The notes under the pieces: model-generated
Database searches by the model: none
The model's input: the letters and a program-made list of their open reading frames with translations, nothing else
Told to the model about the DNA's origin: nothing
Virus record (IMG/VR): IMGVR_UViG_3300030108_004301
Coordinates: 1 to 58,368 of that record
Reading direction: 5' to 3' (one strand)
Source: a virus
DNA: 58,368 bases
Shown: positions 1 to 58,368 of the stretch, in pieces
How the letters are laid out: every line of letters begins with the position of its first letter
How positions within the stretch are numbered: position 1 is the first letter of the stretch
Made by a program: the position numbers and the translations under genes

Positions 1-270
1 ATTAGTAAAACCATTGGTAAACTAGCGAATCAATATACTGTTGCAGATCATAAGGTGTTTTTAGGTGTTAGACCTGACAAATTTGTTTACCGTCACACAC
101 CACAAAACAGGATAGCTGATCAAGTAAAACTTAAAACTATTAGTCTTAATCCTTTAGCAACAACTTATGTTGACCAACTTATACAAAAACTTTTCAATTG
201 TTTTGGTATCAAATACAACAGGCGAGAAATTGTAAACATTTTGGTTGACTACAACTGCATGGAGTTATAG
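1..270 (+). CDS. 5'-truncated hypothetical protein
   Basis: The reading frame is open from the first base and stops at 268-270, so only the C-terminal ~89 residues are seen. The only in-frame start is a GTG at 55 with no Shine-Dalgarno sequence, so the true start is probably upstream of the window. I recognise no domain. The stop lies 1 base before the next ATG, so it is probably the first visible member of a small accessory operon. Confidence 0.55.
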   Translation: MSKTIGKLANQYTVADHKVFLGVRPDKFVYRHTPQNRIADQVKLKTISLNPLATTYVDQLIQKLFNCFGIKYNRREIVNILVDYNCMEL

Positions 271-271
271 T

Positions 272-628
272 ATGGAAAAAATTAATTGGGTTCGTAGTAA
301 TAATCTTAATGATTTTTTTAATTTATACGATAAACTACCCTCGCACATAAAAAGTGTCGTTAAAGACATTGTTGGTAAGGGTGAGTTTTTGTACTACGAT
401 TTTGAAGGTCACCCTAATAAATCTTCAGTCACAGTACCAAAAGTCTTTGATGATAATCCAAAATGTAATTGGTTTCAAATATTCAGTTATAATTGTGGTT
501 GTCAACACTTTATCATACGCAAACCTCAAAAAAATGGTGGTGTTTTGTATGAGTTGAAACTTAATGGTCACCATACTTTTGGTGTACCACCGATGTTTAT
601 TTATAAAGAAAAGGAAAAACAATGGTAA
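272..628 (+). CDS. hypothetical protein, 118 aa
   Basis: ATG at 272 is preceded by GGAG at 261-264, a normal 7-base spacing, which decides this start over a TTG at 245. The product is a small soluble protein with a CGC motif near residue 80 and many aromatic residues. I recognise no family. It overlaps the next gene by 7 bases, so the two are probably translationally coupled. Confidence 0.6.
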   Translation: MEKINWVRSNNLNDFFNLYDKLPSHIKSVVKDIVGKGEFLYYDFEGHPNKSSVTVPKVFDDNPKCNWFQIFSYNCGCQHFIIRKPQKNGGVLYELKLNGHHTFGVPPMFIYKEKEKQW

Positions 629-789
629 AAAAACTTGCGAGTGTACTACCAAGAATATTAGAGAACATTGTAAACAATGGCGATAATACTTTTGACAAAC
701 CTTTTATTGAACAACAGTTAAAAGGGACTAGTTGGCAGTATGAGTGGGTTGACTCAAAAGATGGTAGACCACAAATTAAAATATGGTAG
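622..789 (+). CDS. small hypothetical protein, 55 aa
   Basis: This short frame starts with ATG at 622, overlapping the previous stop, with AAGG at 611-614 as ribosome binding site. It is acidic/aromatic at the C-terminus and resembles no family I know. Support comes from overlap, ribosome binding site and position in a same-strand run. Confidence 0.5.
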   Translation: MVKKLASVLPRILENIVNNGDNTFDKPFIEQQLKGTSWQYEWVDSKDGRPQIKIW

Positions 790-795
790 AGTGTT

Positions 796-1203
796 TTGAA
801 ACCTGAATCTAAATTGTGGCAACAGTTAAAAAAAGGGACACAGGATATGGGAGTGTTTTGGACACGCATTGAGTCGTGGTCTAGTCCTGGTGTCCCAGAT
901 GTTCACGGTATCAAAAATGGTGTTAGCTTTTGGGTTGAACTTAAGATCTCCAACTTAAAAACACTTAAATCCATTGGACTCAGCCCACATCAAAAATCGT
1001 GGCAATACAAATATTCTCAACAGTCAGGGAATATCTTTAACCTTGTCAGCCATCCTTCGTCCCGAACCTTAAAAATATTTGGTGGTTCGCGATCCCTGGA
1101 ACTTAACGATCAAAAAAGATCCTTGGTTCCTGATCTGGAGGTTCCGTTTCCTGTTGATTGGAAGATCGTTCTTGATCATATTATATCTCACTCTGGTTCT
1201 TAA
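796..1203 (+). CDS. VRR-NUC-type PD-(D/E)XK nuclease
   Basis: The 135-residue product carries the restriction-like core: GVPDVHG around residue 33 (catalytic Asp), then WVELK about 13 residues on (E-x-K). This spacing is typical of small phage VRR-NUC nucleases, which act on DNA junctions or flaps in replication and recombination. The start is a TTG at 796. ATG at 850 is an alternative that would still keep the catalytic core. The coding sequence is unusually rich in GATC (see findings). Confidence 0.7.
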   Translation: MKPESKLWQQLKKGTQDMGVFWTRIESWSSPGVPDVHGIKNGVSFWVELKISNLKTLKSIGLSPHQKSWQYKYSQQSGNIFNLVSHPSSRTLKIFGGSRSLELNDQKRSLVPDLEVPFPVDWKIVLDHIISHSGS

Positions 1204-1251
1204 TGTGTCGTGCGATAAAAAAAGACTTGCCAATCAAGTTTGATCAAATTT

Positions 1252-1266
1252 GATCGGTGCCGATCG
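1252..1266. repeat. palindrome GATCGGTGCCGATCG, copy 1
   Basis: Six-base arms GATCGG/CCGATC surround a TG centre. The same 16 bases with a leading T recur at 1791-1806, so two copies flank the 1368-1694 gene. The symmetry and duplication suggest a protein-binding site, possibly an operator or an origin/packaging element. Confidence 0.6.
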
Positions 1267-1307
1267 TTAGTTTTTTAAAGAAAACATTGGAAGACGTTTG
1301 ATGCACA

Positions 1308-1335
1308 TTGGTTTGTATTTAGTGTAATATATAAT
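1308..1335 (+). promoter_or_regulatory. predicted sigma70-type promoter
   Basis: TTGGTT (1308-1313) and TATAAT (1330-1335) are separated by 16 bases, directly upstream of a short leader and the ATG at 1368. The palindrome at 1252-1266 lies about 40 bases upstream of the -35 element. Confidence 0.5.
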
Positions 1336-1367
1336 TTTAATATTAACAATTAACATGGAGCGTCAAA

Positions 1368-1694
1368 ATGGGTTATACTAATTTTTGGCAACAACAAACA
1401 GACTTTACTCCTAGTGAGTGGTCTCAAGTTGTGACAGAAGCCGAGTACATAAAAGACTGGGCTCTTAACAATTCATTAAATGCTATAGCAAGTGTAGTTA
1501 TAGAAAAAGATCATATAATAATTGATGGTGTTCACCCTAATGTGTGTGAGAACTTTGTCCTTTACCGTAAACCACCAAATAGGGACAGACCTCAATTTTG
1601 CAAAACACAACTGCGTTTGTATGATCTAGCAGTACGGCATTTATTGAGTGTCTGTAGTGCAGTAAAAGCAGACTTTTCTCACCACGCTAATTAA
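1368..1694 (+). CDS. hypothetical protein, 108 aa
   Basis: ATG at 1368 is preceded by GGAG at 1357-1360 and its own promoter. The product is a small soluble protein with a Trp-rich N-terminus (FWQQQ, SEWSQ, DWAL) and a basic C-terminal half. I recognise no family. The two GATCGGTGCCGATCG palindromes bracket it, so it may be independently regulated. Confidence 0.6.
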   Translation: MGYTNFWQQQTDFTPSEWSQVVTEAEYIKDWALNNSLNAIASVVIEKDHIIIDGVHPNVCENFVLYRKPPNRDRPQFCKTQLRLYDLAVRHLLSVCSAVKADFSHHAN

Positions 1695-1790
1695 CAAAGA
1701 TCCTCGGTTCTCAGGTTCCGAGGTTCTCGGTTCTTGACTGGGGGATCATAATAGATCTTTGATGTTCTGGTTCTCATAAGAGATCTTTAT

Positions 1791-1806
1791 TGATCGGTGC
1801 CGATCG
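1791..1806. repeat. palindrome TGATCGGTGCCGATCG, copy 2
   Basis: Exact second copy of the near-perfect inverted repeat at 1251-1266, 540 bases downstream. Confidence 0.6.
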
Positions 1807-2097
1807 CAGTCGGTAAAAACGGAATAAAAAATTATGGTCATAACAAATTATTACTTTAATATTTTTAATATGTTTATGTTTATTTTAATTTACTGTATTT
1901 GCCTTTATATACTGTATAAACTGTATAACTAATTTTTAGGCTTGTAAGTAATTGTTTTTATTGTGTTTTTTACAAAACCGTACCATTTACAAAAAACACC
2001 ACCAAAAAACCAAAAAATAATTTCTAGCTAAACCATTGGTTTTATTGCCTTTTTACATTGTTATAAAAATACTGCTTATTGTTATAAAAATAAATGG

Positions 2098-2122
2098 TAT
2101 AATTAATTATGCCAATAGGCAT
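2098..2122 (+). promoter_or_regulatory. extended -10 promoter plus TSS hairpin
   Basis: TATAAT at 2098-2103 is preceded by TGG (extended -10). Five bases downstream, where transcription should start, lies ATGCC-aata-GGCAT (2109-2122). The same arrangement, a -10 element then ATGCC-attt-GGCAT, precedes the paralogous gene at 56428. The hairpin could cap the mRNA 5' end or be an operator over the start site. Confidence 0.5.
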
Positions 2123-2153
2123 ATTAATATTAACAAAAATAAGGTAAAAACAA

Positions 2154-2639
2154 ATGTTAAAAACTTTACAAAAAAATAAGGCAGTAAGTTTTAAACAAGT
2201 TATTTTAGTTAGCAACCATATAGGCAAAACAACTGCTTATAAACCTTTTACAACTGCAAGCGTAAAACAGTTTGTAAACGCAAATGGTGGCGGTAGTTAT
2301 AATAATATTACTGTTACGCCTTGCAATAATGTAAACCTAAAAAATACACCACCAATTAGTTTTGGTTATAATGGTGGTAAAGGCACTAAGCATAAAAACT
2401 TTGGTGGCACTAGGGCTTTAATACTAAATAGCTTTTTATTTGGTGTTACTGCAAACCATGCACCCGCTTTAAATGGTAATGGCAACTATAATTTAGGTGC
2501 AATACTTAACGCATTAAAGGTGCATAAAGTTAGCCCTACTTTGTGGGGTTGTGTGTTTTTGCTAAATGGTGGCACTAGCCCTAGCAATAACGCTTATGGC
2601 ACTAGCTTTATTAAGTTAGTAGCTAACCAAACTAAATAA
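2154..2639 (+). CDS. hypothetical protein, paralogue of 56428 gene
   Basis: The 161-residue product is strikingly Asn-rich. It shares a core with the protein at 56428-56850: a [IT]-x-[VI]-x-P..NV-[ND]-L-x-N..P-[IV]-x-FGY-x-GGK block, then an HGG/NGG-x-SPS block and a closing [FY]IKLV. The copies differ in composition, so they are divergent paralogues. The gene stands alone between its own promoter and a strong terminator, so it is a monocistronic unit. Function unknown. Confidence 0.7.
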   Translation: MLKTLQKNKAVSFKQVILVSNHIGKTTAYKPFTTASVKQFVNANGGGSYNNITVTPCNNVNLKNTPPISFGYNGGKGTKHKNFGGTRALILNSFLFGVTANHAPALNGNGNYNLGAILNALKVHKVSPTLWGCVFLLNGGTSPSNNAYGTSFIKLVANQTK

Positions 2640-2658
2640 CTTTTTACTTACTGCCTAT

Positions 2659-2697
2659 AGCCCTAAGTACTTTTAAAAAGGTACTTAGGGCTTTTTT
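2659..2697 (+). terminator. rho-independent terminator
   Basis: Perfect 12-bp arms AGCCCTAAGTAC (2659-2670) and GTACTTAGGGCT (2681-2692) enclose a 10-base loop, followed by a T run. It ends the 2154 transcription unit. Confidence 0.9.
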
Positions 2698-2742
2698 ATT
2701 GGGCTTGTTTTATTTTGCTTTTTTGCACCCCCCTAGAGAGCT

Positions 2743-2773
2743 TTGCATTACACAAGGCGTCAGCGTAATGCAA
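2743..2773. repeat. inverted repeat TTGCATTAC/GTAATGCAA
   Basis: Nine-base perfect arms (2743-2751 and 2765-2773) with a 13-base centre lie between the terminator and the terminase/late operon. They may be a second terminator (TTTT follows shortly), an operator of the late operon, or a packaging-site element. Confidence 0.55.
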
Positions 2774-2886
2774 GTTTTGGACGATTCTTTGGATATGAAA
2801 AAAATATCATAGACCGTACCCCCTTTACTGTTTGTTTTGATAATAGGTTCATTGCCCTTGAAAAATTTTCGATATATAAATAAAGT

Positions 2887-3006
2887 ATGAATGAAACCCA
2901 ACAACAGCTGATTTTTATTTTAATTGTTTTTGAAATATGTTTACATTTGGCAGAAATATGGTTTGATTTTATGCAGCACATTCATTTTTACGGATTTGAG
3001 TGGTAA
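2887..3006 (+). CDS. small single-TM protein, 39 aa
   Basis: The frame starts at ATG 2887 and its TAA directly abuts the terminase ATG. Residues 9-22 are strongly hydrophobic (LIFILIVFEICLHL) and predict one membrane helix. No family recognised. Abutment with the next gene and the AT-rich promoter-like upstream sequence support it. Confidence 0.45.
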   Translation: MNETQQQLIFILIVFEICLHLAEIWFDFMQHIHFYGFEW

Positions 3007-4494
3007 ATGACTCATTTAAAAATGAACAATAATTTAGATTTTATACCTGAAGAAAAATTAAAGAACTATGCTAATTTGATTAGTAAGGCAAAGGAGCTGA
3101 CTGATGCAGAAAAGGCTCGTTTGGATTTTATGCAGTTTACAAAAATGGTTTGGCCAGAGTTTATAGAAGGTAGCCACCATAAGATAATGGCGAAAAAATT
3201 TAATTTACTGGCAGAGGGTAAGTTAAAACGATTGATAGTGAATATGCCACCACGACACACGAAATCTGAATTTTCAAGTTTTTTACTTCCAGCGTGGCTG
3301 ATAGGTAAAAAGCCGAATTTAAAAATTATGCAGACTACACACACAGCTGAGTTAGCCTTTAGGTTTGGTAGAAAAACAAGAAACTTGATGAACTCACAGG
3401 AATACAAAAAAGTATTTAACAAAGTAAATTTGAGAGTGGACAGCCAAGCGGCAGGACGATGGGAAACAGAAAACGGTGGAGAGTATTTTGCGGCAGGAGT
3501 AGGAGGAGCGGTGACTGGTCGAGGTGCGGATTTATTAATAGTGGATGACCCTCATAGTGAGCAAGATGCACTGAGCCCAACTGCTTTAGAAAATGCTTAT
3601 GAATGGTATACATCGGGACCCCGACAGCGTTTGCAACCTGGAGGCAGCATAGTAATAGTAATGACACGCTGGGCAGAAAACGATTTAACAGGGAAGTTGA
3701 TACGCCAACAAGCTAGAGATATATTAGCCGATAAGTGGGAAGTAATAGAATTCCCCGCTTTGATGCCCGAAAGTGATGAGCCGATGTGGCCTGAGTTTTG
3801 GAATAAGAAAGATTTATTAAATGTAAAAGGAAGTTTATCAGTAGCCAAGTGGGAAGCCCAATGGCAACAAAACCCGACAAGTGAAGCGTCGGCACTTTTA
3901 AAAAGAGATTGGTGGAAGCGGTGGAAGAAAAAAGAAATGCCACCTTTGGAATATATAATGCAAAGTTATGATACAGCGTTTAATAAAAACAATAATGCTG
4001 ACTATAGTGCGATTACAACTTGGGGAGTATTTTACCCAGAAGAAACAGGAACACCGAATATAATTTTATGTGATGCCCGAAAAGATCGATGGGAGTTTCC
4101 TGAATTACGACGAGTAGCGTTAGAAGAATATAAGTATTGGGATCCTGAATGCGTATTAATTGAAGCAAAAGCGAGTGGTATGCCATTGACCCAAGAACTA
4201 CGGAATATGGGAATCCCAGTCATGAACTACAGCCCAAGTAGAGGGAATGATAAATTTGCTCGTGTAAATTCAGTTGCACCAATAGTCGAAAGTGGGTTAG
4301 TATGGGTTCCAGATACTCGTTGGGGTGAAGAAGTAATAGAAGAGTGTGCTGCTTTCCCTGCTGGAGAACACGATGATTATGTTGATACAGTTACACAGGC
4401 GTTACGAAGATTTAGAGAAGGCGGCTTTATATCTCACCCTGATGATTACGAAGAAGATCGTATTGGTATCAACAGAGAAAGGATTTATTACTGA
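3007..4494 (+). CDS. terL: terminase large subunit
   Basis: This is the packaging motor ATPase/nuclease, 495 aa and full length. The ATPase half shows a variant Walker A (PPRHTKS, residues 81-87) and Walker B with catalytic acid (LLIVDDPH, about 177-184). The C-terminal half carries the RNase H-like nuclease, starting at SYDTAF near residue 325 with later conserved acidic residues (ECVLIEAKASG, HDDYVDT). Its stop overlaps the portal ATG by one base. An internal ATG at 3022 is an alternative start. Confidence 0.93.
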   Translation: MTHLKMNNNLDFIPEEKLKNYANLISKAKELTDAEKARLDFMQFTKMVWPEFIEGSHHKIMAKKFNLLAEGKLKRLIVNMPPRHTKSEFSSFLLPAWLIGKKPNLKIMQTTHTAELAFRFGRKTRNLMNSQEYKKVFNKVNLRVDSQAAGRWETENGGEYFAAGVGGAVTGRGADLLIVDDPHSEQDALSPTALENAYEWYTSGPRQRLQPGGSIVIVMTRWAENDLTGKLIRQQARDILADKWEVIEFPALMPESDEPMWPEFWNKKDLLNVKGSLSVAKWEAQWQQNPTSEASALLKRDWWKRWKKKEMPPLEYIMQSYDTAFNKNNNADYSAITTWGVFYPEETGTPNIILCDARKDRWEFPELRRVALEEYKYWDPECVLIEAKASGMPLTQELRNMGIPVMNYSPSRGNDKFARVNSVAPIVESGLVWVPDTRWGEEVIEECAAFPAGEHDDYVDTVTQALRRFREGGFISHPDDYEEDRIGINRERIYY

Positions 4495-6878
4495 TGGCTG
4501 AAGAAATAGAACAAATTAAAAAACCATCAAATGTAGAAAAGAGTTTAATTTCTAATGATGTGTTGAGTGAATTTTCTGTTGAGGAAGAAAACCTTCAAGG
4601 ACAGGAAGATGATTTTTTAAATATGGATGTTGAAGTTGAAACAGATGATGAAGGTGGAGCAGAAGTTACTTTTGGTGAACAAGAAGAAGAGACAGGTGTA
4701 GAACCTGATGATTTTTTTGGGAACTTGGTCGATGGACTTTCTGAATCAACTTTATCAGAAATATCCCGTTATGTTATGACTTCTGTTGAAGAAGATAAAA
4801 ACAGTCGTAAGGATTGGGAAGACAGTTACACAAATGGATTAGATTTATTAGGGCTGCGTTATGAAAACAGAACAGAACCTTTTGATGGTGCTACTGGTGT
4901 AGTGCATCCAATATTAAATGAGGCAGTTACACAGTTTCAGGCAGGAGCGTATAAAGAAATGTTACCTTCATCGGGACCTGTTCGTGCTCAAATTGTAGGT
5001 GAACCTACTGCGGAAATAGAAAAACAGGCACAGCGAGTAGAAGATTACATGAATTATCAAATTATGTATGAAATGGAAGAGTACGAACCAGAGTTTGACC
5101 AGATGTTATTTTTCTTAGGGTTGGCTGGAAGTGCATTTAAAAAAGTTTATTTTGATGATTTACTCAAAAGACCAGTAAGTAAGTTCATACCAGCAGAAGA
5201 TGTGGTCGTACCGTATACTGCTTCTGACTTACGATCGGCTGAGCGTGTTTCTCATGTCATAAAAATGAATGAAAATGAACTGCGTAAGTTACAAGTGAGT
5301 GGTTTTTACAAAGATATGGAACTAAAAGGCGGTTTAACAGAGGATTCTTCGCCCATTGATGAAAAATATGATGAGATTGAAGGTAAATCAACAAACTCTT
5401 ACGAGGAAGAATACACTTTATATGAGTGTCATTGCTATTTTGACCTTGAAGAGTACCCTGACAGGAAGGTTGATGGCGAAAATTCAGGCATAAAACTACC
5501 TTATATCGTTACAGTTTGTTCAGACACGCAAGATGTACTGAGTGTAAGAAGAAATTTTTTGCCTGATGACGCAAAAAAAGACAAAATACCACATTTTGTG
5601 CAATATAAGTTCACTCCTGGACTAGGTTTTTATGGTTTTGGACTAATTCACTTGCTTGGTAACCTTTCTAGAACTGCAACTGCTAATTTAAGACAATTAA
5701 TTGATGCAGGAACGCTATCAAATATGCCAGCAGGATTTAAAGCGAGGGGTTTACGCATAGCTGATGACTCAGAACCTTTACAACCTGGAGAATTTAGAGA
5801 TGTTGATGTTCCAGGAGGTGATTTACGCACAAGTTTGATGGCTTTACCTTACAAAGAACCTTCAGGAACGCTGTTTCAGCTGATGGGTTTTGTTGTACAG
5901 TCAGCTCAACGGTTTATTGGAACAACTGATATTGGTGTAGGTGACGGAAACCAAGAAACACCAGTCGGTACAACTATTGCGTTGTTAGAAAGGGGAGCTA
6001 GAATAATTTCTGCTGTCCATAAACGATTACACGCTAGTTTAAAAAATGAATTGAAGTTATTAGCACGATTATTTGGACAAGATCCAAACCCTTACCCTTA
6101 CCCTGTTGGTGTTGATGCACAAGTAAAGACTACAGATTTTGATGCTCGTATCGATATTATACCCGTTAGTGACCCTAATATTTTTAGTATGTCGCAAAGA
6201 GTAGTTTTAGCACAAGAACAATTAAAACTTGCGAGTGCTGCACCAGATTTGCACAACCTTTATGAATCATACCGTCGTGTGTATGAGGCGTTAGGTGTAA
6301 AGAATGTAGATCAGATATTAAAACCTCGCATGGTTCCTATGCCTAGAGACCCAGCCCAAGAAAACCAAGATGCCTCAGTTGCTGCGGCTGGTCAAACTAA
6401 ATTACAGGCATACCCTACGCAAAATCACGATGCTCATATCGCTGTTCATTTGGCGTATATGCAATCAAAAGTTGCTAAGATGCAACCAGCAGTTTTACTT
6501 ACTTTAGAAAAACATATTTTTGAACATATCGGTTTGAAAGCTCAAGTATTGGCTGCTCAACAACTACAACCACAGGAACAACAAAACCCAGATCTTGTTG
6601 CTTCTAAGGTAGCAGAAATACAATCACAGTTAATGCTTGATTATTTACAAAAGAATCCTCCGCAACCAGACCAAGAACCATTGGTGGCGTTAAAACAACA
6701 AGAACTTGCTCTTCGTGCTCAAGAACAACAAACAGATGCGTTCAACGAGCAACAAAAATTAAAACAAGAGCAAATGAAAACACAACAACAAGGTTCTATT
6801 GCTAGGGAACGCATACAATCTACTGAGGATATAGCCAATATGCGAGCTCAAATAGCTTTAGAAAGAACACGAAAATAA
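4494..6878 (+). CDS. portal protein
   Basis: The 794-aa product follows TerL directly. It has an acidic low-complexity N-terminus (1-95), a central portal core (about 100-560) with GFYGFGLIHLLGNLSR and tunnel-helix-like segments, and a Gln-rich coiled-coil C-terminus (about 680-794). Length and layout fit the large portals of marine podoviruses. The dodecamer forms the DNA entry channel and docks the terminase. Confidence 0.85.
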   Translation: MAEEIEQIKKPSNVEKSLISNDVLSEFSVEEENLQGQEDDFLNMDVEVETDDEGGAEVTFGEQEEETGVEPDDFFGNLVDGLSESTLSEISRYVMTSVEEDKNSRKDWEDSYTNGLDLLGLRYENRTEPFDGATGVVHPILNEAVTQFQAGAYKEMLPSSGPVRAQIVGEPTAEIEKQAQRVEDYMNYQIMYEMEEYEPEFDQMLFFLGLAGSAFKKVYFDDLLKRPVSKFIPAEDVVVPYTASDLRSAERVSHVIKMNENELRKLQVSGFYKDMELKGGLTEDSSPIDEKYDEIEGKSTNSYEEEYTLYECHCYFDLEEYPDRKVDGENSGIKLPYIVTVCSDTQDVLSVRRNFLPDDAKKDKIPHFVQYKFTPGLGFYGFGLIHLLGNLSRTATANLRQLIDAGTLSNMPAGFKARGLRIADDSEPLQPGEFRDVDVPGGDLRTSLMALPYKEPSGTLFQLMGFVVQSAQRFIGTTDIGVGDGNQETPVGTTIALLERGARIISAVHKRLHASLKNELKLLARLFGQDPNPYPYPVGVDAQVKTTDFDARIDIIPVSDPNIFSMSQRVVLAQEQLKLASAAPDLHNLYESYRRVYEALGVKNVDQILKPRMVPMPRDPAQENQDASVAAAGQTKLQAYPTQNHDAHIAVHLAYMQSKVAKMQPAVLLTLEKHIFEHIGLKAQVLAAQQLQPQEQQNPDLVASKVAEIQSQLMLDYLQKNPPQPDQEPLVALKQQELALRAQEQQTDAFNEQQKLKQEQMKTQQQGSIARERIQSTEDIANMRAQIALERTRK

Positions 6879-6887
6879 GGAAAACTT

Positions 6888-7061
6888 ATGAAAGGACAAA
6901 AAAATGTTTCAAAAAATAAAAGAAAAAATAAATTATCTGTCAAGTTTGGTGGAGGCGGTGAAGCAGTCCTCGACAAAACAGAAAATAGGGTGGCTAACGC
7001 TAATGTTTCTAGAGGCGGTGGTGCTTCTTTGGCTGGTATAGATTTTAAAGGAGTATTTTAA
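6888..7061 (+). CDS. small conserved phage protein, 57 aa
   Basis: ATG at 6888 follows AAGGA at 6878-6882, and the stop abuts the holin ATG. The N-terminus is Lys/Asn-rich and the C-terminus is Gly-rich, ending GGGASLAGIDFKGVF. From memory, similar small proteins ending in a GGGxA..G..F.G.F motif occur between portal and holin/scaffold in other marine podoviruses. Function unknown, possibly a minor virion component. Confidence 0.6.
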   Translation: MKGQKNVSKNKRKNKLSVKFGGGGEAVLDKTENRVANANVSRGGGASLAGIDFKGVF

Positions 7062-7454
7062 ATGTTAACAGCACTTATAGGACCAGTAACAAGTTTACTT
7101 GATAAATTTATTGAGGACAAAGATCAGAAAAACAAATTAGCTCATGAGATAGCAACAATGGCTGACAAACAGGCTCATGAGATAGCTAAGGCACAAATGG
7201 ATATAAATAAAGAAGAAGCAAAGTCTAGGCATTGGTGGATTGCTGGATGGCGTCCTGCTTGTGGGTGGATTTGCACTTTGGCTATGGGTTATCATTTTAT
7301 AATTCAACCTTTTCTTATATTTTTCCTAGCTTTATTTGGTTTAAAAATGGATATACCTACTTTTGACATGGACACGCTAATGACTGTTTTACTAGGAATG
7401 TTAGGACTTGGCGGTTTAAGATCATTTGAGAAACATAAGAAACTTACAAAATAA
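7062..7454 (+). CDS. 3-TM phage holin-like protein
   Basis: The 130-residue product has an N-terminal amphipathic helix, then RHWWIAGWRPACGWICTLAM, a hydrophobic hairpin around 68-95, and a third hydrophobic stretch near 108-120 (LLGMLGLGGLRSF). This matches the holin-of-3-TMs family known from phages and gene transfer agents. It would permeabilise the inner membrane for the endolysin, though its place in the head operon, far from the endolysin at 50968, is notable. Confidence 0.8.
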   Translation: MLTALIGPVTSLLDKFIEDKDQKNKLAHEIATMADKQAHEIAKAQMDINKEEAKSRHWWIAGWRPACGWICTLAMGYHFIIQPFLIFFLALFGLKMDIPTFDMDTLMTVLLGMLGLGGLRSFEKHKKLTK

Positions 7455-7457
7455 TTT

Positions 7458-7652
7458 ATGGAAACACTTTACTTTTACGAAAAGTCACTTAAGATAATAC
7501 GCAAGAGACAAGAAGACATAAGAGAAACCATATGTCATGGTCCTGTTAACGACTTCGAGTCTTTTAAAGAGCTCCGTGCAAAATTGCAAGAGCTCGTTAT
7601 TATAGAACAGGAGTTAAAAGACCTGCTAGAAAGAGAAGAAAAAAATGGGTAA
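7458..7652 (+). CDS. coiled-coil hypothetical protein, 64 aa
   Basis: Small, charged and almost entirely helical (heptad-like Leu/Ile spacing, residues 5-60). It starts 3 bases after the holin stop and overlaps the GroES-like gene by 8 bases. No family recognised. Confidence 0.65.
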   Translation: METLYFYEKSLKIIRKRQEDIRETICHGPVNDFESFKELRAKLQELVIIEQELKDLLEREEKNG

Positions 7653-8037
7653 ATTACTAGTTCCAGAAAGATTCGCAAAACAAGACGAACAAACATCTTT
7701 GGAAAAATTACCAACCCCGACAGGATGGAGAATACTTATCTTACCATACAGAGGTAAAGGCACAACAAAAGGTGGTGTTTACTTACCAGAAAAAACTGTC
7801 GACACTCAAGCAGTAGCTACTGTTTGCGGTTATGTCTTAAAGGTTGGACCTCTAGCATATAAAGATCAAGAAAAATTTGGAGAAACTGGTGCTTGGTGTA
7901 AAGAGCAGGACTGGGTTATTTTTGGTAGATATGCTGGTAGTCGTTTTAAAATAGAGGGTGGCGAAGTTAGAATCTTAAACGATGATGAAATTTTAGCTAC
8001 TGTCAAAGACCCAGAGGACATAGTACATCAATTTTAA
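7645..8037 (+). CDS. GroES/Cpn10-like co-chaperonin
   Basis: The 130-residue product shows the Cpn10 pattern: PTGWRILILPYR (about 26-37), a mobile loop region GKGTTKGGVYLPEK, then V.GYVLKVGP, W.KEQDWVIFGRYAGSR and RILNDDEILATV. Phage GroES homologues (T4 gp31 is the classic case) cap host GroEL so that the capsid protein can fold. Placement just before scaffold and capsid genes fits that role. Confidence 0.85.
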   Translation: MGKLLVPERFAKQDEQTSLEKLPTPTGWRILILPYRGKGTTKGGVYLPEKTVDTQAVATVCGYVLKVGPLAYKDQEKFGETGAWCKEQDWVIFGRYAGSRFKIEGGEVRILNDDEILATVKDPEDIVHQF

Positions 8038-8052
8038 CATTATGGAGATATA

Positions 8053-9012
8053 ATGCAGGAAAACACAGCAGAAAAAATTAAAGAAGAAGAAACAATAGAA
8101 GTTCCTTTAGAACAAGAAAAAACTAATAAAACTGAGAAAGCAGAAGTAACTGAGGAAAAAGAAGAGGTTACTGTTGCTACAGAAGAACAGACAAAAAATA
8201 AAGAAGAAGAGCTGAATGAGTATAGCGAAAAAGTTCAAAAGCGAATAAGCAAACTCACTGCGAAAATGAAAGAGCATGAAAGAAGAGAAAAAGCGGCTCT
8301 GCAATTTGCTGAGTCTGCTAAGCAAGAACTTGAAACCATGAAAGCTCAAACACAACAAATAGATTCTAATTATGTAAAAGAATTAGAAAACAGAGTAACT
8401 ATACAAAAAAGTGCGTTAGAAACTCAATTAAAACAAGCGATTGAATCTGGTGATACAGAAACACAAGTTAAGGTACAAACAGAATTAGCTAATTTGGCAC
8501 AAGATAATAATAGACTTGAGTATATAAAACAAGAACAAGAAAAACAAAAGGCACCTCAGCAACCAATGCAACAGCCTCAACAGCCGATGCAACAGCCTCA
8601 ACAACCCCAACAACGACCGCCTGACCCTAAAGCGTTGGCTTGGGGAGAAAAAAATAAGTGGTTTGGATCGGATGAACCTATGACTCTTACAGCCTTTAAT
8701 ATTCATAAACAACTTATACAAGCAGAGGGTTATGATGGTACCTCTGATGAATATTATGAAGAAATGGATAAGAGGATGAGGGAACAATGGCCTCAAAAAT
8801 TTAAAGAAGAAGTTACAGAACAACCGAATACAAAAAATTCAGGTCCTGCTGTTGCTTCAGTAAGTAGAAATTCTGGTAATACAAAGAAGAAATCAGTTAA
8901 GTTGACACATTCTGAACTAGCGATTGCTAAGAAATTAGGTGTCTCACCAGAACAATACGCAAAGCAAGTATTAAAACTACAAGCTGAGCGAAATGTTAAC
9001 ACTAATTCGTGA
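8053..9012 (+). CDS. scaffold protein
   Basis: The 319-residue product is highly charged, Glu/Lys/Gln-rich and mostly coiled coil (residues 1-175). A PQQPMQQ repeat (about 172-192) and a conserved segment (NKWFGSDEPMTLTAFNIHKQ, then YY.EMDKRMREQWP) follow. Position between the co-chaperonin and capsid genes and this composition are typical of podovirus scaffolds that guide procapsid assembly and then leave. Confidence 0.75.
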   Translation: MQENTAEKIKEEETIEVPLEQEKTNKTEKAEVTEEKEEVTVATEEQTKNKEEELNEYSEKVQKRISKLTAKMKEHERREKAALQFAESAKQELETMKAQTQQIDSNYVKELENRVTIQKSALETQLKQAIESGDTETQVKVQTELANLAQDNNRLEYIKQEQEKQKAPQQPMQQPQQPMQQPQQPQQRPPDPKALAWGEKNKWFGSDEPMTLTAFNIHKQLIQAEGYDGTSDEYYEEMDKRMREQWPQKFKEEVTEQPNTKNSGPAVASVSRNSGNTKKKSVKLTHSELAIAKKLGVSPEQYAKQVLKLQAERNVNTNS

Positions 9013-9024
9013 GGAGAAACTACT

Positions 9025-9483
9025 ATGGTAGATCAAACACCACGCACTTCCCAAACTAGGGAAAAACAGTCTCGAAGAAAACCTTGGAGACCACCGTCTA
9101 GTTTAGACGCACCCCCCGCACCTGAAGGATTTATTCATCGCTGGATAAGAGAATCTGTAATGGGTTTCGATGATAAAAAGAATCTTTCTGCTCGCCTACG
9201 CGAAGGCTTTGAACTTGTTCGTGCAGATGAATACCCAGATTTTGAAGCTCCCACTATTCAAGACGGCAAACACGCTGGAGTGATTGGTGTGGGTGGATTA
9301 GTTTTGGCAAGATTCCCAGTTGAATCAGCTAAAGAGAGAAAAAAGTTTTTTGAAAAAAAGACTGAGGATCAAATGACCGCTGTCGATAATGATTTAATGA
9401 GGGAAAATCATCCATCAATGCCAATCAGTAAACCTGAAAGGCAGAGTAAAATAACTTTTGGAGGCAAAAAAGCCTCTGATTAA
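9025..9483 (+). CDS. head-module protein, 152 aa
   Basis: The N-terminus is basic and Pro-rich (KPWRPPSSLDAPPAPEG), the middle has MGFDDKKNLSARLREGFE, and the tail is Lys-rich. It sits between scaffold and decoration/capsid genes with GAGG at 9010-9013. I recognise the type from other marine podovirus head modules but know no function. A minor capsid or scaffold-associated role is an inference from context. Confidence 0.7.
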   Translation: MVDQTPRTSQTREKQSRRKPWRPPSSLDAPPAPEGFIHRWIRESVMGFDDKKNLSARLREGFELVRADEYPDFEAPTIQDGKHAGVIGVGGLVLARFPVESAKERKKFFEKKTEDQMTAVDNDLMRENHPSMPISKPERQSKITFGGKKASD

Positions 9484-9512
9484 TATTAATTTGATTTGAA
9501 AGGATCGAGAAA

Positions 9513-10130
9513 ATGGCAAATATAGATGCTGCTTTTGGGCTTAGACCCTACAAGATGCTCGGTGCGGGAACAAACTCAAATGGTGTGATGACATTCGATA
9601 TACAAACCACAGGCGTGGCTGGAACTTCAAGTGTAATTTATGAAGGTACTCCAGTAATTCCTCTAGCAAATGGTTTGGTAGATATTGTCGGAGCTGCCGC
9701 TGGTGGAACTGTTCCTCTACTCGGAGCGTTTATTGGCTGCAAGTATATTGATTTAAATGGAGATACCAAGTTCGCTAATAAGTGGCCTGGAACTTCAGCT
9801 GTAAAATCAAGTACAGCAGCGACTGCTTTGATATCTGCACACCCTGATCAATTATTTTTGATTAATGCGGATGCAGCTATGACTCAAGCAGGAGTTCACG
9901 CTAATGCAAACTTTTCTAGTGGAACATCAGGAGATGATACTACTGGTAAATCCTCAGCTGAGTTAGCAGTTAGTACTTTGAATACAACTAACACTCTTAA
10001 TATGAGAGTTGTTGGTTTTGAGGATTCACCCTCAAACTCAGATGCAACTGCTGCTGGTAGAAAAGTAATAGTAATGTTAAACAATCACTTTTATCGTTAT
10101 AATGCTAACGGTACTGGTGCTGGTATATAG
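9513..10130 (+). CDS. probable head decoration protein, 205 aa
   Basis: Ala/Gly/Thr-rich beta protein beginning MANIDAAFGLRPYKMLG, directly before the capsid gene, with AAGGA at 9500-9504. Similar proteins next to the capsid gene are abundant virion proteins in related phages. Capsid-stabilising decoration is the likely role. No catalytic motif is visible. Confidence 0.65.
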   Translation: MANIDAAFGLRPYKMLGAGTNSNGVMTFDIQTTGVAGTSSVIYEGTPVIPLANGLVDIVGAAAGGTVPLLGAFIGCKYIDLNGDTKFANKWPGTSAVKSSTAATALISAHPDQLFLINADAAMTQAGVHANANFSSGTSGDDTTGKSSAELAVSTLNTTNTLNMRVVGFEDSPSNSDATAAGRKVIVMLNNHFYRYNANGTGAGI

Positions 10131-10141
10131 GAGGGAATGTA

Positions 10142-11050
10142 ATGGCAATAACTAGATCACAACTTCTAAAAGAACTAGAACCAGGACTAAACGCTTTATT
10201 TGGACTTGAGTATGATAGATACGACAACCAACACGCTGAAATCTACGAAACAGAAACTTCTGATCGAGCTTTTGAGGAAGAAGTAATGTTAGCTGGTTTC
10301 GGACAGGCTCCTGTTAAAGGAGAGGGTGCAGCAGTAACTTTTGATTCTGCAAACGAAGCATTCACGGCTCGTTACACTCATGAGACTATTGCGTTAGCAT
10401 TTGCTATCACTGAGGAAGCGGTAGAGGATAATCTTTATGATCGTCTTTCTAGTCGTTATACTCGTGCGTTAGCAAGGTCTATGGCGAATACTAAACAAGT
10501 GAAGGCTGCGGCTGTTTTAAACAACGCATTTGATAGTACAGTCACTTATGGAGATGGGAAAGAGCTTTGTGCTACAGACCACCCTACTACTGGTGGCGGT
10601 AACTTTAGAAATGAGTTGACTACTGCTGCTGATTTAAACGAAACATCATTAGAGCAATCATTAATTGATATTGCTGCATTTATTGATGAAAGAGGCTTGA
10701 AAATTGCTTTACAAGGAAGAAAACTTATTATTCCTTCTGCGTTGCAATTTGTAGCTGAGCGTTTAATGGCAACAAACTTGAGACCAGGAACTTCAGATAA
10801 TGATGTTAATGCTATGAGAAACATGGGTATGTTACCTGAGGGATATGTAGTAAATAACTTCTTAACTGATACGGATGCGTTCTTTATTAAAACAGACGCT
10901 CCTAATGGTTTCAAACATTTTGAAAGAGCGGCTATCAAAACATCTATGGAAGGTGATTTTGATACAGGAAATGTTAGGTACAAAGCAAGAGAAAGATACA
11001 GTTTCGGTGTATCTGACCCTCGTTGTGTGTTTGGCTCTCCTGGAGCATAA
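10142..11050 (+). CDS. major capsid protein
   Basis: The 302-residue product begins MAITRSQLLKELEPGLNALF and contains a HK97-fold-like series: E-loop segment (FEEEVMLAGFG..GEGAAVTFDSA), long helix (RALARSMANTKQVKAAAVLN), CATDHPTTGG and a C-terminal strand set ending DPRCVFGSPGA. It resembles the Mu gpT-like capsid group. AGGAGGG lies 9 bases before ATG. A strong terminator follows, as expected for the most expressed gene. Confidence 0.85.
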   Translation: MAITRSQLLKELEPGLNALFGLEYDRYDNQHAEIYETETSDRAFEEEVMLAGFGQAPVKGEGAAVTFDSANEAFTARYTHETIALAFAITEEAVEDNLYDRLSSRYTRALARSMANTKQVKAAAVLNNAFDSTVTYGDGKELCATDHPTTGGGNFRNELTTAADLNETSLEQSLIDIAAFIDERGLKIALQGRKLIIPSALQFVAERLMATNLRPGTSDNDVNAMRNMGMLPEGYVVNNFLTDTDAFFIKTDAPNGFKHFERAAIKTSMEGDFDTGNVRYKARERYSFGVSDPRCVFGSPGA

Positions 11051-11072
11051 CTTTCTAAAAGTTAGACTAAAT

Positions 11073-11103
11073 AAAAGGGTGACTTGCGTGTCACCCTTTT
11101 TTT
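11073..11103 (+). terminator. rho-independent terminator after capsid gene
   Basis: Eleven-base arms AAAAGGGTGAC (11073-11083) and GTCACCCTTTT (11090-11100) with a 6-base loop and a run of T. It should reduce transcription past the capsid gene, with partial read-through into the neck genes. Confidence 0.92.
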
Positions 11104-11201
11104 ATGTATTATTAATTTATCTCGGATTAACAGCTCTAGCGACTGGCCGAGCAGACGCTAACGAAGACTCTAGAGCAAACCCTTTCGTTAGGAGGTACTA
11201 A
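11088..11201 (+). CDS. possible small membrane peptide, 37 aa
   Basis: A GTG at 11088 inside the terminator opens a frame with a short hydrophobic stretch (FFYVLLIYLGLTALA) followed by a polar tail ending ANPFVRRY. AAGGG in the terminator stem could act as ribosome binding site. The frame may be real, because its tail looks protein-like and fills the gap exactly to the next ribosome binding site, but overlap with a terminator makes it doubtful. Confidence 0.3.
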   Translation: MSPFFYVLLIYLGLTALATGRADANEDSRANPFVRRY

Positions 11202-11204
11202 GAT

Positions 11205-11951
11205 ATGGGTAAAACACATTTCTCAGGTCCAGTATTATTTTCAAATGCTAGACCTACATTAGAAAACTTAAACATAAAAGCGTGGCCTGATCAAGTTGTT
11301 TATATGGATGACTTTACTGGCGTAGCTTTTGATAATACAAATGACTGGACTGTTGTAAAAGATTCAAGTGCTACTGTTGCATTAGATGCTGATGTTTTAA
11401 ATGGTGTAGTAAAACTTTCTTCTCAGGCTACAACTGATAACGATGGTAGTTCTATTCAAGGTAACGAAATATTTGCTTTACCTTCTACTGCTGGTGAAAA
11501 ACTTTATTTTGAAGCTCGTTTTTCTATGGCTGATGCTGATCAAATGGATTTATTTATTGGAGTTTGTGAAAACTTTGCAACAAACCCAGAAGCGTGTCTA
11601 GCAGCAGCAAACAGAATAGGTTTTCAAATTGATGATGGGGACGCTACTCCTCACCTGATTTCTGAATCTGGTGGTACAGAAACTGATACAACTTTGTCAG
11701 GAACAGCAGATGATTTTGCTGATGACACAAATGTTACTGTCAGTTTTGTTGCTACAAAAGGAACATCTACTGATACTGTTAAATACTATATCAATAGAAA
11801 ACTTGTAGGTACTCACACCACAAACATTCCAACTGCTAATATGGCTGCGGCTGCGATGGAAATTTCTGGAAACGCTACAGGAACAAAGTCTATGTCTATT
11901 GATTATATTATGGTTGCACAAGATCGTGGTGTATCTTACGCAGATTCTTAG
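11205..11951 (+). CDS. structural protein with lectin-like beta fold, 248 aa
   Basis: Starts after AGGAGG at 11190-11195. The sequence reads as a jelly-roll of the concanavalin/LamG kind (VVYMDDFTG, KLYFEARFSMADADQMDLFIGV, KYYINRKLVGTH, YIMVAQDRG). Such proteins next to the capsid gene are usually head fibres or surface decorations. No enzyme motif seen. Confidence 0.65.
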   Translation: MGKTHFSGPVLFSNARPTLENLNIKAWPDQVVYMDDFTGVAFDNTNDWTVVKDSSATVALDADVLNGVVKLSSQATTDNDGSSIQGNEIFALPSTAGEKLYFEARFSMADADQMDLFIGVCENFATNPEACLAAANRIGFQIDDGDATPHLISESGGTETDTTLSGTADDFADDTNVTVSFVATKGTSTDTVKYYINRKLVGTHTTNIPTANMAAAAMEISGNATGTKSMSIDYIMVAQDRGVSYADS

Positions 11952-11960
11952 GAGTTATAG

Positions 11961-12074
11961 ATGGTAAAGACAACTAAGAAAACCGAAACTAAAAAAACTA
12001 AAACATTAAAACTTCCTCCTTGGAGTGCAGAATATAAAGCTGCAATTTTAGATGGAAGAATTAAGGAGAAATAA
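11961..12074 (+). CDS. tiny Lys/Thr-rich protein, 37 aa
   Basis: ATG at 11961 follows TAGGAG (11949-11954). The N-terminal half is nearly all Lys/Thr, and the C-terminal half has PPWSAEYKAAILDGRIKEK. Its stop directly abuts the next ATG. Unknown role, probably grouped with the other basic mini-proteins of this module. Confidence 0.55.
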   Translation: MVKTTKKTETKKTKTLKLPPWSAEYKAAILDGRIKEK

Positions 12075-12683
12075 ATGGCAGGATCTGATGTAGAATCAAG
12101 TTTTATTGAAGCTGCTGCTGCTGACACCGATGGAGTTTGTGCGAGTCAAACTCCTGGTTCAGCCACCAATATGACTATAAATGGTGCGTTAGCAGATAGT
12201 GGTTCCGTAACTTTTGATCAACCAAGAAACCTTACTATAGCTTCAGCTGGAGACGATAGTGGTAAAACTTTTACCGTTACAGGAACAGATGAAACAGGTA
12301 CAGCACAAACTGAAGTGATAACGGGAGCAGATACAGGTACTGCAACTGGTTCTAGTTTTTTTGCGACTGTAACACAAATAGCAACGAGTGCTGCAACAGC
12401 AGGAGCTGTTACTGTTGGTTCTGGTACTTCTATAGCAGCAGTTATGTTTAGAGGCAGAATGCGTTTAAAAGGTCTTTATGTTGTAAACGGTGCTTCTGCA
12501 AAAACTATAAATTTCAGACAAACTTCTGGTACAGGCTCAATCAGAATGAAATTTGCTACCACAGCTGGAGTAAATACTAATTCATATCCTGATATTCCTG
12601 GCGAGGGTATTTTGTTTGAATCTGGTGGTTATATTACTTTTACTCAAGCTGATTTTACTGCAATGACTGTGTTTTTTGCTTAG
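12075..12683 (+). CDS. structural protein, Ig/beta-rich, 202 aa
   Basis: Ser/Thr/Ala/Gly-rich beta protein with low-complexity stretches (GTDETGTAQTEVITGADTGT). AAGGAG at 12063-12068 sets the start. The composition is that of phage surface decoration proteins. No recognised domain. Confidence 0.6.
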   Translation: MAGSDVESSFIEAAAADTDGVCASQTPGSATNMTINGALADSGSVTFDQPRNLTIASAGDDSGKTFTVTGTDETGTAQTEVITGADTGTATGSSFFATVTQIATSAATAGAVTVGSGTSIAAVMFRGRMRLKGLYVVNGASAKTINFRQTSGTGSIRMKFATTAGVNTNSYPDIPGEGILFESGGYITFTQADFTAMTVFFA

Positions 12684-12684
12684 T

Positions 12685-12990
12685 ATGACTAAAACAAATA
12701 AACGCATACCAAGAAAAAAAGGACAACCAGTAGGTAGTAAAAAACACTCTGACTTATACACGGATGAAAATCCTAAAGGAACGATAAGAGGTTTAAAATT
12801 CGCTACAGTAGCAGATGCTAAAAAATCGGTAAGTAAAATAAAAAATTCTGGAAAAACTCATGCTCACAAAACCCAAGCAGCGATAGCAATGGAACAACGA
12901 GCTAGAGTTGCTGGAAAAACTGGAGCAGCTAGTGTGTATAGAACATTTATAAATCAACAAAAGAAAAAAACCAAAAGAAAGGTTGCATAA
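12685..12990 (+). CDS. basic phage protein, 101 aa
   Basis: ATG at 12685, one base after the previous stop, is preferred to an upstream in-frame TTG at 12676. Lys-rich ends flank a helical core (GTIRGLKFATVADAKKS, KTHAHKTQAAIAMEQRARVAGK, YRTFINQ). The spacing resembles small GL-F....A..S...I proteins of unknown function from phages and giant viruses. I cannot assign a role. Confidence 0.6.
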   Translation: MTKTNKRIPRKKGQPVGSKKHSDLYTDENPKGTIRGLKFATVADAKKSVSKIKNSGKTHAHKTQAAIAMEQRARVAGKTGAASVYRTFINQQKKKTKRKVA

Positions 12991-13274
12991 TGGCTACTAC
13001 AAAGGATGTAAAAAGAACACCCAGCGGTAAAATTGTTTATAGAGGAGAAACTTTTTCTGGTTTTAATAAACCGAAAAAAACACCATCTGGACCTAAAAAA
13101 TCGGCTGTTTTAGCGAAGGTTGGTTCAAATATAAAACTTGTTAGGTTTGGTGACCCTAATATGAAGATAAAAAAAGACATTCCTGCACGAAGAAAATCCT
13201 TTCGTGCAAGACATAATTGTGCTACTGCTAAAGATAAGTTTAGTGCAAGATATTGGAGTTGTAAGGCGTGGTAA
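12990..13274 (+). CDS. conserved basic protein with RHNC/YWSCKAW motif
   Basis: 94 aa. The C-terminus carries RFGDPNMKIKKDIPARRKSF, then RARHNC and a closing ARYWSCKAW. From memory this signature recurs in small proteins of marine cyanophages and other aquatic phages. The two Cys and His could bind a metal. Function unknown. Its ATG overlaps the previous stop by one base. Confidence 0.7.
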   Translation: MATTKDVKRTPSGKIVYRGETFSGFNKPKKTPSGPKKSAVLAKVGSNIKLVRFGDPNMKIKKDIPARRKSFRARHNCATAKDKFSARYWSCKAW

Positions 13275-13465
13275 CAAAAAAAGAATCAGAAAAAATATCT
13301 AACCTAGAAATAGATGTTAAGGTTATCATGGAAAAAGTAGATACTATTGAAAACAACCATCTTGCTCACATGAAAAAAGATATTGATTCTCTTAATAATA
13401 AAATATGGGGTATTGTAACATTAGCCATTGTCCAGCTTTGTGCTATTTTACTTACTACAATCTAA
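13268..13465 (+). CDS. coiled-coil plus single-TM protein, 65 aa
   Basis: GTG start at 13268 overlaps the previous gene by 7 bases. Residues 5-45 form a heptad-patterned coiled coil, and residues 47-64 (WGIVTLAIVQLCAILLTT) a membrane helix. This resembles XhlA-like haemolysin/holin accessory proteins. A lysis-accessory role is a guess from topology. Confidence 0.6.
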   Translation: MVTKKESEKISNLEIDVKVIMEKVDTIENNHLAHMKKDIDSLNNKIWGIVTLAIVQLCAILLTTI

Positions 13466-13728
13466 TGCCGATAACACGCTCCCAAATGACAAAACAAATA
13501 TCCAAGGGAACAAAGAAAAAGAAAAAAGTAAAGATTCCAAAAAAATATTTAGCTGGTTTATCTGGTAAAGAATTAGCTAAACGGAAAAAAGAGATTAACA
13601 AAAACGCAAGAAAATCTTCAAAAGACCCATCAGCATATAAGTTTGCTACTGATTTTACTGCTGGTGGAAAGAGAAGAAAAACAAAAGAATCTAAACATAC
13701 CAAAAAATTTAGGAGGATGTATGGTTAA
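13465..13728 (+). CDS. Lys/Arg-rich basic protein, 87 aa
   Basis: Starts MPITRSQ at an ATG sharing one base with the preceding TAA. Extremely basic (GTKKKKKVKIPKKYLAG, KGGKRRKTKESKHTKKFRRM). It looks like a nucleic-acid-binding or virion-internal protein. No named family. Confidence 0.6.
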   Translation: MPITRSQMTKQISKGTKKKKKVKIPKKYLAGLSGKELAKRKKEINKNARKSSKDPSAYKFATDFTAGGKRRKTKESKHTKKFRRMYG

Positions 13729-13855
13729 AAAAACTAAAAACAAAAAAAGTTTTGCTAAAAATGGTAAAACTAACGGTTTATCAGCTAAACAGAAAAAATT
13801 ACCTAAATCTCTTCAAGCTGCTATCTTAAAAGCTAAGAAGAAAAAAAGAGGCTAA
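13721..13855 (+). CDS. tiny Lys-rich protein, 44 aa
   Basis: ATG at 13721 is set by AGGAGG at 13711-13716 and overlaps the previous gene by 8 bases. More than a third of residues are Lys. Likely DNA- or RNA-binding by charge. No family recognised. Confidence 0.55.
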   Translation: MVKKTKNKKSFAKNGKTNGLSAKQKKLPKSLQAAILKAKKKKRG

Positions 13856-13856
13856 A

Positions 13857-14123
13857 ATGGCGTTAAGTGCGAAAACTAAAAAAACTTTAGCTGAAAAAGC
13901 TAAAAAAGCTAGAGCCAAAGGTAAAAAAGTAACTGCTGGTCAATTAGCAAGAGTGTATAACAAAGGTCTTGCCGCTTATAGAACAGGACACCGTCCAGGA
14001 GCCTCACCTAATCAATGGGCTATGGCTAGGGTAAACTCTGTGCTTACTGGTGGAAAAGCTGCAAAAGTAGACGCTCACATTTTTGGTAAAGGTAAAAAGA
14101 AAAAGAAAACTACAACAGCATAG
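13857..14123 (+). CDS. conserved basic protein with RTGHRPGAS motif
   Basis: 88 aa. A helical core reads AGQLARVYNKGLAAYRTGHR followed by PGASPNQWAMARVNSVLTGG, between Lys-rich ends. I recall this core from uncharacterised cyanophage and giant-virus proteins. Function unknown. It starts one base after the previous stop. Confidence 0.7.
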   Translation: MALSAKTKKTLAEKAKKARAKGKKVTAGQLARVYNKGLAAYRTGHRPGASPNQWAMARVNSVLTGGKAAKVDAHIFGKGKKKKKTTTA

Positions 14124-14131
14124 GGGAAAAT

Positions 14132-14818
14132 ATGCCTCATTTAATTAGCAATATCCCTTACTTTAAGTGTTGGGTTAGAAGAGAATTTACTGTAAATCAC
14201 GAAAGGTATCATGGAGAGTATCTTCATGCGATGGCTATAGCGGTCAATACAATACCAGATAGATGTTTAAGTTTCCAAGTTATTTTTACTGGTTGTGAAT
14301 CTGATGATTCCCCAAAAGAACAAAATGTTCATGGTGGAGCGATGTGGGCGAGAATGCCTATAAGTGCTTTAGTTGCCGACACTCCTTTGCAAGAGTGGCC
14401 AGAGGTTATGCAAACTCATTTAGTGCAACCTTGGGATTGTTCTTCACGAGATCATTCGTGTATTGTTATGGAAAGAACGAGTTCTTCTCCTTGGCGTTGC
14501 AAAATCGATGGAAAGTTTTATACTGGTAAATATATGTTTACGATTGATTACACAAATAACTCTATTGCTGATGATCCTGCTCAACATAAGCAGTCTCATG
14601 TTATTGAGTTAGTTGATGCTGGAAAGTGGACAGGTAACATTGTCGCTTTACCTAATAACAGGGTTAGGGCTACTAGTCCTGCGTTATGGGAAACTGGAGA
14701 AGGACCACCTGACTTTAAACCTAGTCAGTGGACACATTCAGCAGAATCTCATGATAGCTATATGGATGCAAATATAACTTTTAATAACCTTTATTCAGGA
14801 GATAAAAATGAAAAATAA
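14132..14818 (+). CDS. conserved structural-module protein, 228 aa
   Basis: Soluble alpha/beta protein, rich in His and Trp (HERYHGEYLHAMAIAV, GAMWARMPISALV, VQPWDCSSRDHS, SPALWETGEGPP). It lies in the middle of the virion module, so it is probably a minor virion protein. I know no domain for it. Confidence 0.65.
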   Translation: MPHLISNIPYFKCWVRREFTVNHERYHGEYLHAMAIAVNTIPDRCLSFQVIFTGCESDDSPKEQNVHGGAMWARMPISALVADTPLQEWPEVMQTHLVQPWDCSSRDHSCIVMERTSSSPWRCKIDGKFYTGKYMFTIDYTNNSIADDPAQHKQSHVIELVDAGKWTGNIVALPNNRVRATSPALWETGEGPPDFKPSQWTHSAESHDSYMDANITFNNLYSGDKNEK

Positions 14819-15014
14819 AGTATCAGACAGAGGTTCAGTGGTTGAGACTGAACTTGCTCAAAAACCTAAAAAGAAAATGGGCGGAGGAATGATGAAAAAG
14901 AAAAATTATGCTAAAGGCGGTATGATGAACAAGAAAAACTTTGCTAAAGGTGGTATGATGAACAAGAAAAATTATGCTAAAGGTGGCAAAGTAATCAAAG
15001 GACCATACAGCTAA
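14808..15014 (+). CDS. Lys/Gly/Met repeat protein, 68 aa
   Basis: After an 18-residue head with VSDRGSVVETEL, the protein is three near-identical 11-residue repeats of the form MMNKKN[YF]AKGG. It overlaps the previous gene by 11 bases, with AGGAG at 14799-14803. A flexible cationic tail is likely. Role unknown. Confidence 0.6.
   Translation: MKNKVSDRGSVVETELAQKPKKKMGGGMMKKKNYAKGGMMNKKNFAKGGMMNKKNYAKGGKVIKGPYS
14889..14987 (+). repeat. three 33-bp in-frame tandem repeats
   Basis: Units 14889-14921, 14922-14954 and 14955-14987 start ATGATGAA and end AAAGG[CT]GG[TC]. They differ at a few positions, so the duplication is not brand new. Units 2 and 3 are the closest pair. Confidence 0.85.
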
Positions 15015-15151
15015 TGGCTAGAAAAGGCTTATACGCTAACATACACGCTAAAAGAAAAAGAGGCGGTAAAATGCGTAAAAAAGGAGCTAAAGGTGCTCCA
15101 ACAGCGGCTAACTTTGCCGCAGCAAAACTAACAGCAAGGAAAAAATCATGA
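15014..15151 (+). CDS. small conserved basic protein, 45 aa
   Basis: ATG shares a base with the previous stop, and its own TGA overlaps the next ATG (ATGA). It begins ARKGLYANIHAKRKRGG and has GAKGAPTAANFAAAK. Many tailed phages carry a protein of this form (short, ANI-x-AKRKR motif) in the head-tail module. Function unknown. Confidence 0.65.
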   Translation: MARKGLYANIHAKRKRGGKMRKKGAKGAPTAANFAAAKLTARKKS

Positions 15152-16050
15152 CTACTTCCTCTTCAAAAGATTTTGAATTAGATGTAGCTGATTACATTGA
15201 AGAAGCATTTGAAAGATGTGGTTTAGAGGTACGAACTGGTTACGACCTTAAAACTGCAAGACGCTCTTTAAATATTTTATTTGCTGATTGGGCTAATAGA
15301 GGTTTAAACCGTTGGACAATTAGCCAAGAAACTTTAAGTTTAGCCAATGGTATAAGCGAATATCCTTTAGGTACGCTTACTTTATCAGTTGCCTCTTCTG
15401 CAAGTTTTTCTGTTGGCGAAACGATAACAGGAGGAACAAGTTCAGCAACAGCCTCTGTTACTAGCATACCCTCTTCGACTTCTTTAGCTATTACAATACC
15501 CTCTGGAACTTTTACTTCATCAGAAACAATAACAGGAGGAACAAGCTCAGCTTCGACAACTTCTAGTGGTACTGTAAGTTTTTCTGATGTTATCTCAAGT
15601 ATAGATATTTTATCAGCTGTGGTAAGACAAAATGATGGCACTTCTACACAGTCCGATACATCGATAACAAGAGTAAGTAGAGATACTTTTTTATCTATTT
15701 CAAATAAAAGAAGCACTTCTACACCTAGTCAGTTTTATGTAGATAGACAAATAATTCCAACACTACGATTATGGCCGACACCAAATTCTTCTTCTTTAAA
15801 ATTAGTATTTGACAGATTAACAAGAATTGAAGACGCAGATGCAGATGTTAATACAGTTGATGTACCCTTTAGATTTTATCCTTGTTTGACAGCTGGATTA
15901 GCTTATTATATAGCTATGAAGAAAACACCAGAACGAGTAAAACTTTTAAAAGCTGTGTATGAAGAAGAGTTTGAAAGAGCAGCAGCAGAAGATAGAGACC
16001 GTTCTAGTTTAAGTTTAACCCCAAGCAGCACTTATTATCAATTAATATGA
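15148..16050 (+). CDS. head-tail adaptor (P22 gp4/SU10 adaptor-like)
   Basis: The N-terminal 50 residues (DVADYIEEAFERCGLEVRTG..LKTARRSLNILFADWANRGLN) and C-terminal half (YYIAMKKTPERVKLLKAVYEEEFERAAAEDR) match podovirus gatekeeper/adaptor proteins that bind the portal underside. A Ser/Thr-rich beta insert (about 70-150) with duplicated ETITGGTSSA looks like an added decoration domain. Confidence 0.7.
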   Translation: MTTSSSKDFELDVADYIEEAFERCGLEVRTGYDLKTARRSLNILFADWANRGLNRWTISQETLSLANGISEYPLGTLTLSVASSASFSVGETITGGTSSATASVTSIPSSTSLAITIPSGTFTSSETITGGTSSASTTSSGTVSFSDVISSIDILSAVVRQNDGTSTQSDTSITRVSRDTFLSISNKRSTSTPSQFYVDRQIIPTLRLWPTPNSSSLKLVFDRLTRIEDADADVNTVDVPFRFYPCLTAGLAYYIAMKKTPERVKLLKAVYEEEFERAAAEDRDRSSLSLTPSSTYYQLI

Positions 16051-16355
16051 AATACGCTAGTGGAAAATATTCTAAGTTTATATCCGACCGAAGTGGGATG
16101 GAATTTCCGTACAGGGAAAGAGTTAAAGAGTGGAATGGTTTTATAGTTCATAGAAGTGAATACGAGGCTAAACACCCACAACTAGAACCTAAAAGACCAC
16201 CATTTGAACCCCAAGCGTTGATGGATCCAAGAACACCACAACCTGAAACATTTACAATACAAGTAAGTGAAACTTTTTTAAGTGATAACGGTATAGAAAG
16301 TAAATCAATACACGGAACAAGTGGTGTTGGTGAAGTTAAGGTGGTGACCTCATGA
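16047..16355 (+). CDS. neck-module protein, 102 aa
   Basis: Overlaps both neighbours by 4 bases (ATGA). It contains FISDRSGMEFPYRERVKEWN and a Pro-rich middle (PKRPPFEPQALMDPRTPQP). I recall similar short proteins beside podovirus adaptors, role unknown. Confidence 0.6.
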   Translation: MKYASGKYSKFISDRSGMEFPYRERVKEWNGFIVHRSEYEAKHPQLEPKRPPFEPQALMDPRTPQPETFTIQVSETFLSDNGIESKSIHGTSGVGEVKVVTS

Positions 16356-17002
16356 GTTGGACACTTACCACTTTAAAAAACGCTATACAAGATTACACTC
16401 AAAACACTGAAACAACTTTTGTAAATAACCTGAATAACTTTATAATTACAACTGAAGAAAGAATACTAAAACAAGTAGATTTAGATTATTTTAGAAAAAA
16501 TGTTACTGGTAGTATGTCTTCTGGTAATAAGTTTTTGCAAGTGCCTGATGATTATCTGGCTTCTTTTTCACTTTCTTTTACAAACTCTGACGCAGAAACA
16601 CAGTTTTTGCTGCAAAAAGATGTGAACTATATACAGACATTTACACCAAAAGGTAATACAACAACTGGAAACCCAAGATTTTATGCCTTGTTTGATGTTA
16701 GTAATTTTATACTTGCTCCAACACCTAGTGACGATTTTTCTACTGAACTTCATTATTATTATAGACCGACTTCTATTACTGCTACAAGCGATGGTACTTC
16801 TTGGTTAGGAACAAACGCTCAAGATGCTATGTTGTATGGCACATTATGTGAGGCTTATACTTTTATGAAGGGTGATGATGATTTATTTAAGATATATTTA
16901 GCTAGGTTTCAAGAGTCTTTACTTAGATTAAAAGATTATGGGGAAGCACGAGAAAATTCTGATGCTTATAGGCAAGGTTTAGTATCTACTCGTAGAACAT
17001 AA
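16352..17002 (+). CDS. tail tube/adaptor protein, 216 aa
   Basis: Begins MSWTLTTLKNAIQDYTQN and continues with a FVNNLNNFIITTEERILKQV helix and LQVPDDYLASFSLSF. The C-terminal helices (GTLCEAYTFMKGDDDLFKIY, FQESLLRLKDYGE) close it. This is the phage adaptor / T7 gp11-like tail tubular A pattern. It would connect portal complex and tail hub. Confidence 0.7.
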   Translation: MSWTLTTLKNAIQDYTQNTETTFVNNLNNFIITTEERILKQVDLDYFRKNVTGSMSSGNKFLQVPDDYLASFSLSFTNSDAETQFLLQKDVNYIQTFTPKGNTTTGNPRFYALFDVSNFILAPTPSDDFSTELHYYYRPTSITATSDGTSWLGTNAQDAMLYGTLCEAYTFMKGDDDLFKIYLARFQESLLRLKDYGEARENSDAYRQGLVSTRRT

Positions 17003-17007
17003 GGTAA

Positions 17008-17736
17008 ATGAAAAAAAGTTTAAAGGGGAAGAAGATAGCATTAGTAGGACTAGGTCTTACATTTTCAGACTTTATTTTATCTAAAATGCGTAGCGAAGAA
17101 TACGATGAAACTTGGGTAATAAACTCAATGTCAGGTATTATATATCACGATAGGGTTTTTATGATGGATCCTCCTTCTAGGTTTTTAGATGATATCAAAG
17201 CGGGTAAACAAACTAAAATCATGCAAAAAATACTTAAAACCCATAAAGGTCCTATATATAGTTGTGAAAAAGATAAAAGGTGTCCAGGAGTTGTTGAGTA
17301 TCCTTTAGAAGAAGTAATTACAACAACTGGTTTAGCTTACCTTAACAATACGACAGCTTACGCCATAGCTTTTGCTGTAGCTAACGAAGTTGGTTCTTTA
17401 CATATTTTTGGTATTGATTTTAGTTATCAAAAAACTCCGCACTTTGCTGAGGCGGGTAGAGCTTGTTGTGAGTTTTGGGTGGCTACTGGTATAGCAAAAG
17501 GTATGAAAATAGAGGTTGCTCATAACTCCCCGTTTTTAGATACAAATGTACCACCCGAACAAAAACTATATGGGTATCATAGATTAAAAGACCCTCTTGT
17601 AGTTTCTACAGAAAACTCTTCTTTACTTGTTTCAAAAAAATCTTTGTTACCACCAGAACCTTTGGATGATAAACAAAAATACTTTGTTTGGGGAAGAGAC
17701 GACATAAAAGGGTTTACTTATGATGAGAATAAATAA
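17008..17736 (+). CDS. DUF115/MptE-like Rossmann protein, 242 aa
   Basis: Starts with a Rossmann-type strand and glycine loop (GKKIALVGLGLTFSDF). Later parts include VINSMSGIIYHDRVFMMDPP, ITTTGLAYLNNTTAYAIAFA and SLHIFGIDFSYQ. The layout recalls the DUF115 group (6-hydroxymethylpterin pyrophosphokinase MptE-like and flagellin-glycosylation proteins). It is an enzyme-like gene inside a structural module. The assignment is tentative. Confidence 0.45.
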   Translation: MKKSLKGKKIALVGLGLTFSDFILSKMRSEEYDETWVINSMSGIIYHDRVFMMDPPSRFLDDIKAGKQTKIMQKILKTHKGPIYSCEKDKRCPGVVEYPLEEVITTTGLAYLNNTTAYAIAFAVANEVGSLHIFGIDFSYQKTPHFAEAGRACCEFWVATGIAKGMKIEVAHNSPFLDTNVPPEQKLYGYHRLKDPLVVSTENSSLLVSKKSLLPPEPLDDKQKYFVWGRDDIKGFTYDENK

Positions 17737-17773
17737 ATTGCATTTTATTTGTAAATTTTTTATTTTATAAAGT

Positions 17774-18064
17774 ATGTTTGATTTAAATGCTGGAGCACAA
17801 ATAAATAATGTCGGAGTTACCACCTCTGATAATGGTGGTCTTTCTACCGAACAAATCATGGAAATGGCTATAAATAAAATAATGTTTTTATCAAAAGATG
17901 CTCCTCCAGCAATTAGGGAACAAGCTGAGGCTTTTAGACAAAATCTAAAACAAGTATTATTTTATCATCTCAGCTTGGCAAGAAGAGAAGAGCGTGGTAC
18001 AATCTGTCATGTGATTCGTCAAAACGGACACAAAGAGTTAGCAAATTTGATAAGGAGGCTGTGA
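17774..18064 (+). CDS. hypothetical protein, 96 aa
   Basis: Helical C-terminal half (EQIMEMAINKIMFLSKDAPPA, EQAEAFRQNLKQVLFYHLSLA) with a final charged RREERGTICHVIRQNGHKEL. It overlaps the next gene by one base. Unknown; possibly a small tail or assembly factor. Confidence 0.6.
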   Translation: MFDLNAGAQINNVGVTTSDNGGLSTEQIMEMAINKIMFLSKDAPPAIREQAEAFRQNLKQVLFYHLSLARREERGTICHVIRQNGHKELANLIRRL

Positions 18065-18516
18065 TGGCAATAACTCAAGCGATGTGTACATCTTTCAAAA
18101 AAGAATTACTTACAGCTACACATAATTTTACAACAGGACAAAACAGTTTTAAGTTGGCTTTATATGCTATATCTGGTGGAGGAAAATCAAGCACAACTGC
18201 TACTTTAGGTGCTGCGACAACTGCTTTTGTTACAACAGGCGAAGTTGCCTCTAGCGGAACATATGCAACAGGAGGATCAGCTTTAACTAATGTTACACCA
18301 ACATCTTCTGGAACAGTAGGTTTTTGTGATTTTGCTGATTTAAGTTATACAACTGCTACAATAACAGCTAGAGGGTGTTTAATTTATAACAGTTCACAAA
18401 GTAATAAAGCTGTTTGTGCTTTAGATTTTGGAGGAAATAAAAGTTCTTCTAGTGGTACATTCACAATACAATTTCCAACAGCGGCTTCAAGCACAGCGAT
18501 TATAAGAATTTCTTAA
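18064..18516 (+). CDS. structural beta protein, 150 aa
   Basis: GGAGG at 18054-18058 favours ATG 18064 over the GTG at 18061. Ser/Thr/Gly-rich beta protein with LALYAISGGGKSSTTATLG and a CDFADLSYTTATITARGCLI strand pair. Likely a surface or fibre-associated protein. Confidence 0.6.
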   Translation: MAITQAMCTSFKKELLTATHNFTTGQNSFKLALYAISGGGKSSTTATLGAATTAFVTTGEVASSGTYATGGSALTNVTPTSSGTVGFCDFADLSYTTATITARGCLIYNSSQSNKAVCALDFGGNKSSSSGTFTIQFPTAASSTAIIRIS

Positions 18517-18954
18517 ATGTCCAATAGCACTTTACAAGGTTGGAGTAGAGGTGCTTGGAACGATGGACCTTGGAACCAAACTACTCCTGTTGTAATTCAA
18601 TCGGGTGTTTCAGGAACAGCAGCCACAACCACTCCTGGACAAGCTTCTATATATAGTGTTTCTGGTTTAGCTGGTACCTCAGGTCAAGGGTCTGTTACCA
18701 TAAGTCTGGTCACACCTATTTCCCCAACGGGTGTTTCAGGAACAGCTTCATTAGGCTCTGAGGTGGCGGTTGGAATAGGCACAGCCAGTCCTTCTGGTGT
18801 TTCTGCGACAGGATCTGTAGAAAGTGTTGCAGGAACGGGTAATTTTGTGGTATCAATAACAAATACTGGTTTAACTTCTGGTTTAGGTAAAATAAATATT
18901 TGGGAAAACATAGCAGTTTCTCAAACACCGAATTGGACTGAGATAGCTGCGTAA
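18517..18954 (+). CDS. structural repeat protein, 145 aa
   Basis: Begins WSRGAWNDGPWNQ, a motif found in marine phage fibre-associated proteins. The remainder is repeated GVSGTA.. units of about 35 residues in low-complexity beta sequence. It starts immediately after the previous stop. Confidence 0.6.
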   Translation: MSNSTLQGWSRGAWNDGPWNQTTPVVIQSGVSGTAATTTPGQASIYSVSGLAGTSGQGSVTISLVTPISPTGVSGTASLGSEVAVGIGTASPSGVSATGSVESVAGTGNFVVSITNTGLTSGLGKINIWENIAVSQTPNWTEIAA

Positions 18955-18967
18955 TAGGAGATAAATA

Positions 18968-20218
18968 ATGGCTTCAACTTATTCTACTAACTTTGGTATA
19001 GAAAAAATAGGATCAGGTGAACAATCAGGAACTTGGGGTACAACCACAAATCATAATTTAGACATTGTTGATAGATTGGGTGCTTTTAAGTCTGTTGCTT
19101 TATCTGATGCTTCTACCGCTACTCTTACTGTAAGAGAAGGATCACCTTCTAGTGGCTCTAGTAATGTACAAGATGGTATGTTTAGAGTTATTAAGTTTAC
19201 AGGAACTTTAAGTCAACATTGTACAGTAACAGTTGCACCTTCTACAACTACTGCTTACTTTCACATACAAAACGCTACTTCTGGTGGTTATAATGTTGTG
19301 ATGAAACAAGGTTCAGGTGCTGCAACGGTGACAGTACCAAATGGGTTTGCAAAACATATATATTGTGATGCTAGTGATGAAGTCATAGCGTTATCTGATA
19401 TAACAGCTTTGGGAACTTTAACTGCCACAACAAGTATCTTAAAACCTACGACAACAAATGGTGATTTAACTTTACAGGGTAATGGAACAGGAGATGTAAT
19501 ACTTGATGCAGATTTAATAAAAATAGGGAGTGGATCTGAAGATGGTGTTATAACATCTAATGGTGCGTATGATTTAATACTTGAAACAAATTCTGGTACA
19601 AATTCTTCAAAAGTAAAAATAACAGATGCGGCAAACGGTAATATTACTTTAGACACTAACGGTACAGGAAAAGTTGCTGTTGGTAGTGGGTCTGCTTCAG
19701 GTAAAATTACATCAAACGGAGCTCACGATTTAGTGATTGACACAAATGCTGGTACAAACGCAGGAACAATCACCCTTACAGATGGTTCAAACGGTGATAT
19801 AACATTTGCAACAAATGGTACGGGAGAAGTTGTTTTTTCTGATGATGTTGTTTCTAGACCACAACTAAAAGATTATGCAGAAACTCTTTATGCTAATGGT
19901 ACTAAAACTTCTGCTTTTGATTTAGATTTTACTAATGGTAATGTACAATCATTTACGGTAGGAAGTGGTACTTTTAATGTTGGTATAACTAATTCTTTAT
20001 CTAGTCATTCAAACAGTATGACAGTAATTATTACTAACGGTGGTGCAGGAACACTTTCTTTTGTTGCTGGAGGAAACGCTAGTGGGGGGAATGCAGTAAA
20101 ATTTGCTGGTGGTTCAGCTCCGACATTATCTTCTTCAGGAACAGATGTTTTAACTTTTACTACTTTTGACGGTGGCACAAACTTTTTTGGCTTTGCTGCG
20201 GGATTAGCGATGGCGTGA
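18968..20218 (+). CDS. tail fibre-like protein with repeated G-T-G-x-V units, 416 aa
   Basis: Begins STYSTNFGIEKIGSGEQSGTWG, a widely shared marine phage fibre N-terminus. Repeats of about 45 residues follow (LTLQGNGTGDVILDADLIKI, ITLDTNGTGKVAVGSG, ITFATNGTGEVVFSDD), forming a triple beta-helix-like shaft. AGGAG lies 9 bases before ATG. Confidence 0.7.
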   Translation: MASTYSTNFGIEKIGSGEQSGTWGTTTNHNLDIVDRLGAFKSVALSDASTATLTVREGSPSSGSSNVQDGMFRVIKFTGTLSQHCTVTVAPSTTTAYFHIQNATSGGYNVVMKQGSGAATVTVPNGFAKHIYCDASDEVIALSDITALGTLTATTSILKPTTTNGDLTLQGNGTGDVILDADLIKIGSGSEDGVITSNGAYDLILETNSGTNSSKVKITDAANGNITLDTNGTGKVAVGSGSASGKITSNGAHDLVIDTNAGTNAGTITLTDGSNGDITFATNGTGEVVFSDDVVSRPQLKDYAETLYANGTKTSAFDLDFTNGNVQSFTVGSGTFNVGITNSLSSHSNSMTVIITNGGAGTLSFVAGGNASGGNAVKFAGGSAPTLSSSGTDVLTFTTFDGGTNFFGFAAGLAMA

Positions 20219-20221
20219 TTT

Positions 20222-21538
20222 ATGGCATTAGGAGCAAATAAAGCAGCACTACTAGGAGCGGCAGGAAGTTCAACGGTATCAGCTTTTACGATAGATCAGT
20301 CAATTAGGTTTGATGGTAGTACATCTTATTTATCTAAAGCATTTAGTGGTGCTGGGAGTTTGAGAACAGCCACTATGTCGTGTTGGGTAAAATTATGTTC
20401 TTTGAGTTCAGGAAAAGGAATATTTACTTTTATATCAGATAAACCATTAGAAATAGATTCTAACGATAATTTAAAGGTTGTTTTATTTGGTTCAACAAGA
20501 TTAATTACTGATAGAAAATTTCGTGACCTATCAGCTTGGTATCATTTTGTTTTAAGAGTAGACTCAACAGCAGCACCAGAAACATCAAGAATAATATTGT
20601 ATGTAAATGGGGAAAGAGAAACTGAGTTCAGCACAGAAAGTTATCCTAGCCAAGACGCAGATGGAAGTTTTTGGGCTAGTAATTACTTCCAAATAGGAAG
20701 AACTTATGGCACAAGTAATTATATGAATGGGTATCTAGCTGAAATAAATTATTTAGATGGTATAAGTGTTGGTCCAGAATCTTTTGGTGAGACAAACAGT
20801 AATGGTTTGTGGATTCCTAAACAATACTCTGGCAGTTATGGAACTAATGGGTTTCGTATTACTGGAGCTGATGCAAATGATTTAGGTGCAGATGCAGCTG
20901 GAAGTAATGATTTTACTGAGTATGGTTTAGACGCTACTGACAAAAAAACCGACACACCAACAAATAATCATGCTACATGGAATCCTCTTACAGCTTCAGC
21001 CCAAGCATATTCTAATGGTAATTTAAAGGCGGCTACTTCCAGTTCTGCATGGAAAGGTGGTTTGACAACTGTACAAGTTCCTCTTAATAGTGGCACTTGG
21101 TATTATGAGTGGTATGTTGATTCAGCAGGTTCAAGTAGTGGTCAAATGAGTATAGGTTGGGCAGAATCTAATAGAAGTTTAACTGATAATAATGATTCTG
21201 GTGATACTGAAGGGTGGATAACATATGCTTTAAATGGAAATTATTATGCAAGAAGTGGTAATGGTTCTTATGGTGCTAGTTATACAACAGGAAATGTTAT
21301 TGGTTGTAAGATTAATACAAATTCATCTTCAAATAATGTAGAGTGGTATAAAGATGGTGTTAGTCAAGGAACTAGAAGTGAAGCATTTAATTTAGGTGGT
21401 ACGGGTTTTATAAGTCCTTATATTTTATTATATGGTACGAGGAACGGTACTGCACGATTTGCACAAGCTGAATGGACTCAAACACCATCTGGTATTACTG
21501 AAGCCAATGCAATAAACACAACTAATTTAGGGAGTTAA
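20222..21538 (+). CDS. tail fibre with LamG and SPRY-like domains, 438 aa
   Basis: Residues about 25-190 form a LamG/concanavalin lectin domain (SIRFDGSTSYLSK, TMSCWVKL, WYHFVLRVDST, ILYVNGERE, GYLAEINYLDG). Residues about 250-420 resemble a SPRY/B30.2 fold (GTWYYEWYVDSAG, MSIGWAE, VIGCKINTNS, VEWYKDG). Probably carbohydrate receptor binding. Paralogous to the next gene. Confidence 0.75.
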   Translation: MALGANKAALLGAAGSSTVSAFTIDQSIRFDGSTSYLSKAFSGAGSLRTATMSCWVKLCSLSSGKGIFTFISDKPLEIDSNDNLKVVLFGSTRLITDRKFRDLSAWYHFVLRVDSTAAPETSRIILYVNGERETEFSTESYPSQDADGSFWASNYFQIGRTYGTSNYMNGYLAEINYLDGISVGPESFGETNSNGLWIPKQYSGSYGTNGFRITGADANDLGADAAGSNDFTEYGLDATDKKTDTPTNNHATWNPLTASAQAYSNGNLKAATSSSAWKGGLTTVQVPLNSGTWYYEWYVDSAGSSSGQMSIGWAESNRSLTDNNDSGDTEGWITYALNGNYYARSGNGSYGASYTTGNVIGCKINTNSSSNNVEWYKDGVSQGTRSEAFNLGGTGFISPYILLYGTRNGTARFAQAEWTQTPSGITEANAINTTNLGS

Positions 21539-21542
21539 TAAT

Positions 21543-24278
21543 ATGGCAACACCAACAATACCAAATGGCGAAGCACATTTCTTTTCAATCATCTACGAAG
21601 GTAATGGAGGAGGTCAAAAAGTCGGTAAGTTTATACCCTTTACTGATAATCTCACGGTAGCTAATAGTTGTAGATATAATGATGAAGACAATCCGTATTT
21701 AACAAGAACTCAAAAAAGTGGAACGGGTGACCAAAAAAGAAAAGCAACTTTTTCGTGGTGGTTTAAACGAGGTAGTAGTTTTGGAACAGAAATGATTCAT
21801 ATTGGAGCTGCTGCTTCAACAAGGTTCTTAGCACGATTTGACACCTCAGATAGATTGGTGTTTCGTTTAACTAATGGAACTACAGAGTATCAAAAAATAA
21901 CAAACAGAACATTTCAAGATACTTCAAAATGGTATAACTGTGTTTGGGTAATTGACGTAAGTCAAGATACTCCCGATGATAGATCAAAAGTGTTTATAGA
22001 CGGTGAACAAGTCACTTGGGCTTCTACAGGCGACCCAGGAAAAAACACAGATGTTGTAGGATTAGCTGATGGTACAACACAAAGAATTGGTTGTGGCTCA
22101 CATTTTGTTGGACAAATTTTTGATGGGTATCTCGCTGAATTTAATTACTCTGATGGTCAGGCACTTGGTCCTTCTGATTTTGGAACAACAGACACATCAA
22201 CGGGAAGGTGGGTTCCTGTAGCTTTTCCTACAACTCTTACAACATTTACGGTCACTGTCGCCAATCCTGGAAGTGGTAATAAATATTATATAGACGGTGC
22301 TCTACAAGCTACCGTGACATTACAAGAAGGTGGGGTCTATCGTTTTGATCAAAGCGATAGTTCTAATTCTGGTCATCCACTTAGGTTTTCTACAACTTCT
22401 GATGGTAGTCATGGAGGAGGCAGCGAATATACAACTGGTGTAACAACTAATGGTACTCCAGGAAGCACAGGAGCATACACTCAAATTACTGTTGCGAGTG
22501 GAGCAGCGACTTTATATTATTATTGCACATCCCATAGTGGGATGGGAGGTACTGCTAACACTCCTGAACCTTTTGGTTCAAATGGTTTTAAACTTAAATT
22601 CCAACAATCTAATTCGTTAGGAGATGATACTTCAGGTAACGATCCTGGGAATGATTTTACTGCTTCTGATCTTACAACAGATGACCAGACCACCGATAGT
22701 CCTACCCAAAATTACCCTACTTTTGATCCTTTGAGACAAAATAGTTATACTCTTGCTGAAGGTAATTTAGATTTGTCAACTTCAACAAATAATAGACATG
22801 CTTTATCAAACCAATTAGTTCCAAAATCTGGTAAATGGTATTGGGAGGTACAACTCAAAACTAAGCCAACTGGGTCTTCTGCAGTTGGACTTGCTATTCC
22901 TACTTGGAACTTAACAGATTCTGTTGGTACTGCCGAAGGTCTAAGAGTTATTTTTAATGCTGGAAGTTCAGCTGATGGAAAAGTATATTCTACATATTCA
23001 ACATCGCAATATACTTCCTCACAACTAACAACTTTTTCTAATGATGATTATATGGGTTTTGCATACGATGCAGATACAGGAAATATGTGGATTAGTAAAT
23101 CGACTGAAGGAGGCTCAGCGACATATCTTGGTAGTGGTAACCCAGTAACAGGAGCTAATCCAGTTTTAAATGCACCCAATACTATTGATTGGAGATTTGT
23201 TACTTTAGGATATAATAATGGTAGCTCACAAAGACATATTTGGAATTTTGGTGCTAAAACATTTAATAATTCAGCTCCTACTGGATTTAGTGATTTAAAT
23301 CAAGACAATCTACCAACAACTTCAAAAGGTGTGAGTGGATTAGTGTGGATGAAAAACAGAGATGCCGCTGACAATCACCAATTATATGATAGTTCAAGAG
23401 GTAAACAAAAGGATTTACATTCTAATACAACTGATGCAGAAAGCACAACAGTTAATGGTTTATTGAAATTTTTAAAAAGTGGTCAACAAATAGAACAAAA
23501 TGGTTCTATTAATACATCTGGTGAATCGTATGTGAGTTGGAATTGGGTAGCAAATAGTGGCACTACAGAAAATATAAGTGTTGGTGGCGATATTACTATA
23601 GCTTCAGTTGTTCAGAAAAATACAACTGCTGGATTTTCTATTGTGCAATATACTGGAAATGGTTCTTCTACTCAAAAAATAGGACACGGACTGGCACAAG
23701 CACCAGAGGTTATAATTACAAAAAGATTAGATGGTACACAGAGTTGGCACGGGTATCATTCATCACAAGGTGCAACTAAATATTTCCTTTTAGATAGTAA
23801 TGCGTCATTTGCAACCTCCTCCGCTCCTTGGCAAAACCTCTCTCCAAATGCCACTTGGTTTTCTGTAGGTAATGGTAATGCAAATAAAAATACTCAAACA
23901 TATGTTGCTTATTGCTGGCATTCGGTTGAAGGTTTTAGTAAGTTTGGAAAATATACAGGAAACAATACTTCTACTGGAGATGGCACATTTGTATATACTG
24001 GATTTAGACCCGCTTGGTTGATGGTGAAAAATACTGGGTCTGGGAACTGGGTTATTATGGACTCAACTCGTTCACCAATAAATCCAGTTGCAACTTTTTT
24101 TAATGCTGATGGAACAAGTGAAGTTAACACATCTGCAAGACAGACTGATTTTTTGTCAAATGGATTTAAGTTTCGTGGAAATAATGCGGCTACAAATGCA
24201 AGTGCAACTTATGTGTATCTTTGCTTTGCTGAACATCCATTTGTTGGGGATGGAACAAATCCTGTGACTGCGAGGTAG
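21543..24278 (+). CDS. large multi-domain tail fibre, 911 aa
   Basis: Order: LamG domain (about 35-220), cupredoxin-like beta domain (about 235-340) with H278 and C328-x2-H331-x2-M334, SPRY-like domain (about 400-570), a further LamG-type region and a conserved C-terminal region (about 590-911, GFSIVQYTGNGS, GHGLAQAPEVIITKRLDG, CFAEHPFVGDG). This is the likely adhesin. Its first part duplicates the upstream fibre. Confidence 0.75.
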   Translation: MATPTIPNGEAHFFSIIYEGNGGGQKVGKFIPFTDNLTVANSCRYNDEDNPYLTRTQKSGTGDQKRKATFSWWFKRGSSFGTEMIHIGAAASTRFLARFDTSDRLVFRLTNGTTEYQKITNRTFQDTSKWYNCVWVIDVSQDTPDDRSKVFIDGEQVTWASTGDPGKNTDVVGLADGTTQRIGCGSHFVGQIFDGYLAEFNYSDGQALGPSDFGTTDTSTGRWVPVAFPTTLTTFTVTVANPGSGNKYYIDGALQATVTLQEGGVYRFDQSDSSNSGHPLRFSTTSDGSHGGGSEYTTGVTTNGTPGSTGAYTQITVASGAATLYYYCTSHSGMGGTANTPEPFGSNGFKLKFQQSNSLGDDTSGNDPGNDFTASDLTTDDQTTDSPTQNYPTFDPLRQNSYTLAEGNLDLSTSTNNRHALSNQLVPKSGKWYWEVQLKTKPTGSSAVGLAIPTWNLTDSVGTAEGLRVIFNAGSSADGKVYSTYSTSQYTSSQLTTFSNDDYMGFAYDADTGNMWISKSTEGGSATYLGSGNPVTGANPVLNAPNTIDWRFVTLGYNNGSSQRHIWNFGAKTFNNSAPTGFSDLNQDNLPTTSKGVSGLVWMKNRDAADNHQLYDSSRGKQKDLHSNTTDAESTTVNGLLKFLKSGQQIEQNGSINTSGESYVSWNWVANSGTTENISVGGDITIASVVQKNTTAGFSIVQYTGNGSSTQKIGHGLAQAPEVIITKRLDGTQSWHGYHSSQGATKYFLLDSNASFATSSAPWQNLSPNATWFSVGNGNANKNTQTYVAYCWHSVEGFSKFGKYTGNNTSTGDGTFVYTGFRPAWLMVKNTGSGNWVIMDSTRSPINPVATFFNADGTSEVNTSARQTDFLSNGFKFRGNNAATNASATYVYLCFAEHPFVGDGTNPVTAR

Positions 24279-24323
24279 TAATTAAAAATTTTTATGATAT
24301 AGTTAACAAAAAGGAGATATAAA

Positions 24324-24953
24324 ATGTGGGCGATTGTAAAAGCAGATAAAGTAATTTCAGTTCACGCTGGTATTCCTTCTGAACTTTTTACTGGCGATAA
24401 ACGATATGATCAAAAACACCTTTCCTCTTTATCGGAAAAAGAAAAACAAGAAATAGGATTATACCCAGTAACTATGGGTGGGGAACCAGACAGCAAGTTT
24501 CACACAGTTAGTTCTGTTCAGTACAGTTTTTCTAATAAAAAAGTTACTCAAAGTTTTAGTTCTAAGGATAAAGAATTAGATGATGTAAAGGTTGTTGATG
24601 CTGATAAAAAGGCTGTATTAGATTCTGATGGAGTACAAGTTGTTCAATTAGGTCTTAAAACTATTTCAAAACAAGAGGCTAATAAAACTGCTCATTCTTT
24701 AATAAATCGTTTTGCTTGGTTAGTGGAAAGGAAAGTTTTTTCAGATACAGCTATTCCCTCTGCAGTGACTACTTATGTTGCAGCGGTACGAACAGCCGCT
24801 ACAAAAATGGCTACAGAAATCGATAAAGTTTCTTCAGTAAGTGACCTTAAAGTTCTCTACCAAGATACTTACAACGCAAAGGGAGAAAAAACTGCAACAG
24901 CAGTTATGAATGATTGGCCTAGTGAAAAAGATGTAAAAACTTATCTTAGGTAA
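24324..24953 (+). CDS. fibre-associated/assembly protein, 209 aa
   Basis: AAGGAGATATAAA gives a strong ribosome binding site. The N-terminus (WAIVKADKVISVHAGIPSE, FTGDKRYDQKH) resembles tail-fibre assembly and DUF4376-like proteins, and the C-terminus is helical. Position after the fibres supports a chaperone or accessory role. Tentative. Confidence 0.5.
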   Translation: MWAIVKADKVISVHAGIPSELFTGDKRYDQKHLSSLSEKEKQEIGLYPVTMGGEPDSKFHTVSSVQYSFSNKKVTQSFSSKDKELDDVKVVDADKKAVLDSDGVQVVQLGLKTISKQEANKTAHSLINRFAWLVERKVFSDTAIPSAVTTYVAAVRTAATKMATEIDKVSSVSDLKVLYQDTYNAKGEKTATAVMNDWPSEKDVKTYLR

Positions 24954-24958
24954 GTATT

Positions 24959-26827
24959 ATGGCTTTAACCAAACTTCAATTTAGACCTGGAATAAACAGA
25001 GATATATCTTCGTATTCTAATGAAAACGGTTGGTTAGATGGTAATAAAGTAAGGTTTAGGTTAGGTTTTCCAGAAAAAATAGGTGGTTGGGAAAAGTATT
25101 CTGGTTCAAGTTTTTTAGGCACAGCTAGAGGTTTACATAATTGGGTTGCTTTAGATGGTAACATTTTTTTAGGAATAGGAACAAGTCTTAAATACTACAT
25201 TGAACAAGGTCTAGGGTTCAATGATATAACTCCAATAAGAGAAACAACAAGTGCTGGTGATGTTACTTTTTCCGCTACTAATGGTTCTTCAACAATTACG
25301 GTTACTGATACTGGTCACGGTGCTGTACAAAATGATTTTGTTACTTTTTCTGGTGCAGCCAGTTTAGGAGGAAATGTAACTGCTGCTGTTTTGAATCAAG
25401 AATACCAAATTGCTTCTGTCCCTACTTCTAACACTTTTACTATTGTTGCTAAAGATACTTCTGGTAGTACCGTTACAGCAAGTGCCTCTGACTCTGGTAA
25501 TGGGGGAGGCAGTACCGTTGGAGCGTATCAAATTAATGTAGGTTTAGATAATATGGTTGGTGGTACTGGTTGGAGTGCTGGTACTTGGGGTAGGGGTACT
25601 TGGAATTCTAGTGCTAGTGTTACTGTAGAAGGCCAACTTAGATTATGGTCACATGATAACTTTGGTGAAGATTTGCTCATAAACCCTAGAGACGGTGGAG
25701 TATTTTTGTGGGATAAAACAAATGGCACAGGAACAAGAGCAGTTGAAGTTAGTACGGTTGCAGGAGCAAGTGATGCACCAACTGTTGCTAAACAAATTCT
25801 GGTTTCTGATAGTGACCGTCATGTTATTGCGTTTGGCACAAATACAATAGGAACTTCTGTACAAGATAATTTACTCATACGCTTTTCTGACCAAGAATCT
25901 GCTGTTAATTGGACACCGACAACTACTAATACAGCTGGAAGTTTAAAAATAGGTTCAGGTAGTAGATTTGTAACTGCTTTACAAACTAAAAGGGAAATAC
26001 TGGTATGGACTGATACTTCCCTACATTCAATGACTTTTATTGGTCCACCGTTTACTTTTGGTATTCAACAACTTGCTTCCAATATAACTATAATTGGTCC
26101 TAACGCAGCGGTTGCTGTTGAAGATACCGTGTTTTGGATGGGAAGAGATAACTTCTATGTATATAACGGTGCTACTAGTCAACTCCCTTGTAATGTAAAA
26201 GAAAAAGTGTTTTTTGATTTTAATACAGATGAAGAAGATAAAGTGTTTGCGGGAGTTAATTCTAATTTTAACGAAATATGGTGGTTTTACCCCTCAGCTT
26301 CTGCCACAGAAAACGATAGTTATGTTATATATAATTATAGTGAACAACTTTGGTATTATGGCACATTATCAAGAACAGCGTGGTTAGATAGAGGTATAAA
26401 AGAGTTTCCAATAGCTACTGGTGGTAATTATTTATTTAACCACGAAAAAGGGTACGATGACGACGGTTCAGCTATGGCAAGTGAAATAGAATCAAGTCAA
26501 ATGGACATAGCAGAAGGTGAACAGTTTATTTTTATAAATAGAATTATACCAGATTTAACATTCAATGGTTCGACTGCTTCTTCTCCTGGAGCAGATTTTA
26601 CTTTAAAAACAAGAAATTTTCCTGGAGCAACATATTCAACAACTGATACAGAAACAGTAACAAGAACAGCTACTTCTACAACAGTACCGTTTGAACAATT
26701 TACAAATCAAGCGTTTGTGCGTTTAAGAGGTAGATCGTTTGCTTTTAAAATATCTTCAAGTGGTTCAGGTGTGCGTTGGCGATTAGGATCGCCTCGGGTT
26801 GATTTCCGCTCAGATGGGAAGCGTTAA
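24959..26827 (+). CDS. tail hub/stabilisation protein (P22 gp10-like), 622 aa
   Basis: Starts MALTKLQFRPGINRDISSYS, then KVRFRLGFPEKIGGWEKY, a signature of podovirus stabilisation/hub proteins. Interior blades show GGVFLWD, WTDTSLHSMTFIGPPFTFG and DTVFWMGRDNFYVYNG. An Ig-like insert rich in Ser/Thr sits near 90-180. It plugs the portal/adaptor and carries fibres. Confidence 0.75.
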   Translation: MALTKLQFRPGINRDISSYSNENGWLDGNKVRFRLGFPEKIGGWEKYSGSSFLGTARGLHNWVALDGNIFLGIGTSLKYYIEQGLGFNDITPIRETTSAGDVTFSATNGSSTITVTDTGHGAVQNDFVTFSGAASLGGNVTAAVLNQEYQIASVPTSNTFTIVAKDTSGSTVTASASDSGNGGGSTVGAYQINVGLDNMVGGTGWSAGTWGRGTWNSSASVTVEGQLRLWSHDNFGEDLLINPRDGGVFLWDKTNGTGTRAVEVSTVAGASDAPTVAKQILVSDSDRHVIAFGTNTIGTSVQDNLLIRFSDQESAVNWTPTTTNTAGSLKIGSGSRFVTALQTKREILVWTDTSLHSMTFIGPPFTFGIQQLASNITIIGPNAAVAVEDTVFWMGRDNFYVYNGATSQLPCNVKEKVFFDFNTDEEDKVFAGVNSNFNEIWWFYPSASATENDSYVIYNYSEQLWYYGTLSRTAWLDRGIKEFPIATGGNYLFNHEKGYDDDGSAMASEIESSQMDIAEGEQFIFINRIIPDLTFNGSTASSPGADFTLKTRNFPGATYSTTDTETVTRTATSTTVPFEQFTNQAFVRLRGRSFAFKISSSGSGVRWRLGSPRVDFRSDGKR

Positions 26828-27126
26828 TGGTTTCAAGGAACTTACCACCACCTCGTTTACCTACGCCACCCCCAGAAGTCACGGTTGCGTATTTAACAGA
26901 TTTAGTAAGAGCGTTACAGTTTTTTATAACACAAGAGCAAAACCCAGGAGAGATGCGGGGAACAAAACTTGTTCTTACAAATTTACCTACAAGTGATGTA
27001 GGATTAGAGGAAGGAACTTTGTACAGAAATGAAAATATTGTAAAAGTTTCAGTTTTAGACTTTGCTTGTCCTGATGGAAGTGATATAACAGGATTAGTAG
27101 GTTCTGTAACTATAAGTATAAGCTAG
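26827..27126 (+). CDS. hypothetical tail-module protein, 99 aa
   Basis: ATG shares a base with the previous stop. Pro-rich start (NLPPPRLPTPPPEV), then a helix (YLTDLVRALQFFITQEQNPG) and a beta end. Small proteins of this form follow the hub gene in similar phages. Role unknown. Confidence 0.6.
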   Translation: MVSRNLPPPRLPTPPPEVTVAYLTDLVRALQFFITQEQNPGEMRGTKLVLTNLPTSDVGLEEGTLYRNENIVKVSVLDFACPDGSDITGLVGSVTISIS

Positions 27127-27175
27127 TTCTTGCAGAAAACAAAAGTCTAGTTTATGATGATGTAATGGAGAGCAT

Positions 27176-28972
27176 ATGATTGGTATTGAAAATTTAGGTC
27201 GTTTTGAGGAACAACCACTAGTCCCAGAAACTGGTATTCACAATATTCGTAAAGCAGCCGATATGTTGGCTGATTTTGGTCGTAACGGAGATACATATAT
27301 AATACACGCTGCAGAAGGCGAAACTGTTGTTCCTATGGAAGTCTTTGAATCAAACCCTCGCCTTAAAAAAATGATTTTCAAACAAATAGAAGAATTAGGT
27401 CTAGAACCAGAGCGTTACATTGTAGGAAATAAATTAAATAGTATCAACCCTGTTACAGGAAAACCAGAATTTTTTGTTGGTAAACTATTTAGAGGTGTTA
27501 AAAAAGTATTCAAACCAGTTGTAAAAGCTATACAAACAGTCGCTCCAATCGCACTTCCTATTCTTGCTCCGATTGCATTACCTTTCCTTCCTTTACCCTT
27601 ATCGGCAGGAATAGGAGGTATGGTAGGAGGCCTTATAGCAGGACAAGATGCTGGTAGTGCTTTTAAATCTGGTTTATTAAGTGGTGGTTTAGCAGGATTA
27701 GGAAATATAGCTTTTGGTGGACCAAGTGGATTTGGTTCTGGTACTTTTTTTGGAAGTCGTTTAAATCCTACTGCTACTCTTGCTAGTTATTTTGCTCCTG
27801 GAGGATTAGGTTTTGCAGGACCTCCAACATCTATAACAAACCCTTTAAGTGGTGCTCTTGGTGGACCAACATCTCCAAGCAACCTTATTAGTAGAGCACA
27901 AAGTGGACTTCCTGGAGGATCGGCTTCAGGTTTTGTAGGTGGAGGGGATCCAATCGGCACAAACTTTGGTACAGGAACTACACCACTAGCTATGGCTTCT
28001 CGTGCTGCCCCGACTCCTATGGCAAGACCTCCAGTTCCAATAAATCTTTCTTCAGGACCAGTTTATACACCTCCAGTTACAGGAGTCATGGATGTTGTTC
28101 CCCCAACAGATTTTGGTACAGGAACTATTACACCATTAGCTATGTCCTCTCAATTACCAGTAACTCCTATGGCAAGACCTTCAGTTATACCTGATGCTGG
28201 AAATATAAATTATCAACAAATAGCTGGAATGGGCTCTCCACCAGCAAATTTAGTACAAACAAGTAATGTAGTACCACCAATGAGTAATGTGACATCACCA
28301 CCATCAGGAGGTGGCGGTATATTAGATACTTTAAAAGGTGGAGTAGATAAAACAAAACAATTTGTAGGTGGTGTTTATGATAAATACCTTTCACCAAACA
28401 GAGTTTCCATTCAACCTTCCGCTGCTGATATAAAAGCTGCTTATCAAAGTAAGTTAGCGGATTACGCATCAGCAGGAATAACATTAACACCAGCTGATCA
28501 AAAAGCACTTTATGATGCAACACAATCATCAATGCAACCTTCTTTCCTCCGTAGATATGCTCCTCTCGGTGCTGTAGGTTTAGGAACTATAGCCGCTGTC
28601 AGTGCTTTAAGTGATGACGAGGAAGACCAAGGACCATTAACAATGGCAGATTTACAAGAACAAACAGGACCAACAGGCACAGAGTTATATCAACAAAATC
28701 CAACACGCTATGGTTTTGATCAAGGTTTTTATGGTCGTAACCCTTATTACCAAGCTATTCGTTACACTCCTCCATATGTACAAGCAAAAGAGGGGGGCGA
28801 AATAGTTGGTCCAGGAACAGCTACAAGTGATTCAGTTCCTGCTTTATTAAGTGATGGTGAGTTTGTTATGACTGCTGGTGCTGTGCGTGGTGCTGGTGGT
28901 GGCAACCGTGCAGAAGGAGCACGAAGAATGTACGATATGATGAAACAATTTGAACAAAGAGTTACAACATGA
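27176..28972 (+). CDS. virion/DNA ejection module protein, 598 aa
   Basis: N-terminal domain about 1-100 (MLADFGRNGDTYIIHAAEGE) is followed by a hydrophobic/glycine segment about 125-185 (ALPILAPIALPFLPLPLSAG, GGMVGGLIAG) suited to membrane insertion. A Pro/Gly-rich linker and a conserved C-terminal block (ALLSDGEFVMTAGAVRGAG) follow. Probably an internal protein that acts in DNA entry. Confidence 0.55.
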   Translation: MIGIENLGRFEEQPLVPETGIHNIRKAADMLADFGRNGDTYIIHAAEGETVVPMEVFESNPRLKKMIFKQIEELGLEPERYIVGNKLNSINPVTGKPEFFVGKLFRGVKKVFKPVVKAIQTVAPIALPILAPIALPFLPLPLSAGIGGMVGGLIAGQDAGSAFKSGLLSGGLAGLGNIAFGGPSGFGSGTFFGSRLNPTATLASYFAPGGLGFAGPPTSITNPLSGALGGPTSPSNLISRAQSGLPGGSASGFVGGGDPIGTNFGTGTTPLAMASRAAPTPMARPPVPINLSSGPVYTPPVTGVMDVVPPTDFGTGTITPLAMSSQLPVTPMARPSVIPDAGNINYQQIAGMGSPPANLVQTSNVVPPMSNVTSPPSGGGGILDTLKGGVDKTKQFVGGVYDKYLSPNRVSIQPSAADIKAAYQSKLADYASAGITLTPADQKALYDATQSSMQPSFLRRYAPLGAVGLGTIAAVSALSDDEEDQGPLTMADLQEQTGPTGTELYQQNPTRYGFDQGFYGRNPYYQAIRYTPPYVQAKEGGEIVGPGTATSDSVPALLSDGEFVMTAGAVRGAGGGNRAEGARRMYDMMKQFEQRVTT

Positions 28973-29946
28973 GCACACAAACGGTAATACAAAGAGAAGC
29001 ACCAGATATTGAAGCCCTTAAAATAGGGTTAATGGAACAAGCAAAATCTCTTACAGGAACAGAACCAGAAGGAGGATTGCCAAATATACAAGTAGCAGGA
29101 GCTGACCCTTTACAAACAGCGGCTTCTGAATTAGCGGCTACAGGGATCGGGGCTTATCAACCTTTCCTTACTGCTGGTCAATCAGCTTTATCAAGTGGGA
29201 TAGGCGTGTTAGCAGCAGGACAACCATTAGCACAGGCATATACAACAGGACAACAAGTTGTTCCTGGATTTACTGCTGGTACATATGATCCTACTTCTGT
29301 TACAAATTTTATGAACCCTTATCAGGCACAAGTTACTGATGCAGCATTAGAACAACTACAAAATAGGTTGAATGCTCAAGCTATACAAGCAGGAGCATTT
29401 GGTGGAGATCGTAGCGAACTTTTTAGTAGGGATGCTTTAGCGAGAGCAGCGTTAGAAGATTATGCTCGTAATTACGAACAAGCTCAACAAGCATCTATGA
29501 CAGCATTTGAAAACCAACAAAGAAGATCACAAGAGGCATTTGAGCAACAACAAAGAAGACAACTAGAAACAGGAAGATTGGTCGGTGCGTTAGGAACAGA
29601 AGGAGCAAGAACATTGGGCGATTTGGGTATTAGACAAGCTGGTATAGGAGAACTGGCTACAAACTTAGGACAACAAGATGTTGATACATTGGCAAGACAA
29701 GGTTTAACAAATAGACAAATATCGCAATCTATTTTAGATGCACAAAGGCAAAGTGACCTTCAACAAATATATGAACCTTACCAAAGATTAGGTTTTTATA
29801 GTGATATATTGAGAGGTGCTCCTACAACACAACAAACATTAACTGCGAGTACTTCACCTCAACCTAGCTTATTAAACCAGATAGTCGGTACTGGTATTGC
29901 TGGGTTAGGTTTATATGGACAAGCAAAGACAGCGGGGATAGTATGA
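28969..29946 (+). CDS. internal virion / ejection protein, 325 aa
   Basis: Overlaps the previous gene by 4 bases. The central part holds TNFMNPYQAQVTDAALEQLQ followed by a Gln-rich coiled coil (about 125-260), a pattern common to podovirus DNA-transfer proteins. Ala/Gln/Gly-rich throughout. Assigned from composition and position. Confidence 0.55.
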   Translation: MSTQTVIQREAPDIEALKIGLMEQAKSLTGTEPEGGLPNIQVAGADPLQTAASELAATGIGAYQPFLTAGQSALSSGIGVLAAGQPLAQAYTTGQQVVPGFTAGTYDPTSVTNFMNPYQAQVTDAALEQLQNRLNAQAIQAGAFGGDRSELFSRDALARAALEDYARNYEQAQQASMTAFENQQRRSQEAFEQQQRRQLETGRLVGALGTEGARTLGDLGIRQAGIGELATNLGQQDVDTLARQGLTNRQISQSILDAQRQSDLQQIYEPYQRLGFYSDILRGAPTTQQTLTASTSPQPSLLNQIVGTGIAGLGLYGQAKTAGIV

Positions 29947-32582
29947 TACCACCAGTAATGAATAGACCAATGTTTAATCAAGCACAACCACAGTTACAAG
30001 CACCACAAATGAGTATGAACCCACAAGCACAGGCACAAGTACAGATGGCTGAAAAACAGGCTTCTGCACAAGCATTAGCTGGAATGGCACAAGGTATTGA
30101 AGACCTTAACCAACAACTTGAAAACGCTGAAAACTATACTGGTGTTATGGACGCATTAAGAGGTAATACTGCATCTGTAAAAGAAAGAAGAGGTGAACTT
30201 GCTCAATTAGTTGGTGACAAAGATGCAAACAAAACGCCTGAATCAGTATTAACTTTGGTTCAACCAACGATGATGTTTTTAGAAGTTGCTGAAGGTGCTC
30301 AACAAAATGCTCCAGGAGGGATCAGTAACCTCCCCGTACAACCTTCTGGAGCACAACAAACAATGCCGTCTGGAGGTGGCGGTATAACAAATTTTTTCGC
30401 AGGAGTTAGGTCTCCAGGAACTCAAGAAGCTGTAGCTAGAATGGAACAAGGCGAACAGCCAGTAAAAAGATTTGAGGGTAGTCCACAGCAAGGGGAAATT
30501 GTAACGACCTTGTCTCCTTTACAACTACAAACAGTAACACCACAGGATATATTTGCACAGTATCCAGCCGCTCAACAATTTATAACTGCACCTGTTGCTC
30601 CTGGACCATTTGAAGAATATTTAGGTAAAGCTAAAAGTTCAATCGGTTCTTTCATTCCACAAGCAAGATCTACAACAGATATTCTAAAAGAGTACCAAAC
30701 AACATTAGGTGATCCTACTAAAGATTTAGCTAAGTCTAGTTTTTATGGTGGTTTAACAAAATTTGGAGCTCAATTAGCCCAAAAACCAGGAGGCGTTTTT
30801 GCTGGTGGTGCAGAGGCTCTTACAGATGTTGCTCCAGGAATTAGTGAAGATTTTACTAAAGTTACTCAAGCAAAAACAAAACAAGACCAAGCAATGAAAC
30901 TAGCCGCACTACGACAATCTGAGGCTGAAAAAAAGGCTTTTGACCAAAATATGTTTAGTCTTGCTTCTAATGTTTATAATAATCATATGAAACTACAAAC
31001 AGACTTTACACAAAACTACAAAGATTACCAAAAACAAATTTTTCAAGCGGCTCAAGGTCTTGCAGTAAATCAGCAAAAAGTAGCTAATGATGTGGCTCAA
31101 GCTACTTACAACATGAAACAAAAATTTGCAGGAAAAGAACCGAAGGCTTATGTAACTAAAGAAAGTTTAGCCAGTACAGATCCTAACACACCACTAGATC
31201 AAATCACAGTTCAAAGGGATATAAATACTGGTAACTTTGTTACTGAGGTTGCTCCTGGAAAATATGAAGTAGTAGATATGAGCAAATACACACCTATGAG
31301 TGAAGCTGTTGCAGCGACAGCAAAATTAAAAAGGGGAGATAAAACACAAGATGGTGTTATATTAGACAAGAGTACAGGAAGACCAAAACCCATAAAATAT
31401 ATTCTTAAAAAAGGTCAATTTTATATAATCGATAAAAGTGAAGCTGAAGGAGAAATAAATATGAGAACACCTGAAGCAAATGATAGGTTTACTCCCTCAC
31501 CTTATAAAGATGTTGTAGATATAAAAGAGGTAGGAAACCAAAGAATAATTACTTATAATTATGATGGAACACCGATTAGATATGCAGATATTATGGAAAT
31601 ACCTCAAAGAGATGCGAGAACAGGAGAAAATATTCTTGGTGATGATGGCTTACCGATTATGGTAAAACAAGGAACACCAGAATCTATGGTAACTTCAAGA
31701 TTAGACCAAAACGGTGAACCGATAAGAGGTGCTGACGGTAAGATAATTTATGAACCATTATTCAAACAATCAGTTACTGATGAAACTCCTTTTGTACAAA
31801 GAACAGAAATTCCTGTTTTAATGAATATGTCTGAAAAACAAGTACAAGCGAAACAAAAGGCTATAAGTGAAATAACTAGATTAGAAGGTTTAACAAAAGA
31901 ATTATTTCAACTTGGTTTAGAGGGAACTAACTATGGTTTCGTTGCTACAGTTGAAAATATCGTTAATAACAACCTTGAAGGTATTATGCCTAGTAGTTTG
32001 CAACTTTCTCAAACAAGAAGAGCATATATTGATAAGTTAGTAAAACAAATAAAAAGAACAGAAGTTATAACTCAGTTGGCTTCTGACAAAAACTCTGTAA
32101 CAGAGCAAACCTTAGTAATGAAAAACTTAGTAGGAGATGCTGATGGTTTATTTAAATCCCCTAGAGCAGAACTTATAGCATTACAAGAATATTTAAGGTT
32201 TGCTCAAAACAAAAAAAGACAACTCCAAGCAGAGTTAGATGGTAATACCTCATATCTAAGATTCACAAAAATACCAACTGGAGAAAAAGATAATCCATTT
32301 ACTTATGATAAAGATTCATTAAATTACATTAAAACATTGTTTCAAAACCCAGCAACCGTTAAAATAGCTCAAGATAAAGGATTATTTTTACAAGTGCCTA
32401 TAACAGCTTATCAAAGTTATGAAAAAAGAAATTTAGAAAATTTAAAATCTATACCTAATGTAGATCCTGCTCTTATAGCAAGATCAGAGGAAAAATTAAG
32501 AAGTTATCAACAAGATATACAACAAGGTATAGAATTTAAATTAGAAAACATATTAGATATTGAACAATTATTAGGACCATAA
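29943..32582 (+). CDS. internal virion / ejection protein, 879 aa
   Basis: Gln/Pro/Met-rich N-terminus (1-60), long helical and coiled segments (about 290-390), a beta-rich middle (about 400-620) and a helical C-terminus. No enzyme motif such as a transglycosylase is visible. Overlaps neighbours at both ends by 1-4 bases. Probably ejected with the DNA. Confidence 0.55.
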   Translation: MIPPVMNRPMFNQAQPQLQAPQMSMNPQAQAQVQMAEKQASAQALAGMAQGIEDLNQQLENAENYTGVMDALRGNTASVKERRGELAQLVGDKDANKTPESVLTLVQPTMMFLEVAEGAQQNAPGGISNLPVQPSGAQQTMPSGGGGITNFFAGVRSPGTQEAVARMEQGEQPVKRFEGSPQQGEIVTTLSPLQLQTVTPQDIFAQYPAAQQFITAPVAPGPFEEYLGKAKSSIGSFIPQARSTTDILKEYQTTLGDPTKDLAKSSFYGGLTKFGAQLAQKPGGVFAGGAEALTDVAPGISEDFTKVTQAKTKQDQAMKLAALRQSEAEKKAFDQNMFSLASNVYNNHMKLQTDFTQNYKDYQKQIFQAAQGLAVNQQKVANDVAQATYNMKQKFAGKEPKAYVTKESLASTDPNTPLDQITVQRDINTGNFVTEVAPGKYEVVDMSKYTPMSEAVAATAKLKRGDKTQDGVILDKSTGRPKPIKYILKKGQFYIIDKSEAEGEINMRTPEANDRFTPSPYKDVVDIKEVGNQRIITYNYDGTPIRYADIMEIPQRDARTGENILGDDGLPIMVKQGTPESMVTSRLDQNGEPIRGADGKIIYEPLFKQSVTDETPFVQRTEIPVLMNMSEKQVQAKQKAISEITRLEGLTKELFQLGLEGTNYGFVATVENIVNNNLEGIMPSSLQLSQTRRAYIDKLVKQIKRTEVITQLASDKNSVTEQTLVMKNLVGDADGLFKSPRAELIALQEYLRFAQNKKRQLQAELDGNTSYLRFTKIPTGEKDNPFTYDKDSLNYIKTLFQNPATVKIAQDKGLFLQVPITAYQSYEKRNLENLKSIPNVDPALIARSEEKLRSYQQDIQQGIEFKLENILDIEQLLGP

Positions 32583-35500
32583 TGTTTGACTTACCAACAG
32601 AAAAACGATCATTAGATCCCAACTTACCAATGCCAACGGGAAGTCCTATGGATACAGCTACTCAAGCAGACCCAGACTCTGCGGTTAAATTACAAACTCA
32701 AACTGTGTTGCAACCAGCTGACGAAAAACTTGGTTTAGGAGGATTCCAACGAACAATAAATCAATTAGCATACGGTGCTAATGAATATATTTTAGCTTTA
32801 CCTGATATGGTTATAAATGCTTTTTTGGATGCAAAAGGTTTAGCTACTGGTGACCCAGTAGAAAACAAAAACTTACTTACACGATTATTTAATTCTGGTG
32901 ATTACGAAACAGTAAGAACAATAATTCCTGGTGTATTAAATTTAGGTTTAGGTCAAAAGGTAGGACCTCAGGGAGCGATACAACAAGTTGCTCGCTCAGC
33001 AGGAGAAGGTTTAGGTATCGGTACTTTGTTTGGTGCAGGAACTATAGGAGCAACATCAGGGTTAGCCAGTCAAACAGGGAGTAAAGTAGTAAAAGATTTA
33101 ACTTCTGATATTCCCACACAGGGCGTAAAAAACACATCTATAAAATTACCTTTTAAAAAAGAAGCAATTGAAGTCCCAGGAACAGGTATTGTTTCAAAAT
33201 CTATAGTCGGTGATGCTATAAAAAATCCTGGAAGGGTTGCTGGTATAGAAGCTGGTTTTGGTACAGCATCAGGTGCGTTAATGGAAGTTGGTGGTGATAC
33301 AGCAGAGGTAGTAGGAGCACCAAGAGAAATAGGAGAAGTTATAGGAGCACTTTCTCCCATAGCAATAGTTGGTGGAGCGACTGCAACAGCAAATCTTGCA
33401 GGAAAAGCTGTTGAAGCGTCTCCTACTAGAAAAGTTATAGATTTTGCTAAAAAGGCAATAAGAGGTGGAGCAGATTATGCAAAAGGGAAAACTTCACCAG
33501 TATCAGAAATGACTCCTGAAAGCGTGGCTAAAAGTGAAACAAAAGAAATGAAACCAGTAAAAAAACAGGTAGGCGAGGCATTTGGTAAGGCATTTGAATC
33601 ACCAGCAGTTAGGGAAGAAGTAGCAAAAGCTGAAAAAGCTGAGCAGTTACTACAACCTTTTGCTGAAAAAGACATAATTTTTTCTCCTGGGGAACAAACA
33701 AAAGATAAAATTATTATGAAAACTGAAGAAAAAATTTTATCAAAAACAAAAGATGAAGACACTATCAGAGATAATGAAGCTAGAGTTCAAAATATAAAAA
33801 ACGCTGCAAATAAATTCATACAAGATAAATTTAGCACAAATATAAACGATACGCCTAATTATATTGTTGATGAACAATACAAAATAAACAACGGTATGAT
33901 TGAAACAAACAATGTAAAAATAAATGAAATCAATGATAAAATAGAAATGCTCAAAACTGATGGAGTAACCAAAGTAAATAATCAAGAAATTACCCTACCT
34001 AGAACAGAATCAAAAGCAGCTGAGGGTCTTCGTTTAAGGCAAAGTATAGTTAGAGCTCAAGAAGAAGCAGATAATAAAGTAAAAGCAAAAGCTGAAGAGT
34101 TAAGAATAAATACTGCTGATCCTTTACGAAAATCAGGATTAGAAGACATACAAGAAAACTTTAAACAAACTTTAGAAACAAAAACTGGTTTGACAGCAGT
34201 AAGTAACTCAAAAACAGTAAATGATTTTATCAATTATGATTTTAAGAAAAACGGTTTAAGTTTTCAGGATTGGAAAAAATTCAGGGAAGATGTGCAAACA
34301 GATTTAGCCAAAGCAGACGCAAGGTCTGACAAAAGACAAAAAAGAGATTTAGCTGCCTTGAAAAAAGTTTTAGATAATGAAATAGCACCTCTTTTTGGTC
34401 CAACTGCTAAAAACTTCGACAAATTTTTAAAATTTTATTTTGAAAATAAAATCCAACCTTTTAATAATGCTGTCGCTGTAAAAGTTTTACGACCAGATGT
34501 TGGTTTTACTAAGGAAACTCCTGTGTATAAAACAGCACCTGAGCATTTAATGAAAGAATTTGTTGAAAACACAGCCACAGCCCAACAATGGAAGAAAATT
34601 TTTGGAGGAATGGATAAAAATAGTGATGATTATAAGTCAGAATTGGAATTAATACGAAGAGCAATTAGTGATGAAATTAGGCAAAAATCTGGTTTAAGTT
34701 TAGAAAAAGGAACTTTTAAACCAGAACAAATACAAAAATACATAAACGATAAAGCGGATATGTTAAAAGAGTTTGGGTTGTTTGAAGAGTTTAACACGAC
34801 TTCAAAAGCTCTAAATAAAATGCAAGAAAGGCTTGTTTCCTTAAAAAACCGAAACAAAAGAATAAACACAAATTTAATGTATAGGAAAATAGCCTCAGCT
34901 TACAATAATGACAACCCAGAACAAGTTGTAGAAAGGGCTTTAACAAAAGATAAACTATTAGATAGATTAATAAAAGATGTAAAGAAAATTTCTATAAAAG
35001 AAGACAACCCAGAGTTGTTTAAAGAATTTCAAGGTGTTTTAGTTAATAAACTTTTAACACTATCAAAAACAGGAGCTGGAGCTCCAGGAGCTCCTTCAGG
35101 AACAATGGCAGGAGCAGACCCACAAAAGTTTTTAGCTTATTTAGTTGGTTATGAAAAACCATTAACTAAGGTTCTAGGAAAACAACATTATGATGATTTA
35201 TTAACAGTTGGTGATGCTTTTCTACGAGCAAATATTTACTCTGGTGTAAGGGGAAGAGGAAAAGAATTTGAAGGTTTTTTAAATAAGGTAGCTAGTGAAA
35301 TTGGAACAACCATACCTTCTATTTCAACGAGGTTGATTGCTATCGGCGAAAACAGAATTGGTGCTAAATCTTCTGCTGCTTGGTTTTTATCAAGAGCAAT
35401 TTCTAGCAGACAACAACAACTAATGGACAAACTGTATGAACAATCACTTTTTGATAAAAATTTAGCTAAACAATTAGCCAAACAGCACGGAAGTTTAACT

Positions 35501-35887
35501 GATGAAGCACTTGAGGCGGGTACAGCAACCATACCTAAAGATGACATTAATAGAATAAAAGGTTATTTATTCCAATTAGGTGTTCCAGGAGAATTGATAC
35601 CTTCTGGAGAAGGTGAAAAAAGTGAAAGAATTTTTGATCCATTAGGAGCCGCACCAACAGAAGATACTGGTGTACAAATAGCAAGAGCTCCCAACCCAAT
35701 GCCTCCTACTCCACCAGTTACACCTGATATGATACCACAAAGTAATGTGCCTGTTCGACCAATGGGACAATCTGGTATGGCTTCTGTAAAACCATCTGCA
35801 CAAGAACTATTTCCATTTGATCCTACTTCGGCAGCGATTGCGAGAAGAACTCCGCAACAAAGATCTGGAATAGCTTCGTTAGTGTAA
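32582..35887 (+). CDS. largest internal virion protein, 1101 aa
   Basis: The longest gene in the window, last of the ejection block. A Gly/Ala-rich, membrane-compatible N-terminal region (about 120-280, GIGTLFGAGTIGATSGLAS, PIAIVGGATATANLAG) precedes very long charged helices (about 320-900) and a Pro-rich tail (about 1040-1101). Comparable in place and size to T7 gp16-type ejection proteins, but no lysozyme motif is seen. Confidence 0.55.
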   Translation: MFDLPTEKRSLDPNLPMPTGSPMDTATQADPDSAVKLQTQTVLQPADEKLGLGGFQRTINQLAYGANEYILALPDMVINAFLDAKGLATGDPVENKNLLTRLFNSGDYETVRTIIPGVLNLGLGQKVGPQGAIQQVARSAGEGLGIGTLFGAGTIGATSGLASQTGSKVVKDLTSDIPTQGVKNTSIKLPFKKEAIEVPGTGIVSKSIVGDAIKNPGRVAGIEAGFGTASGALMEVGGDTAEVVGAPREIGEVIGALSPIAIVGGATATANLAGKAVEASPTRKVIDFAKKAIRGGADYAKGKTSPVSEMTPESVAKSETKEMKPVKKQVGEAFGKAFESPAVREEVAKAEKAEQLLQPFAEKDIIFSPGEQTKDKIIMKTEEKILSKTKDEDTIRDNEARVQNIKNAANKFIQDKFSTNINDTPNYIVDEQYKINNGMIETNNVKINEINDKIEMLKTDGVTKVNNQEITLPRTESKAAEGLRLRQSIVRAQEEADNKVKAKAEELRINTADPLRKSGLEDIQENFKQTLETKTGLTAVSNSKTVNDFINYDFKKNGLSFQDWKKFREDVQTDLAKADARSDKRQKRDLAALKKVLDNEIAPLFGPTAKNFDKFLKFYFENKIQPFNNAVAVKVLRPDVGFTKETPVYKTAPEHLMKEFVENTATAQQWKKIFGGMDKNSDDYKSELELIRRAISDEIRQKSGLSLEKGTFKPEQIQKYINDKADMLKEFGLFEEFNTTSKALNKMQERLVSLKNRNKRINTNLMYRKIASAYNNDNPEQVVERALTKDKLLDRLIKDVKKISIKEDNPELFKEFQGVLVNKLLTLSKTGAGAPGAPSGTMAGADPQKFLAYLVGYEKPLTKVLGKQHYDDLLTVGDAFLRANIYSGVRGRGKEFEGFLNKVASEIGTTIPSISTRLIAIGENRIGAKSSAAWFLSRAISSRQQQLMDKLYEQSLFDKNLAKQLAKQHGSLTDEALEAGTATIPKDDINRIKGYLFQLGVPGELIPSGEGEKSERIFDPLGAAPTEDTGVQIARAPNPMPPTPPVTPDMIPQSNVPVRPMGQSGMASVKPSAQELFPFDPTSAAIARRTPQQRSGIASLV

Positions 35888-35930
35888 TGATAAAAAAACT
35901 TACAAAACATCAAAATAAAAGGTTCGTAAA

Positions 35931-36371
35931 ATGGATCCTGTAACTGCATTAGGAGTAGCAACGACTGCGTTTAATACAATAAAGAAAGGATTCCAAATTG
36001 GTAAAGACGCACAATCAATGATGTCAGATGTTGGTAAGTGGATGTCCGCCATAGAAAGTGTTAAAAACCCTTCAAATAAAAAATCTAAAAAAATAGCTAA
36101 TGTGGAACAAGAGGCATTAGACCAGTTTGCTGCTAAGAAAAAAGCTGATGAAATGGAAAGGGAACTTAAAAATTATATTCTTGCAACATTTGGTGGAACT
36201 GCTTGGGATGAATTATTAAGAATACAAGGCCAGATAAGGAAACAAAGGAAACTACAAGAGGAATATGAGAGAAAACAAAGAGAAGATATAATCAATGCTA
36301 TTATTTTAGGGTTAGGAGTTTTAATAGGTGGTGGTGTTTTAATATGGATAGTATTGCTATATACGACGTAA
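35931..36371 (+). CDS. C-terminal TM protein, 146 aa
   Basis: Residues 1-115 are helical and charged. Residues 121-143 (IINAIILGLGVLIGGGVLIWI) form a membrane helix. Last gene of the late operon apart from a possible 44-aa frame. It could be a lysis accessory or ejection component. No family known. Confidence 0.55.
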   Translation: MDPVTALGVATTAFNTIKKGFQIGKDAQSMMSDVGKWMSAIESVKNPSNKKSKKIANVEQEALDQFAAKKKADEMERELKNYILATFGGTAWDELLRIQGQIRKQRKLQEEYERKQREDIINAIILGLGVLIGGGVLIWIVLLYTT

Positions 36372-36478
36372 GATATAAAAACGAATTACATAAAGAAAAA
36401 TTTCCCTCTCACAAAATTTTAGGGTATAAATGTCCAGTTGTTATTTGGAACGAAAAAGCAAAAAGATTATTTTATTAA
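36344..36478 (+). CDS. possible small protein, 44 aa
   Basis: ATG at 36344 lies inside the end of the previous gene. The frame ends 4 bases into the convergent minus-strand helicase gene. Composition is plausible (YDVRYKNELHKEKFPSHKIL) but there is no clear ribosome binding site. Confidence 0.3.
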   Translation: MDSIAIYDVRYKNELHKEKFPSHKILGYKCPVVIWNEKAKRLFY

Positions 36479-37923
36479 ATAATCCACTCTTTATAACCCT
36501 CTGCTAATACCTGAGTACTTATATTTATTTTATCTCTTAATGCTTTTATAATTTTTTCATCAACAGTTTTTTCTACAACAATATCTACATAAGTAACTTT
36601 GTTTTCTTGTCCTATACGATGAGCTCTATCTTCACTTTGTAAACGCACCTCTAAATCATAACCATTACTATAATAAACAACAGTCTTTGCTTGGGTAAGG
36701 GTTAGTCCATATCCTCCTGTTCTAGGTTGTCCTACAAAAAACCTAAGTGGATTGTCAGGGTTTTGAAAACTAGAAACAATGGATTGTCTTTCTTCTGCAG
36801 GAGTGCCGCCATAAAAAAGTTCAACTGATTCTTTACCATATTTTTTAGATATTTCTTTTTGTATGGAAAGTATATCGTTTGTGAAGTTAGCCCAAATAAT
36901 CACTTTTCCATCTGTTTCTTCTAACAAAGACATAAGTTCAGGTAATTTATTTGTCGGTACTTTTACTTCTTCTCCTGTATCTAATTTAGCAAACCCAGAA
37001 CATATTTGTTGTAATCTAAGTATTTGTGTAAGAACAGTAGAAGTGCTAATCATACCCTCGTTTTCTGAGTTAGAAATAAAGGCTAACGCAGAACTTTTTA
37101 GTTGTTTATATAATGTGTTTTGTTCTGCAGTAAGTTCAACAGTTCTTTTAGTATATACTTTATCAGGTAAATCCAAACACTCTTCTTTTTTTACTCTGAA
37201 ACTAAAATCAGATATTATAGAATTTAATTCATCTAAATTTTGATAACCTATAATTTGGTTAAAAGAATGCGAACCCACACTTCTTCTTATTATTTTAGCA
37301 TATCTGTTTTGAAAAGTCCAAAAGGAAGAATGCCTTAAACACTTTGTATTTAAAAATTCACATTGGGTAAATAAGTCAAGTGGTGATTTTGTAACAGGCG
37401 ATCCTGTAAGTATCCTTCTGTATTCTGTATGTGCTGCAAGTTTTATAAGATTTTTTGTTCTAGTTGCTGTTCGTGATTTTATGGTTGTACTTTCATCTAC
37501 AGCGAGTAGTGATTTATTTGCTAATAAAAATTTCTGTGCGGCTGCTAAACCTTTCTTTGTAGATAAGGCCTCTACATTCATAAGAAATATTTTTAATTTG
37601 TCCATAGGTTCTAACAAAGATTTAAACTGTTTTAAATATTTTGCTGATTGGCTAGGTGACCATACAACTAAATGGGATTGTATGTGGTCGGGTAAATGTG
37701 TAGGTATTTCTTTTTGCTCCCAGTTTCTATACACACCTTTTGGTGCAATTATAAATGCTGAGCCTATTAACTTTTCATCATATAATATACTTATATTATC
37801 AATTAAAACCTTAGATTTACCAGTTCCCATATCCATAAAGTAAGCGAAATATTTTTGATAACAAGACTTTTCAAGTGCCTTTAACTGGTGTTCATAGGGT
37901 TTGAATTTAAAATTATATTTCAT
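36475..37923 (-). CDS. SNF2-family (SF2) helicase/ATPase
   Basis: 482 aa. Walker A MGTGKS (32-37), DEST motif II, TGSPV motif III, and in the second RecA domain QPRTGGYGLTLTQAKTVVYY and the SNF2 hallmark QSEDRAHRIGQ (motif VI). SNF2 enzymes translocate on duplex DNA and remodel protein-DNA complexes. Here it could aid replication or recombination. It is the only clear minus-strand gene, divergent from the replication operon. Confidence 0.9.
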   Translation of the reverse strand: MKYNFKFKPYEHQLKALEKSCYQKYFAYFMDMGTGKSKVLIDNISILYDEKLIGSAFIIAPKGVYRNWEQKEIPTHLPDHIQSHLVVWSPSQSAKYLKQFKSLLEPMDKLKIFLMNVEALSTKKGLAAAQKFLLANKSLLAVDESTTIKSRTATRTKNLIKLAAHTEYRRILTGSPVTKSPLDLFTQCEFLNTKCLRHSSFWTFQNRYAKIIRRSVGSHSFNQIIGYQNLDELNSIISDFSFRVKKEECLDLPDKVYTKRTVELTAEQNTLYKQLKSSALAFISNSENEGMISTSTVLTQILRLQQICSGFAKLDTGEEVKVPTNKLPELMSLLEETDGKVIIWANFTNDILSIQKEISKKYGKESVELFYGGTPAEERQSIVSSFQNPDNPLRFFVGQPRTGGYGLTLTQAKTVVYYSNGYDLEVRLQSEDRAHRIGQENKVTYVDIVVEKTVDEKIIKALRDKINISTQVLAEGYKEWII

Positions 37924-38152
37924 ACCAAAAGTATATTATTTTAATTTAATCATTGACCACAAATAATTTGTCCGTGATATACTTTTTATTATACTAAATT
38001 AATTAAATTGTTTAAAAACTGTTTTTTAACAATTTAAAATATACGATATACAATATACAAAATTTCAGCTTCGCGAAACTATGTGATAAAATTTATTTAG
38101 TCTTGTTTAACGAAGTAGTGTATATTTAACAAACTGTAAGGAGGAGAAAGTC
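37924..38152. promoter_or_regulatory. divergent regulatory region
   Basis: Very AT-rich intergenic segment that must hold both the helicase and the replication-operon promoters. It contains an inverted repeat TTAAATTGTT (38003-38012) / AACAATTTAA (38028-38037), the motif TTTCAGCTTCGCGAAA (38063-38078) shared with the region before the small terminase, and an extended -10-like TGTGATAAAAT just downstream of it. Confidence 0.55.
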
Positions 38153-38479
38153 ATGACAGTTTACATAGTTCAAGAAGTTAGGGGAAGGGATATAAGTAGT
38201 GCCAGTTCTTATGGTAATTTAGAAATACTCTTAACATCAGACCAAGTTATGGAAAACTACCCAGTAAAAGAAATGGGTATATTTCACAACAAACTTAAAA
38301 ACTTTAATGATAATGATTTTTTATTATTATCTGGTGATCCTGTTGCTATAGCGTTGGCATCTTGTATAGCAGCATCTAATAATAATGGAAGAATTAAGTT
38401 CCTTAGGTGGGACAGAAAAATGGAAACTTATTTTAAAATAGGTGCAAGAGTAGAGGAGGAACCACATGAGCGATTTTGA
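38153..38479 (+). CDS. hypothetical protein, 108 aa
   Basis: First gene of the replication operon, with AAGGAGGAG at 38138-38146 and ATG. Soluble alpha/beta protein containing FHNKLKNFNDNDFLLLSGDP and AIALASCIAASNNNGRIKFL. Phage proteins of this shape often precede replication genes. Function unknown. Confidence 0.65.
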   Translation: MTVYIVQEVRGRDISSASSYGNLEILLTSDQVMENYPVKEMGIFHNKLKNFNDNDFLLLSGDPVAIALASCIAASNNNGRIKFLRWDRKMETYFKIGARVEEEPHERF

Positions 38480-39011
38480 AAAAGCTACTGAGGAATTAAA
38501 ATCCATATCTGAGCAAGGTATGAGTGAAGTGAGTAAATTAGCTACCAAACAAATTGAATTACAAAATGTAGTAGCAAACTTGGAATCACAATTAAAACAA
38601 GCTAAGAAAGATTTAAAAGTAGTTCAGGAAGATTTACTTCCTGCTGCTCTTTCTGAACATAATGTTACCAGTATAAATATTGAAGGTAATGAAATAAAAG
38701 TTGAAAATTTTTATAGTGCATCTATACCGAAAGACAGACAAGAACAAGCGTTCTCTTGGTTGTTGGATAATGGTTATGGTGATCTTATAAAAAATGTAGT
38801 TTCTGCAAACTTTGTGCGAGGCCAAGAAGGTAAAGCACAAGACTTTGTTGAAGAACTTGCTGGAAGAGGATTATCTGTTTCAACTAAGAAATGGGTAGAA
38901 CCGATGACTCTTAAAGCATTTGTTAAAGACCTTATTACTAAGGGACAATCAATACCAATGGATGATTTTGGTGTTTTCATCGGAACTAAAGCTAAAATAA
39001 CAAAGAAATAA
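38466..39011 (+). CDS. coiled-coil hypothetical protein, 181 aa
   Basis: Residues 1-62 are a long coiled coil (EELKSISEQGMSEVSKLATK, LESQLKQAKKDLKVVQEDL). The remainder is alpha/beta (NVTSINIEGNEIKVENFYSA, WLLDNGYGDLIKNVVSANF). It precedes the candidate ssDNA-binding gene and overlaps the previous one by 14 bases. Unknown; a replication accessory role is likely from context. Confidence 0.6.
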   Translation: MSDFEKATEELKSISEQGMSEVSKLATKQIELQNVVANLESQLKQAKKDLKVVQEDLLPAALSEHNVTSINIEGNEIKVENFYSASIPKDRQEQAFSWLLDNGYGDLIKNVVSANFVRGQEGKAQDFVEELAGRGLSVSTKKWVEPMTLKAFVKDLITKGQSIPMDDFGVFIGTKAKITKK

Positions 39012-39023
39012 GGAGAAACAATT

Positions 39024-39833
39024 ATGGCAAAAGATAATGGTCAAACTAACCTTGACTTAAAACAAAAAGGTGCTGTCGCCACCACACAATTTGAAAGTTT
39101 TGAAGGAACTGGATTTGAGGAGGTAACGACAGAAGATTTAGCTATACCTTTTATAAGAATACTAGCACAACTAAGTCCTCAAGTAAATAAAAGGGACGGT
39201 GCTTATGTAGAGGGTGCTGAAGCAGGACACATATATAATACTGTACAAAACGAAGTATATGATGGAACACAGGGTATATCTGTTATTCCTTGTTACTATT
39301 CTAGAAAATATGTTGAATGGACACCAAGAGAAAAGGGAGGTGGTTATATTCAATCATATGCAACTACTGACCCAATAGTAAAGACCGCTGTAAAAAATGA
39401 GCTGGGACAAGATATATTACCTGATAGTGGTAACTTATTATCTAATACTTCTCACTTTTTTGTATTACATTTACATAAAACTTTAGGACCACAAAGAGGT
39501 CTTATAACTATGACCAGTACTCAATTAAAAAAGGGTAGAAAGTGGTTGACCCAAGCACAACAGTTTACTGCTAAGAAACAAAATGGTTCTATTATGCAGT
39601 TACCTCTCATGTCTCAGGTTTACACTTTAAAAACAGTTGAGGAAAAAAATGATAAAGGTAATTGGTTTGGTTGGGATATATCCCATGAAAGACAAATTGA
39701 TTTATCAAATGATTCAGAACAAAAAATATTTGAAATGGGTGTTCAGTTTGCTAAATCCATAGCTAAAGGAGAAGTAGAAATAAAGTCTGAACAAGAAAGT
39801 TCTTCTGAACCTAAAGACGAATCTGTAATGTAG
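39024..39833 (+). CDS. candidate ssDNA-binding/replication protein, 269 aa
   Basis: A beta-rich core (FIRILAQLSPQVNKRDGAYV, GISVIPCYYSRKYVEWTPRE, HFFVLHLHKTLGPQRGLITM) is followed by an acidic Glu/Ser-rich tail, a typical feature of SSBs that recruit partners. It directly precedes the primase. This family is common in marine podoviruses but I cannot confirm an OB fold, so the function is inferred. Confidence 0.5.
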   Translation: MAKDNGQTNLDLKQKGAVATTQFESFEGTGFEEVTTEDLAIPFIRILAQLSPQVNKRDGAYVEGAEAGHIYNTVQNEVYDGTQGISVIPCYYSRKYVEWTPREKGGGYIQSYATTDPIVKTAVKNELGQDILPDSGNLLSNTSHFFVLHLHKTLGPQRGLITMTSTQLKKGRKWLTQAQQFTAKKQNGSIMQLPLMSQVYTLKTVEEKNDKGNWFGWDISHERQIDLSNDSEQKIFEMGVQFAKSIAKGEVEIKSEQESSSEPKDESVM

Positions 39834-39837
39834 TTAA

Positions 39838-41379
39838 ATGAACTCTAATAATTTAACAAAAACAATTGCAGAAAACTTGTTTTCAATTTTTCAGGGAAGT
39901 GATATTGCTCATGGAACATTTGTCACTAAAGGAACCTCCATAAATGGAAAAAAACAAGGTGTAGCTAAAGTTATTAGAGAACCAACAACCGTTGAGATGT
40001 GGGAAAAGCATCTCAATGGTGAGGTTGGTATAGGTATTATACCCATAAAAAGCGATAATAATTGTTTTTGGGGTGCAATAGATATTGATGAATATGATAT
40101 AAAACACAAAAAACTGTGTGAAAACCTTTTGAAAAATAAAATTCCTGCAGTAGTGGGAAGAACAAAAAGTGGTGGAGCTCACATATGGGTGTTTGTTTCT
40201 ACCGCAATCCCAGCAGAAGATATGCAAAGAAAAATGACAGAACTATCTGCTGCTCTTGGTTTTTCTGGTAGTGAAATATTTCCTAAACAAACAACTATAT
40301 TGTTAGAAAGAGGGGATACAGGAAACTTTTTAAATATGCCATACTTTTCTGGTTCTAAAAGCACACGATATGCTTTTGATGATAATGGCAACGCTGTTTC
40401 TGTAGAAGAATTTATAAAACTAGCCAAACAAAAAACGATAACACCTAACAAGTTTTTTAGTTTAGATTTTAGTTTTGGTGTTCCCAAAGAAGTTTTAAAA
40501 GATGGACCTCCGTGTTTACAGCATCTTTGTAAACAGGGTTTTGCTGAGGGATCACGAAACAATGCTCTTTTTAATTTAGGTGTTTATGCAAGATTACTAG
40601 ACCCAGATAATTGGGAAAACTTAATACAAAGATACAATATGGATTACTTAGATCCTCCTCTAAGCCACAGTGAGGTAGGAGCAGTAATAAGACAGTTAAA
40701 GAAAAAAGATTATTTTTACAAATGTGACGATCAACCGATAAAACCTTTTTGTGATAAAGAAGTATGTAAGACTAGAAAATATGGTGTAGGACCAAATGGT
40801 ATAGGTAATGATTTAAGTTCTCTAACTAAAATAGATGGTGACCCACCCATATGGATTTTAAATGTAGATGGGTTGAGAGTTGAGCTTTCTACTAATGGTT
40901 TAACTTCTCAAACACAGTTTCAAAAAGAGTGTGTTTCACAAATAAATAAATACCCACAAAGCGTCAACCAAAGGGCTTGGCAAGTAAGAATACAAACACT
41001 ATTAGATAATCTGACGATAGTCGAGGTTCCGCCTGATGCTACTATAAAAGGTGAGTTTGAAGATTTACTTCATGCGTTTGCCTGTGAGCGAGCAAAAGGA
41101 GAAGAAAAAGAAGATATTTTACAGGGAGTGGCAGTCTGGTATAATGATAAAGTATTTTTCCTAGTAAAAGATTTAAAAAAGCATTTGACCGTGAACGATT
41201 TTAACCATTACACTTCCAACAAAATAACACTAAGATTACAAGATTTAAAATCAGAAAAAACATTTTGGAGGGTAAGAGGTAAAGGTGTTCATGTTTGGTC
41301 ACTTCCTCAGAAATATTTTAAACCACAAGAAGAGAACATACCATTACCTGATCTTCCTCAACCGAAAGATGTCATATGA
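39838..41379 (+). CDS. TOTE-type archaeo-eukaryotic primase
   Basis: 513 aa. The AEP core shows GAIDIDEYD (metal-binding D82, D84), GRTKSGGAHIWVF (His115) and FPKQTTI, the arrangement in the primase of TOTE conflict systems and many phages. A helical segment (about 230-300) contains clustered Cys near CKTRK, and the C-terminal 200 residues resemble a fused DNA-processing domain. Probably makes replication primers. It overlaps the next gene by 4 bases. Confidence 0.8.
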   Translation: MNSNNLTKTIAENLFSIFQGSDIAHGTFVTKGTSINGKKQGVAKVIREPTTVEMWEKHLNGEVGIGIIPIKSDNNCFWGAIDIDEYDIKHKKLCENLLKNKIPAVVGRTKSGGAHIWVFVSTAIPAEDMQRKMTELSAALGFSGSEIFPKQTTILLERGDTGNFLNMPYFSGSKSTRYAFDDNGNAVSVEEFIKLAKQKTITPNKFFSLDFSFGVPKEVLKDGPPCLQHLCKQGFAEGSRNNALFNLGVYARLLDPDNWENLIQRYNMDYLDPPLSHSEVGAVIRQLKKKDYFYKCDDQPIKPFCDKEVCKTRKYGVGPNGIGNDLSSLTKIDGDPPIWILNVDGLRVELSTNGLTSQTQFQKECVSQINKYPQSVNQRAWQVRIQTLLDNLTIVEVPPDATIKGEFEDLLHAFACERAKGEEKEDILQGVAVWYNDKVFFLVKDLKKHLTVNDFNHYTSNKITLRLQDLKSEKTFWRVRGKGVHVWSLPQKYFKPQEENIPLPDLPQPKDVI

Positions 41380-42017
41380 ATAATGTTTTTTTCTCTAAAA
41401 AATACCAAGCGTATGTAAGGGAAAACACTTTGGATGAGTATATTTTTGGAGAAATATCATCTGCCTATAAAGACCTTGAAATAAAAAAAGGTGATGTAGT
41501 TTTAGATTTAGGAGCAAACATAGGTGCTTTCGCAAAACAAGCAGCAGAAAAGGACGCAATCGTACATTGTTACGAGCCTGAACCTAGTAACTTTACTCTT
41601 TTACAGTTAAACAGCCCGAACACTTATAATCATAAGAAGGCGGTTGTAGGTAAACAAAATGGAAAGATAAAACTATTTATAAATTCTAAAAGAAACAAGG
41701 GTATCCATATGATAAGGCCAGTGAATGGAAGAGAAAGCATAGAAGTAGAAACTGTTTCTTTTGGTGACCTTATAAATGAAATAAAACCAAACAAAATAAA
41801 AATAGATGTAGAGGGAGCAGAGTATGATTTTTTACCTTATGAGTTTCCCAGTTTTGTAGAAAGACTTGTTATGGAAATACATTTTCAGTACGACCCTTCT
41901 TGGAGAAAACTAGGTAGGGAAGTTCATGAAAATATGATCAAGCAAGGTTTTTCTTCTTTAAAAGAATTTAAAGACACAGGGAAAAACTGGCATATTATAG
42001 GAGCGTATGTAAGATAA
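41376..42017 (+). CDS. FkbM-family SAM-dependent methyltransferase
   Basis: 213 aa. SAM motif I VVLDLGANIGAFAKQAA (about 40-56), motif II acid in VHCYEPEPSN, and IKIDVEGAEYDFLPY, the FkbM hallmark. FkbM enzymes usually O-methylate sugars or small molecules. Overlap with the primase and helicase genes places it in the replication operon, so methylation of a modified base or its sugar is a possible role. Confidence 0.8.
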   Translation: MNNVFFSKKYQAYVRENTLDEYIFGEISSAYKDLEIKKGDVVLDLGANIGAFAKQAAEKDAIVHCYEPEPSNFTLLQLNSPNTYNHKKAVVGKQNGKIKLFINSKRNKGIHMIRPVNGRESIEVETVSFGDLINEIKPNKIKIDVEGAEYDFLPYEFPSFVERLVMEIHFQYDPSWRKLGREVHENMIKQGFSSLKEFKDTGKNWHIIGAYVR

Positions 42018-43537
42018 TGCACATAGTATTAGGACCTCCAGGAACAGGAAAAACAACAACTTTATTAAAGTTAGTAGAAAAGCATTTAAAACAGGGAACA
42101 CCACCAGATAAGATAGGTTATTTTGCATTTACAAAAAGAGCAGCACAAGAAGCTATCCAAAGAGCGTGTTCTGCTTTTAATATAGAAAAAAGGGATTTAC
42201 CTTATTTTAGAACTCTTCACAGTTTGGCTTTCTTGCAAGGCGGTTTTAAACAAAGCCAAATTATGAAAGGAAAAGAGTACACAAATATATCTGAGTGGCT
42301 AAGGATAGGAAGGTTTTTTAACGAAGGTTCTACAGATCAAGGACCATACAAAGATTTTGGTTACGGAGATAAATTTTTAGAGATTATAAATATTTCTAGA
42401 ATACTTAGACAACCATTACAAAGGGTTTATAAAGAAAGTATTGTTCCACTAAAAACAGATTGGAGTAAAGTTGAATATGTAAACAGAGGTATCAGACATT
42501 GGAAAGATTCTTACGGTTTGTTTGATTACACAGATATGTTAGAAACCTTTTTGAAAAGAGATTTAGCACCAAAATTAGATGTAGTGTTTATTGATGAAGC
42601 TCAAGATCTTAGTCCTATACAATGGGAAATGGTAAAAAAGTTAGAAGAAAAAAGTAAAGTTTGTTATGTAGCAGGAGATGATGACCAAGCTATATTTAGG
42701 TATGCAGGAGCAGATGTAGATTACTTTGTAAATTTAAAAGGCGAAACAACCTTTTTAAAACAAAGTTTTAGAATACCGTTTAGTCACCACTATTTATCTG
42801 CAGAGGTTATAAAAAGAGTAGTAGGTAGAAGAAAAAAATCTTTTTCACCAAAACAAGTATCAGGAAAAGTTCACTGGCATAAACACTCAGAGCAAGTAGA
42901 TGTTTCTCAGGGTGAATGGTTGTTATTAAGTAGAACAACTAGAGGTGCTCAGCAAATAGAAGAGGAAGTAAGAAAACGAGGTCATTTGTACACATACAAT
43001 GGTTCTAAAAGTATAGATACCAATGTCATTGAAGCGGTTCGGCTATGGGAATCTTTACGAGAAGGAAGTTCTCTTAACCCTTCTCAAGTAAGGTTGGTTT
43101 ACAAACACATGAACATAAACACAGAAGTTGCTTACGGATATAAGACAATGCCAAAAGCAGATGAAGATAGGTATTATAGTCTTCAAGAACTTCAACAAGA
43201 CTATGGTCTTTTACATTCTAGAAAATGGGATGAGGGTTTAGGAAAAATATCAGATAAAGATAAAGTATATATAAAAGCGTGTTTGCGGAAAGGCGAAAAA
43301 CTTACAGAAACCCCAAGGATCAGAATATCAACAATACATTCCTCTAAAGGTTCTCAATCAGAAAATGTTATGTTGTTGACAGAAACAATGAAGAGACCTT
43401 ATTCAATGTGGAGAAAAAACAATTCTTTTGAGGAAGATGAAGCAAGAGTGTTCTATGTAGGACTAACACGATCACAGCAAAACCTACATTTGATCCACCC
43501 AATGTTTAGTCAGGGTTACCCTCTTCCTGTACGATAA
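42017..43537 (+). CDS. UvrD/Rep-like SF1 helicase
   Basis: 506 aa. Walker A GPPGTGKTT (6-14), motif Ia FAFTKRAAQEA, motif II VVFIDEAQDLSP, motif III VAGDDDQAIFRYAGA, motif V ISTIHSSKGSQSENV and motif VI VFYVGLTRSQQNL. A 3'-5' ssDNA translocase. No DnaB-type helicase is seen in the window, so this or the SNF2 enzyme may supply fork unwinding. Confidence 0.9.
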   Translation: MHIVLGPPGTGKTTTLLKLVEKHLKQGTPPDKIGYFAFTKRAAQEAIQRACSAFNIEKRDLPYFRTLHSLAFLQGGFKQSQIMKGKEYTNISEWLRIGRFFNEGSTDQGPYKDFGYGDKFLEIINISRILRQPLQRVYKESIVPLKTDWSKVEYVNRGIRHWKDSYGLFDYTDMLETFLKRDLAPKLDVVFIDEAQDLSPIQWEMVKKLEEKSKVCYVAGDDDQAIFRYAGADVDYFVNLKGETTFLKQSFRIPFSHHYLSAEVIKRVVGRRKKSFSPKQVSGKVHWHKHSEQVDVSQGEWLLLSRTTRGAQQIEEEVRKRGHLYTYNGSKSIDTNVIEAVRLWESLREGSSLNPSQVRLVYKHMNINTEVAYGYKTMPKADEDRYYSLQELQQDYGLLHSRKWDEGLGKISDKDKVYIKACLRKGEKLTETPRIRISTIHSSKGSQSENVMLLTETMKRPYSMWRKNNSFEEDEARVFYVGLTRSQQNLHLIHPMFSQGYPLPVR

Positions 43538-43627
43538 CAAAAGAAATAAAAAAAGTTATCAGTAGCAATAATTTATATACAATTAATAATGTATTAAATG
43601 TTAATAATTTTTAAAGAAAGGAAATTT

Positions 43628-44653
43628 ATGTCGCATTTAGTAGAAACAATGGCTTATGCTGGAGAAGTTCCTTGGCATGGTCTAGGCAAACAAGTATCTG
43701 ACAATATGTCACCAAGTGATATGTTAAAAGCTGCTGAACTTGACTGGACAGTTACCAAGAGACCAGCATATACAATAGACAAGCCAGATTGTTGGAACAT
43801 AGTTGACCCAACTGGGGAAGCTAACTTTCTTCGTTGTGAAGATAATTACTTCCTAGTTCGTGATAGTGATAATAAAATACTATCACCTTGTGGGGAAAAC
43901 TATGTACCTTTTCAAAACGCAGAAGTGATGAGCTTTTTTAAGAAGTTTACACAAGCTGGACAAATGAAAATGGATACAGCAGGAAGCTTGAAACATGGTA
44001 AAGATATTTGGGGTTTAGCCAAACTCAGCGATAACTTTACACTTCCAGGAGATGACCGTATGGAGGGTTATCTTCTTTTAAATAATAGTCATCAGGTTGG
44101 TAAAGCTATGACTATTATGTTCACGCCTGTCAGGGTTGTGTGTAATAACACTCTTACTATGGCACTTGATTCAGGAGCAGAACGCTTCAGAGTTTTACAT
44201 TTACAAATGTTTGACGAAGAGGTAAAAAAAGCTGCTGAGGAAGCACTTGGTTTGAGTAACGCCTTATCCAAAACATTTAGTGAACAAGCTAATTTTTTAA
44301 GTTCCAAGAGGGCAAGAAGCCCAGAACTTGAAAAGTTTATAGCTGAACTTTTTCAACCCAATCTTTTGATTGAACGAGGTAAGGTCTCTGACCATTCCAA
44401 ACTTCCGCCAATACAAGATGAGTTTAAAAGGAACGCTGAACTTGTTTATGACGCAGTTGAGACTTCTCCTGGAGCAAGTCTTAAATCTGCAAAGGGTACT
44501 TGGTGGGGTGCTTTGAACGCTGTGACTTATGTTGTAGACCACAAGAAAAAATCACAAGAAAAGGGTAATTCTCTTCATTCTGCGTGGTTTGGTTCTGGAG
44601 CACAAGTAAAACGCAAGGCACTTAAGAAAGCACTTGAGTACGCAGAGGCGTAG
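43628..44653 (+). CDS. DUF932 phage/plasmid-like protein
   Basis: 341 aa, starting MSHLVETMAYAGEVPWHGLG after AAAGGA. WHGLG near the N-terminus, LLLNNSHQVGKAMTIMFTPV, RVVCNNTLTMAL and WGALNAVTYVVDHK are the DUF932 / phage-plasmid-like (TIGR03299) landmarks. Widespread in phages and plasmids near replication or recombination genes. The molecular function is not established. Upstream in-frame ATG 43598 is rejected for lack of ribosome binding site. Confidence 0.85.
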   Translation: MSHLVETMAYAGEVPWHGLGKQVSDNMSPSDMLKAAELDWTVTKRPAYTIDKPDCWNIVDPTGEANFLRCEDNYFLVRDSDNKILSPCGENYVPFQNAEVMSFFKKFTQAGQMKMDTAGSLKHGKDIWGLAKLSDNFTLPGDDRMEGYLLLNNSHQVGKAMTIMFTPVRVVCNNTLTMALDSGAERFRVLHLQMFDEEVKKAAEEALGLSNALSKTFSEQANFLSSKRARSPELEKFIAELFQPNLLIERGKVSDHSKLPPIQDEFKRNAELVYDAVETSPGASLKSAKGTWWGALNAVTYVVDHKKKSQEKGNSLHSAWFGSGAQVKRKALKKALEYAEA

Positions 44654-44669
44654 GGGGATAAATTAAAGT

Positions 44670-44696
44670 TTGTCCTTGATTTTATTATGGTATAAT
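44670..44696 (+). promoter_or_regulatory. extended -10 promoter of hypermodification block
   Basis: TATAAT at 44691-44696 is preceded by TGG (extended -10), with TTGTCC at 44670-44675 as a possible -35. Predicted transcription start is about 44703, giving an ~80-nt leader. Confidence 0.55.
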
Positions 44697-44721
44697 ATTA
44701 TATTGTTTTTGTTAATATATA

Positions 44722-44779
44722 AGCCCAGTGATGTGTTGAGTCCTTTCGTACAGCATATCGCTGGGTTACCATAGAAAGG
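44722..44779 (+). promoter_or_regulatory. structured 5' leader with anti-SD loop
   Basis: Bases 44722-44738 pair with 44751-44767 in a 17-bp helix containing G-U wobbles, so it is expected to act as RNA. The 12-base loop (44739-44750) contains CCTTTC, the exact complement of the Shine-Dalgarno GAAAGG (44774-44779) for the TTG start at 44786. This could form a pseudoknot or alternative pairing that blocks translation. It matches no riboswitch class I know. Confidence 0.6.
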
Positions 44780-44785
44780 GTTAAA

Positions 44786-45709
44786 TTGAACACAACTCCC
44801 CAAACATTATTTCAACAAGATAAAGTAGAAAGTTTTTATAATTGGATTAATGAACGCCACAAAATATATCAAAAAAGATTACAAGGTTATCCTCCTCCGT
44901 GGACTGATGACCCAATACTACAGAAATATAAATTCACAAACCCATTCAGAGAAAACGATCGTGTTACTGTATGGATGAGAAACAACTGGACAACACCAAA
45001 CGACAACAAAAAGAATGCTGCTGAAATTATATTTAATTGCTGTTTGTTTAGAATGATAGGCACTATAGAATTTGCTGAAGATCACGGTTGGGTAAAAAAT
45101 AATTGGAATCCAGAAAAAACTAAAAAAATAATAGAAGATAGGTTAAGTAAAAAACAAAGAACATTTACTGGAGCATATATAATTACGAATCAGGGTATTT
45201 CTGCACCTAAAAAAGATGTAGTTGTAGATGAGTTCCTTGTACCGATTTGGAAAAACAAAAATGCAATTGCTGAAAATGCAGCTCATTATCAAACATTACA
45301 AAAAACCCACGAAAAATTAGGTGAATACAAAGGGTGGGGAGGCGGTGGTTTTATGGCTTATGAAGTTGTTTCTGACCTTAATTATACCTCTGTTCTAAAC
45401 AAAGCAGCGGATCGTTACACTTGGGCAAATGCAGGACCAGGAGCAATACGAGGAATAAATAGAATAGAAGGTGCTAACTTAAAACGATCTATGAAACCAG
45501 AAATATCTAATCAAAAAATGCAAAAAATTTTAGATTTAAAGTATGTTTATACTGCCGAACACATTGATGTTGCTTCTGTCGATATGAGAACAATAGAACA
45601 CAGTTTGTGTGAGTGGGATAAATATGAGAGAGTAAGACTCAATCAAGGCAGACCAAGAAGTAAGTTTTCTTGGAGCCATAACAAAATAGATAGTGGAGGA
45701 GTAAGATGA
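44786..45709 (+). CDS. 5-hmdU DNA kinase helical-domain (aGPT-Pplase-like) protein
   Basis: 307 aa, TTG start with GAAAGGG 5 bases upstream. INERHKIYQKR..G.PPPWTDDPILQKYKFTN.FRENDRVT, GFMAYEVVSDL and WANAGPGAIRGINR are the landmarks of the helical domain of phage 5-hydroxymethyl-dU DNA kinases, also called alpha-glutamyl/putrescinyl thymine pyrophosphorylases. These activate hydroxymethyluracil in DNA for hypermodification. No Walker A P-loop is visible, so it may lack the kinase half or use a partner. It overlaps the glycosyltransferase gene by 4 bases. Confidence 0.75.
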   Translation: MNTTPQTLFQQDKVESFYNWINERHKIYQKRLQGYPPPWTDDPILQKYKFTNPFRENDRVTVWMRNNWTTPNDNKKNAAEIIFNCCLFRMIGTIEFAEDHGWVKNNWNPEKTKKIIEDRLSKKQRTFTGAYIITNQGISAPKKDVVVDEFLVPIWKNKNAIAENAAHYQTLQKTHEKLGEYKGWGGGGFMAYEVVSDLNYTSVLNKAADRYTWANAGPGAIRGINRIEGANLKRSMKPEISNQKMQKILDLKYVYTAEHIDVASVDMRTIEHSLCEWDKYERVRLNQGRPRSKFSWSHNKIDSGGVR

Positions 45710-47010
45710 AATTTCTAATTACTTTTTTTCAGATACAAGATTATGGTGGAATAATAAACCATACCGAATATTTAACAGCAGGACTTAAGGAACTAGGACA
45801 TACTGTTGATATAGCTATGCTTGTTCCAAAGCACGGAGTTGTAAGAACAAGTTTACCAAAAGATATAGAAGATAAAACTAAGTATTCAATAAACCCAAAA
45901 GGAACTAACCTTTATCACAATCAAGCTAGAGGTTGGTATGGTATGACCAAAATACCTTATTTAAATGAGTACAGAAAAAATAAGTTTAAGGAAGATTGTT
46001 CTAATTATGACGCAGTCATTTGGCAAATTCCTGTTCCTACACTCAGTAAAGAAAACAAAGGTGTAAAAGATTGGTATGACTTATATAGCACAGGAACTAA
46101 AAACATAGCTGTCATACACGATGGTAACCTACCAAACTTATATCCTCATTTAGCGAGTGTTCAAAATAAGTTTTATTCTATGATTTGTGTTCATGAATCA
46201 GCATTTGAATCTGCTGAAAACATACAAATACCTAGAATGTTAGTTGTAAACCCTCATGACATACAAAAACAAGGACAGTATGGACAAAAGAAGTTTGAAG
46301 AAAAAGATGGTTTAGTTGCCATACAAATATTCAAAGGGTGGAAAAGAGTAGACTCTTTAGTACGAGCTATACCTTTTATGAACAATAAAGAACAAAAAAT
46401 TGTTGGAGGAGCAGGAATAGAATATAGATATATGACTAGCAAAGAAAAGTGCAAACCAAAATACTTTGAATCAAATGGTTCCAGAATATGGGATAATGCC
46501 TTAGCAAGTGGAATGGAATATGTTGGTGTTGTTGATAATGAAAAAGTATTTAATTATCTAAACAATGCAAAAGTACACATAGACCCAAGTTGGTCAAAAA
46601 AATATCACGCCTTTGGTTCTCATTTTAATAGAACAACAATTGAAGCTATGATATCAGGTTGCTTACCTATCGCTACAGATTTAGGTATGGGTAATTCTGA
46701 TATATTTAAAAAGAATAAAAACTATGTAGAAATATCACACGAAGCTACACCAAAACAATTTGCAGAAATTGTTGACGATTGTTTACAAAATAAAAGTAAG
46801 TGGCAAACGATTACAGATAATAATTGTGAAAAGCTACAAGAGTTCGACATGAAAAAAGTAGCAGATGAATATGTTGAAATTATTAAAGGCGGCTATGATA
46901 CGAAAAAAATAAAGAATGGACTAAACAACAATGAAATTATTACAAAATGCAACGATAATTTAGAATTTTTTAATTTTGGATTCCGTATGGAGCTCCCTCG
47001 ATCTGATTGA
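45706..47010 (+). CDS. GT4-family glycosyltransferase
   Basis: 434 aa. An N-terminal GT-B acceptor domain with the glycine loop (FQIQDYGGIINHTEYLTAGL), then a donor domain with VAIQIFKGWKRVDSLVRAIP, nucleotide-binding HIDPSWSKKY and the E-x7-E-like region FNRTTIEAMISGCLPIATDL. GT4 enzymes use NDP-sugars. The overlap with the modification gene suggests transfer to a hydroxymethylated base in phage DNA, analogous to known hmC/hmU glucosyltransferases. Target inferred. Confidence 0.75.
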   Translation: MKFLITFFQIQDYGGIINHTEYLTAGLKELGHTVDIAMLVPKHGVVRTSLPKDIEDKTKYSINPKGTNLYHNQARGWYGMTKIPYLNEYRKNKFKEDCSNYDAVIWQIPVPTLSKENKGVKDWYDLYSTGTKNIAVIHDGNLPNLYPHLASVQNKFYSMICVHESAFESAENIQIPRMLVVNPHDIQKQGQYGQKKFEEKDGLVAIQIFKGWKRVDSLVRAIPFMNNKEQKIVGGAGIEYRYMTSKEKCKPKYFESNGSRIWDNALASGMEYVGVVDNEKVFNYLNNAKVHIDPSWSKKYHAFGSHFNRTTIEAMISGCLPIATDLGMGNSDIFKKNKNYVEISHEATPKQFAEIVDDCLQNKSKWQTITDNNCEKLQEFDMKKVADEYVEIIKGGYDTKKIKNGLNNNEIITKCNDNLEFFNFGFRMELPRSD

Positions 47011-47066
47011 GGGTGTTCCGCATACAAAACTACCTTGCTAATAATAATGAAAACACAGGAGGAAAT

Positions 47067-48062
47067 ATGGAACATATAGCGGCTAGGAATGTAAGTGACG
47101 GCCTTTACCTTACAAAATTAAGTCTTTTAGAAGTAGGGAAGAAAGAAAACACGAGAAACGGTTGGGTTTTAGAATTTCCCACTCCTTTTTGCGTGACATA
47201 TACTCATCCAACAGAAAGAGTTTTATTTTATCCAGAAAGAGATGCTAACCCTTTTTTTCATTTGATGGAATCTTTGTGGATGTTGGCAGGAAGAAATGAT
47301 GTTGAGTGGATTTCTAAGTATAATAAAAGGATTTCTGATTACAGTGATAATGGAAGAACATTTCATGGAGCATATGGACATCGGTGGCGTAATCATTTTA
47401 GGGGAGGACCAAAAGAGTTTAAAGATCAGTTAGACCAAGTTATGATTAGATTACATAAATTTCCAAATGATCGTAGGGCTGTTGTTTCTATGTGGGATCC
47501 TAATGTTGATTTAGTAATGCACAATGATGGAAAGGATTATCCTTGTAACACTCAAATATTTTTTTCTAAAAGAGGGAAAGTTTTAAATATGACAGTGATA
47601 AATAGAAGTAATGATATTGTGTGGGGATTATTTGGTGCTAATGCAGTTCATATGTCTATGTTACAAGAATATATGGCAGCTAGAACAGAAAGCGAAGTTG
47701 GAACATATATTCACTTTAGTAACAATGCTCACGCTTACTTGGATACATTAGAAAAAATAAAAGATATGCAACCAGATTATGAATCTTATTTAATTATTGG
47801 GGACGATGCTTCACAATACCACTCACAACCGTTAGTAGATAACTGGTTAACTTTTGATGAAGAGTTAGCATTATGGTTTAGGAATGAGGAGGTAAATGTC
47901 TTTGAAAATAAATTTCTTTCTCTTACAGCTTTTAGAGTAAGGGAGGGTTGGCACTTTTGGAAACAAAAGAATATAAACAAAGCTATCGAAATATGTAAAA
48001 CGATAGAAGATCGTGCTTGGCGTAAAGCGTGTGTGGAGTGGCTTGAAAGGAGGAACAAATGA
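47067..48062 (+). CDS. ThyA-family protein, probable dUMP hydroxymethylase
   Basis: 331 aa. AGGAGG at 47057-47062 selects ATG 47067 over TTG 47007. Conserved: R30, E68, R136-R137, nucleophile C160 (YPCN), NRSND (R180, D183), dUMP-specific N192, H and Y of NAHAYLD. E. coli W80 is S90, W83 is S93 and L143 is D157, and the usual C-terminus ending AV/AI is absent. Known phage dUMP hydroxymethylases are ThyA relatives that release 5-hydroxymethyl-dUMP. W80 and L143 control hydride transfer, so this one probably does not make dTMP. Confidence 0.7.
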   Translation: MEHIAARNVSDGLYLTKLSLLEVGKKENTRNGWVLEFPTPFCVTYTHPTERVLFYPERDANPFFHLMESLWMLAGRNDVEWISKYNKRISDYSDNGRTFHGAYGHRWRNHFRGGPKEFKDQLDQVMIRLHKFPNDRRAVVSMWDPNVDLVMHNDGKDYPCNTQIFFSKRGKVLNMTVINRSNDIVWGLFGANAVHMSMLQEYMAARTESEVGTYIHFSNNAHAYLDTLEKIKDMQPDYESYLIIGDDASQYHSQPLVDNWLTFDEELALWFRNEEVNVFENKFLSLTAFRVREGWHFWKQKNINKAIEICKTIEDRAWRKACVEWLERRNK

Positions 48063-48460
48063 AAAGCAGAATACTTCAGGAAGTTGAAAAACTAGCACAA
48101 GAAGATGCCTTTAAGTTAGAAGAGGCTGAAAAATCTTATGGTGATAGTTGGAAAAAAAGGGGAGGCGTTGGTGCATTCATGATGTTAGCTAGAAAATGGG
48201 ATAGAATAGCTCAGCAAAACAGCATGAAAAACACAGGATACGATATATTTAAGGCAATAAAGCAAGACGGTTATTCTGAAACAGGATTGTTAGATGATAT
48301 CCGTGACTTAAGAAGGTATTTACTTTTAGTAGAGGCTGAAATGTTTTTAAGAAGAGAGGGTGATCATCCTGTTAAAAGACATTTAAACACACAGTTCAGT
48401 CCTTATGAAAATGAAGAGGGTATGATTAGTGATAGTTGTGAGTGGAGAACAGATGAATGA
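48059..48460 (+). CDS. DUF1599/Nmad1-like small protein, 133 aa
   Basis: Core KSYGDSWKKRGGVGAFMMLA, RKWDRIAQQ, YDIFKAIK and LLDDIRDLRRYLLLVEAEM matches a phage protein type often found with thymidylate synthase homologues and related, in my judgement, to the nucleotide-modification-associated DUF1599 group. Helical, with possible MazG-like metal-binding acids. It overlaps the ThyA-like gene by 4 bases. Function predicted only. Confidence 0.5.
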   Translation: MKSRILQEVEKLAQEDAFKLEEAEKSYGDSWKKRGGVGAFMMLARKWDRIAQQNSMKNTGYDIFKAIKQDGYSETGLLDDIRDLRRYLLLVEAEMFLRREGDHPVKRHLNTQFSPYENEEGMISDSCEWRTDE

Positions 48461-48617
48461 TAAACTTTCTCAGTCAGTTATTGTTTTCTGCTCAGAATGT
48501 AACATCACACAGAGAAAAACTTGGAGAAAAATTAAGAACAAGTGGCCTCGGTGTAAAAAATGTAAACAACAAATGGTGGTGAAAATATATGGGTCAAATA
48601 CCTCTACTTCAACCTGA
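48453..48617 (+). CDS. zinc-ribbon mini-protein, 54 aa
   Basis: ATG at 48453 overlaps the previous stop. CSEC (13-16) and CKKC (about 34-37) form a C-x2-C..C-x2-C zinc ribbon. It overlaps the polymerase start by 29 bases. Such mini-proteins often bind nucleic acid or proteins. No family assigned. Confidence 0.6.
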   Translation: MNDKLSQSVIVFCSECNITQRKTWRKIKNKWPRCKKCKQQMVVKIYGSNTSTST

Positions 48618-50454
48618 ATACGAATGGGTAATGCCAGATGAGTTTCCTGACTTATCAGGTTTTAAAGAAATTTCTATAGACTTAGAAACTTGTGATAAGA
48701 ATCTACTTACCAATGGTTCTGGGTGGGCTAGAAAAGACGGCTATGTTATAGGTATCGCTGTTGCTACAGAAGGCTTCTGTAAATATTTTCCTATACAACA
48801 TGAGATAGGACCTAACCTTGACAAAAATGTCACTCTTAACTGGTTACGAGAAGTTGTTTCCTTTCCTGATAAAAAGTATATTTTCCACAATGCTCCGTAT
48901 GATGTAGGGTGGTTGATCGCAGAGGGAGTGTTCGTAAAGGGAGAAATAATAGATACTATGGTTGTTGCTCCTTTGCTTGATGAAAATAGGTTCAGTTATT
49001 CTTTAAACGCTTTAGCCAGAGATTATCTACAAGATAGAAAATCAGAAGTTGGTTTAAGAGAGGCAGCTGATGCTTTTGGAGTAAATGCAAAAAGTGAAAT
49101 GTATAAACTTCCCGCTCACTATGTCGGTGAGTATGCAGAACACGATGCTAGTCTCACACTTAAACTTTGGAATCATTTTAAAACACTAATTATAAAAGAA
49201 GATATAAAAGAAATATTTGAACTAGAAACTAAAGTTTTAAAAACTATAATTCCTATGAGAAAACAAGGTGTTCGGGTTGATTTAGAAAAAGCAGAAAAAA
49301 TTAAAAAACTTTTTGAAGAAAAAGAAAATACTTTACTTACAGAGATTAAAAATGAATCTGGTGTTTTAGTAGAAATATGGGCGGCAGATAGTGTTGCAAA
49401 AGTTTTTGATTCTTTAAAACTTTCCTACGGAAGAACAGAAAAGACACAAGCACCGTCGTTCACAAAAGGTTTCTTAGCAAACCACAAACACCCGATTGCT
49501 AGAAAAATAGTACAAGCTAGAGAATATAATAAGGCAAGAACTACTTTTATCGACACAATACTAAAACATCAAACAAAGGGTAGAATACACGCTGAGTTAC
49601 ACCCTCTTAGAAGTGATCAAGGTGGAACAGTCACTGGAAGGTTTAGTTACAGTAATCCTAACTTACAGCAAGTGCCTATAAGGAATAATGAACTAGGACC
49701 AATGATAAGAAGTTTATTTCTGCCTGAAGAAAAATGTAGTTGGGGTATCTTTGATTATTCTAGCCAAGAGCCTAGGATTGTTGTTCATTACGCAAAACTT
49801 ATGAAGTTCCAAAAAGCAGAAGAATTTGCTGAACAATACCAAAAAGATTCAAGAACTGACTTCCATCAAATGGCGGCAGATATTGTAGGTGTGCCAAGAA
49901 AACAAGCTAAAAACATTAATTTGGGGTTGTTCTATGGCATGGGAACTAAGAAACTAGCAAACCAGTTGGACTTACCATACGAAGATGCCAAAGAACTTTT
50001 TGCTGAGTATCACACTAAACTACCTTTTGTAAAAGAACTTGCAGAATATTCTAGTAATAGGGCTTCTCATAAAGGTTTAATAAGAACTCTGTTAGGGAGA
50101 AAGTGTAGGTTCGATAAGTGGGAACCTAATAAGTACGGTATATCAAAACCTTTGAATTACCAAGAAGCGTTCGCTGAACATGGACCTTCTATTCGCAGAG
50201 CCTTTACATATAAGGCTCTAAATAAATTAATTCAGGGAAGTGCAGCTGATCAAACAAAAGCAGCGATGGTCGCACTTTATGAAGAAGGTATTTTACCAAT
50301 GATACAAGTACACGATGAACTAGACATAAGCATAGAAGATGAGAGCCAAATGAAAAAGGTAATAAGTATTATGGAAGAATGTGTTGATTTAGAGGTTCCT
50401 AGCGTTGTTGACACTGAACTAGGACCAAATTGGGGTGAGTGCGTTGAAAAATAA
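48589..50454 (+). CDS. polA: family A DNA polymerase with 3'-5' exonuclease
   Basis: 621 aa. Exonuclease: D31/E33 (IDLET), HNAPYD (100-105), YAEHD (182-186). Polymerase: motif A FDYSSQEPR (D389, E394), motif B RKQAKNINLGLFYG (R437, K441, Y449), motif C QVHDE. The E. coli F762 position is Leu445. No 5'-3' nuclease domain. Replicative phage polymerase. If ThyA-like and HD genes work as proposed it must accept hydroxymethyl-dUTP. The start at 48589 is weakly supported; ATG 48631 is an alternative. Confidence 0.93.
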   Translation: MGQIPLLQPEYEWVMPDEFPDLSGFKEISIDLETCDKNLLTNGSGWARKDGYVIGIAVATEGFCKYFPIQHEIGPNLDKNVTLNWLREVVSFPDKKYIFHNAPYDVGWLIAEGVFVKGEIIDTMVVAPLLDENRFSYSLNALARDYLQDRKSEVGLREAADAFGVNAKSEMYKLPAHYVGEYAEHDASLTLKLWNHFKTLIIKEDIKEIFELETKVLKTIIPMRKQGVRVDLEKAEKIKKLFEEKENTLLTEIKNESGVLVEIWAADSVAKVFDSLKLSYGRTEKTQAPSFTKGFLANHKHPIARKIVQAREYNKARTTFIDTILKHQTKGRIHAELHPLRSDQGGTVTGRFSYSNPNLQQVPIRNNELGPMIRSLFLPEEKCSWGIFDYSSQEPRIVVHYAKLMKFQKAEEFAEQYQKDSRTDFHQMAADIVGVPRKQAKNINLGLFYGMGTKKLANQLDLPYEDAKELFAEYHTKLPFVKELAEYSSNRASHKGLIRTLLGRKCRFDKWEPNKYGISKPLNYQEAFAEHGPSIRRAFTYKALNKLIQGSAADQTKAAMVALYEEGILPMIQVHDELDISIEDESQMKKVISIMEECVDLEVPSVVDTELGPNWGECVEK

Positions 50455-50971
50455 ACTTGAGTTTTATGAACTGATACAAAAAAGATTAAAAGGTGGTGAT
50501 GTTTTAAGGTATCATACTAGACCTGAAGTTGCTGATAAACAAGATGTTGCTGCTCACAGTTGGCGTTCTTTGGTTCTGCTTACCACACTCTGGCCAGACG
50601 CAAGTAAAAACAGTATCTTATTTGTTCTTTATCATGATGTAGCTGAGCTAGAAATAGGAGATGTTCCCGCCACGACAAAATGGAAATACAAAGATTTAGC
50701 AAAAACCTTAACGGTAATAGAAAACGACTATGAGGATTTGTTGTGCCTTCCAGTGAAATATGTTGATCTTTCAGAAGAGGAACAACAAAGAGTAAAGATA
50801 GTAGATATCCTTGAATTAGTTTTTCATTGTCATAAACAAATGCAAAAAGGTAATTCTCTTGCGAGCGATATATTTTACAGAGGCATTGATTTTTTGTATT
50901 CAAACTTTAAATACAGTAAGGATTATGTTTTGATAGAAACTGTATTAGAAAAAATGAAAGGAGAGCCATGA
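50435..50971 (+). CDS. YfbR-like HD 5'-deoxynucleotidase
   Basis: 178 aa, GTG start overlapping the polymerase end. HD residues: H41 (VAAHSW), H67-D68 (YHDVAELEIGDVPATTKWKY), E71, D76 and a later Asp (VDILE). This matches YfbR, which hydrolyses dNMPs to deoxynucleosides in a metal-dependent reaction. Phages that replace thymine need to remove dTMP, so a dTMPase-like role next to the ThyA homologue is attractive but inferred. Confidence 0.75.
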   Translation: MSALKNKLEFYELIQKRLKGGDVLRYHTRPEVADKQDVAAHSWRSLVLLTTLWPDASKNSILFVLYHDVAELEIGDVPATTKWKYKDLAKTLTVIENDYEDLLCLPVKYVDLSEEEQQRVKIVDILELVFHCHKQMQKGNSLASDIFYRGIDFLYSNFKYSKDYVLIETVLEKMKGEP

Positions 50972-51495
50972 AAGAAAATTTTAAAGAATGTTTAGATATT
51001 ATTTTAAAGCACGAAGGTGGTTTCGTTAACCACCCTAAAGATCCAGGAGGAGCAACCAACTTAGGAGTCACAAAGCGAACATTAGAAAAATTTCTTGGTA
51101 AAGAAGTTTCTGTTGATGATGTAAAAAACCTAACCAAAGAAACAGCAGGGGAAATATATAAACAAAGATACTGGGATTCTTTAAAAGGTGACGATCTTCC
51201 TTCTGGTGTTGATCTTTCATTGTTTGATTGGGGTGTAAACTCTGGACCAGCCCGAGCAGCCAAATCTTTACAAAAAATATTAAGTGTTAGTGCAGATGGA
51301 ATCATAGGAAACCAAACACTCGCGGCTCTTGTTGGTTGTCCCTTACCTTTGATTTTAGAAAGAATACACGAATCACGCAAAAAATTTTACGAATCACTTA
51401 AAACTTTTGAAACATTTGGGAAAGGTTGGCTTCGTAGAAATGATGAAACACTTTCTGAAGCAAAAAGACTTTTACATTGGTCAGAAAAAGTATGA
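50968..51495 (+). CDS. endolysin, GH108-type with PG-binding domain
   Basis: 175 aa. CLDIILKHEGGFVNHPKDPG (catalytic E16) and GATNLGVTKRTLE, YWD..KGDDLPSGVDLSLFDWGVNSGP define the glycoside hydrolase 108 N-acetylmuramidase domain. The C-terminal part (ADGIIGNQTLAALVG) is a peptidoglycan-binding motif. No signal peptide, so holin-dependent release is expected. Start overlaps the nucleotidase stop. Confidence 0.88.
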   Translation: MKENFKECLDIILKHEGGFVNHPKDPGGATNLGVTKRTLEKFLGKEVSVDDVKNLTKETAGEIYKQRYWDSLKGDDLPSGVDLSLFDWGVNSGPARAAKSLQKILSVSADGIIGNQTLAALVGCPLPLILERIHESRKKFYESLKTFETFGKGWLRRNDETLSEAKRLLHWSEKV

Positions 51496-51725
51496 TGAAA
51501 GAAACAGTAGAATTTATAGCAGTTATATCTGCGATAGCGAGTGTATATCTCTATGGAAATGGTTGGCGATACTCTGGTCATTTTGGTTTAGTAAGTCAAA
51601 TATTTTGGTGGTTGTTCACTTATATGAACAACCTTAACTCTATGTATATACTGTGTTTTTTCATGACAGTGATGCACATACGCAATATTTTCAAGATGAA
51701 CAAAAAAGAAACACCTAGAAAATAA
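51492..51725 (+). CDS. membrane protein, candidate holin, 77 aa
   Basis: ATGA overlap with the endolysin stop. Two to three hydrophobic segments (FIAVISAIASVYLY, HFGLVSQIFWWLFTYM, MYILCFFMTVMH) and a basic tail. Adjacent to the endolysin, the size and topology fit a holin, in addition to the 3-TM protein at 7062. Confidence 0.55.
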   Translation: MMKETVEFIAVISAIASVYLYGNGWRYSGHFGLVSQIFWWLFTYMNNLNSMYILCFFMTVMHIRNIFKMNKKETPRK

Positions 51726-51775
51726 ACTTTGGTACATTATAATTAATATTAATAAAACCCCATAAGGAGAAAGTT

Positions 51776-52096
51776 ATGGAACTATTAACAAAAACTCAAG
51801 AGCAAAAGCTCATTGAGAATGAAACAAACAATGTAGATGACGCTAAAGTTGTTGTCAAGTTGTTTAATCCTGAAGGAGCGGGTACTTGGTTTCTTCACAA
51901 ACTTATAAAAGAAGATGATATTGCTTATGGTTTATGTCATATTATGGAGCCAGAGTATGGTGCAGTTAGTATGCGTGAACTAAGAGAATATATTGGTCGC
52001 ATGGGTTTAGGTATCGAACGAGACAGATACTTCCCTGAAAACAAATATACTATCTCTGAAATAAAAGCTAAACTTGAACAAGGGGAAACATTATGA
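51776..52096 (+). CDS. conserved small phage protein (DUF2958-like), 106 aa
   Basis: AAGGAG at 51764-51769. Begins MELLTKTQEQKLIEN, with VVKLFNPEGAGTWFLHKLIK, DIAYGLCHIMEPEYGAVSMR and YFPENKYTISEIKAKL. This is the pattern of the DUF2958 family, frequent in phages and plasmids, function unknown. It begins an operon with AT-rich promoter sequence. Confidence 0.7.
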   Translation: MELLTKTQEQKLIENETNNVDDAKVVVKLFNPEGAGTWFLHKLIKEDDIAYGLCHIMEPEYGAVSMRELREYIGRMGLGIERDRYFPENKYTISEIKAKLEQGETL

Positions 52097-52308
52097 CCGA
52101 AGTAAATACTAAAGAGCAAACACAAACAGAATCAATGATTCAAGACTGTGTTTTATGTGGTATGGAAATACCACCAGAGTACGACCCTAAAACTGGCGAG
52201 CCTTTTTGGTATGGGGGACACAACCCCCAGCCTCTAGCTAACGACGGTAGATGTTGTGATGTTTGTAATCATACCAAAGTAATTCCAGCAAGAATGCGAG
52301 GTATGTAA
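52093..52308 (+). CDS. zinc-ribbon mini-protein, 71 aa
   Basis: Overlaps previous gene by 4 bases. CVLCGMEIPPEYD and CCDVCNHTKVIPARMRG give two Cys pairs separated by ~35 residues with a YGGHNPQPL segment. Looks like a single treble-clef/zinc-ribbon metal site. Unknown role. Confidence 0.65.
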   Translation: MTEVNTKEQTQTESMIQDCVLCGMEIPPEYDPKTGEPFWYGGHNPQPLANDGRCCDVCNHTKVIPARMRGM

Positions 52309-52520
52309 TGGACATAAAGAAAATTTATGGGAAAGCAACCTTAGATAACCTTGAACAAGAGTATGAAGAACTAAGTTTAATTGATTTAGTTAAGATGAGG
52401 TTCACTTTACAAGCACACGAAAAAGCTGTGTCCCAACTCATAAAAAAGAAAAAGGGAGGTAAAGTTAAAACTGTTTCTTTCACCTACGAAAAAAGAAAGG
52501 AGGTATGTAATGGGACTTGA
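52308..52520 (+). CDS. helical basic protein, 70 aa
   Basis: Shares one base with the previous stop. Charged helices (DNLEQEYEELSLIDLVKMRF) and a Lys-rich segment (IKKKKGGKVK). No family. Overlaps next gene by 11 bases. Confidence 0.6.
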   Translation: MDIKKIYGKATLDNLEQEYEELSLIDLVKMRFTLQAHEKAVSQLIKKKKGGKVKTVSFTYEKRKEVCNGT

Positions 52521-52893
52521 TCAATACGCTTACATAGACCCAAAAGAGGGTGCTAGACACGCTAACCAAAGAAAAGAAGATTCTTTTTACTGGCGAAAAC
52601 ATTCTAGACTGCATGAATTTATGCTTTCTATTTGGATGGAACAAAACCCTGATAAATCTAGGGAAGTGTTTAACTGCCGAGATTTGTACTTATCAGAAGA
52701 AGATTTGTTAGAGTTGAGGAGGGCTCTTGAAAACAACTTTGATGATTACACCAGTGAGGGTGGTTTGTTCTGGGGACACCAATACCAAGAAGAACGAGTT
52801 GATGAATACGCTGACCAAGACTTAAATTTTGTCCAGCGAGCATTAGATGCTGTCCGCGAGGGTAAACCTGTGGTATACTCTTGTTGGTGGTAA
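52510..52893 (+). CDS. conserved phage protein MGLDQYAY family, 127 aa
   Basis: AAAGGAGG at 52496-52503 before the ATG. MGLDQYAYIDPKEG, FYWRKHSRLHEFM, FNCRDLYLSEEDLLELRRA, GGLFWGHQYQEE and SCWW define a family frequent in cyanophages and other tailed phages, still uncharacterised. It is soluble and acidic. Confidence 0.75.
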   Translation: MGLDQYAYIDPKEGARHANQRKEDSFYWRKHSRLHEFMLSIWMEQNPDKSREVFNCRDLYLSEEDLLELRRALENNFDDYTSEGGLFWGHQYQEERVDEYADQDLNFVQRALDAVREGKPVVYSCWW

Positions 52894-52896
52894 AAT

Positions 52897-52977
52897 ATGG
52901 TAGAAGTGACTTACTTAATCTTTATCCTGCTACTTATGATAGTAGCAGGATTTTGTGTGTATCATTTATTTAAATGA
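52897..52977 (+). CDS. tiny single-TM peptide, 26 aa
   Basis: ATG at 52897, 3 bases after the previous stop. One hydrophobic helix (YLIFILLLMIVAGFCVYHL), ending in ATGA overlap with the next gene. Overlap and composition suggest it is translated, but there is no good ribosome binding site. Confidence 0.45.
   Translation: MVEVTYLIFILLLMIVAGFCVYHLFK
52924..52951 (+). terminator. 11-bp hairpin ATCCTGCTACT, possible attenuator
   Basis: Perfect arms 52924-52934 and 52941-52951 with a 6-base loop, followed by TTTTG. It falls inside the 26-aa frame. Either a leaky intergenic terminator or a structure limiting the next gene. Confidence 0.5.
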
Positions 52978-53441
52978 ACATCTTTATACTGCACCCCGAC
53001 CAATCGTTGTGTGCTAAGTATCATTGCGACAAACATATCGTAAAGATGCCTTTGGAAACAACACAGATGTTGTGTTCCGTGCATTGGCGATACAACTCAA
53101 CTGCTCCCTACCTAAAAGTTCACACCAAACATCCGTGTACCTTGTGGGCTGGAGAAACAGTTGATAACTACAAATGGCTATGGGAGTTTGGTATTGAATT
53201 ATGTAAAGAGTACACTTATCGTTACGAAAGAATCCACGCTTGTGAAAAGGTTCTTGCAATTATAAAGGATCCGCCTGTAGAATTAACCAAGAGGGGAACA
53301 ACTATTTTCCCTCAAGCTATGCCAGAGGAATATAAGCATAGAGATCCTGTGGTGGCATACAGGGAATATTATAAATATGAAAAAAGGAGATTTGCCAAAT
53401 GGAAAAAAAGAAAGACACCACCGTTCATGCAACAAATGTAG
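52974..53441 (+). CDS. conserved phage protein, possible pyrimidine-dimer glycosylase-like, 155 aa
   Basis: MNIFILHPDQSLCAKYHCDK then HIVKMPLETTQML, KHPCTLWAGETVDNYKWLWE, EYTYRYERIH and AMPEEYKHRDPVVAYREYY. This well-conserved marine phage family is often described as pyrimidine dimer DNA glycosylase-like, though I cannot see the T4 endonuclease V N-terminal catalytic Thr-2 context here. A DNA repair role is tentative. Confidence 0.6.
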   Translation: MNIFILHPDQSLCAKYHCDKHIVKMPLETTQMLCSVHWRYNSTAPYLKVHTKHPCTLWAGETVDNYKWLWEFGIELCKEYTYRYERIHACEKVLAIIKDPPVELTKRGTTIFPQAMPEEYKHRDPVVAYREYYKYEKRRFAKWKKRKTPPFMQQM

Positions 53442-53629
53442 TTCAGTTTCCCACTCAAAATGCTCACGATACATTACCCTGTGATGTAGAACCAGCAGAG
53501 GTAGAAGAAAAACACATAGAAATATATTCTTGTGCTGTTTGTCACGATACACACTTTTTCTTACTCAAAGAGGAAGGTAAGATGGTTTGTGCAAAGTGTG
53601 GTCATTTTACTCCCCACAAGTGGTTTTGA
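53399..53629 (+). CDS. zinc-ribbon protein, 76 aa
   Basis: ATG at 53399 with GGAG at 53386-53389, overlapping the previous gene by 43 bases in another frame. CAVC and CAKC (about 46-49 and 66-69) form a zinc ribbon with CHDTHFFLLKEEG between, as in small RNA-polymerase-like ribbons. Function unknown. Confidence 0.6.
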   Translation: MEKKKDTTVHATNVVQFPTQNAHDTLPCDVEPAEVEEKHIEIYSCAVCHDTHFFLLKEEGKMVCAKCGHFTPHKWF

Positions 53630-53686
53630 GTAAAAAAACTACACCTTGATTATAAAATAAGTTATATTATTATAAAAAAGGTAAGT

Positions 53687-53830
53687 ATGATGAGTGAGCA
53701 ATTATTTCACAAAAAATTTTACGAAGAGTTACTTGAATTAAAAATAAGTAAACTCACGCAAGAGGAATACAAAGATGCTGTTTCTTTTTTGTATCACAGA
53801 TATTTTCTCACAAGCAATAAGAATGATTGA
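53687..53830 (+). CDS. small helical protein, 47 aa
   Basis: Preceded by an AT-rich promoter-like stretch and AAAAAGGT. Charged, amphipathic helix pattern (FYEELLELKISKLTQEEYKD). It overlaps the next gene by 8 bases. No family. Confidence 0.5.
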   Translation: MMSEQLFHKKFYEELLELKISKLTQEEYKDAVSFLYHRYFLTSNKND

Positions 53831-53972
53831 TGCTGGTAAATTTGTTGAGGAAATGGATAACTTGTGTAAAAGGTGTTTTGGTCATACGGAGTGGAGAATA
53901 CACGCAAACTCTGATGAAACACTTACCATCGTATTTATAAATAAGAAGGGAAATACTAATGCCGAAAAGTAA
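53823..53972 (+). CDS. small hypothetical protein, 49 aa
   Basis: ATG at 53823 lies inside the end of the previous frame. FVEEMDNLCKRCFGHTEWRI carries CKRC, followed by beta-like DETLTIVFINKKG. Overlaps the next gene by 14 bases. No family. Confidence 0.45.
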   Translation: MIDAGKFVEEMDNLCKRCFGHTEWRIHANSDETLTIVFINKKGNTNAEK

Positions 53973-54129
53973 AGGATATAAAAAGCGAAAAACATTAGGT
54001 ATCACAGAAGATGCCTTCTCTGCTTTGGCTAAACTATCTAAAGAATTAGAAAAAAGTATGGGTTTTAGAGTAACTCAGAACGATGCAATACTTTATTTGA
54101 TAAAACAATACGCCAACAATAATGAGTAG
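53959..54129 (+). CDS. ribbon-helix-helix-like regulator, 56 aa
   Basis: Very basic N-terminus (PKSKGYKKRKTLGIT) and two predicted helices (EDAFSALAKLSKELEKSMGF and TQNDAILYLIKQYANN), close to an Arc/CopG-type RHH pattern. Could be a small DNA-binding regulator. Overlaps the next gene by 8 bases. Confidence 0.5.
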   Translation: MPKSKGYKKRKTLGITEDAFSALAKLSKELEKSMGFRVTQNDAILYLIKQYANNNE

Positions 54130-54475
54130 AATAAACGGACATAATCCAAGAAACACAAAAAGTTTATTTGAAAGGATACAAACTATCTTTGATCGTAACC
54201 ATTTAGATGTGTTTCACGAACCTATCATGCACCACATAGAAGAGTATTCTTTTTTAGCAAGGTATGATGACGATGAAGATTATGTGCAAAGAATATTAAT
54301 CTTGTTTCATAAGTACATTGACCCCAAAACATCAAAATCTCAAAGAAAAGCTATGGACTTGGTATTTAAAGTGTTTATGGGGATATCTTTGGTTGACCTT
54401 ATGAGCACTTGTAGAGACCAATATGACTGGCAAACTCTAGAAGATTTTGAAATAGGGGGAGGTGAAAAGCAATGA
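54122..54475 (+). CDS. hypothetical helical protein, 117 aa
   Basis: Mainly alpha-helical and acidic (FHEPIMHHIEEYSFLARYDD, RILILFHKYIDPKTSKSQRK). It overlaps both neighbours by a few bases, supporting expression as part of the same operon. No domain recognised. Confidence 0.6.
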   Translation: MSRINGHNPRNTKSLFERIQTIFDRNHLDVFHEPIMHHIEEYSFLARYDDDEDYVQRILILFHKYIDPKTSKSQRKAMDLVFKVFMGISLVDLMSTCRDQYDWQTLEDFEIGGGEKQ

Positions 54476-54690
54476 TAGAAGCAGTAGTAGGCGGACTTTT
54501 AAGTGTCCTTGTCAATACAATACAAATACAAAACGCTGACTTTTTTTATTGGAGAGCTGAAAATGAAAAAAATAAAGAGTGCCGTTGGGAGTATGTAGGT
54601 AAGACACCAGCAAATCCCAACGAACCATCTCTTGCATTTTTTGATAATGTGTGGTGGAAGCACATTTGTGAGGATAAGCCCGATGATTAA
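54472..54690 (+). CDS. hypothetical protein, 72 aa
   Basis: A hydrophobic N-terminal helix (MIEAVVGGLLSVLVNTIQ) could be a weak membrane anchor. The rest is soluble with Trp residues (FYWRAENEKNKECRWEYVGK). ATGA overlap with the previous stop. Confidence 0.55.
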   Translation: MIEAVVGGLLSVLVNTIQIQNADFFYWRAENEKNKECRWEYVGKTPANPNEPSLAFFDNVWWKHICEDKPDD

Positions 54691-54745
54691 TTTTATTCTT
54701 ATATATTGTCTAGCTCTCTACATACTTTATGTTATCTACCGATAA
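54683..54745 (+). CDS. possible tiny membrane peptide, 20 aa
   Basis: ATG at 54683 overlaps the end of the previous gene, with GAGGA at 54670-54674. Nearly all hydrophobic (INFILIYCLALYILYVIY). May be a real membrane peptide or chance. Confidence 0.3.
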   Translation: MINFILIYCLALYILYVIYR

Positions 54746-54786
54746 CAAAGGAATGTATTTTCAAGGTGTAATTTAGTATATTTAAT

Positions 54787-54830
54787 ATGTACAGTTTTTG
54801 TTTTTTTGTAATAGTTCAAAAACTGTACAT
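54787..54830. repeat. 14-bp perfect inverted repeat ATGTACAGTTTTTG
   Basis: Arms 54787-54800 and 54817-54830 with a 16-base AT-rich centre, immediately before the structured RNA candidate. It is not followed by a T run, so an operator or promoter-associated element is more likely than a terminator. Confidence 0.7.
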
Positions 54831-54831
54831 T

Positions 54832-55011
54832 GGAGTGGTGTATATCCCAGTCCCACTAAGTCTCTTACTTGAGGAAAGTTTGAGGCGGTCCCGATGAGTG
54901 GCGGATAGCTAACAGATGGCGAGAGTTGACGGACTTAAGATTGTGGGTGGCAAATATCTTGGCGTGTTGGATTACCAGAAGTTCAAGAAGTAAGTGTTAG
55001 CTCATCACTCC
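54832..55011 (+). ncRNA. candidate structured RNA, ~180 nt
   Basis: Locally GC-richer than the flanks. The ends pair: GGAGTGGTG (54832-54840) with CATCACTCC (55003-55011), including one G-U. AGCTAACA (54907-54914) pairs exactly with TGTTAGCT (54995-55002), abutting the first helix on the 3' side so the two could stack. Smaller hairpins are CCACT/AGTGG (54853-54857/54897-54901) and AAGT-ACTT (54858-54870). A 25-codon frame (54916-54993, MARVDGLKIVGG..) lies inside. No known RNA family matched. Confidence 0.55.
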
Positions 55012-55047
55012 ACATATTAACATTAACCATTCTATAAGGAGAAAGTT

Positions 55048-55257
55048 ATGGAATTAAAAAAATATGTAATCATTACATACGCTCAAGCAACTTTCAAGTA
55101 TTATGTTGACGCTAAGTCAACAAAAGATGCGGAAAGCAAGTATCTTAGAGGGTGGGCTGAAATACACAACGATGGTATGCCAACCGATGTTCACGATGAA
55201 CAGATTGATGAAATTTACTGTGATACTTCTACCCACAAGAAAGTGAGGTTAAAGTGA
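55048..55257 (+). CDS. hypothetical protein, 69 aa
   Basis: Own leader with ATATTAACATTAAC and AAGGAG at 55036-55041. Alpha/beta mini-protein (YVIITYAQATFKYYVDAKST, DEIYCDTSTHKKVRL). Resembles in pattern the following small proteins with EEA-type helices. Unknown. Confidence 0.6.
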   Translation: MELKKYVIITYAQATFKYYVDAKSTKDAESKYLRGWAEIHNDGMPTDVHDEQIDEIYCDTSTHKKVRLK

Positions 55258-55478
55258 GTAAGCAACCAAAACCAACACGAATAAGTATTGAGTTTCCTAG
55301 TGAGGAAGCAGCGATTCATTGGTACAAAAGGTATGTTCCAAATTATATACAAGCCGACTCAGCTTTATTTAAAAACGATGCTTTACTTGACAAAGCAATG
55401 AAAAATAAATGGGTTATTAAATCTGAAACATTCAACGGTTTCCGTGTCGAGTGGAAAGATGAATGGATGTGGTTATGA
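55254..55478 (+). CDS. hypothetical protein, 74 aa
   Basis: GTG start overlapping the previous TGA. ISIEFPSEEAAIHWYKRYVP and VIKSETFNGFRVEWKDEW suggest a ferredoxin-like beta-alpha-beta mini-fold. Unknown role. Confidence 0.6.
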   Translation: MSKQPKPTRISIEFPSEEAAIHWYKRYVPNYIQADSALFKNDALLDKAMKNKWVIKSETFNGFRVEWKDEWMWL

Positions 55479-55645
55479 GTAGAAAATACACAATACATTG
55501 GGATGTAGAACAAATTACTAAGATCCTACAAAAAGGGTATACTGGTTCTTTTTCTTCTGAGGAAGAAGCTGAGCACACTATTGATAAAGTAGTTGACAGT
55601 ATAGCCCACGACACTATTTTTAATTATAAAGTAACGAGGGAGTGA
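55475..55645 (+). CDS. hypothetical protein, 56 aa
   Basis: ATGA overlap with the previous stop decides this start. KYTIHWDVEQITKILQKGYT and SSEEEAEHTIDKVVDSIAHD form a short beta-alpha pattern like its neighbours. Unknown. Confidence 0.6.
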   Translation: MSRKYTIHWDVEQITKILQKGYTGSFSSEEEAEHTIDKVVDSIAHDTIFNYKVTRE

Positions 55646-55648
55646 GTA

Positions 55649-55801
55649 ATGCTAAATTTCCAAGTTCCTAACATTGAAGGTGCTCTCAAGTGGCTAAAAA
55701 CTTGTCCGTACGAATATACTATCTCATCTATGCAAGGTGGGTTCATTCATGTCAAAATATTCATCCCTATGAACAAGGAGGTAAAAATTGAAGAGAAGTA
55801 A
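55649..55801 (+). CDS. hypothetical protein, 50 aa
   Basis: GGGAG at 55638-55642 before the ATG. IEGALKWLKTCPYEYTISSM and FIHVKIFIP. Similar size and fold pattern to the two genes before it, so these may be a set of related mini-proteins. Its last bases contain the ribosome binding site of the next gene. Confidence 0.55.
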   Translation: MLNFQVPNIEGALKWLKTCPYEYTISSMQGGFIHVKIFIPMNKEVKIEEK

Positions 55802-55958
55802 AAAGTGGATTCAAGCACAAGCCGTGGACATTAGCAAAGGAATAATTGAAGATCACAAGTGGGATTATTTACAAGACCACCTTTACGACGAAACACAAGA
55901 AACTCGTGATGCTGTTTCTTACGAAATGTCTATTTTAAAAATTAAACCAAGGAGGTAA
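55788..55958 (+). CDS. hypothetical protein, 56 aa, TTG start
   Basis: The TTG at 55788 is chosen because AAGGAGG lies directly upstream (55775-55781) inside the previous gene. Helical, charged product (KKWIQAQAVDISKGIIEDHK, HLYDETQETRDAVSYEMS). No family. Confidence 0.55.
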   Translation: MKRSKKWIQAQAVDISKGIIEDHKWDYLQDHLYDETQETRDAVSYEMSILKIKPRR

Positions 55959-55961
55959 AAA

Positions 55962-56249
55962 GTGAAAAATGACAAACCCTACACTCTCGGTGAAGCCGAT
56001 GTTCTGGTTCAGGATTTGCTCCGCACCAACAAGCAATATCTAAAAGTATTTCAACCTGATCACCCGTATGGTGATGATCACAACACCGACTATGTTCAAC
56101 TGTTCATGGTTCTTAAAGTTCTGGCTCTCAGGGTTCCTGAAGTGTCAGAATATATACAAAAACAAATCGACTGGATGCACCAACAACTAGCCAAACAAAC
56201 TGTCAAGCGTAAAAAACAGACCAATTTAAGCACCGTCAGACAGTCTTAA
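55962..56249 (+). CDS. hypothetical protein, 95 aa
   Basis: GTG start with AAGGAGG at 55949-55955. Helical, with EADVLVQDLLRTNKQYLKVF and VLKVLALRVPEVSEYIQKQI. Codon use is more G/C-ending than in its neighbours, possibly a later acquisition. Unknown function. Confidence 0.6.
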   Translation: MKNDKPYTLGEADVLVQDLLRTNKQYLKVFQPDHPYGDDHNTDYVQLFMVLKVLALRVPEVSEYIQKQIDWMHQQLAKQTVKRKKQTNLSTVRQS

Positions 56250-56368
56250 ATACTTTTGTAATGGTTTAGTACCTTATAAAAATAGATGTACTGGTGGTGC
56301 TTATTTTATAACGATTAAAAAAATGTCGTTCACGAGTTATAAATACTGTACATCTTTTATAAAATGTG

Positions 56369-56394
56369 TATACTGATATCATGCCATTTGGCAT
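56369..56394 (+). promoter_or_regulatory. promoter plus TSS hairpin of paralogue 2
   Basis: TATACT at 56369-56374 with TGTACA (56347-56352) as possible -35. ATGCC-attt-GGCAT (56381-56394) begins 6 bases downstream of the -10, matching the layout before the 2154 gene. An imperfect inverted pair TTATAAAAATAGATGTAC / TGTACATCTTTTATAA lies further upstream (about 56273-56363). Confidence 0.5.
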
Positions 56395-56427
56395 TTTTAA
56401 ACAACCATTGTAGAAAGGATGGTAAAC

Positions 56428-56850
56428 ATGAGTAAAATAGCTCAACTATCGCCTACTCAGGCAAAACCAACTGTAAAAGTTGCTGAACTTATAGTAAAAG
56501 AGGATGAACTCTCTTACGAGCAAATTTTTCAGTTTGTCAAACAACACGCTGGAGGTAACGAGGGCAATGTAAACATTGTTCCTCTTCCAAATGTTGATCT
56601 TGATAATAAAAAACCTGTCCCCTTTGGATATGGCGGCAAAAAAGACGGTGTGAGAGCCAAAATTCAAAACATGATACTTAAGGGTATTAAAGGTGACCAC
56701 ACTCTTAAAACTATGCTTGATGTGACCTGCAAAATGTTTGGTCACTCCAAGAAAAAACCTTGCGTCCTACACGCACTAATGCACGGAGGCTACAGTCCTT
56801 CTAGCAAATTTTGGCTTACTCCTTACATCAAATTAGTTGTAAAGTCATAA
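56428..56850 (+). CDS. hypothetical protein, paralogue of 2154 gene
   Basis: 140 aa. AAAGGA at 56414-56419 favours ATG 56428 over ATG 56419. It shares NVDLDNKKPVPFGYGGKKDG, HGGYSPSS and YIKLV with the 2154 protein, but is Lys/Val-rich rather than Asn-rich. Like that gene it stands alone between its own promoter and terminator, so it is probably independently controlled. Function unknown. Confidence 0.7.
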   Translation: MSKIAQLSPTQAKPTVKVAELIVKEDELSYEQIFQFVKQHAGGNEGNVNIVPLPNVDLDNKKPVPFGYGGKKDGVRAKIQNMILKGIKGDHTLKTMLDVTCKMFGHSKKKPCVLHALMHGGYSPSSKFWLTPYIKLVVKS

Positions 56851-56863
56851 CATAAACTGTGGG

Positions 56864-56885
56864 GGAAGGGCTTCGGCTCTTCCTT
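56864..56885 (+). terminator. UUCG tetraloop terminator hairpin
   Basis: GGAAGGGC (56864-56871) and GCTCTTCC (56876-56883) with a TTCG loop and one G-U pair. The T tract is short, so efficiency is uncertain. It ends the 56428 unit. Confidence 0.7.
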
Positions 56886-56993
56886 CAAGTTTCAAGTTTG
56901 CTATATAGTAGTAAAATGAAATAAGTGTAAAATCAAATTTTAACTTTCTCCAATATACAATATATAGCTATATCCGATATATTTTGAAAACTA

Positions 56994-57009
56994 TTTCAGC
57001 CACGCGAAA
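56994..57009. promoter_or_regulatory. TTTCAGCCACGCGAAA motif before terS
   Basis: Fourteen of sixteen bases match TTTCAGCTTCGCGAAA at 38063-38078. Both also have AATATACAA upstream. Candidate shared operator. Confidence 0.5.
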
Positions 57010-57067
57010 ACAATCGACTTTGAATTTAAATTTGCATCTTTTCAAAAACTCTACTATTATACAAAGT

Positions 57068-57616
57068 ATGGCGATCGCTAAACAAACACATAAGAATAAA
57101 CTTGAGGTAGTAGCTAATCCCCGCAGGGAAAAACAAATTACTCCCAAACAAGAAGAGTTCGCAAGATTGTATGTCTGCGAGGACATTACACAAACTGAAG
57201 CAGCGATAAAAGCTGGATACTCTAAAAATTCAGCTCATGTGATTGCTTCGCAACTTCTCGATGGGCGATCGTTTCCTCATGTAATCAACCGAATACGAGA
57301 ACTGAAAATAGAATTATCTCGTAAATATGAAGTTTCCTTTGAAGGTCATGTAAAAAAGTTGGCTGAGATTAGGGATTCTGCGATCGGTTCTGGTAATTTC
57401 GCAGCGGCTGTCGCTGCTGAAAAATCTCGTGGTCAGGCGGCAGGATTGTACATCGATCGTAAAGAAATACTACACGGAAAAATTGACCAGATGAGTAGAG
57501 AAGAAGTTATGAAGGAAATACAAAGATTACAACAAGAATATCCTGCTTTGGCAACCTTTAGTGCCGACAATGTTGTAATAGAAGGTGATTCTAAAGAGTT
57601 GAAAACAAAGGACTAA
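57068..57616 (+). CDS. terS: terminase small subunit
   Basis: 182 aa from ATG 57068. ITPKQEEFARLYVCEDITQT followed by EAAIKAGYSKNSAHVIASQL is the helix-turn-helix of the Terminase_2 family, followed by oligomerisation helices (FEGHVKKLAEIRDSAIGSGN) and an acidic tail. It recognises the packaging site and loads TerL. It lies far from terL (3007) in this window, but if the molecule is circular they are about 3.8 kb apart. The gene holds four CGATCG sites. Confidence 0.85.
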   Translation: MAIAKQTHKNKLEVVANPRREKQITPKQEEFARLYVCEDITQTEAAIKAGYSKNSAHVIASQLLDGRSFPHVINRIRELKIELSRKYEVSFEGHVKKLAEIRDSAIGSGNFAAAVAAEKSRGQAAGLYIDRKEILHGKIDQMSREEVMKEIQRLQQEYPALATFSADNVVIEGDSKELKTKD

Positions 57617-57689
57617 TTAGTGCTTTTTCCAGATATTGTTGCTTAGTATAATGTAAATGTAAGATATTAACATTAACAAGGAGCATAAG

Positions 57690-57941
57690 ATGGCGATTAA
57701 AGCTACTGAAAGCAAATTTACTTACGAGCTAACTGGTTATGAGTTAGCAACTTATTTAATTGAGCGTTTTGGTAAAACACCAGAAAGTGCAATTAAAGAA
57801 ACCAACGACGCTGCAAAGTGGGACAAAGCGTTTTTTGTAAGACTTGATGAAACAGATATTTTAAACCTCAAGCAAAAAACAATTGATTATTTTAAATCAC
57901 TTACAGTTGTTGATATGACTGGCAAAAATACTTCGTCCTGA
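57690..57941 (+). CDS. hypothetical protein, 83 aa
   Basis: Own leader: TATAAT (57648-57653), ATATTAACATTAAC (57664-57677) and AAGGAG at 57678-57683. Acidic, with FTYELTGYELATYLIERFGK and FFVRLDETDILNLKQKTIDY. No family recognised. Confidence 0.6.
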   Translation: MAIKATESKFTYELTGYELATYLIERFGKTPESAIKETNDAAKWDKAFFVRLDETDILNLKQKTIDYFKSLTVVDMTGKNTSS

Positions 57942-58015
57942 TTTATTTTTTTACTTCTTGATTTTTGTTGGTGTTATTATTTTAATGTAATACTAACAAA
58001 AACAAGGAGTTATTC

Positions 58016-58368
58016 ATGACTTATAATTACGATTTTTTTAAGTTTAAAGAGATCCACTTACAAACACATAAAGATCAAGCCATTGGTTGTATAAACGAGT
58101 GGTTTTTTGGGTGTGACAAACCAACTATCACTGATTTTAAACAACAATGGGATTCTTTTACAGTTTGCCATTATATTATTGAGCTTATAAAAACTAAATC
58201 CAAAAGTTGTACTCGTGTTTTTATCGGGGATAACCATCACGGTTTACGCGAAGGTAAAAAAATAAAACTTTTCTTTGGTGAGTCTTTATTCAAACAAACA
58301 AATTGTGATTTTCCTCATTATGAAATTTTTCACAATGGTAAATATTATTTTGAAGTGCTAACTGATTC
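58016..58368 (+). CDS. 3'-truncated hypothetical protein
   Basis: ATG at 58016 with AAGGAG at 58002-58007. The frame is open to the last base (117 codons). Cys/His/Phe-rich (DQAIGCINEWFFGCDKPTIT, VFIGDNHHGLREGKK). Unknown. If the two window ends are joined directly it would close after eight further codons. Confidence 0.55.
   Translation, partial: MTYNYDFFKFKEIHLQTHKDQAIGCINEWFFGCDKPTITDFKQQWDSFTVCHYIIELIKTKSKSCTRVFIGDNHHGLREGKKIKLFFGESLFKQTNCDFPHYEIFHNGKYYFEVLTD

Follow-up and report, generated by a model that had tools for sequence, protein, structure and literature searches.

Six genes lie on the plus strand between positions 44786 and 50971 of the stretch analysed here, a full entry of the IMG/VR virus database, 58,368 bases long, that we call the window, and searches of Pfam, NCBIfam and PHROGs placed most of them in the families that a first-pass annotation, made from the letters alone, had named. 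The first gene (44786..45709, 307 aa), for which that annotation had claimed a 5-hmdU-DNA-kinase helical domain, matched PF18723 (HMUDK_hel, aGPT-PPlase1) at E = 7.3e-54 over profile positions 4-278 of 281, its score of 183.5 bits lying above the cut-off of 25. The refuting outcome that the annotation had named, a profile search in which this product fails to match the helical family, did not occur. It is followed by a GT4-like GT-B glycosyltransferase gene (45706..47010, 434 aa; Glyco_trans_1_4, 4.6e-8), which is exchangeable among relatives and is referred to below as the slot gene, and by a gene for a ThyA-family protein (47067..48062, 331 aa; Thymidylat_synt PF00303, 1.6e-24; phrog_5131, 3e-101). 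Next come a small conserved protein (48059..48460), PolA, the replicative family A DNA polymerase (48589..50454; DNA_pol_A PF00476, 2e-63), and a predicted HD-domain, YfbR-like 5'-deoxynucleotidase (50435..50971; PF12917, 3e-7; phrog_6047, 2e-32), in which the H...HD...D motif is visible and which resembled M6 gp59 (7e-9). The earlier label that did not hold was 'DUF1599-like' for the small protein, which gave nothing significant against Pfam, NCBIfam or PHROGs; it is marked by the pattern YGxSWKxRGG...RKWDR...DDIxDLRRYLLLVE, travels with the module, and was 54-61% identical in relatives and 44% identical in locus L147, where the phage backbone differs. Upstream on the same strand are a DUF932/TIGR03299 gene (43598..44653; PF06067, 8.5e-47; TIGR03299, 5e-67), a neighbour that is kept in relatives, and an FkbM-family methyltransferase gene (41376..42017; TIGR01444, 1.5e-19).

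Four-base overlaps had been described at the gene junctions. The ATGA shared by HMUDK_hel and the GT4 gene was real and recurred in 20 relatives with GT4 and in 11 with a second slot type, C4. The overlap between GT4 and ThyA, in contrast, was probably not real, because the most likely start of ThyA is ATG 47067 and not 47007: a perfect AGGAGG precedes 47067, and both the starts in relatives and the alignment with M6 gp58 agree with it. HMUDK_hel starts at TTG 44786 in the open reading frame list, with slightly different starts in relatives.

The window also encodes terminase, portal, tail and replication genes; end repeats were not found in its 58,368 bases, and IMG/VR records may be incomplete. 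Its PolA was 56%, 54% and 51% identical to those of 023Pt_psg01, DSL-LC04 and Pelagibacter phage HTVC027P, respectively, and its primase gave similar kin; on this kinship the window is placed as a podovirus-like marine phage near the HTVC023P-type pelagiphages. A nucleotide search of isolates with the window returned no match. HMUDK_hel and ThyA were both absent from the three closest complete genomes (DSL-LC04, 023Pt_psg01 and HTVC027P), in which, for the regions inspected, a helicase gene adjoins PolA or only a few short genes lie between them. PolA is best counted as a core gene that is not specific to the cassette, because 023Pt_psg01 has it without having the cassette. The nearest NCBIfam model to PolA was DpoZ, which together with the HD protein raised the idea of a Z genome containing 2-aminoadenine; that reading was set aside, as the record held no PurZ (PF00709) and PolA scored 345 against the DpoZ cut-off of 500. 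No dUTPase was found in the window or in its relatives.

The ThyA-family enzyme and its predicted base

In the structure of T4 dCMP hydroxymethylase, the signature residue of a hydroxymethylase is an Asp at position -3 from the catalytic Cys; thymidylate synthases have Leu there (PMC6400193). The window ThyA has Asp177 three residues before Cys180 (residue numbers are counted from the start at 47007), and this Asp was invariant in all aligned relatives, in M6, PaMx11 and Pam3, in the SPO1 dUMP hydroxymethylase and in T4 gp42; in E. coli ThyA the residue is Leu. The secondary signature residue Ser94 of T4 corresponds to Gly121 in the window, and M6 also has Gly. In a profile search of the PDB the best solved relative was a CMP hydroxymethylase (1e-27), which ranked above all thymidylate synthases, and the protein was 39% identical to M6 gp58, its closest homologues being found in thymine-modifying M6-like phages. 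Thus, the first-pass assignment of a ThyA homologue stood, and the signature and kinship suggest that the protein is probably a dUMP 5-hydroxymethylase.

Many phage ThyA enzymes are plain thymidylate synthases. With 2057 phage records matching the window protein, such genes are common, and ThyA, HD and PolA could in principle be ordinary nucleotide-metabolism genes that supply thymine for unmodified DNA; the Asp at -3, the closeness to the M6-type enzymes and the fact that HMUDK_hel and a glycosyltransferase always accompany ThyA leave this reading with hardly any weight. The base-selecting position points to the substrate of the predicted hydroxymethylase: the window has Asn212, as SPO1 does, where T4 has Asp179, and so uracil and not cytosine is the expected base. 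A T4-like pathway, in which 5-hydroxymethyl-dCMP is made and hmC is glycosylated, would share the hydroxymethylase signature, which is common to T4 gp42, and it would fit TAGT enzymes, a slot type of some relatives that is known to act on hmC (PMC13216743). It is nevertheless very improbable given the SPO1-like Asn in place of Asp (PMC6400193), the thymine-modifying company of the closest ThyA homologues and the fact that HMUDK_hel belongs to hmdU systems.

The slot gene and its exchange among relatives

The claim of a GT4 glycosyltransferase was borne out, with the window protein matching general GT4 Pfam models only. Its structure model (pLDDT 85) had a GT-B fold and matched GT-B enzymes of the PDB including T4 AGT with HMU DNA (1y8z, E 1e-11), although AGT was reached only through the model and ranked 19th, among many GT-B folds of which most retaining enzymes match too. 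The sugar and the acceptor are not readable from the sequence. Most GT4 enzymes act on glycans, and polysaccharide or lipid-glycan enzymes made up many of the PDB matches, as would be seen if the target of the enzyme were surface glycans of the host or proteins of the virion and its place in a nucleotide-metabolism operon were incidental. The company that the gene keeps, however, makes this improbable: ThyA and HMUDK_hel were linked to it in all relatives with readable flanks, including those with altered gene order, and in some relatives its slot is taken by TAGT (PF20691), a family of phage DNA glucosyltransferases of T2/T6 (PMC13216743).

A scan of IMG/VR with HMUDK_hel yielded 80 loci, whose HMUDK_hel proteins fell into 37 groups at 95% identity; nearly all shared the same backbone, L080 being a distant exception. 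A slot gene was present in every hel-seeded locus that reaches ThyA (72/72) and was of one of four types: a GT4 like that of the window; C4, another family that resembles GT4 (E 2e-5 when the profiles were compared); TAGT together with a radical SAM/SPASM protein (29 relatives); or C9, a protein for which searches gave no identification. The HMUDK_hel-glycosyltransferase-ThyA block was found again in dozens of viral contigs, some of them from the same or near-identical phages, and this recurrence is more than chance.

Scanning with the window GT4 alone returned nothing, and a profile of its relatives was needed. The reciprocal scan seeded only on that profile gave 53 loci, some on contigs of the same or near-identical phages, and among the 52 examined ThyA lay within 8 kb in all (52/52), HMUDK_hel was present wherever upstream sequence was readable (48/48), and a kinase or transferase was found in none. 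The linkage persisted at 30-39% glycosyltransferase identity in phages with other polymerases and another gene order (L147-L150); in two loci the GT4 gene was relocated but kept (L069 and L071), and in two others it lay elsewhere with the linkage to ThyA and HMUDK_hel still holding (L128 and L132). The gene row of L147 consists of HMUDK_hel, GT4, a further gene without an assigned family, radical SAM, ThyA, HD and a homologue of the 48059 protein, and therefore these genes travel together. A GT4 scan of genome contigs found one contig, in a Flavobacteriaceae MAG, which is probably a phage contig and is of no help in assigning a host.

The exchange of the slot gene was seen directly in one pair of relatives. 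Loci L039 and L056 aligned over ~15 kb at 94.5% nucleotide identity, but C4 stands in L056 exactly where L039 has GT4, with flanks 96.6 and 91-92% identical and with the break directly after an ATGAA shared at the HMUDK_hel/glycosyltransferase junction. L056 has in addition a gene that its sibling lacks, encoding a fusion of a cytidylyltransferase-like domain with a cupin of the mannose-6-phosphate-isomerase type and similar to heptose-phosphate adenylyltransferase; its product may be the source of the donor sugar. At least six changes are needed to place the four slot types on the PolA tree.

The FkbM methyltransferase at 41376 had been put forward as a further step of the pathway. Some support came from two distant relatives, L148 and L149, where homologues 31-32% identical to it immediately precede GT4. 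Loci of the C4 and C9 types contain a different FkbM-type group, C6. O-methylation of the DNA sugar is possible, and we propose it tentatively.

HMUDK_hel and the search for a kinase route

In M6-type phages two enzymes modify hmU, a 5-hmdU DNA kinase of the P-loop type and an amino acid:DNA transferase, and the first-pass annotation had likewise described hypermodifying phages as phosphorylating and substituting hmdU in DNA. The kinase family PF18748 was detected in none of 33 records (the window, 19 relatives and 13 further GT4-bearing relatives), although the same search found it in 6 of 8 known HMUDK_hel phages. A separate amino acid:DNA transferase (ADDT; PF18724, aGPT-PPlase2) was absent from the window, and relatives gave only weak matches below the cut-off, of which those traced by coordinates fell inside HMUDK_hel itself; the control was positive in all eight known phages. 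Purpose-built kinase and transferase models found neither in the 80 loci or the window, and when proteins of M6 and Pam3 were searched directly against the window, matches were confined to HMUDK_hel, TS and HD, with no gene for a PLP enzyme, Nmad5 or ADDT. In 62 relatives a ~205 aa protein is encoded upstream of HMUDK_hel; as a candidate for the missing kinase it gave no kinase match. Because the kinase and transferase genes were not detected, this route by phosphorylation is unlikely here.

A variant of the M6/ViI-like route could still operate if hmdU were (pyro)phosphorylated by a host or undetected kinase, HMUDK_hel used the intermediate, and the glycosyltransferase added to or accompanied an amino-acid-type modification. 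The chemistry of PhiW-14 includes a pyrophosphoryl intermediate (PMC5977210) and yet this phage gave no PF18748 match, so that a divergent kinase could escape the profiles, and HMUDK_hel keeps many residues that are conserved in its kinase-associated homologues. Against this stand the consistent lack of PF18748 across the 33 records, the PLP, Nmad5 and ADDT genes missing from the window, and the contrast between an ADDT in every known phage of the control and weak echoes of HMUDK_hel here, and we consider this route unlikely.

HMUDK_hel was 32-35% identical to M6 gp55 and Sonora gp42, the value for M6 gp55 being 32%, and its structure model was all-helical (pLDDT 91). It matched no solved structure by sequence or by fold; a DNA-glycosylase-like fold is accordingly unsupported, and a DNA-presenting role is without support from the predicted fold. 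The conserved core of the protein (for example GAY, WAN-GPGA-RG and LCE-DKYER) was common to kinase-associated and glycosyltransferase-associated members, and this speaks for a function that both have, for instance the binding of hmU DNA, while the retention of conserved residues could be a sign of catalysis. Profile comparison with ADDT was weak, though the LCxW motif aligned. We suggest, speculatively and at somewhat less than even odds, that HMUDK_hel is a subunit that binds 5-hmdU DNA and presents it to whichever modifying enzyme accompanies it. The wider proposal, that it is an interchangeable 5-hmU-DNA-presenting subunit, serving a kinase in M6-like phages and a glycosyltransferase here, and that glycosyltransferase swaps amount to a switch of DNA serotype, is more doubtful still.

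Proposed pathway and comparison with known systems

Taken together, the gene content suggests that the window carries a cassette for thymine replacement and DNA glycosylation, to which we give a probability of roughly 0.7; most likely, DNA containing 5-hydroxymethyl-uracil would be glycosylated directly and without the phosphorylation route. The earlier idea of a hydroxymethyluracil decorated with a sugar is hence favoured as the best reading, because ThyA bears the hydroxymethylase signature and a glycosyltransferase is its constant partner (C9 takes its place in a few relatives). In the pathway that we propose, the ThyA-family enzyme would make 5-hydroxymethyl-dUMP instead of dTMP, as its active-site signature and closest relatives suggest, and the HD nucleotidase would remove dTMP and so favour replacement. 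The phage PolA would then put 5-hmdU into DNA, the triphosphate being provided by host or other kinases. The GT4-like enzyme, which we propose to be a 5-hmdU-DNA glycosyltransferase because of its fold, its constant linkage and its replacement in relatives by the TAGT DNA glycosyltransferase, would use a nucleotide sugar as donor and attach the sugar to the hydroxymethyl group within DNA, perhaps with HMUDK_hel, here without its kinase partner, presenting or binding the substrate in the speculative role described above. FkbM may methylate the sugar, and the sugar would shield the DNA from restriction and from glycosylases that excise hmU.

According to a 2019 paper, there was no report of glucosylated 5hmdU from phages (PMC6449724), and a search of accessible literature from 2021 on, the main pathway papers (Lee 2018, Lee 2021, Iyer 2013) aside, listed no title or abstract with a phage case. 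If the proposed pathway is true, the predicted base class would occur in a widespread marine phage group. If the more doubtful proposal on HMUDK_hel and serotype switching holds as well, no earlier phage would be known to make glycosylated hydroxymethyl-uracil by way of the nucleotide pool, and these phages would change the sugar coat of near-identical genomes by swapping the glycosyltransferase alone, sometimes together with a donor-sugar gene. Near-identical phages that differ mainly in the slot gene offer natural pairs in which to test the protection given by each DNA sugar, the separation of HMUDK_hel from its namesake kinase makes its role testable with purified glycosyltransferase, and the cassette enzymes could serve as hmU-labelling tools.

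Among known systems, the M6/YuA-type phages, which contain 5-(2-aminoethyl)-dU, and Sonora, Pam3, PaMx11 and SN1 resemble the window in having HMUDK_hel, a TS-family hydroxymethylase, HD and PolA in similar order, at 32-42% protein identity. The window differs from the M6 type in that searches detected neither the 5-hmdU DNA kinase nor the amino acid:DNA transferase, nor a PLP enzyme or Nmad5, and its glycosyltransferase occupies the slot held by Nmad5 in M6 and Pam3. T-even phages (gp42, AGT, BGT, TAGT) combine a TS-superfamily hydroxymethylase with a DNA glycosyltransferase, the combination that is predicted for the window, and the GT-B fold is common to AGT and the model of the window enzyme. 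By its sequence signature the window has the TS-superfamily pyrimidine hydroxymethylase of the T-even type; the cytosine specificity conferred by Asp179 is replaced by Asn212, so that dCMP in T4 is set against dUMP here, and HMUDK_hel was not annotated in the T4 stretch inspected. The SPO1/SP8 phages, with 5-hydroxymethyluracil DNA, have a dUMP hydroxymethylase in which the Asp and the Asn of the window protein recur, but neither a glycosyltransferase nor HMUDK_hel was annotated in the stretch of SPO1 inspected. Base J (glucosyl-hmU) of trypanosomes belongs to the product class predicted for the window, a sugar on hmU in DNA, but there thymine is oxidised within DNA by JBP1/2 and the nucleotide pool is not involved.

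The closest precedent comes from the HTVC023P-type pelagiphages, to which the window is related by PolA and primase and which have the same partner genes, TS and aG/PT-PPlase1. The first-pass annotation was aware of no described pathway with this exact gene set; according to the accessible part of a 2022 mSystems paper (PMC9599517), however, TS, aGPT-PPlase1, a deoxynucleotidase and a glucosyltransferase are already co-located in pelagiphages, and what is specific to the window is a GT4-family enzyme where those phages have another glucosyltransferase. That part of the paper makes no mention of kinase absence, hydroxymethylase residues or glycosyltransferase exchange. What appears to be new here are the two glycosyltransferase families GT4 and C4, the lack of the kinase route and the repeated replacement of the slot gene.

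Junction hairpins and a possible sugar-donor gene

Where the stop codon of the glycosyltransferase gene adjoins ThyA, stable RNA hairpins (z from -2.7 to -4.3) were found in the window (46985-47025) and in a sibling pair of related phages carrying either GT4 (L039:10130-10215) or the second GT4-like family, C4 (L056:9848-9935), and it is possible that these hairpins control ThyA expression. The C4-bearing phage (L054/L056) has an extra plus-strand gene between PolA and HD (13295-14119), the product of which combines a cytidylyltransferase-like domain with a mannose-6-phosphate-isomerase-type cupin; its near-identical GT4 sibling lacks this gene, for which a role in sugar-donor synthesis is possible.

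Genes flanking the cassette

A conserved DUF932/TIGR03299 protein is encoded just upstream of HMUDK_hel (window 43598-44653). In 62 relatives the two genes are separated by one for a protein of ~205 aa with no assigned family, which is absent from this position in the window. Downstream, a pyrimidine-dimer glycosylase-like Pyr_excise protein (PF03013; window 52974-53441) is kept in most relatives. The region's only large minus-strand gene encodes an SNF2-type helicase (window 36475-37923).

Slot proteins and their neighbors

In four relatives the glycosyltransferase slot is occupied by C9 (~335 aa; L074:2339-3337, L077:8889-9905), which matched no family when searched and may be an unrecognised transferase. 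A radical SAM/SPASM protein (L004:5417-6457) adjoins the DNA glycosyltransferase TAGT in 28 relatives, another lies near GT4 (L147:11835-12794), and such proteins may alter the sugar or base. FkbM methyltransferases are encoded directly upstream of distant GT4 homologues (L148:4132-4794 and L149:9330-10001). Another small phage, Manatee Spring phage ctUhy936, whose record gave no match in PF18748 (5-hmdU DNA kinase) and PF18724 (amino acid:DNA transferase) searches and in which HMUDK_hel is not among the genes annotated beside the row, carries consecutive genes for TAGT, a pyrimidine hydroxymethylase and an HD domain protein (L098:8204-10502).
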